Source of the DNA: Thalassotalea euphylliae
GTDB lineage: Bacteria > Pseudomonadota > Gammaproteobacteria > Enterobacterales > Alteromonadaceae
Assembly (NCBI RefSeq): GCF_003390395.1
Contig: NZ_QUOV01000001.1
Location: 3,224,001 to 3,288,000, forward strand
Length of the DNA: 64,000 nucleotides
Direction: 5' to 3'
Shown: piece after piece, positions 1-64,000 of the stretch
Numbering within the stretch: position 1 is the first letter of the stretch
Layout of the letters: each line of letters starts with the position of its first letter
Program-made: the position numbers and the translations under genes
Notes under the pieces: model-generated
The model's input: the letters and a program-made list of their open reading frames with translations, nothing else
What the model was told of the DNA's origin: nothing
Database searches by the model: none

Positions 1-330
1 GATGTTATTAGTTGACTAAGTTGTAATGAAAGCGCAGTAAGATCATCATGTAAGCTCGCGCTTTCACTAAAAAAGAGTATGACTAGCAGAAATAACACCA
101 TATTTAGCAAGCTAAATATAATTAACTAGAATACCAAAGATAATAATCAAAAATAAAAGTTATAAAAGAAACCACAACAAGCTTAAGTCATTGTAATAAA
201 TAACTTTTAAGTATTTACTCAGTTAAAATAGCAAGATTATATTTCGTACATTTATATTTAAGCCCTTGCGATTATAACCTTGAGTGAATAGATTTTATAA
301 TCATCAATAAATAGAAGTGATGTTACCGCC
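1..330. other. Intergenic stretch upstream of malate synthase
   Basis: AT-rich DNA with stop codons in all frames and no convincing coding region. It presumably carries the glcB promoter, but I cannot point to a clear -35/-10 pair. A small minus-strand open frame (258-455) overlaps the glcB start and has no ribosome binding site or recognisable protein character. Confidence 0.5.
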
Positions 331-2493
331 ATGAGTGAACGAATTTCCCAATTTGGTTTACAAGTTTCAAAAGAGCTTAACCAATTCATCGAACAACAAG
401 TATTACCGTTAACCCAATACAACGCAGAGCAATTTTGGCAACAAGCTGCCGACATTATCCACGACCTAGCGCCAAAGAATAAACAGCTGCTAGAAAAACG
501 TGATGCGCTGCAGTCACAAATTGATCAGTGGCACCAAGAAAATAGCTACAGCGCTGACACCTTTGCTGACTACAAAGCGTTTCTAACCGATATTGGCTAC
601 ATCGAGCCTGTGGTTGAAGACTTTAGTGTCGATACAGAAAATGTAGACGCTGAGCTTGCCACGATGGCGGGTCCGCAACTTGTTGTACCTATTATGAATG
701 CGCGCTTTGCGCTAAACGCAGTAAACGCACGCTGGGGCAGCTTGTACGATGCGCTTTATGGTTCTGATCTTATTCCTGCAGAAAAGGATCAAGTAAAAGG
801 CTACGACCCGGTACGCGGCGCAAAAGTTATCACGTTTGCAAAAGACTTTTTAGATAAGCAATTACCATTAGTTTCCGGTAGCCACGCTGACGCCAAACAA
901 TATCAAGTGGAAGGCGAGCAAGTTGTGGTTACGTTAGCCGATGGTAGCCAAACTCAGCTACAAACAGCTAGCGCATTTGTGGGCCAAGCACAGCATTCTG
1001 ATAGCTTCCACAGCTACTTGTTCAAACACAATCAACTTCTGATTGAACTTTGTTTTGATCAGTCAAGCCCAATTTCACAGCAAGACCCAGCGCAACTATC
1101 AGACATTTTGCTAGAATCCGCATTAACCACCATTATGGATTGTGAAGACTCGGTTGCTGCGGTTGATGCCGCCGATAAAGTGCTGGCTTACAGTAACTGG
1201 TTAGGTTTAATCAAAGGCGATTTAACCGAAGAAATCTCAAAAGGCGGCAAAACCACCACTCGCCGTATGAATCAAGACAAACAATTTGTTGGTGCCAACG
1301 GCGAACCATTGTCGGTGAAAGCCCGCAGCGTTATGTTCGTGCGCAACGTTGGTCACTTGATGACGAACAACGCCATTTTGGATAAAGACGGCCAAGAAGT
1401 ACCAGAAGGCATTTTGGACGCGATTGTTACCAGCTTGATTGCAAGTCTAGATGTTCAAGGTGAATTTGCGGGTCAAAACAGTCAGCAAGGCTCTATCTAT
1501 ATCGTTAAACCCAAAATGCATGGTAGCGAAGAAGTAGCGTTTGCTAATGAGCTATTTGGCCGTGTGGAAGCGATGCTGTCATTACCAGCCAATACCATCA
1601 AAATGGGTATTATGGATGAAGAGCGCCGCACCAGTTTGAATTTGAAAAACTGTATTTACCAAGCGAAATCACGTGTCGTGTTTATCAACACCGGCTTCCT
1701 TGACCGAACTGGTGACGAAATTCATACCTCGATGTTAGCAGGACCAATGACGCGCAAGAATGATATCAAGCTAACCCAGTGGATTGGTGCTTACGAGCAA
1801 AACAATGTAGATGTTGGCTTAAGCTGTGGCTTAAGTGGTAAAGCGCAAATTGGTAAAGGTATGTGGCCGGTGCCAGATAACATGAAAGATATGTATGAAG
1901 CTAAAATTGGTCATGTGCAATCGGGTGCAAATACCGCTTGGGTACCATCGCCAACAGCAGCAACCATTCATGCGCTGCACTACCATGAAATTAGTGTTGC
2001 TGACCTACAGCAAACACTAAAATCACGCACACCAGCGAGCATTGACGATATCTTAAAAATTCCACTAGCGGAATCAACTGACTGGAGTGAAGCAGAGATC
2101 ACCCAAGAATTAGATAACAACGCCCAAGGTATTTTAGGTTATGTAGTTCGCTGGATAGATCAAGGTGTTGGCTGTTCAAAAGTGCCAGATATCAATGATG
2201 TCGGTCTAATGGAAGACAGAGCAACACTACGTATTTCTAGCCAACATATTGCTAACTGGTTAAAACACGATATTTGTACTGAAGCCCAAGTCATGGCGAG
2301 TATGCAGAAAATGGCGAAAGTGGTTGATCAGCAAAACCAAGCAGATCCACTTTATGTTGCGATGGCGGATAATTTTGATACGAGCATCGCCTTTAAAGCA
2401 GCATGTGATTTAGTGTTCAAGGGTGATGTACAACCTTCAGGATATACTGAACCATTGCTACACCACTACCGCCAAGTTCATAAGTCAGCCTAG
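331..2493 (+). CDS. glcB: Malate synthase G
   Basis: Condenses glyoxylate with acetyl-CoA to malate in the cytoplasm, the second step of the glyoxylate route for growth on acetate or glycolate. The 720-aa length matches the single-chain G isoform and not the shorter A isoform. Family motifs are clear: [12 protein letters not shown] around residue 270, the GPMTRKND block around 473, and [12 protein letters not shown] near residue 630 in the region that carries the catalytic aspartate. The ATG at 331 gives the expected N-terminus, although its ribosome binding site is weak. No isocitrate lyase gene is adjacent, and the gene seems monocistronic, closed by a hairpin terminator about 90 bases downstream. 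Confidence 0.96.
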
Positions 2494-2516
2494 TTATATC
2501 GCTGACTCACTAGGCT
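2487..2516 (+). repeat. Inverted repeat over the glcB stop codon
   Basis: AGCCTAGT at 2487-2494 and ACTAGGCT at 2509-2516 form an 8-bp stem that includes the glcB stop codon. There is no T-run, so it is not an intrinsic terminator; it may protect the mRNA 3' end. Confidence 0.35.
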
Positions 2517-2580
2517 ACAAGGTAAAACAAATAGTGAGTTAGACAAGGCTATACAAAGCAGCTTGTGCGATTAAACGCCT

Positions 2581-2610
2581 AAAAAATGCCGAGCAACTGC
2601 TCGGCATTTT
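2581..2610 (+). terminator. Rho-independent terminator of glcB
   Basis: TGCCGAGCA and TGCTCGGCA form a 9-bp GC-rich stem with a 2-nt loop, flanked by A-runs on the left and TTTT on the right. It fits the end of the glcB transcript. Confidence 0.85.
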
Positions 2611-2842
2611 CATATTGGCTAGCAACAACTTTGTTCTGACTAACAATTTAGTCAGGCTAATTTTCAAGTTCACTTTGCAAATTTACCTTGTAAAGCCTTC
2701 CAACAAAATCTTCAAACAAAGCCATACAACAAGCAGAACTAGTACTAATCGCAATAGCCCTCCAAAACTATTTGTCATAGAAATAACTTTTTTGGCAACA
2801 GTCAGTTGTTTTAGAGTTTTTTACGCCAGCAAGTTACTAAGT

Positions 2843-2870
2843 TGAACTAATAACAGGTTAATACGTCAAA
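2843..2870 (+). promoter_or_regulatory. Candidate sigma-E-like promoter
   Basis: TGAACTA (2843-2849), a 16-bp spacer and TCAAA (2866-2870) reproduce the geometry of the four promoters in the 62.4-63.1 kb small-RNA array. A GAGAG follows at 2880-2884. No array-like transcript or strong terminator follows, so it may instead serve the secreted-protein gene 300 bases downstream. A chance match is possible. Confidence 0.35.
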
Positions 2871-3172
2871 GCATTGCCCGAGAGTTTTTCGTGCTAGTAG
2901 GCTGTCTAATGAGTAAGCTTTTAGCAGCAGTTAACCCTATAAAGTTAACTAACTGTTAATATAAAATTTAAATTCGCTGCTTATCTCAACAACATTGCCG
3001 TTCATCCCATAGGGCTCGCGCAATCAGTCGTAACAATTTATAGTAAAATGGTGCAGTTTAGTTACATACGCAGGTATTTTTTACTGCCTAATGCATTACG
3101 TGACAAAGTTATTACGTTACAGAGTTATTAACACAATAGAATCTTTTTAACATTGGGTTAGAGGATGAGACG

Positions 3173-3652
3173 ATGAACAACAAACTTAAAGGAATTACCA
3201 GCGCAATTGCGTTAAGTACAATCGGTTTATGTTTTGCTGTTTCACATGCCGCTCCAACCATCAGTGATAAAGAAGAAGACAAATATTTTGTTATCAAAAA
3301 AGTGTCGATAACTACCGCTCCTGTTATTTCTGCCAACAAGCATTTCGACGCGCTGCGCGGTGTAGAATCATCAACGCTGTTTCAACGTGAAGTGTTTGCT
3401 CAAATGTTCGATAAACCACTTGTTCGCATTCCGCTAGACCAGCAACATATCGCTGATAGCCAAGTCGCAAAATCTAAGCCGCAAAAAACCAACGACTTTT
3501 TTGCATTAGCAACTGTGTTGAATGACAAATTACAGCAACTTATTGCTAAATTTACCCAGAGTTCACCTAGTTATTCAGTGAACGAGGAAGGGGTTATGGC
3601 GCTAAACAAGCAATCAAATGAAACCTGTAACGTAAAAAAAGCACGTTTTTAA
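3173..3652 (+). CDS. Small secreted protein of unknown function
   Basis: 159 aa. I do not recognise the family. The N-terminus has a basic start, a hydrophobic core and an AHA-type cleavage site near residues 24-26, so export to the periplasm is likely. The rest is polar with no transmembrane segment, and a single cysteine lies near the C-terminus. The ATG follows a purine-rich GAGGATGAGACG. It stands alone, convergent with the coiled-coil gene at 3791-4738, and the two share a bidirectional terminator. Coding status is likely from the signal peptide and terminator; the role is unknown. Confidence 0.65.
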   Translation: MNNKLKGITSAIALSTIGLCFAVSHAAPTISDKEEDKYFVIKKVSITTAPVISANKHFDALRGVESSTLFQREVFAQMFDKPLVRIPLDQQHIADSQVAKSKPQKTNDFFALATVLNDKLQQLIAKFTQSSPSYSVNEEGVMALNKQSNETCNVKKARF

Positions 3653-3734
3653 AACTAATTCATTTAAAACCAGCTTCCCCAGCGGTACTAGCTCAGCAGA
3701 TACATTTATAAAAAAAGTTCATAAAGAAATTCAT

Positions 3735-3764
3735 AAAAAAGGCCACGCATTTGCGTGGCCTTTT
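3735..3764. terminator. Bidirectional terminator between convergent genes
   Basis: GGCCACGCA / TGCGTGGCC form a strong stem (3741-3760), with six A on the left and TTTT on the right. It can end transcription from both the secreted-protein gene and the sigma-factor operon. Confidence 0.9.
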
Positions 3765-3790
3765 GCTTTCGATTAAACCGCCCTAGACGT

Positions 3791-4738
3791 TTAAAACTGA
3801 TACGCACTACTCTTTTTCAGTAATTGTGCGGTGCTAATTTTATCGGTAGCACAGCCATTAATATCTCGTTTGCTGAACACGTGAATTTTATCTTGATAAT
3901 GTCGGCCAACTCTATCGCCACCTGACTTCAACACCACAGTGACATACTGCCCTTTTGGTAATGCTTTAAGGCCATTACCATACAAACATAACGCTTCGGC
4001 AATTTCACCGCTCAGCTGGGTAAAATAGCTTTGGCGTGCCTGTTCAGACTTTTTGGCGGATTCCGCTTGCTTTACGCGAAATTCTTGACCGCGCTTGGCG
4101 AGCGCCTGCTTGCTCTCTAGTAACGCTTTCTTCTGTTTTTCTAATTGTTTTTGCTTTTCTTTTAGCTCCGCTTTCTGTTCTTTGTCAGCACGGCGTATTT
4201 GAAATTCTACGTCGCGGTTTTCACGTTCTACATCCCTTAACTCATAAACAATATCGCGCTCTTCTTCACGCAAGTCGCGATACACCTCGCGCTCATCACG
4301 ATGAATTTCAATCACCCGTTCATAAGCACGTGAAGCCGTCTCCATTGCTTTTGCCACTTCCCGTTCAACATCTATATTAGGGTACTCGTCAGCCACTTCG
4401 GCAACGGTGGCTTCAATATCGGCAATTTGATCTGGCGATAAAAGCGTAATTGGTGGTGCTGGTGGCACAGGTGGTACCGAAACTTGAAAGTTATAACTTC
4501 CCCAACTTCCTCTGCTGCTCTTGGACCTAACGGTAAACATCACACCTTGTTTTTGTAGATAGGTACTTTCAATACCGGATAATTTAACCGATTGTTTCGC
4601 TTTGCCAGTAGTGATCGACGATTCAATAATATTACTCATAATATCAAGCTGCTTGTGGAGCTGCTCATAGTTGACGTCTGCGGCGGTGGCAAGGTTTGCG
4701 GTTAAGGCACTCGACACTAACATTGCTAATTTTTTCAT
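3791..4738 (-). CDS. Periplasmic coiled-coil protein of an ECF sigma operon
   Basis: 315 aa, family not recognised. A signal peptide (residues 1-19, ending ATA/AD) predicts export. A proline-rich hinge (VPPVPPAPP, about residue 90) is followed by a highly charged helical coiled coil at about residues 125-240, full of E, R, D and K. A globular C-terminus follows with two cysteines that could form a disulfide. It is the last gene of a three-gene operon, 14 bases after the anti-sigma-like gene. The position suggests it senses, modulates or is the output of that sigma system, but this is inference from context only. Confidence 0.75.
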   Translation of the reverse strand: MKKLAMLVSSALTANLATAADVNYEQLHKQLDIMSNIIESSITTGKAKQSVKLSGIESTYLQKQGVMFTVRSKSSRGSWGSYNFQVSVPPVPPAPPITLLSPDQIADIEATVAEVADEYPNIDVEREVAKAMETASRAYERVIEIHRDEREVYRDLREEERDIVYELRDVERENRDVEFQIRRADKEQKAELKEKQKQLEKQKKALLESKQALAKRGQEFRVKQAESAKKSEQARQSYFTQLSGEIAEALCLYGNGLKALPKGQYVTVVLKSGGDRVGRHYQDKIHVFSKRDINGCATDKISTAQLLKKSSAYQF

Positions 4739-4752
4739 CGTAATTTCCTCGC

Positions 4753-5478
4753 TTAATTAGCCCAGTTAGCAGGCTGCATTGTGGTTGTTTGATTGATAAA
4801 GGTGCTTTGCTGTAACAAGGCATCTTCAAGTTGTTGAAACCGTATACGCTGATCTAGCGCATCATCATTACGCTGGGCGTTAACAAACTGAATAAAGTCG
4901 CTAATATCTTCTTTTCGCTCTTGTCTTGAGGTTTCAAGAATATAGCTAGCAAGTTGTAGGTTGCTCTGCTGCTGTTTATCGCTCAATTCATTGGTAAAGT
5001 TGGCTAGGGCAAGCTGCTGACTTTGCTGATATTGGTTAAGCTTGTCGTCAACTAACTTATTAACGCGCTCGGTAACTTGGTTTTCAATCACCTCGGGGTC
5101 AACCTCGGACTTGCCAAAGGTCAATAACATACCTTGGTCACTGACTGTGAATTGCACATTGAACAACACTAAAGCCATGGCAAAACAAGAAAATGCCATT
5201 GATAACACGGGTAAACCACTCCACTGCCACCATTTGTGACTAGTATGTTGATTATCCATGTCCATCACTGCCGTGCGATCCCAGTTAGGAACCTTTTTTG
5301 GCGCTTCCTGACTGGCTAAATATTCCACGTATTTAGCCGTTGCAATATGCTGTTTCATTGCGCTCTCGTGTGCGTGATTATTCTCAAACTCGGCAGCTTG
5401 CTCGGGCGACAGTTGCTTGTCGAGCCAATTTTCAAATTGCTTATCTTCGAATTGATCAGATTTATCATGCGGCGACAT
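4753..5478 (-). CDS. Membrane anti-sigma-factor-like protein
   Basis: 241 aa. The N-terminal 80 residues are cytoplasmic and acidic, with an NWLDKQLSPEQAAEF stretch like the N-terminus of many anti-sigma factors. A single transmembrane helix covers about residues 87-107. The C-terminal part is a glutamine-rich helical periplasmic domain. No CxxC zinc finger is visible, so it is not a classic ZAS protein. Its ATG overlaps the sigma gene stop by 14 bases, indicating translational coupling. Sequestering the sigma factor at the membrane is inferred from this architecture and coupling. It may be specific to Alteromonadales-type lineages. Confidence 0.75.
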   Translation of the reverse strand: MSPHDKSDQFEDKQFENWLDKQLSPEQAAEFENNHAHESAMKQHIATAKYVEYLASQEAPKKVPNWDRTAVMDMDNQHTSHKWWQWSGLPVLSMAFSCFAMALVLFNVQFTVSDQGMLLTFGKSEVDPEVIENQVTERVNKLVDDKLNQYQQSQQLALANFTNELSDKQQQSNLQLASYILETSRQERKEDISDFIQFVNAQRNDDALDQRIRFQQLEDALLQQSTFINQTTTMQPANWAN

Positions 5479-6019
5479 CTTCCACCTCCAAATAATCTTT
5501 CAGTTTATCAAGGGCACTGTACAGTCGAGACTTGGCGGTATTGGTTGATATGCCCAGTTGCTGTGCAATTTCCTCAAAGGTGAATTGCTGAAAAAACTTC
5601 ATCTCCACCATAATTTTTTGATTAAATGCCAAACGCTGCATCGCTTGATGCAATGCTTGGCTCTGCTGTCCCTGAGTAAGCCCAGTATCTAAACAAGCAT
5701 CTTGGCTTTCATCTACTTGCTCAGGCACATCATCGATCGACTGCAGTGGCCTTTTCTTTCGATAATATTCAATGCAACGGTAGTGGGCAATTTTAAACAA
5801 CCAGCCCTTAAATGGGCTGTCGCCACGAAACGTACTTAAATTACGGTAAACCGCAATAAATATATCCTGCATTAAATCCATAGCATCATCTGGATGATTG
5901 ACCATGCGATAGGCGTAGTTATAAATGCCACTTTCGTAGCGCTTTACTAAACTCGCCCACGCAGATTTTTTCCCTTTGAGTGCTTGCTTGATGAGCGACT
6001 CATCGCTTCGTTCGAACAC
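5465..6019 (-). CDS. ECF-family RNA polymerase sigma factor
   Basis: 184 aa, the usual size of an extracytoplasmic-function sigma factor. Region 2 (about residues 22-90) includes the YNYAYRMVNHPDDAMDLMQD core-binding helix and a GWLFKIAHYRCIEYYRK segment. Region 4 (about residues 125-178) ends in the helix-turn-helix FEEIAQQLGISTNTAKSRLY. The start is GTG at 6019 with AGGAAG upstream. It is first in an operon with its likely membrane anti-sigma partner and a periplasmic coiled-coil protein. There is no rseA/rseB-type neighbour, so it is not the housekeeping RpoE; its regulon cannot be read from this window. Confidence 0.92.
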   Translation of the reverse strand: MFERSDESLIKQALKGKKSAWASLVKRYESGIYNYAYRMVNHPDDAMDLMQDIFIAVYRNLSTFRGDSPFKGWLFKIAHYRCIEYYRKKRPLQSIDDVPEQVDESQDACLDTGLTQGQQSQALHQAMQRLAFNQKIMVEMKFFQQFTFEEIAQQLGISTNTAKSRLYSALDKLKDYLEVEDVAA

Positions 6020-6168
6020 TTATCTTCCTGCGATATATTGGCTTTGTTATTTAATAAGGTAGAGGCAAGCATATAAAAAGTTTGAAAATAATTTAAATTT
6101 TTAAACTTTTTTATTTTTTGTTTTTCTTATTTTCCTAATATTGGCTAAGAGCACTTTATTGCAGGCAC

Positions 6169-6208
6169 AAAAAAACCGCTTAGCAAGCAAACTCACTAAG
6201 CGGTTTTT
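6169..6208. terminator. Terminator downstream of pit
   Basis: CCGCTTAG (6176-6183) and CTAAGCGG (6196-6203) form an 8-bp stem. On the minus strand a run of seven T follows, ending the pit transcript; on the plus strand five T follow. Confidence 0.85.
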
Positions 6209-6232
6209 AAATGGGTTTATTTGTGTTTGGTT

Positions 6233-7498
6233 TTAGCCTAGTGAGCTAGATAAAATCCAGAAGAACACAATTGATAAACCTGCACCTACTGGTAGGGTAA
6301 TAACCCAAGATACGACGATATTGCGTACCACACCTAAGTTAATTGCTGCGATACCACGTGCCATACCAACACCTAATACAGCACCAACTAATGTTTGCGT
6401 TGTTGAAATTGGTAAGCCAGTACCTGAAGCGATAACAACCGTACATGCCGCCGCTAATTCAGCAGCGAAACCTCGGCTTGGTGTTAAGTGAGTAATACCT
6501 TTACCGATAGTGGCGATAACGCGATGACCGAAAATCGCAAGACCGGCAACAATACCTAAACCACCTAAAGGTAGAATCCACCACTCTAGTGCAGCTTTCT
6601 TAACAATTTGACCTTCATTGCCAACAATACTAACAACAGCCGCTAGTGGGCCAATAGCGTTAGCAACATCGTTTGAACCATGGGCAAATGCCATACAACA
6701 AGCAGTAATAACCATTAATACGGCAAACACTTTTTCAACGTTAACGTAGTGGCTTTGCTTGTCAGCCGTTTCATCAAACTTGATGCGTGCGATAAAGAAT
6801 TTACCCACTATTGCAACGATTGCCGCAACGGCAACAGCATAGACATAACCTTCAACAGTACCTACGTCTAAACCAATGTGCTTCAAACCTTTTTTGATGG
6901 TTACTAGCGATAATACGAAGCCCGCTAAGAACATGTATAACGGTACCCAACGCTTAGCTTGGCGAAGTGGTTGTTCAGTATCAAAAATGAGTTTTTGTGC
7001 ACTGTTGAAGATAAGGAATGCAATCACACCAGATAGCAATGGCGTAACAATCCAACTACCAACAATGCCACCTACTTTGCCCCATACAACCGTGTCCATG
7101 CTAACACCAATCGCGGCAAAGCCAATGATAGCGCCAACAATAGAGTGCGTTGTAGAGACCGGCCAGCCTAGTGCTGATGCAACCAATAACCAAGTTGCCG
7201 CAGCTAACAGTGCTGAAATCATACCGTAGACAAGTAAATGAGGAATATCAGTAAAGTAAGACGGGTCGATAATCCCTTTACGAATCGTTGATGTGACTTC
7301 ACCACCGGCTAAGTAAGCACCAGCGAATTCAAACACCATCGCGATAATAATCGCTTGCTTAATGGTTAGTGCTTTTGAACCAACCGAAGTACCCATGGCA
7401 TTAGCTACGTCGTTCGCACCAATACCCCAAGCCATAAAAAAGCCGACAATAGCGGCGATCATGACCAACATTGGGCCATGTGTAATTAAAATGTCCAT
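6233..7498 (-). CDS. pit: Low-affinity inorganic phosphate transporter, PiT family
   Basis: 421 aa integral inner-membrane protein of the PHO4/PiT family, importing phosphate (as metal-phosphate) with a cation gradient. The two inverted family signatures are visible: GANDVANAMGTSVGSKAL near residue 26 and AHGSNDVANAIGPLAAV near residue 273. About ten hydrophobic helices surround them, and a cytoplasmic loop lies around residues 240-255. It is shorter than E. coli PitA, as in many marine relatives. It lies 11 bases downstream of a DUF47 gene, the usual partner. No Pho box was seen upstream, so expression when phosphate is sufficient is plausible. Confidence 0.93.
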   Translation of the reverse strand: MDILITHGPMLVMIAAIVGFFMAWGIGANDVANAMGTSVGSKALTIKQAIIIAMVFEFAGAYLAGGEVTSTIRKGIIDPSYFTDIPHLLVYGMISALLAAATWLLVASALGWPVSTTHSIVGAIIGFAAIGVSMDTVVWGKVGGIVGSWIVTPLLSGVIAFLIFNSAQKLIFDTEQPLRQAKRWVPLYMFLAGFVLSLVTIKKGLKHIGLDVGTVEGYVYAVAVAAIVAIVGKFFIARIKFDETADKQSHYVNVEKVFAVLMVITACCMAFAHGSNDVANAIGPLAAVVSIVGNEGQIVKKAALEWWILPLGGLGIVAGLAIFGHRVIATIGKGITHLTPSRGFAAELAAACTVVIASGTGLPISTTQTLVGAVLGVGMARGIAAINLGVVRNIVVSWVITLPVGAGLSIVFFWILSSSLG

Positions 7499-7509
7499 TA
7501 AAACGAACC

Positions 7510-8190
7510 TTAGTTTTTCGCTAATAAAATTTCTAAACGAGCACCAACACGCTCAGCTAAATCGGCTAGATCGCCGACCCATTCGATGATTTGATAAAGA
7601 AACATCACATCAACTGGGTTTAAGTCTTTTTCGATCGCTAGCAGTCCTGTACGCAAACCAATTTGCATTGAGTCTGTGTCGTCCTCAATTTCATCAAGCT
7701 TGTGGATCATTTTTTCAACTAAATCGACTTCACGGCCTCTAAAGCCCGTTTCTAATAAGTCATCCAATTCATTAATCGCGTCAGCCGCCATATCAATGGC
7801 ATCTAAACAACGCGCTAAATATTTGAAAAAGTCGTTCTCTAAGTCAGCAGGAATAGACAATTCTCGACCGATAACACGACCAGAAATATCTTTTGCTTTA
7901 TTGGCAATGCGATCTTGCTGAGTAAGTAGCTCTAATAAGTCAGCACGGTCAACAGGCATAAATAAGCCACCTGGTAACTCTAAACGTAACTGTCTTTTTA
8001 GTGCATCGGCATCCTTTTCAAGTTGCGAAATTTCTTTGCGCATCTTCGCCGCTCGGTCCCAATCCTTGGCCTTTACCGCATCAAAAAACGGATGTAACTG
8101 GCGAGCACACTTATTCACGATGCGAATGTGTTTCTCCAGCGGTTTAATTGGTGATTTAGCAAATACACCTAGTATTGAATTGTTCGGCAT
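7510..8190 (-). CDS. DUF47 (PhoU-like, TIGR00153) phosphate-transport accessory protein
   Basis: 226 aa all-helical protein related to PhoU, typically paired with PiT transporters and thought to modulate their activity. The helical bundle has repeated E/D-rich helices, for example near DEIEDDTDSMQIGL in the C-terminal half. I place the start at the ATG at 8190, giving MPNNSILGVFAKSP, which matches the conserved family N-terminus; an in-frame upstream start at 8211 would add seven poorly placed residues. GGGA lies about ten bases upstream. It forms a two-gene operon with pit. The molecular role of DUF47 proteins is not firmly established. Confidence 0.88.
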   Translation of the reverse strand: MPNNSILGVFAKSPIKPLEKHIRIVNKCARQLHPFFDAVKAKDWDRAAKMRKEISQLEKDADALKRQLRLELPGGLFMPVDRADLLELLTQQDRIANKAKDISGRVIGRELSIPADLENDFFKYLARCLDAIDMAADAINELDDLLETGFRGREVDLVEKMIHKLDEIEDDTDSMQIGLRTGLLAIEKDLNPVDVMFLYQIIEWVGDLADLAERVGARLEILLAKN

Positions 8191-8320
8191 AGTCTTATGT
8201 CCCGGATACAAATCTCTGTTTTATTTTTCGACGCGGATTCTAGCTGAATGTCCACCATTTGCAACTAATTCCACCATTTTAGTTGACCAATCAGTCATGA
8301 ATTTAATTAAAATCAAACAC

Positions 8321-8350
8321 AAAAAAAGGTACATAAACTATGTACCTTTT
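8321..8350 (-). terminator. Terminator of the pst-phoU operon
   Basis: AGGTACATA and TATGTACCT pair around a 3-nt loop. On the minus strand a run of seven T follows, positioned right after the phoU stop. Confidence 0.8.
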
Positions 8351-8395
8351 CTACTTTAACTATAGTTCTTTTAAGATATATTGAAAAACAATGAG

Positions 8396-9097
8396 TTAGA
8401 CGTTTTTCATATCTTCAGGGCTGGTGTGACGGAATACTTTACCTTTCACGAAATACATAATGTATTCACAAATATTCTGACAGCGATCACCAATGCGCTC
8501 TAGCGCACGTGCTGACCAAATAACACTCATAATTTGTGGAATTGAACGCGGGTCTTCCATCATATACGTCATTAGTTGGCGCATTAATGCTTCGTATTCA
8601 CGGTCAATTTTACTATCACGCTGGTGCACTTTCATTGCAGCATCAAAGTCCATACGAGTAAACGCATCTAACGTTTTTTGCAGCATTTTCAATACACTAT
8701 TACCTAGATTCTCTAGGTTTAATAGCAAGTCACGTTGTTCTTTAGAGAAGCTTTCTTGTGCCACGTTGGCAATTTTCTCAGCTTCATCACCAATCCGCTC
8801 TAAATCAGTGATGGTTTTGATAATCGCCATAATCAAACGCAAGTCACCCGCCGCTGGTTGACGCTTAGCAATAATACGCGAGCATTCCTCATCAATGTAA
8901 ACTTCAAATTCATTGATTTTGTAGTCGTTTTTTAGAACTTCTTTCGCAAGGTCTTCATCTGCCTCAATCATTGCCGTGATAGAGTCTTGTAGTTGCTTTT
9001 CAACCAAGCCCCCCATCGACATCACGTGATTGATAACCGTTTCTAAGTCTTCGTTAAATTGCCCAGAAATGTGACGGCTAATATTGATAGTATCCAT
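8396..9097 (-). CDS. phoU: Phosphate-signalling regulator PhoU
   Basis: 233 aa, near the usual length. PhoU bridges the PstSCAB transporter and the PhoR kinase, keeping the Pho regulon off when phosphate is plentiful. Two PhoU helical repeats are visible; the metal-binding acidic motifs occur as TDLERIGDEAEKIAN (about residue 91) and a second copy ALERIGDRCQNICE (about residue 195). It is the last gene of pstC-pstA-pstB-phoU, 38 bases after pstB, with its own terminator downstream. Confidence 0.96.
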   Translation of the reverse strand: MDTINISRHISGQFNEDLETVINHVMSMGGLVEKQLQDSITAMIEADEDLAKEVLKNDYKINEFEVYIDEECSRIIAKRQPAAGDLRLIMAIIKTITDLERIGDEAEKIANVAQESFSKEQRDLLLNLENLGNSVLKMLQKTLDAFTRMDFDAAMKVHQRDSKIDREYEALMRQLMTYMMEDPRSIPQIMSVIWSARALERIGDRCQNICEYIMYFVKGKVFRHTSPEDMKNV

Positions 9098-9135
9098 AAT
9101 AAACTCTTATCCACCCTTTACCTTAATTATAACGA

Positions 9136-9960
9136 TTAACCGTAACGTCCGGTAATGTAATCTTCGGTTTGTTTCTTCGCAGGTGTTGTAAACAGCGTGT
9201 TAGTGTCGCTGTATTCAATTAAATCACCCATGTACATAAACGCTGTTTGATCAGAAACACGTGCCGCTTGTTGCATGTTGTGAGTCACGATAACAACGGT
9301 GAATTGTTTCTTAAGGTCGTTGATTAGCTCTTCAATCGTTAATGTTGAAATCGGATCAAGTGCTGACGTTGGTTCATCAAGTAGTAATACTTCTGGCTCA
9401 ATCGCAATCGCACGAGCAATAACCAAACGCTGTTGCTGACCACCCGATAGGCCAAGTGCACTGTCGTGTAAACGGTCTTTAACTTCATCCCAAAGCGCCG
9501 CTGCTTTTAGTGAACGCTCAACTGCTTCATCAAGTACACGACGGTTTTTCTCACCAGTAATACGCAAACCGTAAATCACATTTTCGTAGATACTTTTCGG
9601 GAATGGGTTAGGACGTTGGAACACCATGCCTACTTTGCGGCGAAGCGCTGCAACATCGACATGCTTGCCGTAAATGTTCTCACCGTGTAAGTGAATGCCG
9701 CCTTCAATACGACACGTATCAACTAAGTCGTTCATACGGTTGATACAGCGCAATAGTGTTGATTTACCACAACCACTTGGACCGATAAATGCTGTTACCT
9801 GACCTTTTGGTATTTTCATATCAATGCCGTGAAGCGCTTGTTTGTCACCGTAGAACAAGTTCAGATTCTTAATTTCCAGTGCAGTTTGCTCTGGTGACAA
9901 GTTCGCTAAATCTAATGGTGCAGGTACATCACCGAGTGTTTTTGGGGTTACTGTAATCAT
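9136..9960 (-). CDS. pstB: Phosphate ABC transporter ATP-binding protein PstB
   Basis: 274 aa ATPase driving high-affinity phosphate import. The Walker A motif GPSGCGKST is near residue 57, the ABC signature [14 protein letters not shown] near 170, and Walker [13 protein letters not shown] near 192, followed by the switch histidine in [13 protein letters not shown]. The N-terminal extension of about 25 residues before the ABC domain is ordinary for the family. It sits between pstA and phoU, about 116 bases from pstA, on one transcript with them. Confidence 0.97.
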
Positions 9961-10076
9961 AACTAATTCTTTTAACCTTTTTTACGGCGCCGCCAGTGCA
10001 GCGCTGATGAAATCTTTGTCTATTTTCAGCCGCTAGCCATACTCAGCTAGCGGTTTAATCTTTGCTGTTACCAGTA

Positions 10077-11714
10077 CTAGTGCTCTAGTGCGCGATATTT
10101 TTCACGTAGCTTGTTACGAATATTAACCGCGGTCATATTCAAGCTAACGATAATAGTCACTAGCAGTAATGCAGTTGCATAAACTAATGGTCGCGCCGCT
10201 TCAACATTCGGGCTTTGGAAACCAACATCATAAATGTGGAAGCCAAGGTGCATAAACTTACGTTCTAAATGTAAGAACGGGAAGTTGCCATCAAGCGGTA
10301 ATGTTGGTGCCATTTTTACCACACCAACCAACATCAGTGGTGCTACTTCACCGGCAGCACGGGCAATTGCCAAAATAATACCGGTCATAATTGCAGGACT
10401 CGCAATTGGCAAAATAATACGCCATAAAGTTTCTGCTTTTGTTGCGCCTAGTGCCAAGCTGCCGTGACGCATTGATGACGGAATACGTGCTAAACCTTCT
10501 TCCGTTGAAACAATCACAACAGGTAGCGTTAGAATCGCTAGTGTTAGCGCTGACCAAAGTACACCTGGCGTACCAAATGTTGGGCTAGGCAGTGTTTCTG
10601 GGTAGAACAAACGGTCTAAGTTGCCACCAACCATGTAAACAAAGAAGCCTAAGCCAAATACACCGTAAACGATTGACGGTACACCGGCTAAGTTAATTAC
10701 CGCGATGCGGATAAGCTTGGTAAAGGCATTTTTCGCTGCGTACTCATGTAAGTAAATCGCGGCAATCACACCAAATGGTGCCACAATCACTGTCATTAAC
10801 AGCACCATTAATACCGTACCGAAAATCGCTGGGAATACCCCGCCCTCGGTGTTAGCTTCACGAGGTTCATCAAAAATGAAACCTGCGATTTGGTCAAAGA
10901 AGGTCGCAACTTTGCCGAAAAAGCTCAACTGGTTGTTGAATGAGATCTTGATGATTTGATCAAAGTTAATCGTAACTAGCTCACCACCCATCGCGCGCAT
11001 TACTACTTGGTCGCGTGATACTTGGCTGCGCAGTGCCATCAAGTCTTTTTCAAGCACTTCATATTCTTTGCGTAGCTCTGCCGCTTGTGCATCTAATTCA
11101 GCTTTAACTTCGTCAGTTAACTCGCCATCAATAATGTATTTGCGTTCTCTTAAACGCAAACGCTCAAGGTTGTAGTTAATTGCACCAATATCAACTTTTT
11201 GTAACTCGCTGATCTCTTCTTGGAACTCATTAACACGCTCTAGCAATTCATCAAGCTTTGATGCATCGGCTTCTTGACCATCAAGAATCACTTTTTCAAC
11301 AAAACCATAGAAGTTACCGTTGCTACGACGCTCAACTACAGCAACGTCAGCAGGTAGGCTACGCTCAGTAATTTGCGGCGCTAAAATCCAACGGAAATCT
11401 AGGCTTACCAACTCACGGTTACCCGTTTTTACCAATAAACGTTCAATGGTGTCTTCGGTAATTTCAACACCTAAGTCAACATGCGATAACTGGCTCGCTG
11501 GAATACGCTCACGGTCGTAAACTTCACCGATCACTACTAATTGCTGACCTTTTTCATCCACCATATTGAACTGATGAATCTTCGACGGCCAAAAGTACGA
11601 TAAACCGTTTGAGGCAATCAACCACAATAGGCCAACTACTGAGATTAAACTTAAGCTAACCCCACCCGCTGATAACCAAACCCAAGGGGAGCCTGTTTTA
11701 AACCAATCTTTCAT
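10077..11714 (-). CDS. pstA: Phosphate ABC transporter permease PstA, long form
   Basis: 545 aa, nearly twice the E. coli protein. After a first transmembrane helix (about residues 14-34) comes a periplasmic insert of about 200 residues with a coiled coil (about 160-240). The classical permease domain (about 285-540) then carries the conserved ATPase-docking loop LGATKAETLWRIILPIA. The long form is common in marine Alteromonadales and Vibrionales. It follows pstC by 16 bases. The insert's role is unknown; contact with PstS or the cell envelope is conceivable. Confidence 0.95.
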   Translation of the reverse strand: MKDWFKTGSPWVWLSAGGVSLSLISVVGLLWLIASNGLSYFWPSKIHQFNMVDEKGQQLVVIGEVYDRERIPASQLSHVDLGVEITEDTIERLLVKTGNRELVSLDFRWILAPQITERSLPADVAVVERRSNGNFYGFVEKVILDGQEADASKLDELLERVNEFQEEISELQKVDIGAINYNLERLRLRERKYIIDGELTDEVKAELDAQAAELRKEYEVLEKDLMALRSQVSRDQVVMRAMGGELVTINFDQIIKISFNNQLSFFGKVATFFDQIAGFIFDEPREANTEGGVFPAIFGTVLMVLLMTVIVAPFGVIAAIYLHEYAAKNAFTKLIRIAVINLAGVPSIVYGVFGLGFFVYMVGGNLDRLFYPETLPSPTFGTPGVLWSALTLAILTLPVVIVSTEEGLARIPSSMRHGSLALGATKAETLWRIILPIASPAIMTGIILAIARAAGEVAPLMLVGVVKMAPTLPLDGNFPFLHLERKFMHLGFHIYDVGFQSPNVEAARPLVYATALLLVTIIVSLNMTAVNIRNKLREKYRALEH

Positions 11715-11730
11715 TTAATCAATCCTTCCC

Positions 11731-13956
11731 TTACAACGAGCTGTATTTTTCTCTGAGACGTTGGCGTACAAATTCCGCCAGCGTATTGAATACGAATGTG
11801 AACACGAATAGCACGAATGCGGCTAAGAATAGAATGCGGTAGTGCGAGCTACCCACTTCTGATTCAGGCATTTCAACAGCGATATTCGCTGATAAAGTAC
11901 GCATACCTTGGAAGATACTCCAATCGAGTACTGGCGTATTACCCGTTGCCATCAATACGATCATGGTTTCACCAACCGCACGACCAAGCCCCATCATAAT
12001 CGCTGAGAAAATACCTGGACTTGCCGTTAATAAAACAACTTTTACCAGTGTTTGCCATGGCGTAGCACCTAGTGCTAATGAACCACTGGTTAAGTGTTTA
12101 GGTACACTGAAAATCGCATCTTCAGCCATTGAGAAAATGGTCGGAACTACGGCAAAGCCCATTGCAATACCAACAACTAACGCATTACGTTGGTCAAATG
12201 AAATACCTAAATCATTGGTAATGTATTGACGAATATCGCCACCAAAGAACAAGCTTTCCATCACTGGTGATAACGAAAATGCTAAGAAGCCCGCTAAAAT
12301 CAAAATAGGAATTAAGATGATAGGAGCCCACTCTTCAGGCAGCTTCGCCTTATATTCACGTGGTAACTTGAACCAAGTGAAAGCAGTTAAAAACGTCGCT
12401 ACTGGTAGGAAAATTAGCAGTAGGACAATGGCAGGTAAGTAATCTTCAATTAGTGGTGCTAACCAAAGGCCCGCTAAGAAACCAAGAATTACCGTTGGTA
12501 ATGCTTCCATTAACTCGATGGTAGGTTTTACTTTTTTGCGCAATGCCGGTGGCATAAAGTAAGCGGTGTAGATTGCCGCGCTTAACGCTAACGGTACAGC
12601 AAATAACATTGCGTAAGCTGCTGCTTTCATCGTACCGAATGAAATAGGAACTAACGAGAATTTCGATTCGAAATCATCGGCACCACCAGTTGATTGCCAG
12701 ATGTAATCTGGCTCAGGGTAACCTTCATACCAAACTTCTTGCCATAACGCCTTCCACGTTACTTCAGGGTGTTCATTGTGCAATGCGATTAGCGCTAAGC
12801 TACTGCCATCAGCGGCAATTAAGGCATCGGCACGTGGCGCAATCGCCAAGGCTTTTGGCATTTCTTTCGCAATGGCACCATGCCATAAGTCGGCATCACT
12901 TGTGGTGTAGAAAATACCCATTTCACCAGATGCGGTCATGGTGTAGAAACTCTTGCGGAACATCTCAGTGTAGATGCCAGCAACCGCTTCAGTTTCGCTT
13001 GCACTAAAGCGACGAATTTCTTGGAATTGACGACCTTTTTTACCCGCGACTTCAAACCACTGGCTAACTTGACCTTGGCTGTCACCAAACAGTACTGATG
13101 AACCACCAGAAAGCAACGCCATCGCAGTAATATCAACGTTTTCGGCAACAATGTTCGTTAGCTCGGCTTTAACATCTACGCTGAACTCATCGTCCATGTC
13201 GTAGACAGTAACTTGGTTACCAGAACGAACAAACGCCATCATTAAGTCAGGTGTGACCATGATGTCATCAACCTTTGTGCCGTCAAACTCAATTTCTTGA
13301 TAAACAGGCTCAAATTCAGGGTCATAGTTAAAGTCATCATCTGCAACTAAGGTTGTTTTGATCAGGCGCTGATCATCAGTAAAAGCCACAAACGTTGCTT
13401 TTTCATCGTTCATCGCAAAACCAAGCTTAGTAATACCTTGTTCTTGCTCATCAATTGGCAAGGCTTCTTCACCTAACGGGTAGATAATTGAAGGCGTAAT
13501 ATCACGGCTATCTCTTGGGTAAATTGCCGTAAACTTTGCTGCGATTAAGCTAACTTCACCTTCGTTATCGATAATTAAGTGGCGACCGTTATCCGCTGCA
13601 ATAACCTTGGCAATACCGCCAGCAAACAATTGCTCAGATAAGATTTGGCTACCTTGTGCACGAAAATCACTTTCCGACATTTGGTAGAAAGTCATATAAC
13701 CTTCTGAATCTAGTTGATAAGCAACTTCTTTTAGCTCATCTAGGCCCGTTGCCAAAATGTTTCCATTGGCTTGAACACTGATTTCATTTACTGGCTCGAC
13801 GTCAGCTGATTCGAAAATCGGCTTAATCACGTAAAGCAAGTACAAGAAGATTAAGATCAAAGTAAATAGCACCATGACACCTCCCAAGGAGATGAACCAT
13901 TTGGCTAGCTTATTTTTCACCTGACGTATGTCAGCTGATTGAGACGCTATAGACAC
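11731..13956 (-). CDS. pstC: Phosphate ABC transporter permease PstC, long form
   Basis: 741 aa against about 320 in E. coli. One N-terminal transmembrane helix (about residues 22-45) precedes a periplasmic region of about 400 residues. That region has beta-repeat character (recurring hydrophobic strands, as in propeller or WD-like domains). The C-terminal permease core (about 445-735) holds the LGATPWQTLVKVVLLTA coupling loop and GRAVGETMIVLMATG. It is the first gene of the operon, preceded by a clear triple-unit Pho box at 14007-14032. PstS is not in this operon; it lies 11 kb to the right. Confidence 0.95.
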   Translation of the reverse strand: MSIASQSADIRQVKNKLAKWFISLGGVMVLFTLILIFLYLLYVIKPIFESADVEPVNEISVQANGNILATGLDELKEVAYQLDSEGYMTFYQMSESDFRAQGSQILSEQLFAGGIAKVIAADNGRHLIIDNEGEVSLIAAKFTAIYPRDSRDITPSIIYPLGEEALPIDEQEQGITKLGFAMNDEKATFVAFTDDQRLIKTTLVADDDFNYDPEFEPVYQEIEFDGTKVDDIMVTPDLMMAFVRSGNQVTVYDMDDEFSVDVKAELTNIVAENVDITAMALLSGGSSVLFGDSQGQVSQWFEVAGKKGRQFQEIRRFSASETEAVAGIYTEMFRKSFYTMTASGEMGIFYTTSDADLWHGAIAKEMPKALAIAPRADALIAADGSSLALIALHNEHPEVTWKALWQEVWYEGYPEPDYIWQSTGGADDFESKFSLVPISFGTMKAAAYAMLFAVPLALSAAIYTAYFMPPALRKKVKPTIELMEALPTVILGFLAGLWLAPLIEDYLPAIVLLLIFLPVATFLTAFTWFKLPREYKAKLPEEWAPIILIPILILAGFLAFSLSPVMESLFFGGDIRQYITNDLGISFDQRNALVVGIAMGFAVVPTIFSMAEDAIFSVPKHLTSGSLALGATPWQTLVKVVLLTASPGIFSAIMMGLGRAVGETMIVLMATGNTPVLDWSIFQGMRTLSANIAVEMPESEVGSSHYRILFLAAFVLFVFTFVFNTLAEFVRQRLREKYSSL

Positions 13957-14003
13957 TCAATTTACCTACATTAAATGATGGGATTAAAAAACTGGCGAGA
14001 GTA

Positions 14004-14033
14004 TAAGACAGAAATATGACAGTTATGTGACAA
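14004..14033 (-). promoter_or_regulatory. Pho box upstream of pstC
   Basis: On the minus strand three direct repeats run at exact 11-bp spacing: TGTCACATAAC, TGTCATATTTC, TGTCTTATAC. The GACA cores on the plus strand start at 14007, 14018 and 14029. This matches the PhoB-binding pattern (TGTCA plus an AT-rich 6-mer, 11-bp period). It predicts strong PhoB activation of pstCAB-phoU under phosphate limitation. Confidence 0.88.
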
Positions 14034-14145
14034 AGAGAAATTCACAAAACTGTCATAAATAGAGATACCCCTTATTTAATCAGGGGTATAGGGATTTTTG
14101 ACCTTTTGGTTAATAGAGCGTATTGACGTTTCAGGGTTGTTTTTG

Positions 14146-14345
14146 CAGCAGCCTGTTTGGTTTTTATAGCAGGCGGAGCAGGTGCAGTGTAGTTATTCTC
14201 CATAAATCCTGCGACAACGCACTAGAAAATCCAAACAGGCGCTGCCCTGCGGGTTTATCTAAACACTCCCTGTTCATTGTTGCTCGTTTTTTATAGGGAA
14301 CCCCCCTAAAGCAAATCGAGCGCCGCGATCAGAAAGCGTTTAGAT
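14146..14345. repeat. Nested inverted-repeat block downstream of fadD-like gene
   Basis: CAGCCTGTTTGG (ending 14160) pairs with CCAAACAGGCGCTG (14231-14244). Further right TCTAAAC (about 14258) pairs with GTTTAGA (about 14339), enclosing GCTCG/CGAGC and TAGGG/CCCTA stems. The motif ATCCTGCGACAA (14205-14216) followed by CAGGCGCTG (14236-14244) recurs in weaker form at 43860-43914. It may be a structured RNA, a 3'-UTR element, or a copy of a dispersed palindromic repeat. Confidence 0.45.
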
Positions 14346-14389
14346 TGAACAAAATTCAACCTCCAAAGGCCAACACGCTCTACTATTTT

Positions 14390-15973
14390 TTACGCGCTTC
14401 TCAGCTCACGGCGTAAGATTTTACCTACAGTAGACTTTGGTAACTCATCAATAAATGCGACTTTCTTCGGTACCTTGTAAGGCGTTAAGTGCTCTTTACA
14501 AAAGCCACGTACGTCTTCTTCGGTTAAGCCTGCATCAGGTTTTAGCACCACGAAGGCAGCCACTTTTTCACCCGTACCGTCGTCAGGTTCGCCAATTACC
14601 GCCGCTTCCAAAATATCATCGTGACGGCTAAGCACGTCTTCGACTTCATTCGGGTAAACATTGAAACCTGAGACAATAATCATATCTTTTAGGCGATCAA
14701 CAATGCGAATGCGTCCATCTTCATCAATAACACCAACATCGCCGGTTTTAAAATAGCCATTAATAATAGATTTAGCCGTTGCTTCTTCTTGCTGCCAGTA
14801 CCCTGACATCACTTGTGGGCCTTTGGCGACAATTTCACCCTCTTGGCCTTGTGCTACAGCTTGGTTGTTTTCATCCCAAATCTGTAGATCTGTATCGACA
14901 AGCGGGAAGCCAATCGTACCTAAGCGCTCATTACCCGGTTGGTTAAAGCAAAGTACCGGCGAGGTTTCTGATAAGCCGTAACCTTCAGAAATCGTACAGC
15001 CGGTAACTTTTAGCCAAATATCCGCAGCACTGTGGGTTAGCGCCGTACCGCCTGAAATCGTCATACGTAGCGAGCTGAAATCTAATTTCACAAAATCTGG
15101 ATGCTGGCACAAACCAACAAACAAGGTGTTGATACCAGTAAAGTGGGTAAAGCGATATGCCGATAAGGTTTTGACAAAGGCATCAATATCACGAGGATTT
15201 GGAATGAGTACATTGTGGGCGCCATGAGCAGCAGCCAAGATCAAGTTCACTAAGAAGGCATAAATATGGTAAAGCGGCAGTGGGCAAATATAGACATCTT
15301 CGCCATCGACACATTTAGGCTTAAAGCGCTGGAATGATTGTTCAGCATTTGCCAGCAAGTTAATTTGAGACAGCATTGCCCCTTTCGATAAACCTGTTGT
15401 CCCGCCTGTATATTGCAGTACAGCCAAGTCGCTTAGCTCGCCAGCGACAGGCGTTAAGCTTTCAACCTTGGCGCCCTGCTCAAGACAATCTAAAAGAGAA
15501 AGGTATTCACCTTGGTAGCGTTTATCAGGCATTAAAAAGTCGGTTGCCTGTGTGACAATCACCTGCTCAATGTCCGTATTGTCGATAATTTGAGTAAGGT
15601 TAGGTAACAAATCCGCCAAAATAACAATCGCTTTGGCACCAGAATCTTTAAACTGATGCTGCATTTCACGTGGCGTGTAGAGCGGGTTAGTGTTAACTAA
15701 CACAACACCAGCAAGCAAGGCACCGTATGCAACAACAGGAAATTGGATCAGATTAGGAAGCTGCACCGCAATACGGTCGCCAGCTTTAATATTGGTATGC
15801 TGTTGTAAGTATTTACTGAAATTTAATGCCTGCTCGTAAGTTTGTGCGAAAGAAAATGTTTGGCCTAAACAACTAAATGCGGGCTTGTCGGCAAACTTTG
15901 TACAGCTTTCTGTAATAAGTTCAGCCAGTGACGAAAGACCATGAAGATCAATATTATTTTCATTTTTTGTCAT
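14390..15973 (-). CDS. FadD-like long-chain acyl-CoA synthetase
   Basis: Activates fatty acids with ATP and CoA through an acyl-adenylate. The AMP-binding P-loop YTGGTTGLSKGAML lies near residue 205. The A8 hinge region contains FKTGDVGVID and DRLKDMIIVSGFNVYPNEVE. The C-terminal catalytic lysine sits in LPKSTVGKILRREL. I start it at the ATG at 15973 (527 aa, GGAA nine bases upstream). The frame stays open to 16171, but that extra leader of 66 residues is unlike the family. FNVYPNEVE is FadD-like, yet this may be one of several paralogues, so I withhold a symbol. Confidence 0.9.
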   Translation of the reverse strand: MTKNENNIDLHGLSSLAELITESCTKFADKPAFSCLGQTFSFAQTYEQALNFSKYLQQHTNIKAGDRIAVQLPNLIQFPVVAYGALLAGVVLVNTNPLYTPREMQHQFKDSGAKAIVILADLLPNLTQIIDNTDIEQVIVTQATDFLMPDKRYQGEYLSLLDCLEQGAKVESLTPVAGELSDLAVLQYTGGTTGLSKGAMLSQINLLANAEQSFQRFKPKCVDGEDVYICPLPLYHIYAFLVNLILAAAHGAHNVLIPNPRDIDAFVKTLSAYRFTHFTGINTLFVGLCQHPDFVKLDFSSLRMTISGGTALTHSAADIWLKVTGCTISEGYGLSETSPVLCFNQPGNERLGTIGFPLVDTDLQIWDENNQAVAQGQEGEIVAKGPQVMSGYWQQEEATAKSIINGYFKTGDVGVIDEDGRIRIVDRLKDMIIVSGFNVYPNEVEDVLSRHDDILEAAVIGEPDDGTGEKVAAFVVLKPDAGLTEEDVRGFCKEHLTPYKVPKKVAFIDELPKSTVGKILRRELRSA

Positions 15974-16565
15974 TTTGTTATTCCCTGTATTTACATCAAA
16001 TCGGTCAGTCAATGATGCAACAATTTCTATGATGCTGAGATCATACCCCGTGAACTGTTTGGTAAGAATGATCAACATGTAACCCATTGTTGAAACATTC
16101 AACAATAGAATGTGCATTCCCTCTCGCCTAATGTCAACAATGGTAATTTTATCAATCACTTTTGCGAACAATCAGTTACATAACTGAAAACAAGACTTAG
16201 CACCTAGCCTAACTCTTGTCGGCACTGGCTAGCCAAGTCACTTAAACAAATGATTTAAATAGGCGTTTTAGCTAGGCTATCTAATACATGTAAGACAATA
16301 GTTCAGCAAAAGAGTGTTTAAACACCTACTTGAAATAGCACGCTGGCAAGTACGTAAACAAACTTAAAACTGTTCTATAACGTGTTAAGTCAGTGCACAG
16401 TACTACGACGCGTTAAGCTTCTATTGCTTATTTAATTGGCTATTTGTTTAGCTATTTATTTGACTATTTATTTCATTATTTATTTGAATTGGAAACTCGC
16501 ATCTTACCTAGCCTTGGGTATAAAATATTGGTCATTCAAACATTCATTTATTAAGAAGGTTTTTC
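15974..16565. other. Divergent intergenic region fadD-like / ettA
   Basis: About 590 bases carrying the two divergent promoters. I cannot identify a convincing operator. The right half holds an AT-rich imperfect tandem repeat (16439-16487). The left part is open in the frame of the acyl-CoA synthetase, but I judge it non-coding. Confidence 0.45.
16439..16487. repeat. Imperfect 12-13 bp AT-rich tandem repeat
   Basis: About four copies of a (G)CTATTTATTTGA-like unit in tandem, located 80-130 bases upstream of the ettA start. It could have arisen by replication slippage. Confidence 0.6.
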
Positions 16566-18239
16566 ATGGCATTGCCAGATAAATTTATTTACTCGATGCA
16601 CCGTGTCTCAAAAGTGGTGCCACCTAAGCGCACTATATTAAAAGACATTTCATTATCGTTTTTCCCTGGCGCAAAAATTGGTGTGTTAGGTTTAAACGGT
16701 GCTGGTAAGTCAACATTACTTCGCATTATGGCGGGCGTTGACAAGGAATTTGAAGGTGAAGCGCACGCATTAGCTGGCACCAATATTGGCTACTTGCCGC
16801 AAGAACCTGAACTTGACGAAAACAAGACTGTTCGCGAAGTGGTCGAAGAAGGTGTTTCTATTGTAAAAGATGCCATGGCACGCCTTGATCAAGTTTACGC
16901 AGCCTACGCTGAACCTGACGCAGACTTCGACGCATTAGCTAAAGAGCAAGGTGAATTAGAGGCTATTTTAGCCAGCGCTGATGGTCACAACTTAGACAAC
17001 CAACTTGAACGTGCCGCAGATGCCCTTCGCCTACCTGATTGGGACCAAAAAGTTGGCGTATTAAGTGGTGGTGAGCGCCGCCGTGTTGCACTTTGTCGTT
17101 TATTACTGCAAAAACCAGACATGTTGTTACTCGACGAACCGACTAACCACTTGGATGCAGAATCGGTTGCTTGGTTAGAGCGCTTCTTACACGACTACAC
17201 AGGTACTGTTGTGGCTATAACGCATGACCGTTACTTCCTTGATAACGTTGCTGGATGGATTCTAGAGCTTGACCGTGGTGAAGGTATTCCATGGGAAGGT
17301 AACTACTCTTCATGGCTAGAGCAAAAAGAAAAACGCTTAGAAATTGAAGCTAAATCTGAAAGTGCTCGCCAAAAAACCATCAAGCAAGAGCTTGAATGGG
17401 TGCGTCAAAGCCCGAAAGCACGTCAATCAAAGAACAAAGCCCGTATGGCACGTTTTGAAGAGCTGAACAGTCAAGATCATCAAAAACGTAACGAAACCAA
17501 CGAGCTATACATTCCACCTGGACCGCGTTTAGGTGACAAAGTACTAGAAGTTAATAACCTAACCAAATCATTTGGCGACCGCGTACTGATTGACGATTTA
17601 AGCTTCTCAATTCCTAAAGGGGCGATTGTTGGTATTATCGGTGCTAACGGTGCAGGTAAATCTACACTATTCAAAATGTTGTCAAATACTGAGCAACCAG
17701 ACTCAGGTACCGTCGAATTAGGCGACACGGTAAAACTGGCCAGTGTTGACCAATTCCGTGACGACATGGATGGCAAAAATACGGTTTATCAAGAAATTTC
17801 TGAAGGCCACGACATTATTGAAATTGGCACATACGAAATTAACGCCCGCGCCTATTGTTCACGCTTCAATTTCAAAGGTAATGACCAACAGAAATTCATT
17901 GGTGACTTATCAGGTGGTGAGCGCAACCGTGTACATTTAGCTAAGCTAGTGAAAACTGGCGGTAACTTATTACTACTGGATGAGCCTACCAATGACCTTG
18001 ATGTTGAAACCTTGCGTGCACTTGAGGAAGCTTTATTAGAATTCCCAGGTTGTGCCATGGTAATTTCCCATGACCGTTGGTTCCTTGACCGTATTGCTAC
18101 CCATATCATTGATTATCGTGACGAGGGTCAAGTTAACTTCTTCGAGGGCAACTTTACCGATTACGATGCATGGCTGAAAAAAACGCTTGGACCTGATGCA
18201 AATCAACCACATCGCATTAAATACAAAAAAATCAGTTAA
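16566..18239 (+). CDS. ettA: Energy-dependent translational throttle protein EttA (ABC-F)
   Basis: 557 aa soluble ABC-F ATPase that binds the ribosomal E site and gates the first elongation steps according to the ATP/ADP ratio. Two ABC domains each have intact motifs: GLNGAGKST (about residue 42) with LSGGERRRVALCR, and GANGAGKST (about residue 360) with LSGGERNRVHLAK. Both Walker B motifs are LLLLDEPTN. The arm insert and the linker rich in R/K around KARQSKNKARMAR are present. The N-terminal YSMHRVSKVVPPKRTILKD is nearly E. coli EttA with a few extra residues. It stands alone with a terminator behind it. Confidence 0.96.
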   Translation: MALPDKFIYSMHRVSKVVPPKRTILKDISLSFFPGAKIGVLGLNGAGKSTLLRIMAGVDKEFEGEAHALAGTNIGYLPQEPELDENKTVREVVEEGVSIVKDAMARLDQVYAAYAEPDADFDALAKEQGELEAILASADGHNLDNQLERAADALRLPDWDQKVGVLSGGERRRVALCRLLLQKPDMLLLDEPTNHLDAESVAWLERFLHDYTGTVVAITHDRYFLDNVAGWILELDRGEGIPWEGNYSSWLEQKEKRLEIEAKSESARQKTIKQELEWVRQSPKARQSKNKARMARFEELNSQDHQKRNETNELYIPPGPRLGDKVLEVNNLTKSFGDRVLIDDLSFSIPKGAIVGIIGANGAGKSTLFKMLSNTEQPDSGTVELGDTVKLASVDQFRDDMDGKNTVYQEISEGHDIIEIGTYEINARAYCSRFNFKGNDQQKFIGDLSGGERNRVHLAKLVKTGGNLLLLDEPTNDLDVETLRALEEALLEFPGCAMVISHDRWFLDRIATHIIDYRDEGQVNFFEGNFTDYDAWLKKTLGPDANQPHRIKYKKIS

Positions 18240-18252
18240 TTGATAAATTATT

Positions 18253-18276
18253 AAGGCACCTAAGGGTGCCTTTTTT
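18253..18276 (+). terminator. Terminator of ettA
   Basis: GGCACC / GGTGCC stem with a 4-nt loop followed by six T. Confidence 0.85.
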
Positions 18277-18324
18277 AGTTACAAAGGCTATGCTAAAGCT
18301 AAAATCGGTAACAAAATTTAAGTA

Positions 18325-18699
18325 ATGGAAAATCGACGTCAATTCACCCGTATTCTGTTTTCTATCAAAGCGACCTTGTATGTTGAGGAGCAATTAGAAG
18401 AACAAGCATTTCCTGTTTCTATTCACGACATTTCCCTTAACGGCGCGTTAGTCACAAACCCAAAATGTAACACACCATTGCAAGGTAAATTAGGTCGATT
18501 AGTGTTTAAGTTAGGCGACAGTGATGCCTTAGTGGAAATGCATATTGGCGTGGTACACCAAGAGGCCGATACCATGGGGCTGCAGTGCAACGCCATTGAT
18601 ATTGACAGTGTCACGCACCTACGTCGATTGGTAGAACTTAACTTAGGTGACCAATCTCAGTTAGAAAAAGAACTTTCCCAACTTTCCAAAAGCCAATAG
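18325..18699 (+). CDS. PilZ-domain protein
   Basis: 124 aa. The start MENRRQFTRI has the RxxxR-type c-di-GMP-binding motif (RRQFTR), and HDISLNGALV about 35 residues later matches the second D/NxSxxG signature. The whole protein is a single PilZ domain with a short C-terminal tail, so it probably acts as a small cytoplasmic c-di-GMP receptor. Partner and process (motility, adhesion, envelope) are not readable. It lies between ettA and gcvR, on the same strand; co-transcription with gcvR is possible (70 bases apart). Confidence 0.88.
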   Translation: MENRRQFTRILFSIKATLYVEEQLEEQAFPVSIHDISLNGALVTNPKCNTPLQGKLGRLVFKLGDSDALVEMHIGVVHQEADTMGLQCNAIDIDSVTHLRRLVELNLGDQSQLEKELSQLSKSQ

Positions 18700-18769
18700 C
18701 AGTGATAAAAATCACACCATATTCAACCAACAATTGGCGCCTTTAAGCAACTCATTCAGCGAGGAAATC

Positions 18770-19267
18770 ATGGACCATTTAGTTATAAGTTTAGTTGGTA
18801 AAGACCAACCAGGTATTGTTGATAAGCTATCAGCCATTATTCAGCAGCACCAAGGTAATTGGCAAAACAGTAGCTTGCACCACTTGACTGGTACATTTGC
18901 CGGTGTTATTGAAGTGTCAGCAAGCGCTAATGATATTCAAGCACTCGATAGCGCATTAAAACAGTTGCCTGATTTGCAAGTGCAAACTCAAATCACCTCA
19001 CCAGCAGATAGCGATGAGCAGGCCGCAATCACGTTAGAATTAACGGCCAATGACCGCCAAGGTATCGTACAAGACATTGCTTCTGTGATTCATCATCAAG
19101 GTGGCAACTTGATCAAATTAGTCAGCAAACAAGGGGCGGCGCCACATACTGGCCAAACCATGTTTAACGCCAAGGCGAAAATTCAAGTGAATCAAACTCA
19201 GTTAGACGAGCTTATCTGTGCACTTGAAAACCTAGCGGATGATTTAATGGTAGATATTAGCCAATAG
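18770..19267 (+). CDS. gcvR: GcvR-type ACT-domain protein (glycine cleavage repressor family)
   Basis: 165 aa, two ACT domains in tandem: the first begins HLVISLVGKDQPGIVDK, the second TLELTANDRQGIVQDIA. In E. coli GcvR binds GcvA and represses the glycine cleavage operon when glycine is low. I start it at the ATG at 18770, which has GAGGA at ideal distance; the in-frame TTG at 18734 has none. No gcv genes are in the window, so the specific role comes from family similarity. A more general amino-acid-sensing ACT protein is the alternative. Confidence 0.85.
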   Translation: MDHLVISLVGKDQPGIVDKLSAIIQQHQGNWQNSSLHHLTGTFAGVIEVSASANDIQALDSALKQLPDLQVQTQITSPADSDEQAAITLELTANDRQGIVQDIASVIHHQGGNLIKLVSKQGAAPHTGQTMFNAKAKIQVNQTQLDELICALENLADDLMVDISQ

Positions 19268-19440
19268 TATTCTGGCGCGAGATTCTATCGCTAGTTTCAA
19301 GCGCTAGTACTTTGACGTAGCATTATGGCAGTAACATTTGGGCAATAAGCAGCACCACCTACTCGGCTTTTCCTACTGGGCTTCGCTGAATTAAAATGGG
19401 CAAATTGACCTGCCACCTCAGGCGAGTAACGGAAAATACA

Positions 19441-19480
19441 TGACAATTTAATGACAGGTGTCGCTTGATTGTCACAATTT
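19441..19480. promoter_or_regulatory. Back-to-back Pho boxes upstream of ppk
   Basis: On the minus strand CTGTCATTAAATTGTCAT is a near-consensus Pho box (repeat cores 11 bp apart, plus-strand TGAC at 19441 and 19452). On the plus strand TGTCGCTTGAT and TGTCACAATTT begin at 19459 and 19470, again 11 bp apart. The two oppositely oriented pairs abut about 50-90 bases before the ppk start, predicting PhoB control of ppk-ppx. Confidence 0.75.
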
Positions 19481-19527
19481 TCAGATAACTTATCGGTATT
19501 AATGGAAATAAGCAGTATAAGTAGTAA

Positions 19528-21651
19528 ATGAACGACTCACGCATCTATTTTGATAAAGAACTCAGTTGGCTTTCGTTTAACGAACGAGTATTACAAGAAG
19601 CCGCAGACCCCAATGTCCCTTTAATTGAACGAATCCGTTTTCTTGGCATTTACTCATCTAATCTTGATGAATTTTTTCGCGTACGAGTTGCCAATATCCG
19701 ACGCAAACTGATTGTTACCCAAGCCACAACGACCGACAGTTCGAGCCAGCTCAATGAAGACCAAGCCTTACTTGATGAAATTATCGTTAAAGTAAAACAG
19801 CTTACGGATAAATTCCAGCCAATTGCGGCCGAAGCATTTGAACAATTGCAAAACCACAATATTGAGTTGTTGTTTAACGATGAAAAATCAAAAATATTCA
19901 AAAAGCAGCTCTCTAAAAACCAAAAAACTTGGCTAAAAACCTTCTTTGAACACCAAGTTGTTCGTCATATTACCCCTATTATTATTTCGTCGAATACACA
20001 TTTAGTTAACTGCTTGGATGATGATGGCATTTATCTTTTGGTTGCTCTGAAACAAGGGAGTAACTTGCAATATGCACTGATTGAGATCCCTCGTGAAGAG
20101 GTCAGCCGATTTATCATATTGCCCAAAGAAGACGACGAAAGCATGCAACGCGTGGTAATGCTTGATGATATCGTGCATTACTTTTTAGACGATATCTTTA
20201 ACGGTATTTTCGAATACGAAGACATGGACGCTTATTCCGTTAAGTTAACCCGCGATGCGGAATATGACTTAAATGACGAGCTTGATCAAAGCTTGCTAGA
20301 CAAAATGTCAAAGGGCTTAAAACAAAGGCTAAACGCAGCACCTGCTCGTTTGGGCTTTGACCGACATATGCCGGAATACATGGTTAAGTTTCTGCGCAAA
20401 GCACTGAAAATTAAAGATGAAAACAACCTAGTACCCGGTGTACGTTATCGCCATTTTAAAGACTTTATCGGCTTTCCTAACTTGGGTGATGAAACGCTCG
20501 AAAAGCAAGAGATAACGGCATTAGACTCTGAGCGTTTCTCAGCTTTCAATAATGTGTTTGATGCCATCAGCCATCAAGATGTACTGGTGTATTACCCTTA
20601 CTATAAGTTTAGGCACTTTACGGAATTTGTGCGCCAAGCATCTTACGACCCTTCGGTCAGGCACATTAAAATTAATATCTATCGCGTTGCCAAAAACTCT
20701 GAAATTTTAAACTCGCTGATGGAAGCGGTGAAAAACGGCAAACAAGTGACAGTGGTTGTTGAGCTGCGCGCCCGTTTTGATGAAGAAGCCAATATCGAGT
20801 GGGCGATGCGAATGAAGGATGCGGGCATTCACGTTGAATTCGGTATCGAGTCACTCAAAGTGCACGCCAAGCTTTGTATCGTGTCCAGAGTAGAAAACGA
20901 ACGCCTTGTTCGCTACGCTCATATTGGCACAGGCAATTTTCACGAGAAAAACGCGCGTATTTATACCGACTACTCGTTGTTTACCAAACACAAAGAGATC
21001 ACCCAAGAAGTAGACAATGTTTTCTCTTTTATTGCCCACAGTTATAAGCGTTTTCGCTTTAATCACTTGATAGTGTCACCACTAACATCACGTCGTCGCT
21101 TTTATCAGCTTATCGACAATGAGATTGCCCAAGCCGAACAAGGCCATAAAGCGCAAATTACGATCAAGATTAATAACCTTGTCGATAAAGGGTTGATAGA
21201 CCGCTTATACCGCGCCAGTAGCGCAGGCGTAAAAGTTCGTATGATAGTGCGCGGTATGTGTACGCTAATTCCGCAAAAGGCGGGTGTGAGTGACAATATC
21301 GAAGTGATTTCCATTGTCGATCAGTTTTTAGAGCATCCACGGGTATTAATGTTCCACAACAATGGCGAGAACAACCTGTTTATCAGCTCAGGTGATTGGA
21401 TGGAGCGCAATATCGATCAACGTGTGGAAGTCGGCTGCCCAGTCTATGATGAAACCTTAAAGCAACGCATTATTGATATGCTAGAACTTCAGCTTAGTGA
21501 TAACCAAAAAGCGCGCATCATTAACCAAGCACAAGACAATCAATACGTGAAACAAGGTAAACGTGAAGCCGTCCGTTCACAAATGGCAATATATGATTAC
21601 TTGCAAGCACAAGAACGCCTTGATAAAAAGGCGCTGAAAAATTTGGAGTAG
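19528..21651 (+). CDS. ppk: Polyphosphate kinase 1
   Basis: 707 aa, the usual length. Polymerises the ATP gamma-phosphate into polyphosphate and runs in reverse. Start DSRIYFDKELSWLSFNERVL is the conserved N-terminal domain. The two catalytic-site histidines corresponding to E. coli H435 and H454 are present in VHAKLCIVS and AHIGTGNFHEKNA. It is followed after 5 bases by ppx, with GGAG of the ppx ribosome site inside the ppk end, so the pair is an operon. The Pho boxes upstream tie polyphosphate to the phosphate-starvation response. Confidence 0.97.
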   Translation: MNDSRIYFDKELSWLSFNERVLQEAADPNVPLIERIRFLGIYSSNLDEFFRVRVANIRRKLIVTQATTTDSSSQLNEDQALLDEIIVKVKQLTDKFQPIAAEAFEQLQNHNIELLFNDEKSKIFKKQLSKNQKTWLKTFFEHQVVRHITPIIISSNTHLVNCLDDDGIYLLVALKQGSNLQYALIEIPREEVSRFIILPKEDDESMQRVVMLDDIVHYFLDDIFNGIFEYEDMDAYSVKLTRDAEYDLNDELDQSLLDKMSKGLKQRLNAAPARLGFDRHMPEYMVKFLRKALKIKDENNLVPGVRYRHFKDFIGFPNLGDETLEKQEITALDSERFSAFNNVFDAISHQDVLVYYPYYKFRHFTEFVRQASYDPSVRHIKINIYRVAKNSEILNSLMEAVKNGKQVTVVVELRARFDEEANIEWAMRMKDAGIHVEFGIESLKVHAKLCIVSRVENERLVRYAHIGTGNFHEKNARIYTDYSLFTKHKEITQEVDNVFSFIAHSYKRFRFNHLIVSPLTSRRRFYQLIDNEIAQAEQGHKAQITIKINNLVDKGLIDRLYRASSAGVKVRMIVRGMCTLIPQKAGVSDNIEVISIVDQFLEHPRVLMFHNNGENNLFISSGDWMERNIDQRVEVGCPVYDETLKQRIIDMLELQLSDNQKARIINQAQDNQYVKQGKREAVRSQMAIYDYLQAQERLDKKALKNLE

Positions 21652-21656
21652 CCTGA

Positions 21657-23207
21657 ATGACCATAGCAAATGACAAACAATTAGCGTCTGATATTAATGC
21701 CCAAAGTATCAACAGTGCCAACAATGATAATTATCATATCGGCGCATTAGATATTGGCTCCAATAGCTTTCATTTTGTCTTTGCTCGCGTCGTTAATGAC
21801 AACTTGCAAATTTTGCACTCAGAAAAGTATCGCGTGCGTTTGGCACAAGGGCTTGACCACGATGGCATTCTTGATCAGGCGGCAATAGAGCGCGGCGTCA
21901 AAGCACTAAGCGATTTGGCACCGTTAACTGAAAAACTGTCACCAGAAAACTTTCGGGTTGTTGCCACGTTTACCCTGCGACAAGCGCGCAATGCTCAGGC
22001 TTTTCTAGATGCTGCCGCACAAGTGTTTCCGTTCGACATTGAGGTCATCTCTGGCCATGAAGAGGCGCGTTTAATTTATCAAGGCGTTGCTCATTACCTA
22101 CCGCCAGCAACCCAGCGTTTAATCATCGATATCGGTGGTGGCAGCACGGAATGTGTGATTGGCAAAGATTTACAAACGTCACAGCTCACCAGCCTGAACA
22201 TTGGCTGTGTCAGCTTTTCACGCTTTTACTTTGCCAATGGCGAGATTACTGAACAAGCCTTTGCCAGAGCCATTTTGCACGCCAAACAGGAAATTGAATC
22301 TCACGTCAGCCGTTTTAAAAATGCTGGCTGGCAAGAAGTGATTGGCACTTCCGGCACGCTAAAGACTATTTTTCAGCAACTCAACCTTAGTCGCGGCAAT
22401 ATCCAAGCCTTTAATTTAGCAGAGTTACACAGCTTTAAAGATCAGTTAATCGCTTTTGGTCACGCCGACAACATACAACTGCCCAGCCTTAAAGAAAGCC
22501 GTCGCCATATTATTGCTCCAGGTGTTGCAATTCTAATTGGCATTGCCGAATTGCTCGCGATAGACAGCATTGATTACTGTGATTATTCATTGCGAGAAGG
22601 GGTAATGTCTGAACAACTTGAAGCCATTCAGTTTGACGATATTCGCGATCGCACTATTAATAGCCTTTCTACTCGCTTTAATATTGATCAGCAACAAGTC
22701 GAGAAAGTACAACAGCTTGCAACCCGCATATATCAAGCAACCCGTCGATTGTGGCAACTGGACAAGAAAACCTATCAGCAGCTACTGAATTGGGCGATTT
22801 GGGTGCATGAAATCGGCTACGACATCAACCCATCCGCTTACCATAAACACAGCCGCTACATCTTGCTAAACGCCGACTTACCGGGCTTCAACCTTGAACA
22901 ACAGCAAGCACTTGCGTGGTTAGTGGGAAATCAACGTAAAAAAATACAATTTGAAGACAACCAGTTATGGTACCTGCTTGATGAGCTTCGCCTAGCCAAG
23001 TTGCTCGCTATTTTGCGTCTATCCATTTTACTCAGCCAACAGCGCCAGCTAACAGAGCACGCTGACATACAAATAAGTGCCGAAAAAGACACCTTAAACT
23101 TACATTTTCCCGCAAACTGGCTAAACGAAAAACCACTTGTTGAGGCTGATTTAACCCAAGAGCGCAAACAGCTTAGCCTAGTTGGTATTACCGTCAACTT
23201 TCATTAG
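21657..23207 (+). CDS. ppx: Exopolyphosphatase (Ppx/GppA family)
   Basis: 516 aa. Removes terminal phosphate from polyphosphate; GppA-type pppGpp hydrolysis is the alternative, but the ppk linkage favours Ppx. The ASKHA phosphate loops are clear: IGALDIGSNSFHFVFARV near residue 27, VVATFTLRQARNA near 101, and LIIDIGGGSTECVIG near 154. The C-terminal HD-like helical domain covers about residues 310-510. It has an N-terminal extension of about 25 residues before the first motif. A hairpin follows the stop. Confidence 0.94.
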   Translation: MTIANDKQLASDINAQSINSANNDNYHIGALDIGSNSFHFVFARVVNDNLQILHSEKYRVRLAQGLDHDGILDQAAIERGVKALSDLAPLTEKLSPENFRVVATFTLRQARNAQAFLDAAAQVFPFDIEVISGHEEARLIYQGVAHYLPPATQRLIIDIGGGSTECVIGKDLQTSQLTSLNIGCVSFSRFYFANGEITEQAFARAILHAKQEIESHVSRFKNAGWQEVIGTSGTLKTIFQQLNLSRGNIQAFNLAELHSFKDQLIAFGHADNIQLPSLKESRRHIIAPGVAILIGIAELLAIDSIDYCDYSLREGVMSEQLEAIQFDDIRDRTINSLSTRFNIDQQQVEKVQQLATRIYQATRRLWQLDKKTYQQLLNWAIWVHEIGYDINPSAYHKHSRYILLNADLPGFNLEQQQALAWLVGNQRKKIQFEDNQLWYLLDELRLAKLLAILRLSILLSQQRQLTEHADIQISAEKDTLNLHFPANWLNEKPLVEADLTQERKQLSLVGITVNFH

Positions 23208-23224
23208 CTCGTATCCTTGCAATA

Positions 23225-23252
23225 TAACTATTGCTGTATAGCAATAGTTATT
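23225..23252 (+). terminator. Hairpin downstream of ppx
   Basis: TAACTATTGCT (23225-23235) pairs with AGCAATAGTTA (23240-23250), a perfect 11-bp AT-rich stem with only three T after it. Likely terminator or 3'-end stabiliser. Confidence 0.55.
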
Positions 23253-23335
23253 TGCTTATTGGTACCATTATCAGCCATATAAAAACACTTTATGATAGTT
23301 TCCACTATTAGACTGATGTTATTACTGAGGCAAAA

Positions 23336-24010
23336 ATGAAAAAAGTTCTAATTCCATTAACAAACCACGCGACACTTGGCGAAACCGATCAAGTAAACGG
23401 CACCTACGCGCCAGAATTAACTCATGTTGTTGATGTGTTAAACGCCGCAGGTATTGCTTATCAACTTGCCTCTATCAAAGGCGGCGCAGTTCCCGTTTAT
23501 GGTACTGATATCGAAGACGATAACATTAATACAAAGGTACTTTCACAACCCGCTTTTCAAGCGCAGTTAGCTGATACAACACCTGTTTCAGAGATTAATA
23601 TCGACGAATTTGATGCAGTTTTCTACCCAGGTGGTTTTGGCTTACTATCTGATCTAGCAGAAAACCGTGAGTTTGGTGCACTAGCAGCCAAGCATTATGA
23701 AAAAGGTGGTGTTATTGCCGCAGTATGCCATGGCCCAGCATGTTTACTGCCGATTGAACTTTCATCAGGTAACAAGCTGTTATCAACAGTTGCGGTAACT
23801 GGCTTCACCCGCGAGGAAGAAATTGATTACAACACAATTAATGATATTCCGTTTTTGTTAGAAGAGTCGTTAGCACGAAATGCTGCACAATACCGTAAAG
23901 TTCAGCCATGGGGTGAATTCATTGTTGAGGACAAGCGAGTTATCACAGGCCAAAACCCGGCAAGTGCTCATGCTGTGGGTAATGCGCTAGTCAATCACTT
24001 AAAAGGCTAG
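23336..24010 (+). CDS. PfpI/DJ-1 family protein (type 1 glutamine amidotransferase-like)
   Basis: 224 aa. The nucleophile elbow AAVCHGPACLL holds the family cysteine (about residue 133). The core includes FDAVFYPGGFGLLSDL and the C-terminal TGQNPASAHAVG, features of the Hsp31/class I GATase-like branch. Such proteins act as glyoxalase III, deglycase-type or chaperone enzymes; which one cannot be told from sequence alone. The ATG has GAGG ahead of it. It is convergent with a LysR regulator gene, a common but not exclusive neighbour. Its 3' end is part of a 16-bp tandem repeat. Confidence 0.88.
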   Translation: MKKVLIPLTNHATLGETDQVNGTYAPELTHVVDVLNAAGIAYQLASIKGGAVPVYGTDIEDDNINTKVLSQPAFQAQLADTTPVSEINIDEFDAVFYPGGFGLLSDLAENREFGALAAKHYEKGGVIAAVCHGPACLLPIELSSGNKLLSTVAVTGFTREEEIDYNTINDIPFLLEESLARNAAQYRKVQPWGEFIVEDKRVITGQNPASAHAVGNALVNHLKG

Positions 24011-24043
24011 CCACTTAAAAAGCTATTCGCTTAAAAGTGATAG
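23996..24043 (+). repeat. Three tandem 16-bp repeats over the PfpI-like stop codon
   Basis: CACTTAAAAGGCTAGC, CACTTAAAAAGCTATT and CGCTTAAAAGTGATAG follow each other at a 16-bp period. The first contains the last codons and the TAG stop (24008-24010). One of five stop-adjacent repeats in this window. Confidence 0.75.
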
Positions 24044-24074
24044 TCGATTAGCTGGCTCAAACTCAGTGATTTTC

Positions 24075-24103
24075 TACAGGCGGCATAGCTATTGTCGCCT
24101 GTA
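24075..24103. terminator. Hairpin between convergent pfpI-like and lysR-type genes
   Basis: TACAGGCG (24075-24082) pairs with CGCCTGTA (24096-24103). It lies between two convergent genes but lacks a long T-run on either side, so termination is uncertain. Confidence 0.4.
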
Positions 24104-24204
24104 ATACCACTCAGGTACTAATGACTCTTTGTTTACTAACCTATCTCTTTAGCAATCTTTCCCTATACCAGCCTCAACCCGAACCAATCTCAGCCCTAAC
24201 CAAC

Positions 24205-25086
24205 CTATTCTTGCCAGTTTTCAAAATATGTAACTAAATGGTCAATAGCGGCGCGTGCCCTGCTAGGTAAATAGCGGCGATCTTGATAAACAATTGAGCT
24301 ACTAATATCGGTATTCCAGAAAGGCTCTAGTATAGGAACAACAGCTTTTTCCGCGAGTAATTGAGTAAAGTTACTTTTGGGTAAATAGGCAATGCCATGC
24401 CCTGCTTGGCAAGCATTCATCACTGCGTTGGCATTATTACAAACAAATCGCCCAGTCACTTTAGTCACAACTTCTTGCCCATCTTGCATAAACCGCCAAT
24501 GGTCATTGTTACTGATGATGCATTGGTGTGGTTTTAGCTCATCAATCGATTGCGGCTCACCAAACTGCGCTAGATATTCTGGACTCGCTGCTGCCATCAT
24601 GGAACGGTTAACCAACTTCCTCGCAATTAACCCAGAATCCTTTAACTGCCCATAACGTATCGCGAAATCAAAACCATCTTCGACAAAGTTCACCATGCGG
24701 CTGTTAAAGTCGATCTCTAACCTAAGCGCAGGGTGTTTATTGATAAAAGCTAATAATGCTGGCACCACATACATTTCAGCAAAGGTACCCGCAACACTAA
24801 CGCGTAATGTGCCACTCAGTTCTACTTGCTGGCTACTTACTGCTTCATTGGCTTGTTGCAAGCCGAGCACTAAGTCTTTGCATTGCTGGTAATAGGCTTC
24901 ACCCGCCCGTGTTAAACTTACCATGCGGGTGTTACGCGCCAATAAGGCACAGCCTAGCCTTGCTTCTAAACGATTGACCTGACGGCTAACATGGCTGGTA
25001 CTGCACGCTAAATGCTTTGCCGCCGCGGTAAAGCCTTGCTTTTCAGCGACAGTAACAAATTCAATAACACCTTCAAAGCTTTCCAT
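24205..25086 (-). CDS. LysR-type transcriptional regulator
   Basis: 293 aa, the standard length. The N-terminal winged helix-turn-helix reads VAEKQGFTAAAKHLACSTSHVSRQVNRLE (residues 13-41). An effector-binding domain of the periplasmic-binding-protein fold follows from about residue 90 (SGTLRVSVAG). It resembles the subgroup with short substrate loops regulating single oxidoreductase- or transporter-type genes. Target unknown: the convergent PfpI-like gene is a neighbour, not a divergent partner, so linkage is weak. Confidence 0.92.
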   Translation of the reverse strand: MESFEGVIEFVTVAEKQGFTAAAKHLACSTSHVSRQVNRLEARLGCALLARNTRMVSLTRAGEAYYQQCKDLVLGLQQANEAVSSQQVELSGTLRVSVAGTFAEMYVVPALLAFINKHPALRLEIDFNSRMVNFVEDGFDFAIRYGQLKDSGLIARKLVNRSMMAAASPEYLAQFGEPQSIDELKPHQCIISNNDHWRFMQDGQEVVTKVTGRFVCNNANAVMNACQAGHGIAYLPKSNFTQLLAEKAVVPILEPFWNTDISSSIVYQDRRYLPSRARAAIDHLVTYFENWQE

Positions 25087-25193
25087 TACGTGCTCTAATC
25101 TAGTTCGGATAGTTACCGATTATGTTACCAGCTTTGCGCTAATGACTAAAAAACTGACTTGCAGAAGTGCTATATGTATGAAGTAATGGGCAC

Positions 25194-25219
25194 AAAAAAG
25201 GCCAGCAATGCTGGCCTTT
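25194..25219 (-). terminator. Terminator of pstS
   Basis: GGCCAGCA/TGCTGGCC stem followed on the minus strand by six T. It lies just beyond a second perfect hairpin (25225-25252). Confidence 0.85.
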
Positions 25220-25224
25220 CGAAA

Positions 25225-25252
25225 CTTATTCGCTAAGTGATTAGCGAATAAG
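25225..25252 (-). repeat. Perfect 12-bp hairpin between pstS stop and terminator
   Basis: CTTATTCGCTAA (25225-25236) and TTAGCGAATAAG (25241-25252) form a perfect stem with a 4-nt loop. Lying between the stop and the terminator, it could protect the pstS mRNA, which must be abundant during starvation. Confidence 0.6.
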
Positions 25253-25262
25253 CTAAGTCAGA

Positions 25263-26228
25263 TTAAAGCGTAATACCTAACTTTTTGAATTCTTTTGCTA
25301 CAACTTTAGCTGGCAATGGAATGTAACCGTCTTTTTCTACAATCTTTTGACCAGACTTAGACAATACCATTTTTAAGAACTCAGTTGTCATTGGATCTAA
25401 TGGCTTGTTCGGGTGCTTGTTCACGTATACGTATAAGTAACGAGAAAGCGGGTACTTACCAGAAACAGCGTTGTTCATCGAAGCTTCAACAAAGTTGTCG
25501 CCTTTCTTAGCTAGTGGTAATGCGCGAACACCTGAAGTTTTGTAACCAATACCTGAGTAACCGATACCGTTAAGTGATGCCGATACTGATTGCACAACAG
25601 ATGCAGAACCAGGTTGCTCGTTTACCGTATTTTTGAAGTCGCCTTTACAAAGTGCTTTCTTCTTGAAGTAACCGTATGTACCAGATACAGAGTTACGGCC
25701 ATATAATTGGATGTCTTTACCAGTCCACTCGCCGCTTAGGCCTAAATCACCCCAACGATCTGCATCTTCTGCAGCGCCACACTTGCGGTTGCTAGAGAAA
25801 ATGGCATCAACTTGGTCGATACGTAAACCTTCGATTGGGTTATCTTTGTGAACAAATACTGCTAACGCATCAATTGCAACGCGAACCGCTGTTGGCTTGT
25901 AGCCGTAACGCTTTTCGAACGATTCAATTTCACGAGATTTCATCTTACGGCTCATTGGGCCTAAGTTTGAAGTAGCTTCTGTTAATGCCGGTGGCGCAGT
26001 AGAAGAACCCGCCGCTTGAATTTGTACATTAACATTTGGGTAAGTGCGCTTAAATTCTTCTGCCCAGAACGTCATCATGTTAGCTAGAGTATCTGAACCA
26101 ACAGATGATAAGTTACCAGAGATACCACTAACCTTGTTGTACTCAGGTAAGTCTTTGTCGATAGCAAGGGCTGAAAAGTTAACTAAGCTTGCTAAACCAA
26201 TTGCGCTTAATGCACGTTTGAAACTCAT
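25263..26228 (-). CDS. pstS: Periplasmic phosphate-binding protein PstS
   Basis: 321 aa from the ATG at 26228, which has GGAGA at good spacing; the upstream in-frame TTG at 26240 overlaps that site and is rejected. A signal peptide ends at SALA (about residue 22). The phosphate-binding motifs are [12 protein letters not shown] near the start of the mature protein, [11 protein letters not shown], and the [12 protein letters not shown] loop. It captures phosphate for PstCAB. It stands alone with its own Pho box and a double-hairpin 3' end, next to phoR. Confidence 0.96.
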
Positions 26229-26336
26229 AATATTCTCCAATGAGCGTTTGTAATAATTAGCACCAAATTTGCACTTTCACGTAAATGCATAACTTGGTCA
26301 TATGTAAGATTTGTGAACACTATATAAATCAATTAT

Positions 26337-26374
26337 GACAATTATATTTCCACTTTGTGACACTTATATTACAG
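26337..26374 (-). promoter_or_regulatory. Pho box upstream of pstS
   Basis: On the minus strand four 11-bp units are readable: TGTAATATAAG, TGTCACAAAGT, GGAAATATAAT, TGTCATAATTG. The plus-strand cores begin at 26370, 26359 and 26337. The third unit is degenerate. The site lies 110-145 bases upstream of the pstS start. Confidence 0.85.
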
Positions 26375-26410
26375 CCAACAAACTAAAATAAATTGCTCAA
26401 AAGGATGGAG

Positions 26411-26437
26411 AAAAAGGCGCTTGAAGCACGCCTTTTT
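26411..26437 (-). terminator. Terminator of phoBR
   Basis: AAAAAGGCG (26411-26419) pairs with CGCCTTTTT (26429-26437), leaving five T on the minus strand. Two weaker hairpins lie between it and the phoR stop. Confidence 0.75.
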
Positions 26438-26490
26438 GATGGTGTTATCACCGGCGAAAAGGTGATTATGCAACCTCTGTACAGGAGGTT

Positions 26491-27792
26491 TTACACCGAC
26501 GTCACAGAGTTTTCTTCAAAGACAATGGAAAATTCACTGCCTTGCTGCCAGCGACTACTAATCACTAACTCGGCATTGTGATGATGCAGCACGTGTTTGA
26601 CAATTGCTAAACCTAAACCTGAACCGCCAGTATTACGCGAACGTGACTTATCAACCCGATAAAAACGCTCAGTCAGCCGGTTGACATCTTCAGGGCGAAT
26701 GCCTGGGCCATTGTCTTTCACCGTAAATTTCGCTTTGCTGCCATAGCGCTGCCACGATACCAAGATTTCACCACCTTCCTGCGTATAGGCAATGGCGTTT
26801 GACAACAAGTTGGCAAAGGCACTTTTAATTTCTGTATCAATACCGAGAATGCCTAAGCCATCGGCGATTTCAGCGCTGATAGCATGTTTCTTCTCTTGGT
26901 TAAGCCAATGCGCGTCTTTAAGCAGTTGTTGTAGTATTTCAGGAACGTTTAAAACCTGCTTAATTTCATCATCAGTATTGACTTCAACTCTTGATAACAC
27001 CAAAAGCTGTTCAACCAAGCGATCCATACGAGACACTTGCCCCTCAATAACATCAATCGCTTGCTGCCAATGTGGTGCTAAGCTGCTGCCATCAGCTTGG
27101 ATCATTTCAACATAACCACGCATTACCGTCAGCGGTGTTTTTAGCTCGTGCGAGACATTAGCGACAAAGTCACGGCGCATCTCTTCAACGCGATGCACTT
27201 TACTCACATCACGCGCAAGCAACAATAAATCGCCTTTGCCGTAATCCATAAAGCGCAATTCTAATTGAATATCCGTATTGACTGGCGAAGCCAACAAACA
27301 AGGGTTTTCAAAGTCGCCTTTGTCTAAGTAGTGGGCAAATTCTGGTGCACGTAGCAAATTGTCAATGCGTTGACCCTGGTCGCCTGGCCAGCGAACACCT
27401 AAAAACTTCGCTGCACGCTTGTTGCTCCATTGAATCGTTAAATCGCTGCCCAGCACAACGCCACCATCAGGAATTGCTTCAGCGCCATCTCGAAAGCGGC
27501 GAATGCGCTCATTCAAGCGCTTTTGTTTCTTTCGATGTTTGCGCACTAATCGATCTAAGCCATCAAAAATTCTCCCCCAAAGGCCATCTGCCTCTGGTGG
27601 TGATATTGACTTAGTGCGCCAAAGCCAGGTCGACAAAGTAAAAATGTATTTATATTGATACGCTATTATCGCTAACGCGACTAACAGCATTACAAAGAAA
27701 ACGTGCCCTATTAGAAAACCTAATAGAGCACTGATAGAGAAAATAAAGACAAGTTTAACAACAACTTGTCGTGTAGAAATTCTAAAGGGCAT
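26491..27792 (-). CDS. phoR: Phosphate-regulon sensor histidine kinase PhoR
   Basis: 433 aa, near E. coli PhoR. Two hydrophobic helices at residues 10-45 form the membrane anchor with almost no periplasmic loop. A charged linker and a PAS domain follow (about 95-190), as in PhoR. The phospho-acceptor is in FVANVSHELKTPLTVMRGY (about residue 212). The ATPase domain has NLLSNAIAYT, DNGPGI and GSGLGLAIVKH. It lies 4 bases after phoB and ends before the pstS promoter. It senses phosphate indirectly through PstSCAB-PhoU. Confidence 0.96.
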   Translation of the reverse strand: MPFRISTRQVVVKLVFIFSISALLGFLIGHVFFVMLLVALAIIAYQYKYIFTLSTWLWRTKSISPPEADGLWGRIFDGLDRLVRKHRKKQKRLNERIRRFRDGAEAIPDGGVVLGSDLTIQWSNKRAAKFLGVRWPGDQGQRIDNLLRAPEFAHYLDKGDFENPCLLASPVNTDIQLELRFMDYGKGDLLLLARDVSKVHRVEEMRRDFVANVSHELKTPLTVMRGYVEMIQADGSSLAPHWQQAIDVIEGQVSRMDRLVEQLLVLSRVEVNTDDEIKQVLNVPEILQQLLKDAHWLNQEKKHAISAEIADGLGILGIDTEIKSAFANLLSNAIAYTQEGGEILVSWQRYGSKAKFTVKDNGPGIRPEDVNRLTERFYRVDKSRSRNTGGSGLGLAIVKHVLHHHNAELVISSRWQQGSEFSIVFEENSVTSV

Positions 27793-27796
27793 ACAA

Positions 27797-28492
27797 CTAG
27801 TTTAGTATCTTTCCGGAAAACCGATAGCCGGCTCCACGCACAGTTTGAATAAAGTCTTCATGACCATGGCCAGAAATTGCTTTGCGTAGGCGACGAATAT
27901 GAACATCAACGGTTCTGTCTTCCACGTAAACATTTGTTCCCCAAACATTATCAAGCAATTGCTCACGCGAATATACGCGCTCTGTATGAGTCATAAAGAA
28001 GTGTAGCAAGCGAAATTCGGTTGGACCTAGATCAAGATCACTATTATTGATAGTAACGCGATGTGCCACTGGATCTAACTTCATGCCATGAAATTCAATC
28101 GCCTCTTCCAACGCCGTTGGTGAAACGCGACGAATAACTGCCTTGATACGAGCGATTAGCTCTTTTGGCGAAAACGGCTTGGTAACGTAATCATCGACGC
28201 CAGCGTCAAAGCCTTTTACTTTGTCTTCTTCATCGGCACGCGCCGTTAGCATAATAATTGGAATGTTGCGCGTATATTCGTTTTGCTTCAAGGTTTTAGC
28301 TAACTTTACGCCAGTGCCACCAGGTAACATCCAATCAAGTAGAATCAAATCTGGATACGGTTCAACTACCTTAGCCATCGCTTGATCAATATCTTGCGCT
28401 TCTATTGCATTAAAGCCATTTTGCTCTAATACAAAAGTTATCATTTCCCTGATAGGGGCTTCATCCTCAACCACTAAGATTTGTCTGTTCAT
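27797..28492 (-). CDS. phoB: Phosphate-regulon response regulator PhoB
   Basis: 231 aa OmpR-type regulator. The receiver has [11 protein letters not shown] at the N-terminus, the phosphorylated aspartate in [13 protein letters not shown] (about residue 54) and the [15 protein letters not shown] switch lysine. The C-terminal winged helix (about 130-228) has [21 protein letters not shown] and [10 protein letters not shown]. It binds the 11-bp repeats listed here as Pho boxes. First gene of phoBR, with a Pho-box-like repeat about 200 bases upstream that suggests autoregulation. Confidence 0.97.
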
Positions 28493-28679
28493 TCAAAATG
28501 TACCTGAAATAACTTAATCAATAATTAGCTCGCCACATCACTGAATGGGTTATCAATAATAGAAATTGAACAATGCTAATTATTGATTCAGTCATTAAAA
28601 CAATAATTAACTCGACTCTACATTCCCACTATTATTACAGAAATACTGTGACTAGCTCTAGTTAATAAGTCCATTGTGA

Positions 28680-28710
28680 TAAACTTTGATTACACTTTTA
28701 TTACACTACA
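28680..28710 (-). promoter_or_regulatory. Pho-box-like repeat upstream of phoB
   Basis: On the minus strand TGTAATAAAAG and TGTAATCAAAG are exact 11-bp neighbours (plus-strand TACA cores at 28702 and 28691), preceded by another TGTAG. Weaker than the pstC site since TGTAA replaces TGTCA, but TGTAATAAAAG is identical to a unit before the porin gene. Confidence 0.6.
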
Positions 28711-28852
28711 AGCAATAACTGCAATCGTCGCGTAATATCAAAATTCACAAGGCCGTTAGCTAAAGTGAGCCAACGCAAGCGTCCAAATACATAGCTAATA
28801 CATATGACTGATTAAGCAATTTACTAAATGATTTAATCAATAAAAATTGCAA

Positions 28853-28880
28853 TAAAAAAGCCGCACAGGGCGGCTTTTCT
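28853..28880 (-). terminator. Terminator of the porin gene
   Basis: AAGCCGC / GCGGCTT stem with a 5-nt loop, followed by six T on the minus strand, just beyond the porin stop codon. Confidence 0.85.
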
Positions 28881-28902
28881 TATTTCAAACTAACAACGTG
28901 GA

Positions 28903-29832
28903 TTAGAATTTGTATTCTACACCAACTGCTAAGTAATCTTCGTCAGCTTGGCTATCCATATCAAATGATGTGAAGTAACCGAATACTTTTGTGCTTTTCG
29001 CTAACTTGTAGTCAGCACCAACTGTGAAGCCAGACTTGTCGTCACCGCCATCAGTGTCAGCAGTTTGAACTTGTGCTTTAAGGTCTAAGTTCTTCATAAC
29101 GCTGTATTTAGCAGAAACCATGAAGCCGTCTGTTTCAAAGTCGCTATCAACTTTCTCTTGAGTTTGAGCAATAGCACCTAAAGTAACACCAGCCACTTTA
29201 GTTGAAGCAACAATACGCGCTACGTCGTAACCATTAACTTCTGAGTCAACAGCAACTGCTGCGTAGAATTTTGACTTCTTAAGGCCAGCATCACCGTATG
29301 CTAATGAAGCAGAAATACCGTCTTCAGCATCAAGGCTGTCTTCAGCAATGTATGTTAGTGCTAATTTGAAGTTGGCAAATTTTGGCGACTTGTAAGTGAT
29401 GGTGTCAGCAAGACGGTTTTCACCTTTCCAAATTTGCTTAATATCACCATCAAGGTCGCTGAATAAATCTACTTTACCTTGAGCTTTTTTCAATGCTGTA
29501 TCGTTTTTACCTAACAATACTTCACCGAAACCACCTTTAAGGCCAACGTATTGATTACGAGAACTAATGTTGTCATCGCTATCACCGTCCATATCAACTT
29601 TGAACTCAGCTTTGTAAACAACTTCTAAACCATGACGTAACTCGTGGCTACCTTTTAAGCCAATGCGAGAGTTATGGCTTTTAACTTCAGTGAAAGAACC
29701 TTCGCCTTCGTCAGAGTTTTGCACTGTTAAAATAGCTTTACCGTATACATCAACAGTAGCCGCAGAAGCTGCGAATGAAGAAGCAGAAAGAATCGCTAAA
29801 GCGATAGCTTGCTTTGTAAATTTCATGCTCAT
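28903..29832 (-). CDS. Outer-membrane porin, probably phosphate-regulated
   Basis: 309 aa. The signal peptide ends ASAATVDVYGK, the typical start of a Gram-negative general porin. The SRIGLKGSHELRHGLEVVYKAEF and NQYVGLKGGFGEVLLGK stretches match the porin family, and the C-terminus ends in phenylalanine (VGVEYKF), the BAM recognition signal. It forms an outer-membrane diffusion channel. The Pho box upstream and its place next to phoB suggest a PhoE-like role in anion or phosphate uptake under starvation; that part is inference from regulation and context. Confidence 0.9.
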   Translation of the reverse strand: MSMKFTKQAIALAILSASSFAASAATVDVYGKAILTVQNSDEGEGSFTEVKSHNSRIGLKGSHELRHGLEVVYKAEFKVDMDGDSDDNISSRNQYVGLKGGFGEVLLGKNDTALKKAQGKVDLFSDLDGDIKQIWKGENRLADTITYKSPKFANFKLALTYIAEDSLDAEDGISASLAYGDAGLKKSKFYAAVAVDSEVNGYDVARIVASTKVAGVTLGAIAQTQEKVDSDFETDGFMVSAKYSVMKNLDLKAQVQTADTDGGDDKSGFTVGADYKLAKSTKVFGYFTSFDMDSQADEDYLAVGVEYKF

Positions 29833-29872
29833 TACCTTTAAATCAATAGGCGGTTTTCAATTGCCGCGCATT

Positions 29873-29903
29873 GTGACAACCCTATGTGACACTTTTATTA
29901 CAG
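29873..29903 (-). promoter_or_regulatory. Pho box upstream of the porin gene
   Basis: On the minus strand TGTAATAAAAG and TGTCACATAGG are 11 bp apart (plus-strand cores at 29899 and 29888). A third TTGTCACAATG lies 13 bp on. The site is 40-70 bases upstream of the porin ATG. Confidence 0.75.
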
Positions 29904-30121
29904 TGTGTATTTTTTTTGAAACTTTTATGACTTTTTAAAGTCTTTTGCGTTGCAATATTGTTACAAGCCGCTGATTGTAATGAACAATTACCTTTATTGC
30001 ACGCAATCACTGAAATTGAGGAAGACATGTATTCAGAAACCGAACAAGCGAAAAAAGGCTGTTAACTTAACGTAAAGTGGCTAGAATCAAATACTAAGAA
30101 TAAGAACCCGAAAGGCACTCA

Positions 30122-31873
30122 ATGAAGGTTACCAGTATATCACGTAAGCTATTGGCGCGTGTGCTGTCGTTATACTTTGTTCTCACACTTATCGTTACTT
30201 GTGTTCAGATTGCGGCGGAGTATTACAACGCCAAAAGCCACATTAACAGCGAATTATTAACGCTTGAAAAAACATTCAGCGGTAGTTTAACGCGTGCGGT
30301 ATGGGAGTTAAATACACAGCAAGCTATTGATATTGCAGAAGGCTTAGTCGCTATTCCCATGATCAAAGGGATTAAGGTAACCGACGAAAATAACCAAATA
30401 ATCACCGAGCTAGGTGAAACACAAGCGCTTAACGGGCAAGACTTTGACAACACCCTGATCGATATAAACGCTGAGCGGCATCTTGATATGGGAACGCTCG
30501 CGGGTCGCTCATTTGGCCACACGTTTCCGCTAGTTTTCGAGTTTTCTGGCCGCACCACTACGGTTGGCTCTGTCACTTTATTATCTAGTAACGAGGTTAT
30601 TTTTAATCGCATCGAAGTGGGTATTTACTTTTTAATCGGCAATGCCATGGTAAAAACCGCAGCGTTAGTGATCCTATTTAGCCTTGCCTTTAACAAGCTC
30701 CTTACTGTACCACTTAGCGGCTTAACTGAGCAGCTTAACCGGCTAGACCTTGACGACCCTGAAGCGTCAAAATTTCACTCTGCGAACTTTGAAAGAAACG
30801 AGTTAAATATACTGGAAGATGCGTACAACAACCTGATTGACGAATTAGTGCAATTTAAAGAAAAGCTTGCTCTAGCACAGACCGACTTATTGAACGCCAA
30901 CCAACAGTTAGATGAACAGAACCTATTATTGGAACAAGAAGTTGCGAAAAAAACCTCATCTTTGAGTACCAGTATGCTGCGCATGGAGATGCAGCAAAGA
31001 GAGTTACTAAAACAACAAGAGCAACTAACCGAAGAAAACCAACGCCGTAAAAAAACAGAGCTAACCTTAACGCAAACCAACCGCGACCTAAAAGACTCTA
31101 TTATTGAACTAAATAAAGCGCAGGCGCGATTACTAGACGCGGAAAAAATGGCGGTACTTGGTAATTTGTCGGCAGAAGTATCACACGAAATAAATACGCC
31201 TATCGGGGTAAGTATCACTTCGACTAGCTATTTGTCAGATCTGCTTAATAAATTAAAGCGTGATGTTAATGAACAAGTGATCACCAAACGCAGCATGGAC
31301 GATTTTTTATTAAATGCCGAGCAAAGTATCAATTTATTGCTCAATAACCTGAACCGTGCCTCTGATTTAATTGCCAGCTATAAACAAGTCGCCGTTGACC
31401 AAACCAGCGATAAAATTCGCCCAATTAATATGGCTCAATATGTTGATGAAGTCATTCAATCGCTGCACCCAAAACTCAAGAAAACGACCCACCGCGTGAA
31501 AGTAAACTGTCCAGGAAATATCGATGTTCATGTCCATACTGGTGCAATTTCGCAAATATTCACGAATTTAATCATCAACTCAATTATTCACGGCTTTGAT
31601 GGCTTAAATCGCGGCGAAATTCAAATAGATATTAGCTACCAGCAGGATCGCATTTATATTGATTACCGTGACAATGGCCACGGCGTAAAACCAGAAGCCC
31701 TGCCCTATTTGTTTGAACCGTTTTACACCACCAAATCAAGTGAAGGCGGCACAGGTCTTGGCACTAATATTGTCCATAGCCTAGTCACTGACACATTAAA
31801 TGGTGTGATTCGTGCCGAAAGTGAGCCCGGCCAAGGGCTAGCTTTTCATATTGAATTTAACAATATGAAGTAA
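30122..31873 (+). CDS. Membrane sensor histidine kinase (orphan)
   Basis: 583 aa. One N-terminal transmembrane helix (about residues 10-30), a periplasmic sensor region of about 140 residues, a second helix (about 175-198), and a HAMP-like segment. A long coiled coil follows (about 245-340), rich in Q, L and E. The dimerisation helix has VSHEINTPIGVSITS with the phospho-acceptor histidine (about 355). The ATPase domain has NLIINSIIHGFDG, DNGHGVKP, FYTTKSSEGGTGLGTNIV. There is no response regulator beside it. The signal is unknown. It is divergent from the porin gene. Confidence 0.92.
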   Translation: MKVTSISRKLLARVLSLYFVLTLIVTCVQIAAEYYNAKSHINSELLTLEKTFSGSLTRAVWELNTQQAIDIAEGLVAIPMIKGIKVTDENNQIITELGETQALNGQDFDNTLIDINAERHLDMGTLAGRSFGHTFPLVFEFSGRTTTVGSVTLLSSNEVIFNRIEVGIYFLIGNAMVKTAALVILFSLAFNKLLTVPLSGLTEQLNRLDLDDPEASKFHSANFERNELNILEDAYNNLIDELVQFKEKLALAQTDLLNANQQLDEQNLLLEQEVAKKTSSLSTSMLRMEMQQRELLKQQEQLTEENQRRKKTELTLTQTNRDLKDSIIELNKAQARLLDAEKMAVLGNLSAEVSHEINTPIGVSITSTSYLSDLLNKLKRDVNEQVITKRSMDDFLLNAEQSINLLLNNLNRASDLIASYKQVAVDQTSDKIRPINMAQYVDEVIQSLHPKLKKTTHRVKVNCPGNIDVHVHTGAISQIFTNLIINSIIHGFDGLNRGEIQIDISYQQDRIYIDYRDNGHGVKPEALPYLFEPFYTTKSSEGGTGLGTNIVHSLVTDTLNGVIRAESEPGQGLAFHIEFNNMK

Positions 31874-32025
31874 TTCACCTAAAACGACCATTCAAATCGG
31901 GAGATTCGCGTAGTTAAAACCAACCCGCATAAATAAATGTTCACTCAGCATATTATTATGCGGATTGGTACAAATTACGGTATGATCTCGGCCGTTTTCA
32001 TATTTACCCTAAAAGGATAGCTTTG

Positions 32026-32955
32026 ATGTGGTTTAAAAACCTTTACTTCTTCGCTTTTACACGCCCATTTAAATGGAGCGAACAAGAACTAGAACAGCAT
32101 TTAGCGGAGCACCCGTACACACCATGTGCATCGACAGAGCAATCTCACTTTGGTTGGGTAAACGCACTTGGTAAGCATGGCAACACGCTAGTACATGGCG
32201 CAAACGGCAATTTTTTAATGTGTGCACGCAAAGAAGAAAAAATTCTACCTGCTCCTGTCATAAAAGAAATGCTTGAAGAACGCTGCGCCAAGCTTGAAGA
32301 GGAGCAAGGGCGAAGTGCAACGAAAAAAGAAAAAGAACAATTTAAAGAAGACATCACCTTTGAATTATTACCCCGCGCTTTTAGCCGTTTCAGCGACACT
32401 CACGGTTATGTTTCGCCACAGCACAACATTATCGTAGTGAACTCAAGTTCTCGCGGCAAAGCCGAAGACTTTCTTGCCCTGCTTCGAAAAGTACTAGGTA
32501 CGCTGCCAGTCACTAGCTTTAGCCCTGACCAAGCGCCAGATGAAGTCATGACAGATTGGATCACCGAGCGCAGCTTAGGGGAAAACTTCCAACTTGGTAT
32601 GGAAGCTGAATTCAATGCATTGGGTGATGACGGAGCGGTTGTTCGCGTTAAAAACCAAGACCTGACCAGCGATGAAATCAAAACGCATATTGATGCGGAA
32701 AAATACGCGGTAAAAGTTGCCCTAGAGTGGGATGAAGCGATGTCATGTATTCTTTGTGATGACTTGGCTGTGAAACGCTTAAAGTTCTTTGATGTACTGC
32801 ATGAACAAAACGACGACATTGATAAAGACGATATCGTTGCGCGCCTTGATGCCGATTTTGCGTTAATGTCTGGTGAAATAAATCGTTTCATCACCGATTT
32901 GTTAGCAGAATTCTCGTTGAAAACGACTGACTATCTTGATGACGAAGATAAGTAA
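32026..32955 (+). CDS. rdgC: Recombination-associated protein RdgC
   Basis: 309 aa. RdgC is a ring-shaped DNA-binding protein that restrains RecA filament action. MWFKNLYFFAFTRPF matches the family N-terminus, and CARKEEKILPAPVIKE about 70 residues in is the conserved core. I choose the ATG at 32026, with AAGGATAG ahead of it, over the adjacent TTG. It is monocistronic, convergent with an HDOD gene across a shared palindromic terminator. Confidence 0.95.
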   Translation: MWFKNLYFFAFTRPFKWSEQELEQHLAEHPYTPCASTEQSHFGWVNALGKHGNTLVHGANGNFLMCARKEEKILPAPVIKEMLEERCAKLEEEQGRSATKKEKEQFKEDITFELLPRAFSRFSDTHGYVSPQHNIIVVNSSSRGKAEDFLALLRKVLGTLPVTSFSPDQAPDEVMTDWITERSLGENFQLGMEAEFNALGDDGAVVRVKNQDLTSDEIKTHIDAEKYAVKVALEWDEAMSCILCDDLAVKRLKFFDVLHEQNDDIDKDDIVARLDADFALMSGEINRFITDLLAEFSLKTTDYLDDEDK

Positions 32956-33021
32956 TATCATTAATTTAAGTTAATAAAACTAGCGTAGCCCCAATGGCTG
33001 CACTTAATTGATTATCCCACT

Positions 33022-33047
33022 AAAAAAGCCGCATATGCGGCTTTTTT
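33022..33047. terminator. Bidirectional terminator rdgC / HDOD gene
   Basis: AAAAAAGCCGCA followed directly by its complement TGCGGCTTTTTT (a TA sits at the centre). It gives six T on each strand and can serve both convergent genes. Confidence 0.9.
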
Positions 33048-33078
33048 GATCATTTTTTAACTGGAATAGACATCAAAG

Positions 33079-33921
33079 CTATATAAACATTGAGCGGGCA
33101 CTTTCGTACATTTCGATAAACTCTTCAGTTTTCATAAAGCCTTCATCCGGCATAATGCCTTTCCCTACATAGCTTCTCAGTAAAGCTTCTTGAGTAGACT
33201 CATTTTTGAAAATTCCGTGATACACAGCACCAGCACGAATAAAGTCCAAATAATGTACTTCTGTTGGCAATACCGTTAAATCACTCCAACTTTCCACTAG
33301 TTCACTAAATTCTTCAGAAAAACCCCAAGCTTGAGTTACAGCTGCCCCAATTTTACTACCCAGCTTAACAATCGCCTGCTGCAAGAACGTTGGGTTAGCA
33401 AAAACATCAGGGTGATTTTCAGCTTCGGTTAATATCGGTAAAACGCCAATATTATGTACCAGTGCACCAAGCGCTAAGGTATCTAACCCAAGTGACGTGT
33501 GTTTGTTGTCTTTTAGATAAAAAGTCATTAAGGCAATAGCCACAGACGTGACATCTATGGTTTTTTGCCATGAGTTTTTCATATGCATAGCGACAATTTC
33601 ATTCTCAGATACGAAAACTTGCTCAATTGCCATGGCGGTCGCAATACTTTTAATTTCTCGTAAGCCAATTCGGGTAACCGCTTGGTTAACCGTTTCAACT
33701 TTAACTGAACGACCCATTAGTGCGCTGTTAGCGACCTTAAGCATACCAATTGATAATGCAGGGTCTTGCGAGATGATATCGCTCATGCGATTTAAATTAA
33801 TGTCAGGATCATCAGCCGCTTCACGCACTTTTAGTGCAATCTCAGGTAAGGTAGGTAAAACGAGTGCATCATGCTTAATTTTTTCCACTAAAATGGTGTA
33901 CAGAGCATTTTCCGTAGACAT
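33079..33921 (-). CDS. HDOD-domain protein
   Basis: 280 aa. The HDOD domain starts LPTLPEIALKVREAADDPDINLNRMSDIISQDPALS and runs to about residue 215. HD-type catalytic residues are degenerate (ALVHNIGVLP in place of an intact HD motif), as is usual for HDOD proteins. These are signalling adaptors, often in c-di-GMP, motility or stress circuits, with no established enzymatic activity. A second 280-aa HDOD protein is at 55442-56284. No neighbouring partner gene is evident. Confidence 0.88.
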   Translation of the reverse strand: MSTENALYTILVEKIKHDALVLPTLPEIALKVREAADDPDINLNRMSDIISQDPALSIGMLKVANSALMGRSVKVETVNQAVTRIGLREIKSIATAMAIEQVFVSENEIVAMHMKNSWQKTIDVTSVAIALMTFYLKDNKHTSLGLDTLALGALVHNIGVLPILTEAENHPDVFANPTFLQQAIVKLGSKIGAAVTQAWGFSEEFSELVESWSDLTVLPTEVHYLDFIRAGAVYHGIFKNESTQEALLRSYVGKGIMPDEGFMKTEEFIEMYESARSMFI

Positions 33922-34177
33922 GAATTATCCTTATGTTTTGATATGCTTATCTAAAAAAGTAGCACAGTTATCACTATTTCGACGAGTTAATTTTTACGGA
34001 TTTATTCAGTACTAAACAAACAGTAAATAGTCACAACTTAACCCAGCACACAAAACTTGATTTACATCAAACTTTCCTCAAGTAAGTGACTCACATATAC
34101 ATATTTAATTGCCGTTTGTTTTTCAGCCACTAGAATGTGCGAACTTTTACGTTCCCATAATTTATAGAAGTTGTTAT

Positions 34178-35551
34178 ATGTTTAAGCCAGAACTGTTATC
34201 ACCGGCAGGAAGCCTTAAAAACATGCGTTATGCCTTTGCATACGGTGCGGATGCTGTATATGCAGGCCAACCTAGATATTCTTTACGCGTAAGAAACAAC
34301 GAATTTAATCACCAAAACCTAGCACAAGGTATTCAAGAAGCCCATCAGCTGGGTAAAAAGTTTTATGTGGTCAACAACATAGCACCTCATAACAGTAAAT
34401 TGAAAACTTTTATTAAAGACCTTAAGCCTGTCATCGAAATGCAACCAGATGCGATGATTATGTCTGATCCTGGTCTTATCATGATGACCAAAGAAGCATT
34501 TCCTGATATGCCATTGCACTTATCAGTGCAAGCGAATGCCGTAAACTGGGCAACAGTGAAGTTCTGGCAGCAGCAAGGCATAGATCGCGTCATTTTATCG
34601 AGAGAATTATCGCTCGATGAAATTGAAGAGATTCGTATGCGTTGCCCAGAAATGGAAATTGAAGTTTTCGTACACGGTGCACTTTGCATGGCGTACTCAG
34701 GCCGCTGTTTATTATCAGGCTATATGAATAAACGCGATCCAAACCAAGGTACCTGCACCAATGCTTGTCGCTGGAACTACAACGTTCATTCGGCAACACA
34801 AACTGAAACAGGTGATGTCATTGCCAGTGCACCTGTAGAGTTTGATCCGCAAGCGGGTAAAGGCTTTGATGATGTCGTGCTGATTCAAGAGCAACATAAG
34901 CCGGATGAGTACATGCCTGCGTTTGAAGATGAACATGGCACTTACATTATGAACTCGAAAGATCTACGTGCTGTAGAACATGTAGAGCGACTGGTGAAAA
35001 TGGGCGTGCACTCGTTAAAAATTGAAGGTCGTACAAAGTCATTCTATTACTGTGCGCGTACTGCACGTGTTTACAATCAAGCGATATTAGACGCTATGGC
35101 AGGCCAATCATTTGACCAGCAACTTAACGGTGAGCTTGAGCACTTAGCACATCGCGGTTACACCGCAGGCTTCTTACAGCGCCACAAGCACACTGAAACA
35201 CAAAACTATGACTATGGTTATTCAAAAAGTGACACCCAACAGTTTGTTGGTGAAGTGCTTGGCCGCAACGAAGACAATGGCTTAATTGAAATTGAAGTGA
35301 AGAATAAGTTCTTGGTCGGTGACGAACTTGAGTTAATGACGCCAGATGGCTGTCAGACCTTCACTTTAACACACATGGAGTCACGCAAAGGTGAAGTTAT
35401 TCGTGATGCCAAAGGTTCAGGCCATATCGTCAACATTTCGCTCGATACCGAGATGAAACTTGATTTCGGCATATTAATGCGAAACCTGGACAATGGTGAG
35501 ACAACTCGTCATCCGTTTTCGCAAAATCAAGCAGCCGGTCAATCTGCATAG
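34178..35551 (+). CDS. trhP: tRNA hydroxylation protein TrhP (U32 peptidase family, YegQ)
   Basis: 457 aa from the ATG at 34178, giving MFKPELLSPAGSLKNM, the conserved U32 start; an open extension to 34109 lacks family similarity. U32 landmarks are ELLSPAG, YAGQPRYSLR, FVHGALCMAYSGRCLLS and DLRAVEHVERL, with conserved cysteines in CMAYSGRC and GTCTNACRW. E. coli YegQ/TrhP takes part in prephenate-dependent 5-hydroxyuridine formation at tRNA position 34. It is followed after 22 bases by the yfhL-type ferredoxin, suggesting a shared redox function. Confidence 0.92.
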   Translation: MFKPELLSPAGSLKNMRYAFAYGADAVYAGQPRYSLRVRNNEFNHQNLAQGIQEAHQLGKKFYVVNNIAPHNSKLKTFIKDLKPVIEMQPDAMIMSDPGLIMMTKEAFPDMPLHLSVQANAVNWATVKFWQQQGIDRVILSRELSLDEIEEIRMRCPEMEIEVFVHGALCMAYSGRCLLSGYMNKRDPNQGTCTNACRWNYNVHSATQTETGDVIASAPVEFDPQAGKGFDDVVLIQEQHKPDEYMPAFEDEHGTYIMNSKDLRAVEHVERLVKMGVHSLKIEGRTKSFYYCARTARVYNQAILDAMAGQSFDQQLNGELEHLAHRGYTAGFLQRHKHTETQNYDYGYSKSDTQQFVGEVLGRNEDNGLIEIEVKNKFLVGDELELMTPDGCQTFTLTHMESRKGEVIRDAKGSGHIVNISLDTEMKLDFGILMRNLDNGETTRHPFSQNQAAGQSA

Positions 35552-35573
35552 CTACTGACAGGAGCACCTCACA

Positions 35574-35837
35574 ATGGCACTGAAGATTTTAGCGAGTTGT
35601 ATTAACTGCGATATGTGTGACCCTGAGTGCCCAAACCAGGCGATTACATTAGGTGAAGAAGTCTATGAAATCGACCCTGCCCGCTGTACAGAGTGTTTAG
35701 GGCATTACGATGAACCAACGTGTGTCAAAGTATGCCCTATCGACTGTGTCGTGCCAGACCCTGAGCATGAAGAAACCGAGGAAACCTTGGTGAAAAAGTT
35801 TGAGCTTCTATATCAGCTCGACGTCAAGTCCGCATAA
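35574..35837 (+). CDS. yfhL: YfhL-type 4Fe-4S ferredoxin
   Basis: 87 aa. Two clusters are predicted: CINCDMCDPECPNQAI at residues 8-23 supplies CxxCxxCxxxC, and CTECLGHYDEPTCVKVCPID supplies the second set with the longer CxxC-x8-C-x3-C spacing typical of YfhL/Alvin ferredoxins. An acidic C-terminal helix follows. A clear AGGAG site precedes the ATG. Operon partner of trhP; electron or Fe-S supply to the U32 protein is an attractive inference. Confidence 0.93.
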   Translation: MALKILASCINCDMCDPECPNQAITLGEEVYEIDPARCTECLGHYDEPTCVKVCPIDCVVPDPEHEETEETLVKKFELLYQLDVKSA

Positions 35838-35853
35838 CAAGCGTTATTTAAAT

Positions 35854-35881
35854 TTACCGCTACTAGAAGTAGTAGCGGTAA
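35854..35881. terminator. Hairpin between yfhL and the outer-membrane protein gene
   Basis: TTACCGCTACT (35854-35864) pairs perfectly with AGTAGCGGTAA (35871-35881). It overlaps the 3' end of the minus-strand gene and sits between convergent genes. T-runs are poor, so terminator function is moderate at best. Confidence 0.45.
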
Positions 35882-37110
35882 CCTATCTGGAATTGGCGCT
35901 CAATTAGTTCAATTGGTTGATCGAGATAAGCACGGGCTTGGCGATCAGAATCAATCCAATTATATTCCGCCAGCATAAAGCTCTTTTTGTTCAAACGGTA
36001 GCGGTAAGCAATAGAAATAGCGTTACCATTTTCGTTGTTGTTGTCACCTTGAGTATCATCGAGGTCATCAACGTTAAAGTGTTCTAATCGCAGTGCAAGG
36101 TGATGATTTGACCAAAAATGACGAAGCATCAAAAAGCCACTGTCGTAATCATTATTAACAACATCTTCAAACGTTGGTGATGTCATATAGGTGCTACCTT
36201 GCATATACTGCCCAATCACTTCCCATTGCTTGGCTAAGCGGTACTTAACCCCGATATGACTAAACTCGGTTGTCCAAGTGTATTGCCCTTGCTTGACAAT
36301 ACCCTCTTGCGCATGGTTATCGTAATAACCGACATTTACTCGCAACGCTCTGTCATATCGCCATGACGCAGCGACATGAACGCCCCAGCGATCATCCAGC
36401 TCACGAAATGGATCTGAGTCGTGCGCTTGCTCAGCTAATTCGCCAATTAATGCAGGAAAATAGGGAATGCGGAGTTTTTCGTGAAGCAGTGTTTGACGAC
36501 TGCCAATTGTCCAGCCATGCCAAGCTAACATAGCACCAGCTGGGTCATTATTTTGAAATAAAGAAACAGTTGCGCCAAACGAATGCGCTGAGTTGGTAAA
36601 TTTACCTAGCTTCTCAAGGGTTAGTTGTCCGCCAGTGCTTCTTAGCTCTTCACCAATCCAATTATTGATTGCACTGGAAGTTAGGGTGTAAGGAGTAGAC
36701 CAAGCAGTGGCAATGTTTTCCATACTGATCTGTGGATAAAATATGCCTAATTTAGATTGCCAACGCCAACCTTTTTCACTAGGTACACCTTTATATGATA
36801 TGTAACCTTCGGTAAAGCCAATAGCGCTGTTTCCTCGATCAGCAAAACCATTACCGACCAAGGTCAAAGAAACGTTATTTTCCCAATCGACGTGGTATTG
36901 AAGCCCTAGCTGACCAACAGCAACACCTGCACCGTCATCAAAACGGAACTTTCCATAATCTCCTTTTAAGTAGCTATTTCCATCTGCGCTACTGTTAACA
37001 TTGTAAAATCGTAAATCGACAAGTCCTTTTATGGAGGCATCAGCTGCCACAGCTGTGCCACTTAGCATTAGTCCTGAAAATGCTAAAACCTTAAAAAGCG
37101 ATTGATGCAT
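35863..37110 (-). CDS. Outer-membrane beta-barrel-like protein of a cupredoxin/EAL operon
   Basis: 415 aa. The signal peptide ends GTAVAADAS. The mature part alternates hydrophobic and polar residues, rich in Tyr, Trp, Asn and Gly, like a porin-type barrel. It closes in IGYRYYF with a terminal phenylalanine, as in BAM substrates. I do not recognise a named family. It is the third gene of an operon, starting directly after the EAL protein stop. Co-location with a secreted cupredoxin and a c-di-GMP phosphodiesterase suggests a surface or redox-related function, but this is only context. Confidence 0.8.
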   Translation of the reverse strand: MHQSLFKVLAFSGLMLSGTAVAADASIKGLVDLRFYNVNSSADGNSYLKGDYGKFRFDDGAGVAVGQLGLQYHVDWENNVSLTLVGNGFADRGNSAIGFTEGYISYKGVPSEKGWRWQSKLGIFYPQISMENIATAWSTPYTLTSSAINNWIGEELRSTGGQLTLEKLGKFTNSAHSFGATVSLFQNNDPAGAMLAWHGWTIGSRQTLLHEKLRIPYFPALIGELAEQAHDSDPFRELDDRWGVHVAASWRYDRALRVNVGYYDNHAQEGIVKQGQYTWTTEFSHIGVKYRLAKQWEVIGQYMQGSTYMTSPTFEDVVNNDYDSGFLMLRHFWSNHHLALRLEHFNVDDLDDTQGDNNNENGNAISIAYRYRLNKKSFMLAEYNWIDSDRQARAYLDQPIELIERQFQIGYRYYF

Positions 37111-39453
37111 TTAATTTTTCGTTCTGCTTATATGGTATGGGGTATTCTCAATCCATTGCTCAAATACGTCAGCGGGTAATGGTTTACTGATGAAATATCC
37201 CTGTGCTAATTGGCACCCTTGCGCTTTTAACCACAGCAAGGCTGTTTCGTCTTCAATGCCTTCAGCCACCACAGAAAGCCCCATATTATGTGCAAGTTCT
37301 AAAGTTGACCGTACTATTATCTTATCACTTTCATCAGTTGAAAGGTGTTGAACAAATGACCGATCGATCTTTAATTCATGAACAGGCAAATGTTTTAGCT
37401 GTGCCAGCGATGAGTAACCCGTACCGTAATCATCTATTGATAGCTTAAAGCCGTGTTCACGCAAGTAACAAAGGATCTCTGTTGCTTTTTGTGCGTCTTC
37501 AACCACCGCCTCCTCAGTTACTTCCAAGGTAATTGCGTTGTCACATAGCTGGTGTTGCTCTTTAAGGCTGATAACATAATCAGGATAAGACTTGTCCATG
37601 ATATTAGCAGCAGAAATATTGATCGCGATATTGATATCAAAACCCATTTTTTGCCAGCTAACATACTGGCTTACTGCGGCATTCGTCACCCATCGTGTTA
37701 ACGCATCCATTTGCCCAGTTTTCTCAGCAATGCTAATAAAAGCATCCGGTGGAATCAGTCCTTTCTCTGGGTGCTGCCAACGCACTAAAGCTTCAACATG
37801 GCTTATTGTCATGTCAGAAAGCCTAAGCTTTGGTTGATAGAATAGCGTTAGTTCATCCTGCTCAATCGCTTGTTTTAAACTATTGGTTAGGAATAAGCGT
37901 TCAACAGCATGTTGGTCGAACTGCGGATCGTAGACTTGATAGGCTTGCTTATTCTTTTTGGCATGCTGCAAAGCGACATTAGACTTTTGCAGCAATTCAG
38001 TTTCATCGCCGCCATTATGCAATGAAGAAATCGCGACACCAACCGCAAATTGTAAATGCAAGCTTATGTTCTCGTATTGGCAACGAATAGTTAACTGAGC
38101 AAGCAATTGTTCAATCAGCGGCTCTACTTCTTGCATATCAGCTAACAATACAAAATTTTCACCGCCAAGATGGAAGCACGAAAGCCCTAACTGTGTTTTA
38201 ACTATGCGCTCAGCAACTTCATTAATCACCTCGTCCCCAACCTGATAACCCAAGGTATCGGTAATATCTTCTGCGCCCAAGTAGCAAAGCTGGATAACAA
38301 TAAAATCTTGCTGAGCTTGTTTACGCTTAGCTAATGATTTGAGTAACGAGTTGCGGTTCGGTAAGTGTGAAAGTGAATCGTGGAATGCTTGGAAGCTTAT
38401 CGTTTGCTCACGAGAAACAATGGCCTCAGTCATATGGTTAAATTCATCAGAGAGCTCTTTAAGCTCTTTACTACCATCAACCGCAACGCTTTTGTCGTAA
38501 TTCCCTTGTGATATTAATTTCACTTGGCTTACTAGCTGCGTAATCGGTTGGGTTAAGCCACGTGCAATTGCTACTGCGCCAATGACTGAAAGAGCAACTG
38601 TCAGTGCAATAAGCAGTGCTAAACGCAACCATTCAACACCGATACTTGCTAACAAGTCTGCTTTTGACTTATAAAGCACAGCATTAATATTGGAATCAAC
38701 CAACTGCCCTACTAGCACCTCTTCGTGGACATAAGCGCCATCGTCGTTTTTAAGAATATTGCCGATGCTAACTATGCCATCGCTCAATCGCTTGTATTGG
38801 TTGGCTGCAATCAGCTCTGAGCTTTCACCATCATTGAGCACAAACGCAATATTAACATCAGTAAGGTTCGCTAAATCTAGGGCGAGGTCTTCATCAATCA
38901 AATAACCAAAACCAATCCAACCGATATCGCGGCTACCACTTTTTATCGGTGCCAAGCTTAACTGATATAATCTATCGTTTAGCTTGATTAGCTGGGTATT
39001 GGCCTCGGCAAATAATTCTCGCTCTTGGCTAAAATACGCACCTTGCCCTTTACCAACAACAACACGTGTTTTGCCTTCAGGCGTTTTAAGGGTGACAAGT
39101 TGCGCAAACACTAACCCATCATTATCAATCGCCATCGCAAGATCACTATTAATGCGTTTTCTATGATTGTTAAGCGCAACTAAAAAGCTTTTGTTATCTT
39201 CTTGCAGGACTGATTTAAGGCCGTAGTCTTTAGCGGCTGTTTCAGCGAACGCTGATAAATAATAGCTACGATTGGTAAACTGGGTTTCAAAAACATCTTT
39301 TGCGTTGCTAAGACGATTTGTTAATTGGATGTCCTCAAGCTGTTTACTAGCTTGAAAGGTAGAAAAAAAGGATACCAGTTGAACAACCAAGAGCAAAAAT
39401 AGAAACAGACTTAAAATTTTGCTCTGAATGCTACGGATTTTAAAAAAAGACAT
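37111..39453 (-). CDS. Membrane c-di-GMP phosphodiesterase with degenerate GGDEF
   Basis: 780 aa. Domain order: transmembrane helix (about residues 12-30), a Cache-like periplasmic sensor of about 235 residues, a second helix (about 272-295), HAMP (about 296-350), GGDEF (about 355-515), EAL (about 525-770). The cyclase signature is GGENF rather than GGDEF, so synthesis is unlikely. The phosphodiesterase side looks intact: EALVRW, LEVTEEAVVED, DDYGTGYSSL, ELKIDRSFV and VVAEGIED. It lies 6 bases after the cupredoxin gene; the cupredoxin may feed a redox or metal signal to its periplasmic domain. Confidence 0.92.
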   Translation of the reverse strand: MSFFKIRSIQSKILSLFLFLLLVVQLVSFFSTFQASKQLEDIQLTNRLSNAKDVFETQFTNRSYYLSAFAETAAKDYGLKSVLQEDNKSFLVALNNHRKRINSDLAMAIDNDGLVFAQLVTLKTPEGKTRVVVGKGQGAYFSQERELFAEANTQLIKLNDRLYQLSLAPIKSGSRDIGWIGFGYLIDEDLALDLANLTDVNIAFVLNDGESSELIAANQYKRLSDGIVSIGNILKNDDGAYVHEEVLVGQLVDSNINAVLYKSKADLLASIGVEWLRLALLIALTVALSVIGAVAIARGLTQPITQLVSQVKLISQGNYDKSVAVDGSKELKELSDEFNHMTEAIVSREQTISFQAFHDSLSHLPNRNSLLKSLAKRKQAQQDFIVIQLCYLGAEDITDTLGYQVGDEVINEVAERIVKTQLGLSCFHLGGENFVLLADMQEVEPLIEQLLAQLTIRCQYENISLHLQFAVGVAISSLHNGGDETELLQKSNVALQHAKKNKQAYQVYDPQFDQHAVERLFLTNSLKQAIEQDELTLFYQPKLRLSDMTISHVEALVRWQHPEKGLIPPDAFISIAEKTGQMDALTRWVTNAAVSQYVSWQKMGFDINIAINISAANIMDKSYPDYVISLKEQHQLCDNAITLEVTEEAVVEDAQKATEILCYLREHGFKLSIDDYGTGYSSLAQLKHLPVHELKIDRSFVQHLSTDESDKIIVRSTLELAHNMGLSVVAEGIEDETALLWLKAQGCQLAQGYFISKPLPADVFEQWIENTPYHISRTKN

Positions 39454-39459
39454 ACGTGC

Positions 39460-40131
39460 TTAGTACTCTTCTAAAAAGTCAAACTCTTCTTGGTTCTCTT
39501 GCAATGGGATTGGCAAAAGTTTATCGGCTAATCGCACTTGATAAGTATTACTTAAGGTACTTTCATTAATCACGGTGATACTGCTTTGCTGGTGATTGTC
39601 ATTGTCTAGCTGCGGATGCCAAACAGACACTTGGTATTCCCCCTGATTAGCCAGCACAAAGCTAACAATTCCTTGGTCGTTAGTTTTTCCGAAATAAGGA
39701 GTATCGACCACTAGTGCATAGCCACTCATCCAATCGTGGATATTACATCCCATAGCGATTTCTTCTGTCGCCTGCATAGCTTCAGTATTTTTGCTTTTAC
39801 CCGCTTTTAATTTGAACTCAAAGCGGTTTTCACCCGAAACAGAGTAAATATGGTGGGTAATATCATCGCGATTACTAAACTGGATAGTTTGCCCTTTTTG
39901 CATCACGCTTAAATACGGTGCAAACTTTTTTCCTTTCTGGTCGACAATCAACTGCTCGGTATTAGCTGCTAAGCCTTCAATCCCGTTTGTTGGCGTGATA
40001 AAAACAACAATATCTTGTTGCGGTTGGCCACTTTTATTCAACACTTGTACATTGAAATCGTTTGCCCACAAAGGTGCTGAACTCAATGCGCAGGCAAAAA
40101 ATATAAATAATCTATTCAATTCAAATTCCAC
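39460..40131 (-). CDS. Secreted cupredoxin-like protein (methylamine-utilisation type)
   Basis: 223 aa. A signal peptide (ending LWAND, about residue 24) sends it to the periplasm. The cupredoxin fold shows a type-1 copper ligand set: His in DDITHHIYS (residue 93/94), then Cys129, His132 and Met135 in MGCNIHDWMSGY. A second beta domain with an incomplete carboxypeptidase-regulatory look (about 145-205) precedes an acidic tail. The start is GTG at 40131. It is first in an operon with an EAL phosphodiesterase and an outer-membrane protein. Copper binding is inferred from the ligands. Confidence 0.85.
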   Translation of the reverse strand: MEFELNRLFIFFACALSSAPLWANDFNVQVLNKSGQPQQDIVVFITPTNGIEGLAANTEQLIVDQKGKKFAPYLSVMQKGQTIQFSNRDDITHHIYSVSGENRFEFKLKAGKSKNTEAMQATEEIAMGCNIHDWMSGYALVVDTPYFGKTNDQGIVSFVLANQGEYQVSVWHPQLDNDNHQQSSITVINESTLSNTYQVRLADKLLPIPLQENQEEFDFLEEY

Positions 40132-40359
40132 TATGTTAATTAGCGACTACGGAGAATAGTTAATGCTACCGATTATGCTCAACAGAAAAAGGTGAGCTAA
40201 TGTCAGCACTATAACAGCTAATCTAGTCGCTAGCAGTTAAACCTTAGATGTAATATGAGCGGATAATCAAGAAAAAACTTCTAAAATTTAATCAATTAAC
40301 TAAAGTTTTAAATACACCAACACTTATCAGACCAGCTTACAGGGCAATTAAATTGCGAA

Positions 40360-40392
40360 CTGTATTAAAATGTTATTAACATTTTAATACAG
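40360..40392. repeat. 33-bp perfect palindrome upstream of the cupredoxin operon
   Basis: CTGTATTAAAATGTTA, a central T, then TAACATTTTAATACAG: 16-bp arms, all paired. It lies about 230 bases upstream of the cupredoxin start and beyond the receptor's terminator. A dimeric-repressor operator is plausible; a second terminator is less likely because no T-run follows. Confidence 0.6.
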
Positions 40393-40413
40393 TAGTTAAT
40401 GTACAGAAAATAT

Positions 40414-40437
40414 AAAAGGGAGCGAATGCTCCCTTTT
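40414..40437 (-). terminator. Terminator of the TonB-dependent receptor gene
   Basis: AAAAGGGAGC and GCTCCCTTTT pair around a 4-nt loop, with four T on both strands. Confidence 0.8.
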
Positions 40438-40489
40438 GTTTTTTTACGATTGAGCTATTACTCAACCATATGCTCAGCTAATGCTAGTA

Positions 40490-43165
40490 TTAAAATTCTA
40501 TTGCCACTCGTGCATACAACTGGCGACCTCGTGGGTCGTGCACTTTTGAGTCAAAGCCAGAGTTAGTAAATACTTGCGGTGGATCTTGATCAGTAATATT
40601 TGTACCACCTAGTGTTAACACATAGCTGTTTTCGGTATCAAACATGGCACCAAGGTTTACGTTATATTGAAAATCGACGGTTACGTGGCTATCGATCTCT
40701 CTGAAGCCATCTGGACAGCCATCAGCCAGTGCACTGCCGTCAGCACAGTTTTGATCGTCATCGTAACTATCAATGTAACGGACAAATAAGTTAGCTGAAT
40801 GATTCTCAACCGCCCAGTTCAAGCCAAAGTTCATTCTCAGTTCAGGCGTTGATACACCAATATTGCCGAAGTTCCTAAAACCTACGCCATCAATGCGACC
40901 AGCTTGTGGATCGTCTAGGTCATAGTCAAGAATGTAGGTAGCATTAAGACTTGGTGTTAGCTGACCAAAATCAGTGTCAATGCGGTAGCTACTGACTAAA
41001 TCTAAACCTGCGGTTTCTAGCGACGTAGCATTCACATACGTCGTATTGACTTGCAGTAAAGGACCATTGAGAGGGTCACCAGCCCTAATAACGCGGCTTG
41101 TATCTTGTGGGTCTGCATTTAATATTGCTTGGAAGTTTTCTTGGATAATTAAATCCTCGAACTCAAAATTCCAGTAGTCAATTTCTATTGAGAAATCATC
41201 AACTGGCTCTAGTGAGAAACCAAGGTTATATGCAGTAGACTCTTCCGGCTTCAAATCCTCATTACCACTTGCTCGAGCCGCAGCGAAAGCCGTTGCACCA
41301 GTAAGTGGGTCAACCATTTGGTTTAATGAAGTTGCACCGCCGTCACGTTGGAAAATAGAAGGCGCACGGAAAGACGTTGAATACGAACCACGTAACGAGA
41401 AGCTTTCATTAACTCGCCATGAAGCAGCAACCTTCGGGTCAACCGTATCACCAGTGCTTCCGCCGTAGTCTTCATAACGAACAGCAAGTTGCACGTCTAA
41501 ATCTTCAGTAAGTGGTAATGCCACTTCAGCAAACGCAGCCCAAGTATCTTGATCACCTTTTACATCAGGGTTACCAATAACAAATGAGAATCTATCTTGG
41601 TTAGATAAAGCGTCGTAATCTTGCGTTAGATCTTGATAGCGGTACTGAATACCAAACGCGATACCAGCAGCACCGGCATCCATTTCAAATAAGTCAGTTG
41701 AAATTAATGCTTCAGCAACTTCAAGGTTAGATTCAGAATCAATTTGTTGTTGTGCAGTAAATGAATCAATTACGTTTTGCGAATTAGGCAACACGGTATA
41801 AGAAGTGGCAAACGGGTTGAAGTATTCACAAGGACCTACACCTGCACTACCAGTAAATGGGTCACAACCTTGCCCCCCAAAACCATTTAACGCATTTTGA
41901 AACTCCTGCGCTAGCGTGTCGTTAACAGTGAACAAAAAGTCATTACGCGCTGCCGTATAACTCAACTCCCAAAAACCATCTTCTAACTCACCCGTCAAAG
42001 TCGTGCTAAAGCGTGCCGTGTCGGATTCTGTGTTAGCGGGGTCGCCAGGTGCACCAAAGCCGATAGCTCGACCAAAGAAAGATACCGGAGCCCCAAAAAC
42101 GTTACTGGGGTGATCTGCTGGTACCGTCGGGAAAGTTAGTATAGGGAACGATGGAGAGCCACCACGTTCAGCTCTGTTGCGCGCATAGCTGACCTCAGTT
42201 GTCCATTTGATGTCATCAGAAAACTCTTTAGTGGCTTTAAAATAAGAAGATACACGCGATTCATCCGCAACGTATGAATAGGTTCTTACGAAGTCAAAAC
42301 CACAAAAACCAATATCTAGCCCAGGAACCGTACCTGAAGGAGCCAATAATTGCGGGAAGCCGCCAAATTCAGAACAGCCAGTTGGATCAATAAATGGCGT
42401 CGCGCCAAGGAAGAACGAACCAGGGTTACCTAGCGCACTGATGTCATCTTCAATCCGGCTTAGCCTGCGATCAGTCAGAAACATCGGTGAGCGGTTAGTA
42501 TAGCTTACTGCCGCCATCAAGCTGCTGTCATCACCTACCGTACCCCATAAGCCTTGAATAACATATTCTTTGTTGTCACCGTACTTACCGTCTTGATATT
42601 CGGCCGTAACTTTAACGCCCTCGTAGTCATTTTTGGTAATGAAGTTCACTACACCAGCAACCGCATCAGAGCCATAAAGTGCGGAAGCACCATCTTTTAC
42701 GATCTCCATACGACCAATAGCAATCATAGGAACAAGTGAGCTGGTATCAACAAAATTCACACCGCCATTGTTGGGCTGCGCTGTAACTACTTGTCGTTTG
42801 TTGTTAAGCAATACGAGTGTTGACGCTACACCAAGCCCCCTAAGGTTAATATTCGATGTACCGGCTGTTGCGTTTTGCGTGAAAGCGTCAGGGTTGTTTT
42901 CTGCCCCCGTGTTAATCGTTAAGGTTTGTGTGATATCACTGATGTTTTTCGCCCCTAGCGCATCAATTGCAACACTGTCGACAACAGCCAAAGGAGAAGG
43001 TGATTCGAAGTTTTCACTGCGACGGACAAAACTACCGGTAACAAGAATAAGTTCAACTTCTTGTTCATCGGCACTAGTTTCTTGTTGAGCGTAAACTATT
43101 TGGGTCGGCAACAGGGTTGCAGCCACTATTGCACTAATAGCGCTTATTTTAGTTTTTAGTTCCAT
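40490..43165 (-). CDS. TonB-dependent outer-membrane receptor
   Basis: 891 aa. The signal peptide ends VYAQQETSADEQ. The TonB-box region is near LILVTGSFVRR. The plug domain (about 45-175) has LRGLGVASTLVLLNNKR and IGRMEIVKDGASALYGSDAVAGVVNF. A 22-strand barrel follows, with a typical RGSYSTSFRAPSIFQRD mid-segment and a terminal phenylalanine (ARVAIEF). It belongs to the large-barrel class common in marine Alteromonadales for oligosaccharide, peptide or other organic substrates; no siderophore or vitamin signature is visible. No transporter or enzyme cluster is adjacent, so the substrate is unknown. Confidence 0.93.
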   Translation of the reverse strand: MELKTKISAISAIVAATLLPTQIVYAQQETSADEQEVELILVTGSFVRRSENFESPSPLAVVDSVAIDALGAKNISDITQTLTINTGAENNPDAFTQNATAGTSNINLRGLGVASTLVLLNNKRQVVTAQPNNGGVNFVDTSSLVPMIAIGRMEIVKDGASALYGSDAVAGVVNFITKNDYEGVKVTAEYQDGKYGDNKEYVIQGLWGTVGDDSSLMAAVSYTNRSPMFLTDRRLSRIEDDISALGNPGSFFLGATPFIDPTGCSEFGGFPQLLAPSGTVPGLDIGFCGFDFVRTYSYVADESRVSSYFKATKEFSDDIKWTTEVSYARNRAERGGSPSFPILTFPTVPADHPSNVFGAPVSFFGRAIGFGAPGDPANTESDTARFSTTLTGELEDGFWELSYTAARNDFLFTVNDTLAQEFQNALNGFGGQGCDPFTGSAGVGPCEYFNPFATSYTVLPNSQNVIDSFTAQQQIDSESNLEVAEALISTDLFEMDAGAAGIAFGIQYRYQDLTQDYDALSNQDRFSFVIGNPDVKGDQDTWAAFAEVALPLTEDLDVQLAVRYEDYGGSTGDTVDPKVAASWRVNESFSLRGSYSTSFRAPSIFQRDGGATSLNQMVDPLTGATAFAAARASGNEDLKPEESTAYNLGFSLEPVDDFSIEIDYWNFEFEDLIIQENFQAILNADPQDTSRVIRAGDPLNGPLLQVNTTYVNATSLETAGLDLVSSYRIDTDFGQLTPSLNATYILDYDLDDPQAGRIDGVGFRNFGNIGVSTPELRMNFGLNWAVENHSANLFVRYIDSYDDDQNCADGSALADGCPDGFREIDSHVTVDFQYNVNLGAMFDTENSYVLTLGGTNITDQDPPQVFTNSGFDSKVHDPRGRQLYARVAIEF

Positions 43166-44030
43166 GTAGACACCTGAATGTTGTTGTTATAATTAGCCAT
43201 GGCGTCTTGTTTTGTCATATTTATAATTGAAAACGCACAGCTAGTTAAAATATAGACACGTGCGCCAGATTGTTCAAACTGTAACTTTCTTAAAAAACAG
43301 ATAGATACGTGATATTTTTGAAGTATTTATTCTATTTTTATCATGCCAATTCTCAAATCCAAATGTGTCATTTTTTGTACAAAACAAGCATCACAGTGTT
43401 TATTTATTCACCAACCCCTTGAGTAATAAAGGATAGGTGAAACTGGGTGCATTGCTGATCACGATTAAAATTCTGGTTAAAGCATGAGCTAACATTAACA
43501 CTCAAGCAGGTTAACCATAACTAAACACAATAACGAACATTCATAGTTTTTATCTAAAAACACAAAGCTAGAGCTAGCTTGAGCTGTAGAAGAGAATTTA
43601 AAAGCTTTTTAAATCGTCACTCTAAATAATTCACGTGAATTTACGAGTATAAATAGCCTTTATAACTTCGACAAATTTAAAGCTTTGGCTGGAGCGACAG
43701 CAGTTGCCATTTAGGAGGCAATATTTATGCGCTTTTAATAGACAGTTTTTCAGGGGTTAGACATTGGTTAGTGAAAACAATAAAGCGAGTGAACAAAAAA
43801 AGGCGGGGTATTGCCATTCAGTCTTTGAACATTCGCGGTTCTTTAAGATTCGCGGTTACAAGTCCTGCGGCAATCGATAATATAAGAGAATAAAGCAATC
43901 AAGAGCAGGCGCTGTTGGTTAATATAAATATTTACCAACAGCGCCAGTTTAGGCTGAATAAGCTAGCACTGATAAAACGCTTCCATGCGTCGCAAAATAA
44001 GGCAAAGCAAAGCAGCGCATTAAAACTAGG
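43166..44030. other. Gene-free 865 bases between minE and the TonB receptor
   Basis: AT-rich with no supported coding frame; the only translation-start-like site (AGGAGG, about 43713) leads to a 3-codon frame. It carries a 38-bp near-perfect palindrome (43908-43945), a direct repeat ATTCGCGGTT (about 43831 and 43848), and a weaker copy of the motif pair found at 14203-14244. Possibly an RNA or a decayed repeat. Confidence 0.45.
43858..43945. repeat. Structured repeat with 38-bp palindrome downstream of minE
   Basis: GGCGCTGTTGGTTAATAT (43908-43925) pairs with ATATTTACCAACAGCGCC (43928-43945) with one mismatch. Upstream, GTCCTGCGGCAA (43862-43873) and CAGGCGCTG (43906-43914) echo the motif pair at 14205-14244. 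No T-run follows on either strand. Both copies sit 100-190 bases after the 3' end of a minus-strand gene. Confidence 0.5.
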
Positions 44031-44294
44031 CTAGTTTTTTTCAGGCAATGTAACGTTGAGTTCCAGTACTGCTAGATCATCGTCTTTTTGTTCCAGCTGA
44101 ACAGACACTTGATCAGAGTTAATGCTTGGCACATATTTGCTGATCACTTCAATAATATCACGCTTCATTTGCGGCAGATAATCAGGGCCAGAGCGGGCAT
44201 TTCGCTCATGTGCAACAATAATTTGCAGGCGCTCTTTAGCTAGCGACGCTGAAGTTTTCTTTGACGAACGAAAATAATCTAATAAAGCCATCAC
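44031..44294 (-). CDS. minE: Cell-division topological factor MinE
   Basis: 87 aa, the normal size. The membrane-targeting/anti-MinCD N-terminus is [23 protein letters not shown], followed by [23 protein letters not shown] and a beta-rich dimerisation C-terminus. It stimulates MinD ATPase and drives pole-to-pole oscillation so division is confined to mid-cell. It starts directly after the minD stop and ends the minCDE operon. Confidence 0.97.
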
Positions 44295-45101
44295 TTAACT
44301 CCCAAATAAGCGGTTTAATAATCCTTTTTTCTTCGCCGTTAAGAAGCGAAAATCAACTTTCTCACCAAGTAATCTTTCAACTGCATCAATGTAGGCTTGG
44401 CCAGCATCACTTTGCTCATCCAAGATGACTGGTTGTCCGGCATTTGAAGCACTAAGCACAGCTTTAGACTCAGGAATAACCCCAATGAGCTCAATCGCTA
44501 AAATTTCTTTTACGTCTTCAACACTTAGCATTTCCCCCATATCAACGCGCTCTGGATTGTAACGGGTTAATAATAGATGCTCAGGAATACTGCTACCTTG
44601 CTCAGCATGGCGCGACTTACTTTGCAAAATACCTAGAATACGGTCTGAGTCACGCACTGATGATACTTCTGGATTTGTAACCACAATTGCCTCATCGGCA
44701 AAATAAAGCGCCATTTGCGCGCCAGCTTCAATACCCGCTGGCGAATCACATAGAATGTAATCAAAATCTTTGCTTAAGTCGTCTAGCACCTTGCCAACGC
44801 CTTCTTTAGTCAACGCATCTTTATCACGCGTTTGTGACGCAGGTAAGATATAAAGGTTTTCCACGCGCTTATCTTTGATTAACGCTTGGTTTAAGTTAGC
44901 TTCACCATTGATAACGTTAACAAAGTCATAAACTACGCGACGCTCAACGCCCATAATCAAATCAAGATTACGGAGGCCGATATCAAAATCTAGAATAACG
45001 GTTTTTTTCCCCTTTAACGCCAAACCAGTGCCAATTGCCGCACTTGACGTAGTTTTACCAACACCACCTTTACCTGATGTCACTACAATAATTTTTGCCA
45101 T
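44295..45101 (-). CDS. minD: Septum-site-determining ATPase MinD
   Basis: 268 aa. The deviant Walker A GKGGVGKTT is at residues 10-18, switch motifs at VILDFDIGLRNLDLIMG and LCDSPAGIEAGA, and the amphipathic membrane-targeting helix at the C-terminus (AKKKGLLNRLFGS). It binds ATP, dimerises on the membrane and recruits MinC or MinE. Middle gene of minCDE. Confidence 0.98.
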   Translation of the reverse strand: MAKIIVVTSGKGGVGKTTSSAAIGTGLALKGKKTVILDFDIGLRNLDLIMGVERRVVYDFVNVINGEANLNQALIKDKRVENLYILPASQTRDKDALTKEGVGKVLDDLSKDFDYILCDSPAGIEAGAQMALYFADEAIVVTNPEVSSVRDSDRILGILQSKSRHAEQGSSIPEHLLLTRYNPERVDMGEMLSVEDVKEILAIELIGVIPESKAVLSASNAGQPVILDEQSDAGQAYIDAVERLLGEKVDFRFLTAKKKGLLNRLFGS

Positions 45102-45113
45102 ACAGCTCTTCCT

Positions 45114-45854
45114 TTATTTTAAATCTTCTACGGTTAACTGATCATCAACTAATCTAACGCTTGCCGCTTTTGCCCATGCTTTCTCTTGCAAGGAATCACT
45201 TAACCAGTAATTACCATTGATTGACACCAACTCAGCTTGCAAATTGCTACAGTAAATTCTGGCTGTCTTATCGCCTTTAGCGCCTGCAATGGCTCGTCCT
45301 CTGAGCGTGCCATAGATGTGAATATTGCCGTCGGCAATAACTTCTGCGCCAGCACTAACCTGACCTTTAATTATCAAGTCGGTATCTTTTGCATAAATTT
45401 GCTGACCAGAGCGAATAGTGTGCTCAATTACTTTGGCAGGCTGAAATACCGGCTTTTCAACGAGCTTTTCTACTGTTTTTTCGACAACTTTTTCCACAAT
45501 TTTCTCAGGTTTAGCCGCCACATTTGGCTTTGCTGTACCCGCTTTATCTTGGCTATGAGCGACAACCGCCAATCCTGCTTCTTTCGCAGCTTCCTTCTGT
45601 GCCTTACTGCCACCGCTAATACCAACGAAAATAAAATCGTGACGCTCAACCACGGCTTTAACTGCAGCGAAGTCGATAACGCTTTCTGCCAGTGCGGCTA
45701 TATTAATGATTAAGGGAGCTCGGTAGAAAAACCCTGGGGCTTGTTCAACTTTGGCTTTTAGCCAAGCTGACAACTTATTTAAATCATATTCAGTCATCTG
45801 CAGCGCAGATAATGTAAATAAGCTACCTTTGAGTTCAAACTCAGCTTGCGACAT
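45114..45854 (-). CDS. minC: Septum-site inhibitor MinC
   Basis: 246 aa. N-terminal FtsZ-inhibiting domain (about 1-105), a linker with repeated VEKxVEKxVEK charged repeats (about 120-140), and a C-terminal beta-helix that binds MinD (about 145-240, containing GQVSAGAEVIADGNIHIYG and LRGRAIAGAKGD). First gene of the operon. The regular EKxVEK linker may be expandable by slippage. Confidence 0.95.
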   Translation of the reverse strand: MSQAEFELKGSLFTLSALQMTEYDLNKLSAWLKAKVEQAPGFFYRAPLIINIAALAESVIDFAAVKAVVERHDFIFVGISGGSKAQKEAAKEAGLAVVAHSQDKAGTAKPNVAAKPEKIVEKVVEKTVEKLVEKPVFQPAKVIEHTIRSGQQIYAKDTDLIIKGQVSAGAEVIADGNIHIYGTLRGRAIAGAKGDKTARIYCSNLQAELVSINGNYWLSDSLQEKAWAKAASVRLVDDQLTVEDLK

Positions 45855-46255
45855 AAACTAGAAAACTCCAACAACCTAACAACCAGATGTCAAAAACTGA
45901 TCTAAACGAATGCCTTAATAAATCCATCTAGCGGTAAGCTATGTATCAAGGCTTGTGAATAATGAAATGGTATAGTCAGCGATCTGCGATAGCAAGTAAA
46001 AATAGCGCCTTGAGCAGTGTAATCGACAAAATTTGGCAAAGAACAGGGAGCCACTTGAAAAATCATCGCGTAAGTCAAACCAAAGTAGGTTTAAGGTTTA
46101 GCTAAACCATAACAGTAAATGGTTCGTACTCACCTCTAATACACCTTTCGTGTACCTCTCGTACATTAGAATAATTCGACTGAAGTGGCCTGCTAGGATA
46201 TAAATAAGCGCAATAACTCAAAGACTACAATACGTTTAATTAAACTCTGCCCTCT
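45855..46255. other. Divergent intergenic region minC / xdhC-like
   Basis: About 400 bases between divergent genes. A small inverted repeat GGTTTA...TAAACC occurs near 46090-46110. I see no clear promoter or operator and no coding frame. Confidence 0.4.
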
Positions 46256-47287
46256 ATGTCGACTTCCTTACAAGATATTTTAACCACTTGGCACTCTCGC
46301 AAAGACCAAACCGAATGGGTACTTTGCACCCTCTATAAAACCGAAGGATCTAGCTATCGTAAGCCGGGTGCTATGATGATGTTTTCCGGAGATGGCGCCC
46401 AGCTAGGCTTGCTATCTGGTGGTTGCTTAGAAGGAGATATTCAGCAACATGCTAAACAAGTCATTGCTAATCAGTTAACAAAACAACTGACCTATGATGC
46501 CACAGATGAAGACGACCTGACGTTTCAACTCGGGATTGGTTGTGGCGGTATTGTCCATATTTTAATGCAGCCGGTTAGCAAAGCGAATGACTACCTAGCA
46601 TTAGACAAGTTGCTGGCGTCGCTTCAGCAAGAAGGTAGCGGTATTTACCGTCAGCAAATACCGGGTAGCCCAAGCCAAGCGATAGGACAATTTGAAGCTA
46701 TTGAACAAACAGGAAAATGGTCTACTAATCGCAAAGCGACATTAGTCCAACTAGATAATACCACTTGGCTAGAAACTCACATTTACCCCGATCCTCACTT
46801 GCTAATCGTTGGCGGCGGTTATGACGCTCGGCCATTATCAAGCATGGCAAAAAACATGGGCTGGCAAGTTTCGGTATGGGATTCAAGAGCAGCAAATGCC
46901 CGTAAAGCCTATTTTCAAGATGCCGATCATATCCTTAACTGCTCTATTGAAGAGCTCGCAGAATTTACTCACCAGCATAAAATTGCCGGAATTGTTTATA
47001 TGTGCCACAGCGTTAGCTTAGATGCTAAAACACTGGCAGCACTGCACCAAATGCCTGTTGCCTATATGGGGTTACTAGGTCCTGCGCATCGCAAAGACCA
47101 GGTAATAGAAGCGAGCGGTATCGGTATCGATAAAATGACAGCGCCACTTTCGGGCCCAATCGGTCTAAACCTTGGTGGGGAAACACCAGAGAGTATAGCG
47201 TTAGCGATTTTGGCAGAAATGCATGCGGTGATTTGTCAAAGAGATGGGAAGTCGTTAAGTAACGTTATTCAGTATCTCTTTGGTTAG
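46256..47287 (+). CDS. XdhC/CoxI family protein
   Basis: 343 aa. The N-terminal XdhC_CoxI domain has TEGSSYRKPGAMMMFS and LSGGCLEGDIQQHA, with the conserved cysteine in GGCLE. The C-terminal Rossmann domain starts LLIVGGGYDARPLSSMA (about residue 183). Family members insert the sulfurated molybdenum cofactor into xanthine dehydrogenase-type enzymes. No such enzyme or molybdopterin gene is adjacent, so its client is elsewhere or it has another role. It is convergent with the isc operon across a strong terminator. Confidence 0.88.
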   Translation: MSTSLQDILTTWHSRKDQTEWVLCTLYKTEGSSYRKPGAMMMFSGDGAQLGLLSGGCLEGDIQQHAKQVIANQLTKQLTYDATDEDDLTFQLGIGCGGIVHILMQPVSKANDYLALDKLLASLQQEGSGIYRQQIPGSPSQAIGQFEAIEQTGKWSTNRKATLVQLDNTTWLETHIYPDPHLLIVGGGYDARPLSSMAKNMGWQVSVWDSRAANARKAYFQDADHILNCSIEELAEFTHQHKIAGIVYMCHSVSLDAKTLAALHQMPVAYMGLLGPAHRKDQVIEASGIGIDKMTAPLSGPIGLNLGGETPESIALAILAEMHAVICQRDGKSLSNVIQYLFG

Positions 47288-47315
47288 CTATTTCGTTAGC
47301 GCATCATTGAGAAAC

Positions 47316-47351
47316 AAAAAGGGTAATAACATCGCTGTTATTACCCTTTTT
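47316..47351. terminator. Bidirectional terminator between xdhC-like gene and isc operon
   Basis: GGGTAATAAC and GTTATTACCC form a perfect 10-bp stem with a 6-nt loop, and five T lie on each strand. It ends both the isc-fdx and xdhC-like transcripts. Confidence 0.92.
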
Positions 47352-47376
47352 AATTTTCGAATTTTAACGCTAAACG

Positions 47377-47715
47377 CTAGTGATTTTCAGACACCATATT
47401 AACTGTGTACTTTGGAATCTCAACTACCAAATCTTCGTCTTTAATAATCGCTTGGCAGCCTAAGCGAGATTCTGGCTCTAAGCCCCATGCTTTATCAAGC
47501 ATATCGTCTTCTAGCTCATCTGATTCATCTAATGAGTCAAAACCCTCACGAATGATAACGTGGCAAGTAGTACAGGCACAGACCTTTTCACAGGCGTGTT
47601 CAATGCCAATGTCATTTTTAAGCGCAACGTTTAATACGCTTTCACCCTGCTCTGCTTCAACAACAGCGCCATCTGGGCAAAGCTCTTCATGTGGTAAGAA
47701 AATAATTTGTGGCAT
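47377..47715 (-). CDS. fdx: ISC-system [2Fe-2S] ferredoxin
   Basis: 112 aa adrenodoxin-type ferredoxin supplying electrons to the IscS/IscU scaffold. The cluster cysteines are in EHACEKVCACTTCHV (C-x5-C-x2-C) plus the distant one in SRLGCQAI. Last gene of the isc operon, four bases after hscA. No iscX follows it, in contrast to E. coli. Confidence 0.96.
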   Translation of the reverse strand: MPQIIFLPHEELCPDGAVVEAEQGESVLNVALKNDIGIEHACEKVCACTTCHVIIREGFDSLDESDELEDDMLDKAWGLEPESRLGCQAIIKDEDLVVEIPKYTVNMVSENH

Positions 47716-47719
47716 GCTT

Positions 47720-49582
47720 TTACACCTTATCTACCGATTGGCCAGCCAGCGCAGTGCGTATTGAGGAGTCCATACGCTTTTCGGCAAAGCTTGCCGTTAC
47801 CTGATTAACCACTTCAATTTGTTGTTCAATATCGTTAGTTGCCGTTGTTTTTGCAACCGCTTCTAACGTCGTTAACGCTACGTCAATCTTTTCGATCTCT
47901 TCAGCATCTAATAAATCTTTATCTGCATCGAGCGCGGCGCGCACTGACTCTAAGACTCGCGCAGCTTCTACTTGTTGCTCTTTTAGCATGCGCGCTTGCA
48001 TATCTTGCTTAGCATTGGTCATTGAGTCTTTGATCATATTGGCGATTTGATTTTCCTCAAGGCCGAATGACGGTTTTACTTCAATGCTGGCTTCAACACC
48101 CGTTGATTTTTCCATGGCACTAACTTCTAACAGACCATCTGCGTCCACTTTAAAAGTTACGCGAATATGAGCCGCACCTGCTGCCATTGGCGGAATGCCA
48201 CGAAGCTCAAAGCGCGCTAGCGAACGGCAAGCATCTACGAGTTCACGTTCACCTTGCAGTACATGAATCGACATCGCCGTTTGGCCGTCTTTAAACGTGG
48301 TGAATTCTTGCGCCTTAGCGACAGGAATTGTGGTGTTACGCTGGATAACTTTTTCCACTAAGCCGCCCATCGTCTCTAAACCTAGCGATAGTGGAATAAC
48401 ATCAAGCAACAACATATCGCTGTCAGGTTTATTACCCGCCAAAATATCCGCTTGAATCGCCGCGCCAATTGCGACCACTTTATCAGGGTCGATTGACGTT
48501 AGTGGCAGTTGACCGAAAAACTTTTCTACTTCACTGCGCACTAATGGCACACGTGTCGAGCCACCGACCATGACCACTTCAATTACTTCATTGGTAGCAA
48601 CATCCGCATCTTTTAAAGCGCGGCGACAAGCGCGCAAGGTTTGATTAACCAGCTTGCCAACTAAAGCGTCAAAAGTTGCTTTAGTTAACTCATGCTGCCA
48701 CGACGCACCATTTTCCAGCGCTAAACTTACTGTATGTTGTTCGGTATTAGACAGAGCTTCTTTGGCTAAGCACGCTTGTTGGATGATTTGGCGCTCCATT
48801 GAAGCGGAAAGTGGACGCTGTAAGCCAGCTTGCTCAACTAAGTAATCGGCAACGGCGATATCAAAATCATCACCACCTAAAGCTGAATCGCCACCGGTTG
48901 CTAATACTTCAAATACACCTTTATTTAAGCGCAGAATTGAAATATCAAAGGTACCACCGCCCAAGTCATATACGGCGATTACGCCTTCTTTGCCAGAGTC
49001 CAAACCGTAGGCTACCGCTGCAGCAGTTGGTTCGTTCAGTAAGCGAAGTACATTTAAGCCAGCTAATTTTGCCGCATCTTTTGTACTTTGGCGCTGAGCA
49101 TCATCAAAGTAGGCAGGTACTGTGATTACCGCACCGACTAGTTCGCCACCTAAAGCAGATTCCGCACGTTCGCGTAACGTTGCAAGCACTTCACCCGAAA
49201 CTTGTACTGGGTTGATTTGCCCTTGGCGAGTAATTAATTCAGGATGATTCTCATCACCACCAAATTCATACGGTAAGGTAGGATATTTGCTTTGAATATC
49301 AGCCAGTGAACGACCAATTAAGCGCTTGGCAGAAACAATCGTATTTTGTGGGTCAGCGATTGAGAATTCTTTGGCGGCATAACCCACTAACGTTTGGTCT
49401 GCTTGATAGCTAACGATAGATGGCAAAATGTCTTGGCCATTTTTATCTTTTAAGGTGGTGCTTTCGCCACTTTGGACACTGGCAACTAAGGAGTTGGTAG
49501 TGCCTAAGTCAATACCCACGGCAAGGCGATGTTCATGAGGGACAGTACTTTGCCCAGGTTCTGCGATTTGTAGTAACGCCAT
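47720..49582 (-). CDS. hscA: Fe-S assembly Hsp70 chaperone HscA
   Basis: 620 aa Hsp70 specialised for Fe-S transfer from IscU. The ATPase domain carries [12 protein letters not shown] (about residue 24), [15 protein letters not shown] and [12 protein letters not shown]. The substrate-binding domain (about 390-510) recognises the IscU LPPVK motif, which is present in the IscU gene here. It is separated from hscB by about 170 bases that include a 21-bp duplication at the hscB end. Confidence 0.97.
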
Positions 49583-49724
49583 GGCGGTCTCTAATGTCGA
49601 TATTCTTAACTAGTTTGGTGGTATGGCTAGGTATTGGAAAATGGTTAGCCTTATTAACTTGTTCAGTTATTGGCGAAACCCTAGCCGAATAATTGTGCTT
49701 TCTTTCGTTTTGTTTTGCTCGGTT

Positions 49725-49765
49725 TTGTTGTTAGCTTTCGAACATTTGTTGTTAGCTTTCGAACA
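49725..49765 (-). repeat. 21-bp tandem duplication over the hscB stop codon
   Basis: TTGTTGTTAGCTTTCGAACA occurs at 49725-49744 and again at 49746-49765 (20/20 identical, period 21). The right copy holds the last hscB codons and the TAA; the left copy reads as a second FES-stop just beyond. Confidence 0.85.
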
Positions 49766-50279
49766 ATAAGTCTTCTAAGCGATCAAGTTCCACATTCAAT
49801 TTATGATAAAACTTGAGCTTACGTAAAATCTCACTGGCTGCTTGATTAGCCTCAGCAGTTTGCTCTGCCAGTTTTACCTGCATCGCTTTGTACAGCTCAG
49901 TAAATTCGCTTTCCAGTACCTGATTAGCTTCAAAGATAGCGGCATCGATATCGTCGGCAAACTTTACTTCTGCCAACATTTCACGCAATTCCATCTGGCG
50001 CATCAAAAACATATTGTCTTTAAATGATGCTTGCTCGTTCGGCATTTCAGTACCGCGCAGCGTTAGCATGTATTCAGCACGTTTTAATGGTTTTTTCAGG
50101 GTTTGGTAAGCATCGTTAATCAGCGATGACTTTTGCACCGCTAACATTTGCTCTTGGCTTGAGGCATGCGCGAAGCGATCAGGGTGAACGCTTCGCTGTA
50201 GTTGTTGATAAACTTGCGTTAAGTGAGAGGTATCAATATTGAATTTCTCGTCAAGCGCAAACAATTCAAAGTAATTCAA
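49752..50279 (-). CDS. hscB: J-domain co-chaperone HscB
   Basis: 175 aa. The J domain has the invariant HPD in SVHPDRFAHAS (about residue 33). The C-terminal helical bundle delivers IscU to HscA. Usual length and place between iscA and hscA. The stop region is duplicated (see repeat). Confidence 0.96.
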   Translation of the reverse strand: MNYFELFALDEKFNIDTSHLTQVYQQLQRSVHPDRFAHASSQEQMLAVQKSSLINDAYQTLKKPLKRAEYMLTLRGTEMPNEQASFKDNMFLMRQMELREMLAEVKFADDIDAAIFEANQVLESEFTELYKAMQVKLAEQTAEANQAASEILRKLKFYHKLNVELDRLEDLLFES

Positions 50280-50320
50280 AACAACTCCACTTATGTCTTA
50301 CAAATTACAATCTGACTAAT

Positions 50321-50356
50321 TAAAAGTTAAGCTAAAAGTTAAACTAAAGTTAACGC
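50321..50356 (-). repeat. Three imperfect 12-bp tandem repeats after the iscA stop
   Basis: TAAAAGTTAAGC, TAAAAGTTAAAC and TAAAGTTAACGC (plus-strand reading) lie in tandem immediately downstream of the iscA stop (50358-50360), between iscA and hscB. Confidence 0.7.
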
Positions 50357-50357
50357 C

Positions 50358-50681
50358 TTAAACGTTAAAGCTTTCACCACAACCACATTCGCCTTTGGCA
50401 TTAGGGTTGGTAAATTTAAAGCCTTCGTTAAGCCCTTCTTTAACAAAGTCTAACTCAACACCTTCAAGATAAACTAAGCTTTTACCATCAATGATAATAT
50501 TCACATCATCGATATTGTAAAGCTCGTCATCTTCATTGAGTTCATCAACAAACTCTAAAACATAGGCAAGACCTGAGCAGCCAGTGGTTTTTATACCTAA
50601 ACGCAAGCCAAGGCCTTTGCCTCGGTTGGTTAAGAACGATCTAACGCGATCGGCTGCTGCTGTTGTCATGGTTACTGCCAT
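50358..50681 (-). CDS. iscA: Fe-S carrier IscA
   Basis: 107 aa A-type carrier. The three cluster cysteines are present: [11 protein letters not shown] (about residue 35) and GECGCGES near the C-terminus. Receives clusters from IscU or iron and passes them to apo-proteins. It lies 51 bases after iscU. Confidence 0.97.
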
Positions 50682-50732
50682 AAATACCTCTTAGCTGTAT
50701 GCCTTATTTTACTGAACCGACTATTATCTTGC

Positions 50733-51116
50733 CTAGTTTGCTTGTTTAGTCTGGTAATCTTCAAGCGCAGCTTTAATTGCGTCTTCCGCTAAGATAGAGC
50801 AGTGAATTTTAACTGGTGGTAATGCTAGCTCTTCAGCGATTGCTGTGTTTTTAATTTCAGCCGCTTCTTCAATGCTCTTGCCTTTTACCCACTCTGTTAC
50901 CAGTGAGCTAGAAGCGATTGCTGAACCACAACCGTAAGTTTTGAATTTTGCATCTTCGATAATACCTGCGTCAGATATTTTCAATTGCAACTTCATTACA
51001 TCACCACAAGCTGGTGCACCTACCATACCGGTTGCTACTTGTGGATCGTTTTTGTCTAGAGAGCCAACGTTACGTGGGTTCTCGTAATGATCGATTACTT
51101 TTTCACTGTATGCCAT
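50733..51116 (-). CDS. iscU: Fe-S cluster scaffold IscU
   Basis: 127 aa. The three ligand cysteines are in GAPACGDV, KTYGCGSAIASS and VKIHCSIL. The HscA recognition motif LPPVK directly precedes the last. The conserved Asp of the CGD motif is kept. It follows iscS by 26 bases. Confidence 0.98.
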   Translation of the reverse strand: MAYSEKVIDHYENPRNVGSLDKNDPQVATGMVGAPACGDVMKLQLKISDAGIIEDAKFKTYGCGSAIASSSLVTEWVKGKSIEEAAEIKNTAIAEELALPPVKIHCSILAEDAIKAALEDYQTKQAN

Positions 51117-51142
51117 TATTCTTTACTCCTAGCTGTCAGCGC

Positions 51143-52357
51143 TTAGTGCGCTACCCACTCAACTGATTCTAAATCGATACCGTCTTGGAACATTTCCCAA
51201 AGTGGCGACATTTCACGTAGGTGACCAATTGCGTTTTGAATAAGCTCAATTGCGTAGTCAATTTCTTCTTCTGTAGTGAAGCGACCAAAGCTAAAGCGAA
51301 TTGAACTGTGTGCTAACTCGTCGTTTAAACCTAACGCACGTAATACATACGAAGGTTCAAGGCTAGCAGATGTACATGCCGAGCCACTTGATACGGCTAA
51401 GTCTTTCAGCGCCATTATCAGTGATTCACCTTCAACAAAGTTGAAGCTTACATTTAGGTTACCCGGGTAACGCTTATCAAAATCACCATTTACAAATACT
51501 TGCTCCATATCCTTGATACCCGCCCATAAGCGGTCACGCATTTTGATTACGTGCTCAAGGTCTTGTGCCATCTCTTCTTTAGCGATTCGGAATGCTTCAC
51601 CCATACCAACAATTTGGTGCGTTGGTAAAGTACCGCTGCGCATGCCGCGCTCATGACCACCACCGTGGATTTGCGACTCTAAACGGATACGAGGTTTACG
51701 ACGCACGTATAAGGCACCAATCCCTTTCGGGCCGTAAATTTTGTGTGCAGAGAACGACATTAAGTCAACTTTCAAGGTCTGCATATCAATTGGTAATTTA
51801 CCTGCACTTTGCGCAGCATCTACGTGGAATACGATTTTGCGAGCGCGACACATTTCACCAATTTCTTGAATATCTTGAACCACACCAATCTCGTTGTTGA
51901 TGTGCATAATAGAAACCAACACAGTATCTTCACGCATTGCTGCTTCTAACTTAGTTAGGTCGATTAAACCGTTTGGCTCTGGGTCAAGGTAAGTGACTTC
52001 ATAACCGTGACGCTCAAGTTCACGAGTGGTATCAAGTACCGCTTTGTGCTCAGTTTTGCTGGTAATAATGTGCTTACCTTTTTTGCTGTAAAACTGTGCA
52101 GCACCTTTGATCGCCAAGTTATTTGATTCGGTTGCACCAGAGGTGAATACGATCTCGCGCGAATCAGCATTGATTAGATCAGCAATTTGGTTACGAGCGA
52201 TATCAACCGCTTCTTCTGCCTGCCAACCGAACTTGTGCGAGCGTGACGCTGGGTTACCATAATGGCCATCCGTTGTAAGGTACGCCATCATTTTTTCGGC
52301 GACACGTTTGTCTACTGGGGTAGTAGCTGAATAGTCAAAATAAATCGGTAATTTCAT
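51143..52357 (-). CDS. iscS: Cysteine desulfurase IscS
   Basis: 404 aa, the same length as E. coli IscS. The PLP lysine lies in [16 protein letters not shown] and the persulfide cysteine in [23 protein letters not shown] opens the N-terminus and the C-terminal [14 protein letters not shown] is classical. It supplies sulfur for Fe-S clusters and thiolated tRNA bases. Confidence 0.98.
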
Positions 52358-52393
52358 GGAATCGTATTCTCCAATATTTGTAACAACTGGCCC

Positions 52394-52897
52394 TTACCAG
52401 TCGTTTACTATCTTTTGTGTTGCAATCAAGGTTTCGAGTCCGCTATCAGCGATACTTTGCTGATCTTTGTCCTGTCGCTGTGAAACCGATTTCACATCTC
52501 TTTGTTCTACGAGCTCAGCCAAAGAAATGTTTTGTAAAAACTCTTCGATGCGTTTACTTAAATCTGACCATAACGTATGAGTTAAACATTGGTGCCCGCC
52601 TTGGCAGTTACCTTGTCCCATACATTTAGTGGCATCTACGCTTTCATCTACCGCACTGATGACATCAGCCACGGCAATTTGCGCAGAGCACTTACCTAAG
52701 CGGTAGCCACCACCTGGGCCACGAACACTGGTCACTAAACCGTGTTTGCGTAAACGCGAAAATAATTGCTCTAGGTAAGAAAGAGATATCCCTTGTCTTT
52801 CGGAAATATCAGCCAGAGGCACAGGACCAGAGGCAGCATGAATCGCTACATCTAACATCGCTGTTACGGCATAACGCCCTTTGGAAGTTAATTTCAT
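52394..52897 (-). CDS. iscR: Fe-S-sensing regulator IscR (Rrf2 family)
   Basis: 167 aa. The winged helix-turn-helix is at residues 1-65 with [18 protein letters not shown] as recognition part. The [2Fe-2S] ligands match E. coli: Cys92, Cys98, Cys104 and His107. Holo-IscR represses its own operon. Two palindromes upstream are strong candidates for its type-1 sites. First gene of iscRSUA-hscBA-fdx. Confidence 0.97.
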
Positions 52898-52956
52898 AGT
52901 GTGCCCTAGTTAATTTGCCGCGCAATTTTACATAACCTAGTAAATTAGTCAAACAA

Positions 52957-53037
52957 ATACCTGAGCAATTTACTCAGGTATTTTAAATTCTTTACTTGAA
53001 TGCAGTCAAGAAATACTTGAGTAAAATACTCAAGTAT
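52957..53037 (-). promoter_or_regulatory. Promoter of the isc operon with two type-1 IscR-like sites
   Basis: Two 25-bp palindromes lie at 52957-52981 (ATACCTGAG...CTCAGGTAT on the minus strand) and 53013-53037 (ATACTTGAGTA TTT TACTCAAGTAT). Both follow the ATA-SYYGA(C/G)T architecture of type-1 IscR sites, with GAGT instead of the E. coli GACT. A -35 TTGACT (minus strand, 53009-53004) and a -10 TAAAAT (52985-52980) with an 18-bp spacer lie between and beside them. The lower palindrome abuts the -10 and the upper sits just upstream of the -35. Confidence 0.8.
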
Positions 53038-53093
53038 TTTTCAGAGGACAAATTTTAAAGGAAATTAACTAACAATTTGAATGCACTAGACAG

Positions 53094-53903
53094 TTAAATT
53101 TTAGGGTCGAATGATTCTACTGTTTTTAAACGTCGGGCCGCAGCCTTTTGCTCATCTTCTACAAATTCACCAACGCGTAATTCAGGTAATTCTTTGTCGC
53201 AAACGTTACCACCTAGATTGTTCACTTCTTTACATAAATCACCCACTTTATTGTCCATCAAGTGGATGTGGTCAAGTAAGCGGCCTATCGCTTTAGCCAC
53301 AGGATCTGGGTTGTCTTCAGATACAGCGTAAGCGTCAAAGCCATACTTTTTGGCGACTTCATCGCGAGTGCCGTTGCTTTTCTTCTTGCCGTTTGAGTTC
53401 ACAATTTTACCTGGAATACCAACCGCAGTAGAGTTAGCAGGCACATCTTTAACCACTACGGAGTTCGAGCCAACTTTACCACCATCATCAATAAGAATCG
53501 GGCCTAACACTTTGGCGCCTGCGCCAATGACTACATTGTTGCCCAAAGTTGGGTGACGCTTGCCTTCTTTCCAGCTCGTGCCGCCAAGAGTAACGCCTTG
53601 ATAAAGCGTGACATCATCACCAATTTCAGCAGTACCACCTATGACCACACCCATTCCGTGATCGATAAAAAAGCGGCGACCTATGGTTGCACCTGGGTGA
53701 ATCTCGATGCCTGTTAGCCAGCGAGAAAAGGTTGAAATCGTACGGGCTAGCCATTTCCAATCGCGTTTCCATAGCTTGTGAGCAAGGCGATGAAACCAAA
53801 TGGCGTGCAAGCCTGGGTAGTTGGTTAATACTTCAAAGCTGTTGCGCGCTGCTGGGTCGCGATCAAAGACACTGTTTATATCTTCTTTGATTCGGCTAAA
53901 CAT
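53094..53903 (-). CDS. cysE: Serine O-acetyltransferase
   Basis: 269 aa. Makes O-acetylserine, the carbon skeleton of cysteine. The left-handed beta-helix hexapeptide repeats include [16 protein letters not shown] and [12 protein letters not shown], and the catalytic histidine is in FIDHGMG. Its place beside the isc operon is the common gammaproteobacterial arrangement, coupling cysteine supply to the desulfurase. An 11-bp tandem repeat precedes its start. Confidence 0.95.
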
Positions 53904-53923
53904 ATTTCTTCCTAATATCTAAA

Positions 53924-53965
53924 AATCGAATGAATCGATAACGAATCAATAACGAATCGAAAGTT
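53924..53965. repeat. 11-bp tandem repeats upstream of cysE
   Basis: AATCGATAACG (53933-53943), AATCAATAACG (53944-53954) and AATCGAAAGTT (53955-53965), with a partial AATCGAATG before them. It lies 20-60 bases upstream of the cysE start, where a promoter or leader is expected. Confidence 0.6.
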
Positions 53966-54105
53966 AAAGCGATTTATTTTCATTATTGTTGGCTAAAAGC
54001 ACTACGCTTATTAAGCGCTAATCTAGCGGCAAACGCGACCCTAATTACAATTTAAAACAATTATTTGGCCTATTCGCCCAGCTTATCGCCTTTTTTATCG
54101 TCTTC

Positions 54106-54942
54106 TTACTGGCCTTTTGACTTAGCGTCACCTTTGTCAGAGCCTTCGCCATTTACCTTGGCAAGCTGCTTAGCCGTTTTCTCAACCGATGACAAAATAC
54201 CGCGCCACATTTTGACTTCTTTGGTGTCTGGACGTGCGCGATTGATAAAGCGGCGTAACTTAGTCATTACCAAACCAGGGTGACTCGGCACGATAAAACC
54301 AGTGGCTTTCAGTGCTTCTTCAAAGTGTGTGAACATACGCTCTGTTTCTTCAACGACAGGGTATTCTTCTTCATCTTCAGCACTCGCCGGCTTAGTATAC
54401 TGCGCTTCATTGGCAGCTAAATATGCCATACGCACTTCGTAGCTTAAGGTTTGTACCGCCATTGCTAAGTTTAATGAACTGTACTCAGGGTTTGCTGGGA
54501 TTTGTACATGGAAGTGACAAAGTTGCAGTTCATCATTGGTCAAGCCACTGCTTTCACGGCCAAATACTAATGCCACTGGATAATTAGGCACTTCTTCAAT
54601 CAGCTTTTCACCGCAACTACGAGGCTCCAGCATCGGCCATGGCAGGGTGCGAGAGCGAGCACTGGTACCAACGACAAGACCACAATCTTCAATCGCTTCT
54701 TCAAGCGTGCTAACGACTTGCGCATTGGCTAATACATCAGTCGCGCCTGCCGCTAGTGCTTGCGCTTGACCATTTGGCATTTCGATAGGATCTACTAAGA
54801 CTAATTGGCTTAACCCCATAGTTTTCATGGCGCGTGCTGCCGAGCCAATGTTACGGCAATCGGAGGTATTCACGAGCACAATTTTTACATTGGCTAGATT
54901 TGGCGTATTGGTTGATGCGTTTGCTGTTGAGTCGTTTGACAT
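54106..54942 (-). CDS. trmJ: tRNA (cytidine/uridine-32-2'-O)-methyltransferase TrmJ
   Basis: 278 aa SPOUT-fold methyltransferase modifying position 32 of tRNAs. [27 protein letters not shown] opens the domain; [17 protein letters not shown] and [14 protein letters not shown] are the trefoil-knot SAM-binding motifs. The C-terminal helical region ends in a lysine- and glycine-rich tail. The gene order trmJ-cysE-iscR is typical for the group. About 200 bases separate it from cysE. Confidence 0.94.
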
Positions 54943-55441
54943 TATAACTATCTAGATGGCTAAAAATCCTGACATTTTATCACAAGAATATCAGGGGTGA
55001 TTAGCGTATTTTGCATTTTATCAATAAAGCCCGCTATTTTGATTCGATCTCTATTAGTGCGTTTTGTTCTATATTCGAACTTTTCATACGGGATTATGAT
55101 TTTCTATTCGTCAGTTCTAGCCAACTAGGCACAATTCAAACTAACTACTCAACCCTGTCGGCTTTTTCGCTTTCAACTATACTTTTCTATGATTTAAATC
55201 ATGTTCAGCTACATATTGATACAGGCTTAAACTAGCGACGCACAATGGTGAGTAGTAAAATAGCGCGCGAAAAATTTGGTGGGTGGTCATACCATTTATA
55301 TTTTGGTTAGTAATGCAGTAAACAGCACGTGAAGTTTCTTCGTTGTTAATCCGAAAATGAATAGGCCCCATTCAACCAAAGCAATTTAAAATTAATGCGA
55401 AATTAAAAATTACCACAACAAAGTGAGGACCATAGCAGGCC
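54943..55441. other. Divergent intergenic region trmJ / HDOD gene
   Basis: About 500 AT-rich bases. A palindrome ATGATTTAAATCAT at 55189-55202 resembles an FNR/CRP-type site but is about 240 bases from either start. No coding frame or RNA is supported. Confidence 0.4.
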
Positions 55442-56284
55442 ATGTTCAACCTTGATCAACAACAAATTCAATCGGTAATGTCGAGTTTTCAAATTCCAGT
55501 GAAGCCAGAAGTGCTAACGGAAATTGAAAACTTAATGGACGAGGAATACCCAGATCTGGGTAAGATCTCTGACGTAATTGCCCGTGATGTTGGTCTATCA
55601 GCCGCTATTTTAAAAGTTATCAACTCACCTTTTTACGGTATGAATCGCCGTATTTCTGAAATTAAACAAGCGGCGATGATGCTTGGGTTAACCACTATCA
55701 AAGCACTCGTAACAGCCTTATTGTTGAAAAAGTCATTCTCTGGCAATGCCAGTATTTCACTAGAGCGCTTTTGGGATGACGCTATAGATACTGCCAATGC
55801 AATGCAGTTTATTGGCAACCGTGTTAAAAACGAAGTACCTGTAGACATGCTATTTACTATTGGGCTTTTTCACGATTGCGGTATTCCTTTACTAGCGCTT
55901 AAGTATGACAACTACAAAGACATCTTAATTGCCGCTAACAATAATCACGAAAACCCAATTGCCTTAGAAGAAAAGCATTACGGCTGTAACCATGCTGTAT
56001 TGGGCTATTATGTTGCGACTTCTTGGCACTTACCGAAAGATATTTGCCAATTAATTTTGCGCCACCATGACTTCAGCTTTATCAAGTCAGCGACCTGTGG
56101 CAAAGAAGAGTTAGTTTTTTGCGTATTAAAGGCAGCAGAAAACTTAACAGAAAACGTGAAACGTTATGGTAATTCACCTGATTGGCAAATTATCAGCAAT
56201 CAAGCTTTATCTATTTTAGGTTTATCCGAAGAAGATTATCGCGACCTAATGGACGATTACACAGAACTTTATCACGAGCAATAA
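55442..56284 (+). CDS. HDOD-domain protein
   Basis: 280 aa, the same size and organisation as the HDOD protein at 33079-33921 but divergent in sequence. It covers IPVKPEVLTEIENLMDE...ARDVGLSAAILKVINSPFYG and keeps an HD-like pair in LFHDCGIPLL and an HHDF further on. It lies between trmJ and suhB, a slot empty in E. coli. Signalling role not determined. Confidence 0.88.
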   Translation: MFNLDQQQIQSVMSSFQIPVKPEVLTEIENLMDEEYPDLGKISDVIARDVGLSAAILKVINSPFYGMNRRISEIKQAAMMLGLTTIKALVTALLLKKSFSGNASISLERFWDDAIDTANAMQFIGNRVKNEVPVDMLFTIGLFHDCGIPLLALKYDNYKDILIAANNNHENPIALEEKHYGCNHAVLGYYVATSWHLPKDICQLILRHHDFSFIKSATCGKEELVFCVLKAAENLTENVKRYGNSPDWQIISNQALSILGLSEEDYRDLMDDYTELYHEQ

Positions 56285-56436
56285 TTTCGCCATTAACAAA
56301 TATTGACCATTTATTAGGCGCATTCCGGTAGTAATTACTAAACTTAGCTGCTAGAATGCGCGCCGCTTTGACGACGAGTGCGTTCGTCAACCCTGTTCTT
56401 TGACATGCTGTTTTACAAATTTAAATAGGTAGCCCT

Positions 56437-57240
56437 ATGCATCCAATGTTAAATATTGCTGTACGTGCCGCACGTTCAGCTGGAAATGTTATTGCTCGCG
56501 CATTCGAGCAGTTAGATAAAGTGGAAGTTGAGTCAAAAGGCACTAACGACTTAGTGACCAACATCGATAAACAAGCTGAACAAGTGATTATCGATACGAT
56601 TCGTAAAGCTTACCCTAACCACAGTATTGTTGGTGAAGAGCACGGTATTTTAGAAGGTGAAGATACGGACTACCAATGGGTTATCGATCCACTCGATGGC
56701 ACAACAAACTTTGTAAAAGGCATTCCTCACTTTGCTGTATCTATTGCTTTAAAAGTAAAAGGCAAATTAGATCAAGCGGTTATTTTTGACCCGATTCGCG
56801 GCGAACTGTTTACTGCTAGCCGTGGTAAAGGTGCGCAACTTAACGGTTTCCGTATTCGCGTATCAAATGCAAAAGAACTTAATGGCACCGTATTAGCAAC
56901 TGGTTTCCCATTCAAGAAAAAACAACATACCGATGCTTACCTAAACATGTTTAAGGCAATGTTTACTAAAACTGCGGATATGCGTCGTGCTGGCTCTGCA
57001 GCGCTTGACCTAGCTTATGTTGCTGCTGGCCGTATTGATGGTTTCTTCGAAATCGGCTTAAAGCCTTGGGATACTGCCGCAGGTGAACTATTAGTTGTTG
57101 AAGCTGGTGGTTTAGTCAGTGACTTTGCTGGCGGTAACAACCACGCAAAATCAGGCAACATTGTTGCTGGCAGCACCAAAGTACTACGTGAAATCTTAAA
57201 AGATATTCGCCCTTTCCTAGGCGATAGCTTAAATAAATAG
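56437..57240 (+). CDS. suhB: Inositol monophosphatase family protein SuhB
   Basis: 267 aa, E. coli SuhB length. Metal-binding motifs are GEEHG (about residue 67) and WVIDPLDGTTNFVKGIPHF (about 84-102), plus WDTAAGELLVVEAGG near 212. SuhB is an inositol phosphatase and also part of the rRNA antitermination complex. It is divergent from trmJ as usual, with an HDOD gene inserted between. The 3' end is partly duplicated downstream. Confidence 0.95.
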   Translation: MHPMLNIAVRAARSAGNVIARAFEQLDKVEVESKGTNDLVTNIDKQAEQVIIDTIRKAYPNHSIVGEEHGILEGEDTDYQWVIDPLDGTTNFVKGIPHFAVSIALKVKGKLDQAVIFDPIRGELFTASRGKGAQLNGFRIRVSNAKELNGTVLATGFPFKKKQHTDAYLNMFKAMFTKTADMRRAGSAALDLAYVAAGRIDGFFEIGLKPWDTAAGELLVVEAGGLVSDFAGGNNHAKSGNIVAGSTKVLREILKDIRPFLGDSLNK

Positions 57241-57275
57241 GTGAAAGCCCAAATAGGCGATAGCTTAAACAAGTA
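57218..57275 (+). repeat. Direct repeat of the suhB 3' end
   Basis: TAGGCGATAGCTTAAATAAATA (57218-57239) recurs as TAGGCGATAGCTTAAACAAGTA (57254-57275), 20 of 22 identical, 36 bases apart. The first copy includes the last codons and most of the stop. Confidence 0.8.
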
Positions 57276-57300
57276 AGCAAGATTTTATAATCGAATAACT

Positions 57301-57334
57301 AAAAGCCGCTTACCGAAAGGTAAGCGGCTTTTTT
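57301..57334. terminator. Bidirectional terminator suhB / M28 peptidase
   Basis: AAAAGCCGCTTACC and GGTAAGCGGCTTTTTT pair around a GAAA loop. Six T on the plus strand and four on the minus serve both convergent genes. Confidence 0.9.
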
Positions 57335-57383
57335 GTCTCTTATTCTTTTTGTCTCTTACACCTGTACACCTTAGCGGACGAAA

Positions 57384-58826
57384 CTAATTGTAACCACCAA
57401 ACGAACCTGCTGGCCCCGGGAAAACTACAGGCGACTCAAAGCCATCTTTAGCAACACTGCTAACGCCAAAGAAATAGTTATCAATGACGATATTCTCTAA
57501 CGTAAATTCACTTACATCACCGACATACTGGCTCTTTGTCCATGTCGGTTCAGTGGTTAAGCGCCAATGAATACGATAGCCAGCAAGATTATCAGCCATT
57601 TTACCTATCGGCTTCTCCCAGCTAAGCGTGGTTGAGGGCTGAACAGCACCTTTAATTTTTACATTGGCTGGCGGCGCTGGCGCCCATGCCATCGAAGCCA
57701 GTATCACCGCATTAAGCGAAGTTAGCTTGGCATTAAAATCAAAGTCAACTCCTGCTAAAACATCACCGTATTCACGGCCATTTTCTGTGCGCAAATCTTG
57801 GTGTTGGCGATCATAATGCTCATTGGTTTCCATAATTCTTACCGCTGGAAAACCCACTTCATTAAATGGGCGATGATGGCCGCCGCGACGGAAACGGTCT
57901 AAACGATAAACCATCATCACGTCTAGATTGGGAATATAATCATCGGCGATTTTATCAATGTAGCGAGCAACATTACGTGATGGTGAATCTACTTCGCCAC
58001 CAGTAAAACGACGTAATCTCGCTTCTTCTGGTGTTTCAACAACGCGTACTCCTTCAGAAAATACTCTTGCTGTCGTGTTATTAATCACCCCATTAATACC
58101 CGTGATATTGCCTATCATGTCGTTATTAATGACCGCTTCAACGCGCCAGTTTTCTTGTTTGGCGATATCAGCCATAATTTTGCCACCAAACAAGCCCTGC
58201 TCTTCACCTGAAAGCGCGGCATACACAATAGTGCCATCGAACTTGTATTGCGAAAGCACTCGCGCTGCTTCTATCGCGCCAGCAACACCTGTAGCATTGT
58301 CATTGGCACCGGGTGAATCACTGGTAAAGTCGAGAGGGTCACTCACCCTTGAATCTATATCACCGCTCATCACAATATAACGATTAGGGTCGGTTTGGCC
58401 GCGTTGTATCGCCAGCACGTTTACCACTTCAGTTGGGTTAGGAATTCTTGTTTCACCCGAAAAAGTGCGTTTTTGATAGACCACTTCCAAACAGCCACCA
58501 CATTCAGCTGATATTTTTTCAAACTCCGCCTTTATCCAACGTCGTGCAGCGCCAATACCACGGCTATCAGACTTTGTTTCTGACAAGGTATGGCGTGTAC
58601 CAAAACTCACTAACTTAGTCACATCTTGCTTTAATCGCTCAGCGCTTATCTGCTTTTGAATGTCACGCAGCACAAGCTGCTCACTAGGTGGTACCTGCAC
58701 AGCACTAGCTGCAGCACTGACGAATATTGCACAAATAGCACTAGCTATTAGGCTGATATTTTTTGCATAAGTTGCTGAAGGGCGCTTTAAATTAACATGC
58801 GCTTGAGGACTCAATTGTAGACTCAT
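57384..58826 (-). CDS. Secreted M28-family zinc aminopeptidase-like protein
   Basis: 480 aa. A long signal region (hydrophobic core about residues 24-42) ends at ASAVQ, predicting export. The M28 metal-binding pattern is mostly intact: Asp158, Asp176 in SPGANDNATG, Glu208/209 in LSGEEQGLFG, Asp236 in INNDMIGN, and a C-terminal histidine region (HHRPFNEVGFPAVR). The first ligand, normally His in an HxD motif, reads D156 in MSGDIDSR. A fibronectin-III-like domain follows at about residues 390-470. It probably degrades extracellular peptides. Confidence 0.88.
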   Translation of the reverse strand: MSLQLSPQAHVNLKRPSATYAKNISLIASAICAIFVSAAASAVQVPPSEQLVLRDIQKQISAERLKQDVTKLVSFGTRHTLSETKSDSRGIGAARRWIKAEFEKISAECGGCLEVVYQKRTFSGETRIPNPTEVVNVLAIQRGQTDPNRYIVMSGDIDSRVSDPLDFTSDSPGANDNATGVAGAIEAARVLSQYKFDGTIVYAALSGEEQGLFGGKIMADIAKQENWRVEAVINNDMIGNITGINGVINNTTARVFSEGVRVVETPEEARLRRFTGGEVDSPSRNVARYIDKIADDYIPNLDVMMVYRLDRFRRGGHHRPFNEVGFPAVRIMETNEHYDRQHQDLRTENGREYGDVLAGVDFDFNAKLTSLNAVILASMAWAPAPPANVKIKGAVQPSTTLSWEKPIGKMADNLAGYRIHWRLTTEPTWTKSQYVGDVSEFTLENIVIDNYFFGVSSVAKDGFESPVVFPGPAGSFGGYN

Positions 58827-59057
58827 AAGAAGGCCTTACCTTTTATAATCGTTATTAGTAATGGCAACCACGTTACCTGCTAAGCTAAATATCGAATAGT
58901 TTAATCAGCTTAATCGTCAGTTTATTGAGATAAACGTCTAGTCACCAAGACTTATATTTAAAATTGATATATAAAACCAAGTTTAAATATAGATAGTGTT
59001 ATAAGAGGTGTTAGAATGGAACATAATTCAGCACGTCAGTAGTAGGTCAGTGTCGTT

Positions 59058-59861
59058 ATGCCAAAAAATTTCAATCCGAACAAACAAGCTTTTACCGCAG
59101 GAGAAGCTGCCTTAGTCGGTGCCGGTCCTGGCGATCCTGACTTGCTGACCCTGCAAGCCTATCGTTTTATTACTCAGGCAGAAGTCGCGATATACGATCG
59201 ATTGGTCAGTGATGAAATAATGGCGCTGTTACCCGAAGGTTGTGAAAAAATTTATGTGGGTAAGAAGCAAGCTGAGCATAAAGTACCGCAAACGCGCATT
59301 AATGAAATTATTGTTGAACAAGCTAAGTTAGGTAAACGAGTAGTCCGCTTAAAAGGTGGCGACCCATTCGTCTTTGGTCGTGGTGGCGAAGAAGCGCAAT
59401 ACGCACTCAGCCAAGGAGTGGCCTGCCATATTGTCCCGGGCATGACAGCCGCATCTTCTTGCGCGGCTTATGCAGGTATTCCGCTGACTCACCGTCAAGT
59501 GTCACGCGCGTGCACCTTAATTACTGGCCATGTCCAAAATGATGGCAGCTTAGATTTACCCTGGTCATCACTGCAAGATCAGCAGCAAACCATTGTTTTT
59601 TACATGGGCGTAAAAACACTCGGTACGATAGTACAGCAGTTAAGGAAAGCAGGACGACCACTATCAACCCCTGTCGCGTTAATTGAACGCGGCACCACAC
59701 AAGCGCAAAAACTAGTGAAAGGCACTTTGGAAAATATTGAAGCCTTAGTAGCAGAGCACCATATCAAACCGCCATCATTGATTATAATCGGCGATGTGGT
59801 AACCACCTTTGAACAAGCACAACTTGCTAACTTAGGTTACCTTTTACCGAGTAACAAATAG
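59058..59861 (+). CDS. cobA: Uroporphyrinogen-III C-methyltransferase
   Basis: 267 aa. Makes precorrin-2, the branch to siroheme and cobalamin. The SUMT signatures are VGAGPGDPDLLTLQA at residues 21-35 and LKGGDPFVFGRGGEEAQ near 97, with TLITGHVQND and IVFYMGVKTL further along. It lacks the dehydrogenase/ferrochelatase part of CysG, so those are encoded elsewhere. Its stop is at the start of a 17-bp direct repeat. Confidence 0.94.
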   Translation: MPKNFNPNKQAFTAGEAALVGAGPGDPDLLTLQAYRFITQAEVAIYDRLVSDEIMALLPEGCEKIYVGKKQAEHKVPQTRINEIIVEQAKLGKRVVRLKGGDPFVFGRGGEEAQYALSQGVACHIVPGMTAASSCAAYAGIPLTHRQVSRACTLITGHVQNDGSLDLPWSSLQDQQQTIVFYMGVKTLGTIVQQLRKAGRPLSTPVALIERGTTQAQKLVKGTLENIEALVAEHHIKPPSLIIIGDVVTTFEQAQLANLGYLLPSNK

Positions 59862-59890
59862 TACCAAGCAACAACGAGTACCAAGCAACA
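59860..59890 (+). repeat. 17-bp-period direct repeat at the cobA stop codon
   Basis: AGTACCAAGCAACA occurs at 59860-59873 and 59877-59890. The first copy starts inside the stop codon (59859-59861); the neighbouring AACAAATAGT also recurs on the far side. Confidence 0.75.
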
Positions 59891-59940
59891 AATAGTGCTA
59901 AGTCACTATTAACTCAGATAAAGCAAGCTATAGCACAACC

Positions 59941-59969
59941 AAAAAGAGCGACAATAAGTCGCTCTTTTT
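59941..59969. terminator. Bidirectional terminator cobA / rhlE-like
   Basis: AAAAAGAGCGAC and GTCGCTCTTTTT pair around a 5-nt loop, with five T on each strand. Confidence 0.9.
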
Positions 59970-60003
59970 CGATTAGTATAGATATCAAATAGTACTCGCA
60001 GCT

Positions 60004-61590
60004 TTAATTACTGCCTGTATTATTCGCATTGTTCCCTAAACGTGGCTTAGGCTTGTTCCCTTGTGGACTATTCGCGTATGGGTTGTTTCCTTTATTGCCG
60101 CTGCGGGCACCACTGCGAGCACCACCGCGCTGCTTGCTTGACGAAGCAGAGTTTGGCTTACCACCTTTCTTATTTTGGCGAGTTTCTGAATTCTTGCTAG
60201 TGCCACCTTTATGCTTGTCATCAGCACTTTTTGCATTTGGCTTTCTACTCTTACTGGAGTTATTGCCATGCTTAGGCTTGGCATCCGTTTTCTGTTGCGA
60301 TTTTGGCGCTTTACGCACTTCACTAGTATTGCTTTGTGTCTGCTTACCCGTTTTCACACTAGGCTTGTGATTAGCTTCAGGCGTTTTAGCTTTTTTTGGC
60401 TTTTTCGGTTTCTTTTTCTTTAATGGTCTGATCGGGCGTGATTCATCTAGTGGATTCGCTGGCGTAAAACCATCAACTTCTTTTCTCGGAATGTGCTGCT
60501 GAATAACGTGTTCGATATCAACTAATTGCTTATATTCATCTGCTGCAACCAATGAAATCGCTTCACCGTCAACACCCGCGCGACCCGTTCGACCGATACG
60601 GTGAACATAATCTTCCTGCACATTGGGTAGCTCAAAATTAACCACTACTGGTAACTGGCTAATATCAATACCACGAGCGGCAATATCAGTCGCCACTAAC
60701 ACTTGAATGGTTTTGTCTTTAAACTGAGCAAGTGCTTTGGTGCGTGCCCCTTGGCTTTTATTGCCGTGGATTGCCAATGCTTTATGGCCTTGACCGTCAA
60801 GGTAACGAGTTAAACGGTTAGCTCCGTGTTTAGTGCGGGTAAAAACCAAGACTTGTGACCACTGTTGCTCGGTAATCAGCTTATCTAGTAAAGCCGGTTT
60901 CTTCTTTTTATCAACCGCTACTAACCAATGTTCAATGGTGGCAGCAGTCGTGTTCTCTTGAGCAACCGATATTTCCACAGGCTGCTTTACTAAGGTCTTG
61001 GCTAACTCGCGAATTTCTGGTGAGAAAGTCGCTGAAAACAGCAAGCTTTGGCGCTGCTTCGGCAGTAAGGCTAATATTTTTTTGATATCGCGAATAAAGC
61101 CCATGTCTAGCATGCGATCAGCTTCATCAAGCACGACGGCTTCAAGTTCATCAAACTTAACAGCATTTTGCTGATATAAATCTAGCAAACGGCCCGGCGT
61201 TGCGGTCAGCACTTCAACCCCAGCGCGCAAGCGCATCATTTGTGGGTTAATTTTAACACCGCCAAAAACCACATCACTGCGAATATTTAAATGTTGACTG
61301 TAACGCGACACATTATCTGCAACCTGCGCCGCTAGCTCGCGCGTCGGCGTTAATACTAAAACTTTTACTTGGTTCGCTGACGAACGTGATTTGTTGCTTG
61401 CTAGCTGATGCAAAATGGGCAAGGTAAAGCCCGCAGTTTTACCTGTGCCGGTTTGCGCGGCCGCCATGATATCACGGCCAGTAAGAATCGCAGGGATCGC
61501 TTTCGCTTGAATGGGAGAAGGTGTTTGATAGCCTTGCTCAGTTACCGCTTGAACTAATTCAGGTAATAAGCCTAATGCTGAAAACGACAT
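60004..61590 (-). CDS. rhlE: DEAD-box RNA helicase, RhlE type
   Basis: 528 aa. The helicase core (about 1-375) shows the Q-motif start [16 protein letters not shown], Walker [40 protein letters not shown] (DEAD), [28 protein letters not shown] and [10 protein letters not shown]. The last 140 or so residues are a lysine-, asparagine- and serine-rich low-complexity tail likely to bind RNA. It remodels RNA structure in ribosome assembly or decay, and is often cold-important. RhlE assignment within the DEAD family is by core similarity. Confidence 0.9.
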
Positions 61591-61640
61591 AGAATTCCTT
61601 AACGCAAGCCACCCCGAATAATTTCTTGGCAGCAGATAAT

Positions 61641-61682
61641 AAAAAAGCGCGGCAGTCTATCATATTCACAGCTACCGCGCTT
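61641..61682 (-). terminator. Terminator of the SLT lipoprotein gene
   Basis: AAGCGCGG and CCGCGCTT form an 8-bp stem with a long loop. Six T follow on the minus strand, 55 bases after the lipoprotein stop. Confidence 0.65.
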
Positions 61683-61736
61683 ATTAATTAAACGTTAAAA
61701 ATTGTTTGTCTATGCCTGTTAGCTATAGCTGACGAT

Positions 61737-62357
61737 TTAACCAAAGAATAATCGCCATAACCAGCCATGATCTAATTCTTCTTCACAGCTTTTTAATTGG
61801 CTGGAATAGCGGCGAGCACGATTGTCTACCTTACGCGACACCTTCACCAACCAAGGTTTTTTCTTGTAGGTTTTACGTTTAAAGCCGCCCCAGCCTTCGT
61901 GATAGTTCAAGTACTGATTGTAGGCATCCCATTTTGATACTTTATTGATTTTTTGCGTTTTAAATATAAACCAGCCCATAAAATCAATTGCATCATCAAA
62001 GTCATCGCGATCGGCACCCGAATTATCAGTTTCGCGAATGTAGTCATCCCATGTCATCGTCTTAGCCTGAGAGTAACCGTAGGCACTGCTTACGCGCCCC
62101 CATGGAATAAAACCAAGCAAGTAATCACGTGGTGGTAGCGCATCATGCCTAAAGGAGCTTTCTTGATACATCATCGCCATTGGCACATGAATAGGAACGC
62201 CCCAACGCTCACGCGCATCTTTTGCAGCAAAATACCAATCGCGGTGCTCGCGAAAGATTTCACAGATATTTTCAGGATTTTTTGGAGGAGGCGTTGCACA
62301 GCCAGCAAGTAATATTGTGCTGAGCAAGCTAATCAGAAACAGCTTAGTTTTACGCAT
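61737..62357 (-). CDS. Lipoprotein with lytic-transglycosylase (SLT)-like domain
   Basis: 206 aa. The signal peptide ends in the lipobox LLAGC (Cys20), so it is a lipoprotein; no Asp follows at +2 (Ala21), favouring the outer membrane. The domain has MYQESSF with the catalytic-type Glu66 and SSAYGYSQA like the SLT fold, then GWFIFKT and YLNYHEGWGGF. A role in peptidoglycan cleavage is inferred; the substrate-binding loops are shortened relative to Slt70. It is divergent from the small-RNA array on its right. Confidence 0.85.
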   Translation of the reverse strand: MRKTKLFLISLLSTILLAGCATPPPKNPENICEIFREHRDWYFAAKDARERWGVPIHVPMAMMYQESSFRHDALPPRDYLLGFIPWGRVSSAYGYSQAKTMTWDDYIRETDNSGADRDDFDDAIDFMGWFIFKTQKINKVSKWDAYNQYLNYHEGWGGFKRKTYKKKPWLVKVSRKVDNRARRYSSQLKSCEEELDHGWLWRLFFG

Positions 62358-62435
62358 AAAACAACTAAATTGAAAAAGTAAGCGACTTGGTAGGGTTATG
62401 ATGCCAGAGCATTAAAAAAAAATCTTACCTTTCTT

Positions 62436-62463
62436 GGAACTTTTTGTTTTTACATCACTCTTA
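62436..62463 (+). promoter_or_regulatory. Sigma-E-like promoter of sRNA unit A
   Basis: GGAACTT at 62436-62442 (the RpoE -35 consensus), a 16-bp spacer and TCTTA at 62459-62463. The predicted 5' G (62470) is 34 bases from the first base of the -35 element, the same as in units B, C and D. Confidence 0.7.
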
Positions 62464-62469
62464 CTAAAC

Positions 62470-62541
62470 GAGAGACTTTTGTTATATTCCCCTTTTGGAT
62501 ATTCATCGCGCTATTCTTTTTAAGCATAGCGCGTTTTTTTT
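62470..62541 (+). ncRNA. Putative sigma-E small RNA, unit A
   Basis: Predicted 72-nt transcript. It begins GAGAGAC, contains a UUCCCCUU pyrimidine motif and AUUCAU, then the terminator CGCGCTAT (62507-62514) with ATAGCGCG (62526-62533) and eight T. No known RNA family is recognised by eye. Structure and position match units B-D. It would act in trans: there is no gene downstream on this strand, so attenuation is unlikely. Confidence 0.72.
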
Positions 62542-62625
62542 GCCCTGAATTTGCTGCCCAAATCACTATTCAAAACTTAGCCACACATCTCACTTTTACT
62601 TTTCTTAAAATTTTTTCAATTTAAT

Positions 62626-62653
62626 TGAACTTTACTATCAAGCATGACTCAAA
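62626..62653 (+). promoter_or_regulatory. Sigma-E-like promoter of sRNA unit B
   Basis: TGAACTT at 62626-62632, a 16-bp spacer and TCAAA at 62649-62653. The predicted 5' G is 62660, again 34 bases from the -35 start. Confidence 0.72.
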
Positions 62654-62659
62654 CAAAGT

Positions 62660-62733
62660 GAGAGAATTACTCCCTTAGTGTTTTTATGTTTTTGAGCGCG
62701 TTTACCTGATAGCAGTGTAAACGCGTTTTTTTT
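62660..62733 (+). ncRNA. Putative sigma-E small RNA, unit B
   Basis: Predicted 74-nt transcript. It begins GAGAGAA, has ACUCCCUUAGUG (complementary to AGGGAG-type ribosome binding sites), a U-rich stretch, then a strong stem CGCGTTTAC (62697-62705) with GTAAACGCG (62717-62725) and eight T. It shares CCCTTAGTGTTT with unit C. The most typical member. Confidence 0.77.
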
Positions 62734-62806
62734 GCCTGTTATTTATCTCTGCTTTTATCTCAGCTTTCGACAATTCTTATTGTTTAACAAAAAAGCCAAA
62801 ACTTTG

Positions 62807-62834
62807 TGAACTTTTAGCGCAATACCCTGTCCTA
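62807..62834 (+). promoter_or_regulatory. Sigma-E-like promoter of sRNA unit C
   Basis: TGAACTT at 62807-62813, a 16-bp spacer and TCCTA at 62830-62834. The predicted 5' G is 62841, with the same 34-base offset. Confidence 0.72.
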
Positions 62835-62840
62835 ATAATT

Positions 62841-62917
62841 GAGAGACTTATTTTCCCTTAGTGTTTCATGAGATTTGATGCGTTTAACTGATTTTTACCA
62901 GTAAACGCATTTTTTTT
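62841..62917 (+). ncRNA. Putative sigma-E small RNA, unit C
   Basis: Predicted 77-nt transcript. It begins GAGAGAC, has UUUUCCCUUAGUGUUUCAU, and ends in a stem ATGCGTTTA-CTG paired with CAGTAAACGCAT (62878-62910, one bulged A) followed by eight T. A closely related sister of unit B. Confidence 0.77.
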
Positions 62918-63040
62918 GTCTGAAATTTGAGAGTTCTTGAAAAGTTAGAGAAAAGTTAAATAAGAACAACAAGTTGCCAGTAGATTCAGAAAATAAGTTA
63001 GCGATTATAAAAACATAACAGAAATATATCGAACATTTTT

Positions 63041-63068
63041 TGAACTAACCGGATTAGTACTGGTCGAA
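63041..63068 (+). promoter_or_regulatory. Sigma-E-like promoter of sRNA unit D
   Basis: TGAACTA at 63041-63047, a 16-bp spacer and TCGAA at 63064-63068. The predicted 5' G is 63075, again at a 34-base offset. Confidence 0.7.
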
Positions 63069-63074
63069 GTGTTT

Positions 63075-63140
63075 GAGAGCAAAACCTCCCTGGACTGCTT
63101 TCATATTTTAGTAGCGCGTTGCCCTAACGCGCTTTTTTTT
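63075..63140 (+). ncRNA. Putative sigma-E small RNA, unit D
   Basis: Predicted 66-nt transcript. It begins GAGAGCA, carries CCUCCCUGGACUG and UUUCAUAUUUUAG, and ends in GCGCGTT (63114-63120) paired with AACGCGC (63126-63132) and eight T. The most divergent and shortest copy, with the strongest CUCCC (anti-Shine-Dalgarno) motif. Confidence 0.72.
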
Positions 63141-63223
63141 GTCTGGTACTTTCGTCTGATAGTTTTCTGAACAGTGCCTAACAATTCGCGACATGACTTT
63201 TGGTAAGTGTGTTTGAATTATCG

Positions 63224-63251
63224 AAAAAAGAGCTAGAGGTAACCCTAGCTC
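63224..63251 (-). terminator. Terminator of gshA
   Basis: GAGCTAG (63230-63236) pairs with CTAGCTC (63245-63251). On the minus strand six T follow, just beyond the gshA stop codon. Confidence 0.88.
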
Positions 63252-63254
63252 CCA

Positions 63255-64000
63255 TTATGCTTTGAAATAATCAGCTAAGAAGCTATCAAAGTCTCGCGTA
63301 TCGTTTTCTTCAATCGCTTTTTGATCAAGGTGAGATTGTTTTGCCGCTTGCGTTAACATCTCCAGATCAAATGTTTGATAACCATTAGCCATTTGCTGTT
63401 CGCGGTATTCACTCGCTTTACCTAATGCTAATGCTGTGTATTTCGCTTCTTGGTTAACCACCATATCTACTAGCTTCGCAGAAGGCGTTAAGCTCGCATC
63501 TTTAACTTTGGCAAACTCGCTGCTCGTCACCACTTGGTAATCGTCCGCACCGTAGGCCTTATCTAACAGCTTAGCCACTTGCATAAACTCTTCAAATAGC
63601 TCACCACCCCACTCTGGGATGGTTTTACATTGATTGTCATCGTTAAGCTTTAGCTCAGGTTCACGGCCGCGCAGCACCACTTTATCCATATTGTGCTCAT
63701 AGCGTTTTTGTAGCTCAGCTGTCATCTCTGGGCTAGGTGCTAGTGCACAGTAGGTTAAAAATACATCGAGGAAACGCATTTGCTCAAGGCTAATGCCCGT
63801 TGCGGAGAATGGGTTAACATCTAACGCACGCACTTCAATATATTCAACACCGCGACGCTGCAATGCTTCTGAAGGCTTTTCTCCTGACTCCGCTACGCGT
63901 TTAGGACGAATAGGCGCGTACAGTTCATTTTCAATTTGCAAGACATTGCTGTTTAGTTGGCGATATTCACCATCTACCTTAACGCCAATTTTATCAAAAT
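63255..64000 (-). CDS. gshA: Glutamate-cysteine ligase (partial, 5' end outside window)
   Basis: C-terminal part of about 248 codons; the gene continues past the right edge, as the frame reads IGVKVDGEYRQLNSNV before LQIENELYAPIRPKR. The full enzyme should be about 520 aa. It joins glutamate and cysteine in the first step of glutathione synthesis. Family motifs are IENELYAPIRPKR, GVEYIEVRALDVNPF and MRFLDVFL. An internal TTG at 63941 could look like a start, but the conserved sequence continues upstream without a break. Confidence 0.95.
   Translation of the reverse strand, partial: FDKIGVKVDGEYRQLNSNVLQIENELYAPIRPKRVAESGEKPSEALQRRGVEYIEVRALDVNPFSATGISLEQMRFLDVFLTYCALAPSPEMTAELQKRYEHNMDKVVLRGREPELKLNDDNQCKTIPEWGGELFEEFMQVAKLLDKAYGADDYQVVTSSEFAKVKDASLTPSAKLVDMVVNQEAKYTALALGKASEYREQQMANGYQTFDLEMLTQAAKQSHLDQKAIEENDTRDFDSFLADYFKA

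Follow-up and report, generated by a model that had tools for sequence, protein, structure and literature searches.

A tandem array of four putative sigma-E-type small RNA genes at the MicA place beside gshA in Thalassotalea euphylliae

Escherichia coli MicA pairs with ompA, and the general roles of sigma-E small RNAs (sRNAs) are well established. E. coli K-12 has the order luxS (minus strand), micA (plus) and gshA (minus), with nine bases from the end of micA to gshA. The available part of PMC2956633 likewise describes MicA as a classical sigma-E sRNA of E. coli that adjoins gshA. VrrA and MicV of Vibrio cholerae are, according to the accessible portion of PMC7602753, sigma-E sRNAs that have a pairing domain in common and target outer-membrane protein mRNAs; compared by description only, they resemble the units reported here as sigma-E sRNAs with predicted action on outer-membrane mRNAs. 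Homologous sRNA copies, some in tandem and with shared as well as separate targets, are described in the excerpted text of PMC4211561 for OmrA/OmrB, PrrF, AbcR, csRNA and Qrr, and LhrC is known, from similarly partial text, as homologous copies like other multicopy sRNAs. What was available of these sources makes no mention of a sigma-E array where MicA lies, and the open-licence literature, supplements excluded, yielded nothing on this array. In Alteromonas macleodii Te101, three sRNAs (Aln1a-c) are encoded in one 404-bp intergenic region; as far as the accessible part of PMC5864184 goes, they are CsrA-sequestering RNAs at another locus and not base-pairing sigma-E RNAs. The 127 chromosomal sRNAs of Te101 in the same partial text may include a single-copy form of the array unit. 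The earlier note on this DNA knew of no described tandem four-copy RpoE sRNA family next to gshA and called the array likely new; as a statement about RpoE sRNAs beside gshA in general this is not supported, because E. coli has MicA there, oriented the same way (PMC2956633, available part). Three features do seem to be new: amplification in tandem at this place, diversification of the 5' parts and, for one unit, a TonB-receptor target.

The window, a 64-kb stretch of T. euphylliae DNA, contains four plus-strand units in tandem between two minus-strand genes. Upstream is a gene for an SLT_4 transglycosylase-domain protein (61737..62357, minus strand; PF19489, E 1.2e-82), occupying the position held by luxS in E. 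coli. Downstream is the 3' part of gshA, encoding glutamate-cysteine ligase (63255..63998, minus strand; TIGR01434, E 4e-73; PF04262), which continues beyond the window; since the window cuts the frame, the TIGR01434 score is below the whole-protein cut-off, and the complete open frame in the genome has 544 aa. The order is therefore SLT minus, array plus, gshA minus, and the position of the array beside gshA on the same strand as E. coli micA points to an amplified MicA-type locus. Between the flanking genes (62358-63254) there is no open frame of at least 40 aa, the longest being 38 aa, which agrees with the earlier description of a stretch without protein genes.

All four units follow a common plan, in which GAACTW-N16-TCNNA-N6-GAGAG leads into a 5' part rich in C, then a GC hairpin and a run of eight T. 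The promoter-start pattern begins at 62437, 62627, 62808 and 63042, has no other match on either strand of the window and was matched in full in 0 of 5000 dinucleotide shuffles of the array region, upholding the proposal of an RpoE-like promoter and GAGAG start at each unit. By pattern match, promoter 1 (GAACTT-N16-TCTTA; 62437..62463, plus strand) precedes unit 1 (62470..62541, plus; 72 nt), which has a MicA-like 5' part, GAGAGACUUUUGUUAUAUUCCCC, and a terminator at 62506-62541. Promoter 2 (GAACTT-N16-TCAAA; 62627..62653, plus) precedes unit 2 (62660..62733, plus; 74 nt; class B, ACUCCCUUAGUGUUUUUAUG), and promoter 3 (GAACTT-N16-TCCTA; 62808..62834, plus) precedes unit 3 (62841..62917, plus; 77 nt; class B, UUCCCUUAGUGUUUCAUG). 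Promoter 4 (GAACTA-N16-TCGAA; 63042..63068, plus) precedes the gshA-proximal unit 4 (63075..63140, plus; 66 nt; class A), whose core is CCUCCCUGGACUGCUUUC. These unit boundaries are exactly those given in the earlier note. Without the GAGAG start, GAACTW-N15-17-TCNNA also occurs on the plus strand at 2844 and 18634, as possible sigma-E promoters or by chance.

Single-strand folding z-scores against shuffles were -2.4, -4.2, -5.4 and -4.1 for units 1-4. A sigma-70/terminator scan detected the terminator of unit 4 alone, and those of units 1-3 were found with looser hairpin rules. The eight T were said to be followed by G(C/T)CTG, which is correct for unit 2 (GCCTG) and units 3 and 4 (GTCTG) but not for unit 1 (GCCCTG). 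As in multicopy tandem sRNAs, neighbouring homologous units each have their own promoter and terminator, and a tandem homologous family with sRNA anatomy is supported. The four units are not equivalent, since unit 4 forms its own class, units 2 and 3 have a common 5' part and unit 1 is unlike both.

The genome encodes RpoE (TIGR02939, 316 bits), and GAACTTTATGAGATGCGTATAGTCATA (GAACTT-N16-TCATA), 89 bases upstream of the start of the rpoE match, has the same form as the array promoters. The E. coli micA promoter and start read GAACTC-N16-TCTGA-N6-GAAAG. Because rpoE and E. coli micA have promoters of like form, we infer that the four array promoters are of the sigma-E type. A second RpoE-like sigma factor frame lies at 5498-6010 of the window (minus strand; 78.5 bits, below the curated cut-off).

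Compared with a genome of the same genus whose GshA is 87% identical (G006), the 5' parts of the own genome (G000) were identical at 36/36, 35/35, 35/35 and 38/38 positions, 144/144 in total, with terminators 88-100%, promoters 59-89% and spacers 36-56% identical. Against genome G005, 5' parts were kept at 97% in units 3 and 4, 75% in unit 1 and 63% in unit 2, with spacers at 11-41%. Purifying selection on the 5' parts is evident from these comparisons. The earlier note had taken hairpin arms that vary while pairing is kept as the sign of selection; the variation is real, yet the hairpins are terminators, of which kept pairing is expected, so the unpaired, frozen 5' parts are the better sign. 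In a selection of 21 class B units (alignment A5), all but one of the 17 positions of UCCCUUAGUGUUUCAUG were invariant. This figure is flattering, because alignment A4 has 36 class B type units and those dropped from it to make A5 include window units 1 and 2 and other, badly aligned ones; fewer positions were invariant in the wider set (n=36). In the class B terminator stem, 75.5% of cells were paired and 20 cells were changed on both sides (0/500 shuffles). The hairpin of model R2 is one column out of register (21% of cells paired), so its matches rest on primary sequence. CUCCCU-GA was invariant in 16 selected class A units, in an alignment (A3) that misplaces some 5' ends and excludes Colwellia class A units with a long insert 5' of the terminator. 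Of 32 arrays, 20 have the CCCTRGA core in their gshA-proximal (last) unit; among the 76 other units, one has it.

The core of unit 4, CCUCCCUGGACUGCUUUC, is complementary to the ribosome-binding sites of TonB receptors. In a duplex test within the own genome, 49 window genes served as the comparison for 47 outer-membrane leaders, which were drawn from 30 of the 38 TonB plug genes and from matches to beta-barrels and porins; unit 4 reached -31.1 and -30.5 kcal/mol with the TonB receptors L155 and L158, against -24.1 for the best window gene, and when folding of the complete unit 4 RNA was taken into account the gain came to -15.6 (L155) and -14.1 kcal/mol (L158). Searched against the genome, the class A model returned the antisense of the L155 leader as its fourth match (E 7.8). 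Taken as a group, outer-membrane leaders did not surpass window genes for unit 4 (p 0.97 by energy, 0.095 by shuffle-corrected z), which argues that its targets are few. CCAGGG occurred within 60 bases 5' of the start in 20 of 30 leaders of L155 homologues, a count in which the L221 motif lies well upstream and three leaders come from near-identical species; the ten leaders without it include some paralogues, and the controls in the own genome were 0/49 window genes and 2/47 outer-membrane leaders. The pattern GTCCAGGGAG-N3-9-ATG gave 33 matches in 23 of 60 genomes versus 5 for the reversed pattern. Thirty of the 33 were read: 21 lead into a frame of 400 aa or longer, with a TonB plug domain in all 21, and the remaining nine have shorter frames of 1 to 279 aa. 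A hairpin before the GTCCAGGGAG motif, such as CACTAA..TTAGTG, was seen in 14/21 TonB leaders (L227, L229-L239, L242-L246, L248, L250, L253, L255) versus 14/49 window genes (Fisher p 0.003).

When class A units of Colwellia-like genomes were paired with a leader of their own genome (13 pairs, 12 genomes), 0/200 shuffles were as good in 11 pairs and 1/200 and 2/200 in the other two; the duplex in G005 reached -43.5 kcal/mol over 27 pairs with one break. Single-copy units of more remote genera, from eight genomes, fitted the TonB leader less well, with 1 to 31 of 200 shuffles as good. Complementarity to the ribosome-binding sites of outer-membrane mRNAs, as expected of a sigma-E sRNA, is thus present for unit 4 and TonB receptors, and unit 4 probably represses TonB-dependent receptors by covering this site.

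For units 1-3, the group test of outer-membrane leaders against window genes gave p values of 0.025, 0.066 and 0.32 by energy, so that by this measure the leaders did no better for unit 3, and of 0.0 (as printed, three places), 0.026 and 0.021 by shuffle-corrected z, respectively. Exact complements of unit 1 of 9-11 bases were present in 6 outer-membrane leaders, versus at most 8 bases in the window genes listed. The porin L192 was considered as a conserved target of unit 1 and dropped, since its close homologue is restricted to G001. Pairing of class B units and of unit 1 in their own genomes was mostly no better than shuffles, apart from unit 2 with the L155-type TonB leader (1/200 shuffles in each of G000, G001 and G006) and, in G027, a single class B unit (1/200). 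A candidate class B target pattern, CACTAAGGGA-N2-12-ATG, was rejected after 15 matches versus 7 reversed in 36 genomes and none in the own genome. Within the window, at 28957-29802 on the minus strand, lies the genome's top Porin_4 match (136 bits).

The distribution of units was examined beside gshA. Of 60 genomes, counting the own one, 56 had a gshA match, and flanks were read for 50 of the 56; a further sample comprised the best 80 named gshA loci among the matches listed. Up to 1.7 kb from gshA, a promoter-plus-terminator scan gave 145 matches on the expected strand and 5 on the opposite strand, compared with 2 in shuffled sequence and 6 and 0 per strand in farther flanks. With two duplicate loci removed, this amounted to 141 units in 128 gshA loci, own included. 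No unit was detected in 66 loci, one in 29 and two to six in 33, counts to which two loci (L060, L081) contribute flanks of less than 200 bases and in which the scan misses some units: L050's MicA, those that the broad model R3 finds in L035, L036 and L047, and an L009 unit with an AAACT promoter. On held-out loci, R3 returned E values of 3e-11 (L036), 1e-8 (L035), 1e-6 (L023) and 4e-5 (L047), and on Photobacterium 0.04 (L122) and 0.14 (L103); weak R3 matches (E 0.01-0.5) were excluded from unit counts. Both methods detect units beside gshA elsewhere, and conservation in relatives is supported.

Colwellia/Thalassotalea-like genomes commonly have arrays, which are present in Paraglaciecola as well. 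Seven genomes of the window's genus have 3 or 4 units, and 4, 4 and 6 were detected in Colwellia psychrerythraea, C. piezophila and Colwellia sp. 39_35; among named Colwellia/Thalassotalea-like loci, L059 and L070 have one unit and L067 and L076 none. The scan detected a unit in 0/26 Vibrio-type loci, a difference from VrrA and MicV, and in 2/7 Photobacterium loci, both groups having been assembled by hand from titles. In contrast to the known multicopy sRNAs, copy number at this one locus ranges from one to six detected units among relatives, which show, as far as sequence can tell, that the array grew by gene duplication. Five tandem units at L016:2446-3139 (G031), four of them nearly identical including promoters and about 155 bases apart, are a recent amplification. 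Three units were detected in Paraglaciecola polaris and four in Paraglaciecola sp. 20A4; the Paraglaciecola arrays at L085:4278-5106 (4 units) and L082:3852-4484 (3 units) have GTGTGTTTTAGTTTATGTGTGTTTCC 5' parts that differ from the window's, which suggests separate amplification. In another family of the order, L038:5453-5802 (G049) has three sigma-E-type units with TTTCATGACAT 5' parts, 1.3-1.6 kb from gshA.

The explanation judged probable is that a MicA-type locus of a marine gammaproteobacterium was tandem-duplicated to four separate sigma-E-driven sRNA genes. Outer-membrane stress would free sigma-E, all four promoters would fire, and four RNAs of about 66-77 nt, each ended by its own terminator and presumably using Hfq, would pair through their mostly unpaired, frozen 5' parts near the ribosome-binding site of outer-membrane mRNAs and block translation. 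Unit 4 would cover the Shine-Dalgarno of the UCCAGGGAG leader and silence TonB-dependent receptors; unit 1, the copy nearest MicA, would lean towards outer-membrane proteins generally; units 2 and 3 may have other or overlapping targets, unit 2 fitting the L155-type TonB leader (own genome, G001, G006). A wider reading, tentative and with chances somewhat short of even, is that the MicA place acts as a hotspot for repeated amplification of a sigma-E sRNA cassette, whose 5' parts diversify and whose members divide the outer-membrane proteome among them, with unit 1 as a MicA-like generalist, unit 4 as a TonB-receptor specialist and units 2 and 3 as further members; such arrays would have arisen more than once (Colwellia/Thalassotalea-like genomes, Paraglaciecola and perhaps others). 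On the probable explanation, a textbook one-gene regulator would become a family with natural copy numbers of one to six at one fixed place, and since copy number varies at one place, sRNA birth, dosage and target splitting could be read from related genomes. The proposed link would connect envelope stress to TonB-dependent nutrient uptake in marine bacteria via a leader motif that can be searched and mutated.

Position and promoter suggest that every unit descends from an ancestral micA. Like MicA (RF00078, E. coli and relatives), the units lie beside gshA on the same strand, transcribed opposite to it, measure about 70 nt, end in a terminator and have a sigma-E-type promoter with equal spacing to a GARAG start; unit 1 only also has GARAGA...UUUGUUAU...CCC in common. 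MicA is one copy with luxS as neighbour, whereas the array has four copies, an SLT neighbour and a unit 4 apparently directed at TonB receptors, and is unscored by the MicA model: RF00078 gave five matches in the own genome (E 0.54-8.6), none at the array and none over the cut-off. No Rfam family reached gathering score over the array, and 14 sub-threshold matches to unrelated families at a permissive threshold were taken as chance. Judged from sequence, the array would act in the manner of MicA, and it belongs with MicA in place and promoter but not in Rfam score. An independent invention, in which a lineage-specific sigma-E sRNA family settled beside gshA with no descent from micA, is considered unlikely. 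It fits the failure of sequence models to join MicA to the array units, R3 not detecting at E 1 the MicA of L050 (a genome of the same order with Rfam MicA beside gshA, 79.8 bits), the absence of most of the MicA 5' part from units 2-4, whose alignment to E. coli MicA is no better than shuffles, and the SLT gene in place of luxS. However, place, strand and promoter-start spacing equal those of micA, the single-copy units L024, L049, L103, L113 and L122 have CAUCCCUG in common with MicA, and just 2 of 5000 shuffles aligned to E. coli MicA as well as unit 1 (four units tested).

Less probable still is a dosage array of four RNAs with the same job, whose additional copies merely increase output. 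Near-identical copies in the relatives L016, L065 and L063 and the fit of the L155 leader to both unit 2 and unit 4 speak for it, but in the window's genus the 5' parts differ among units and each is unchanged across species, and CCCTRGA is concentrated in the last unit of arrays at the frequencies given above. That the units serve in cis, as antisense or terminator elements for the gshA 3' end or the SLT gene leader, is very improbable: although they are antisense in direction to both neighbours and promoter 1 lies just 80 bases from the SLT start codon, the unit terminators precede gshA, the frozen segments are the 5' parts rather than any overlap with a neighbour, and the trans complementarity to TonB leaders is conserved.
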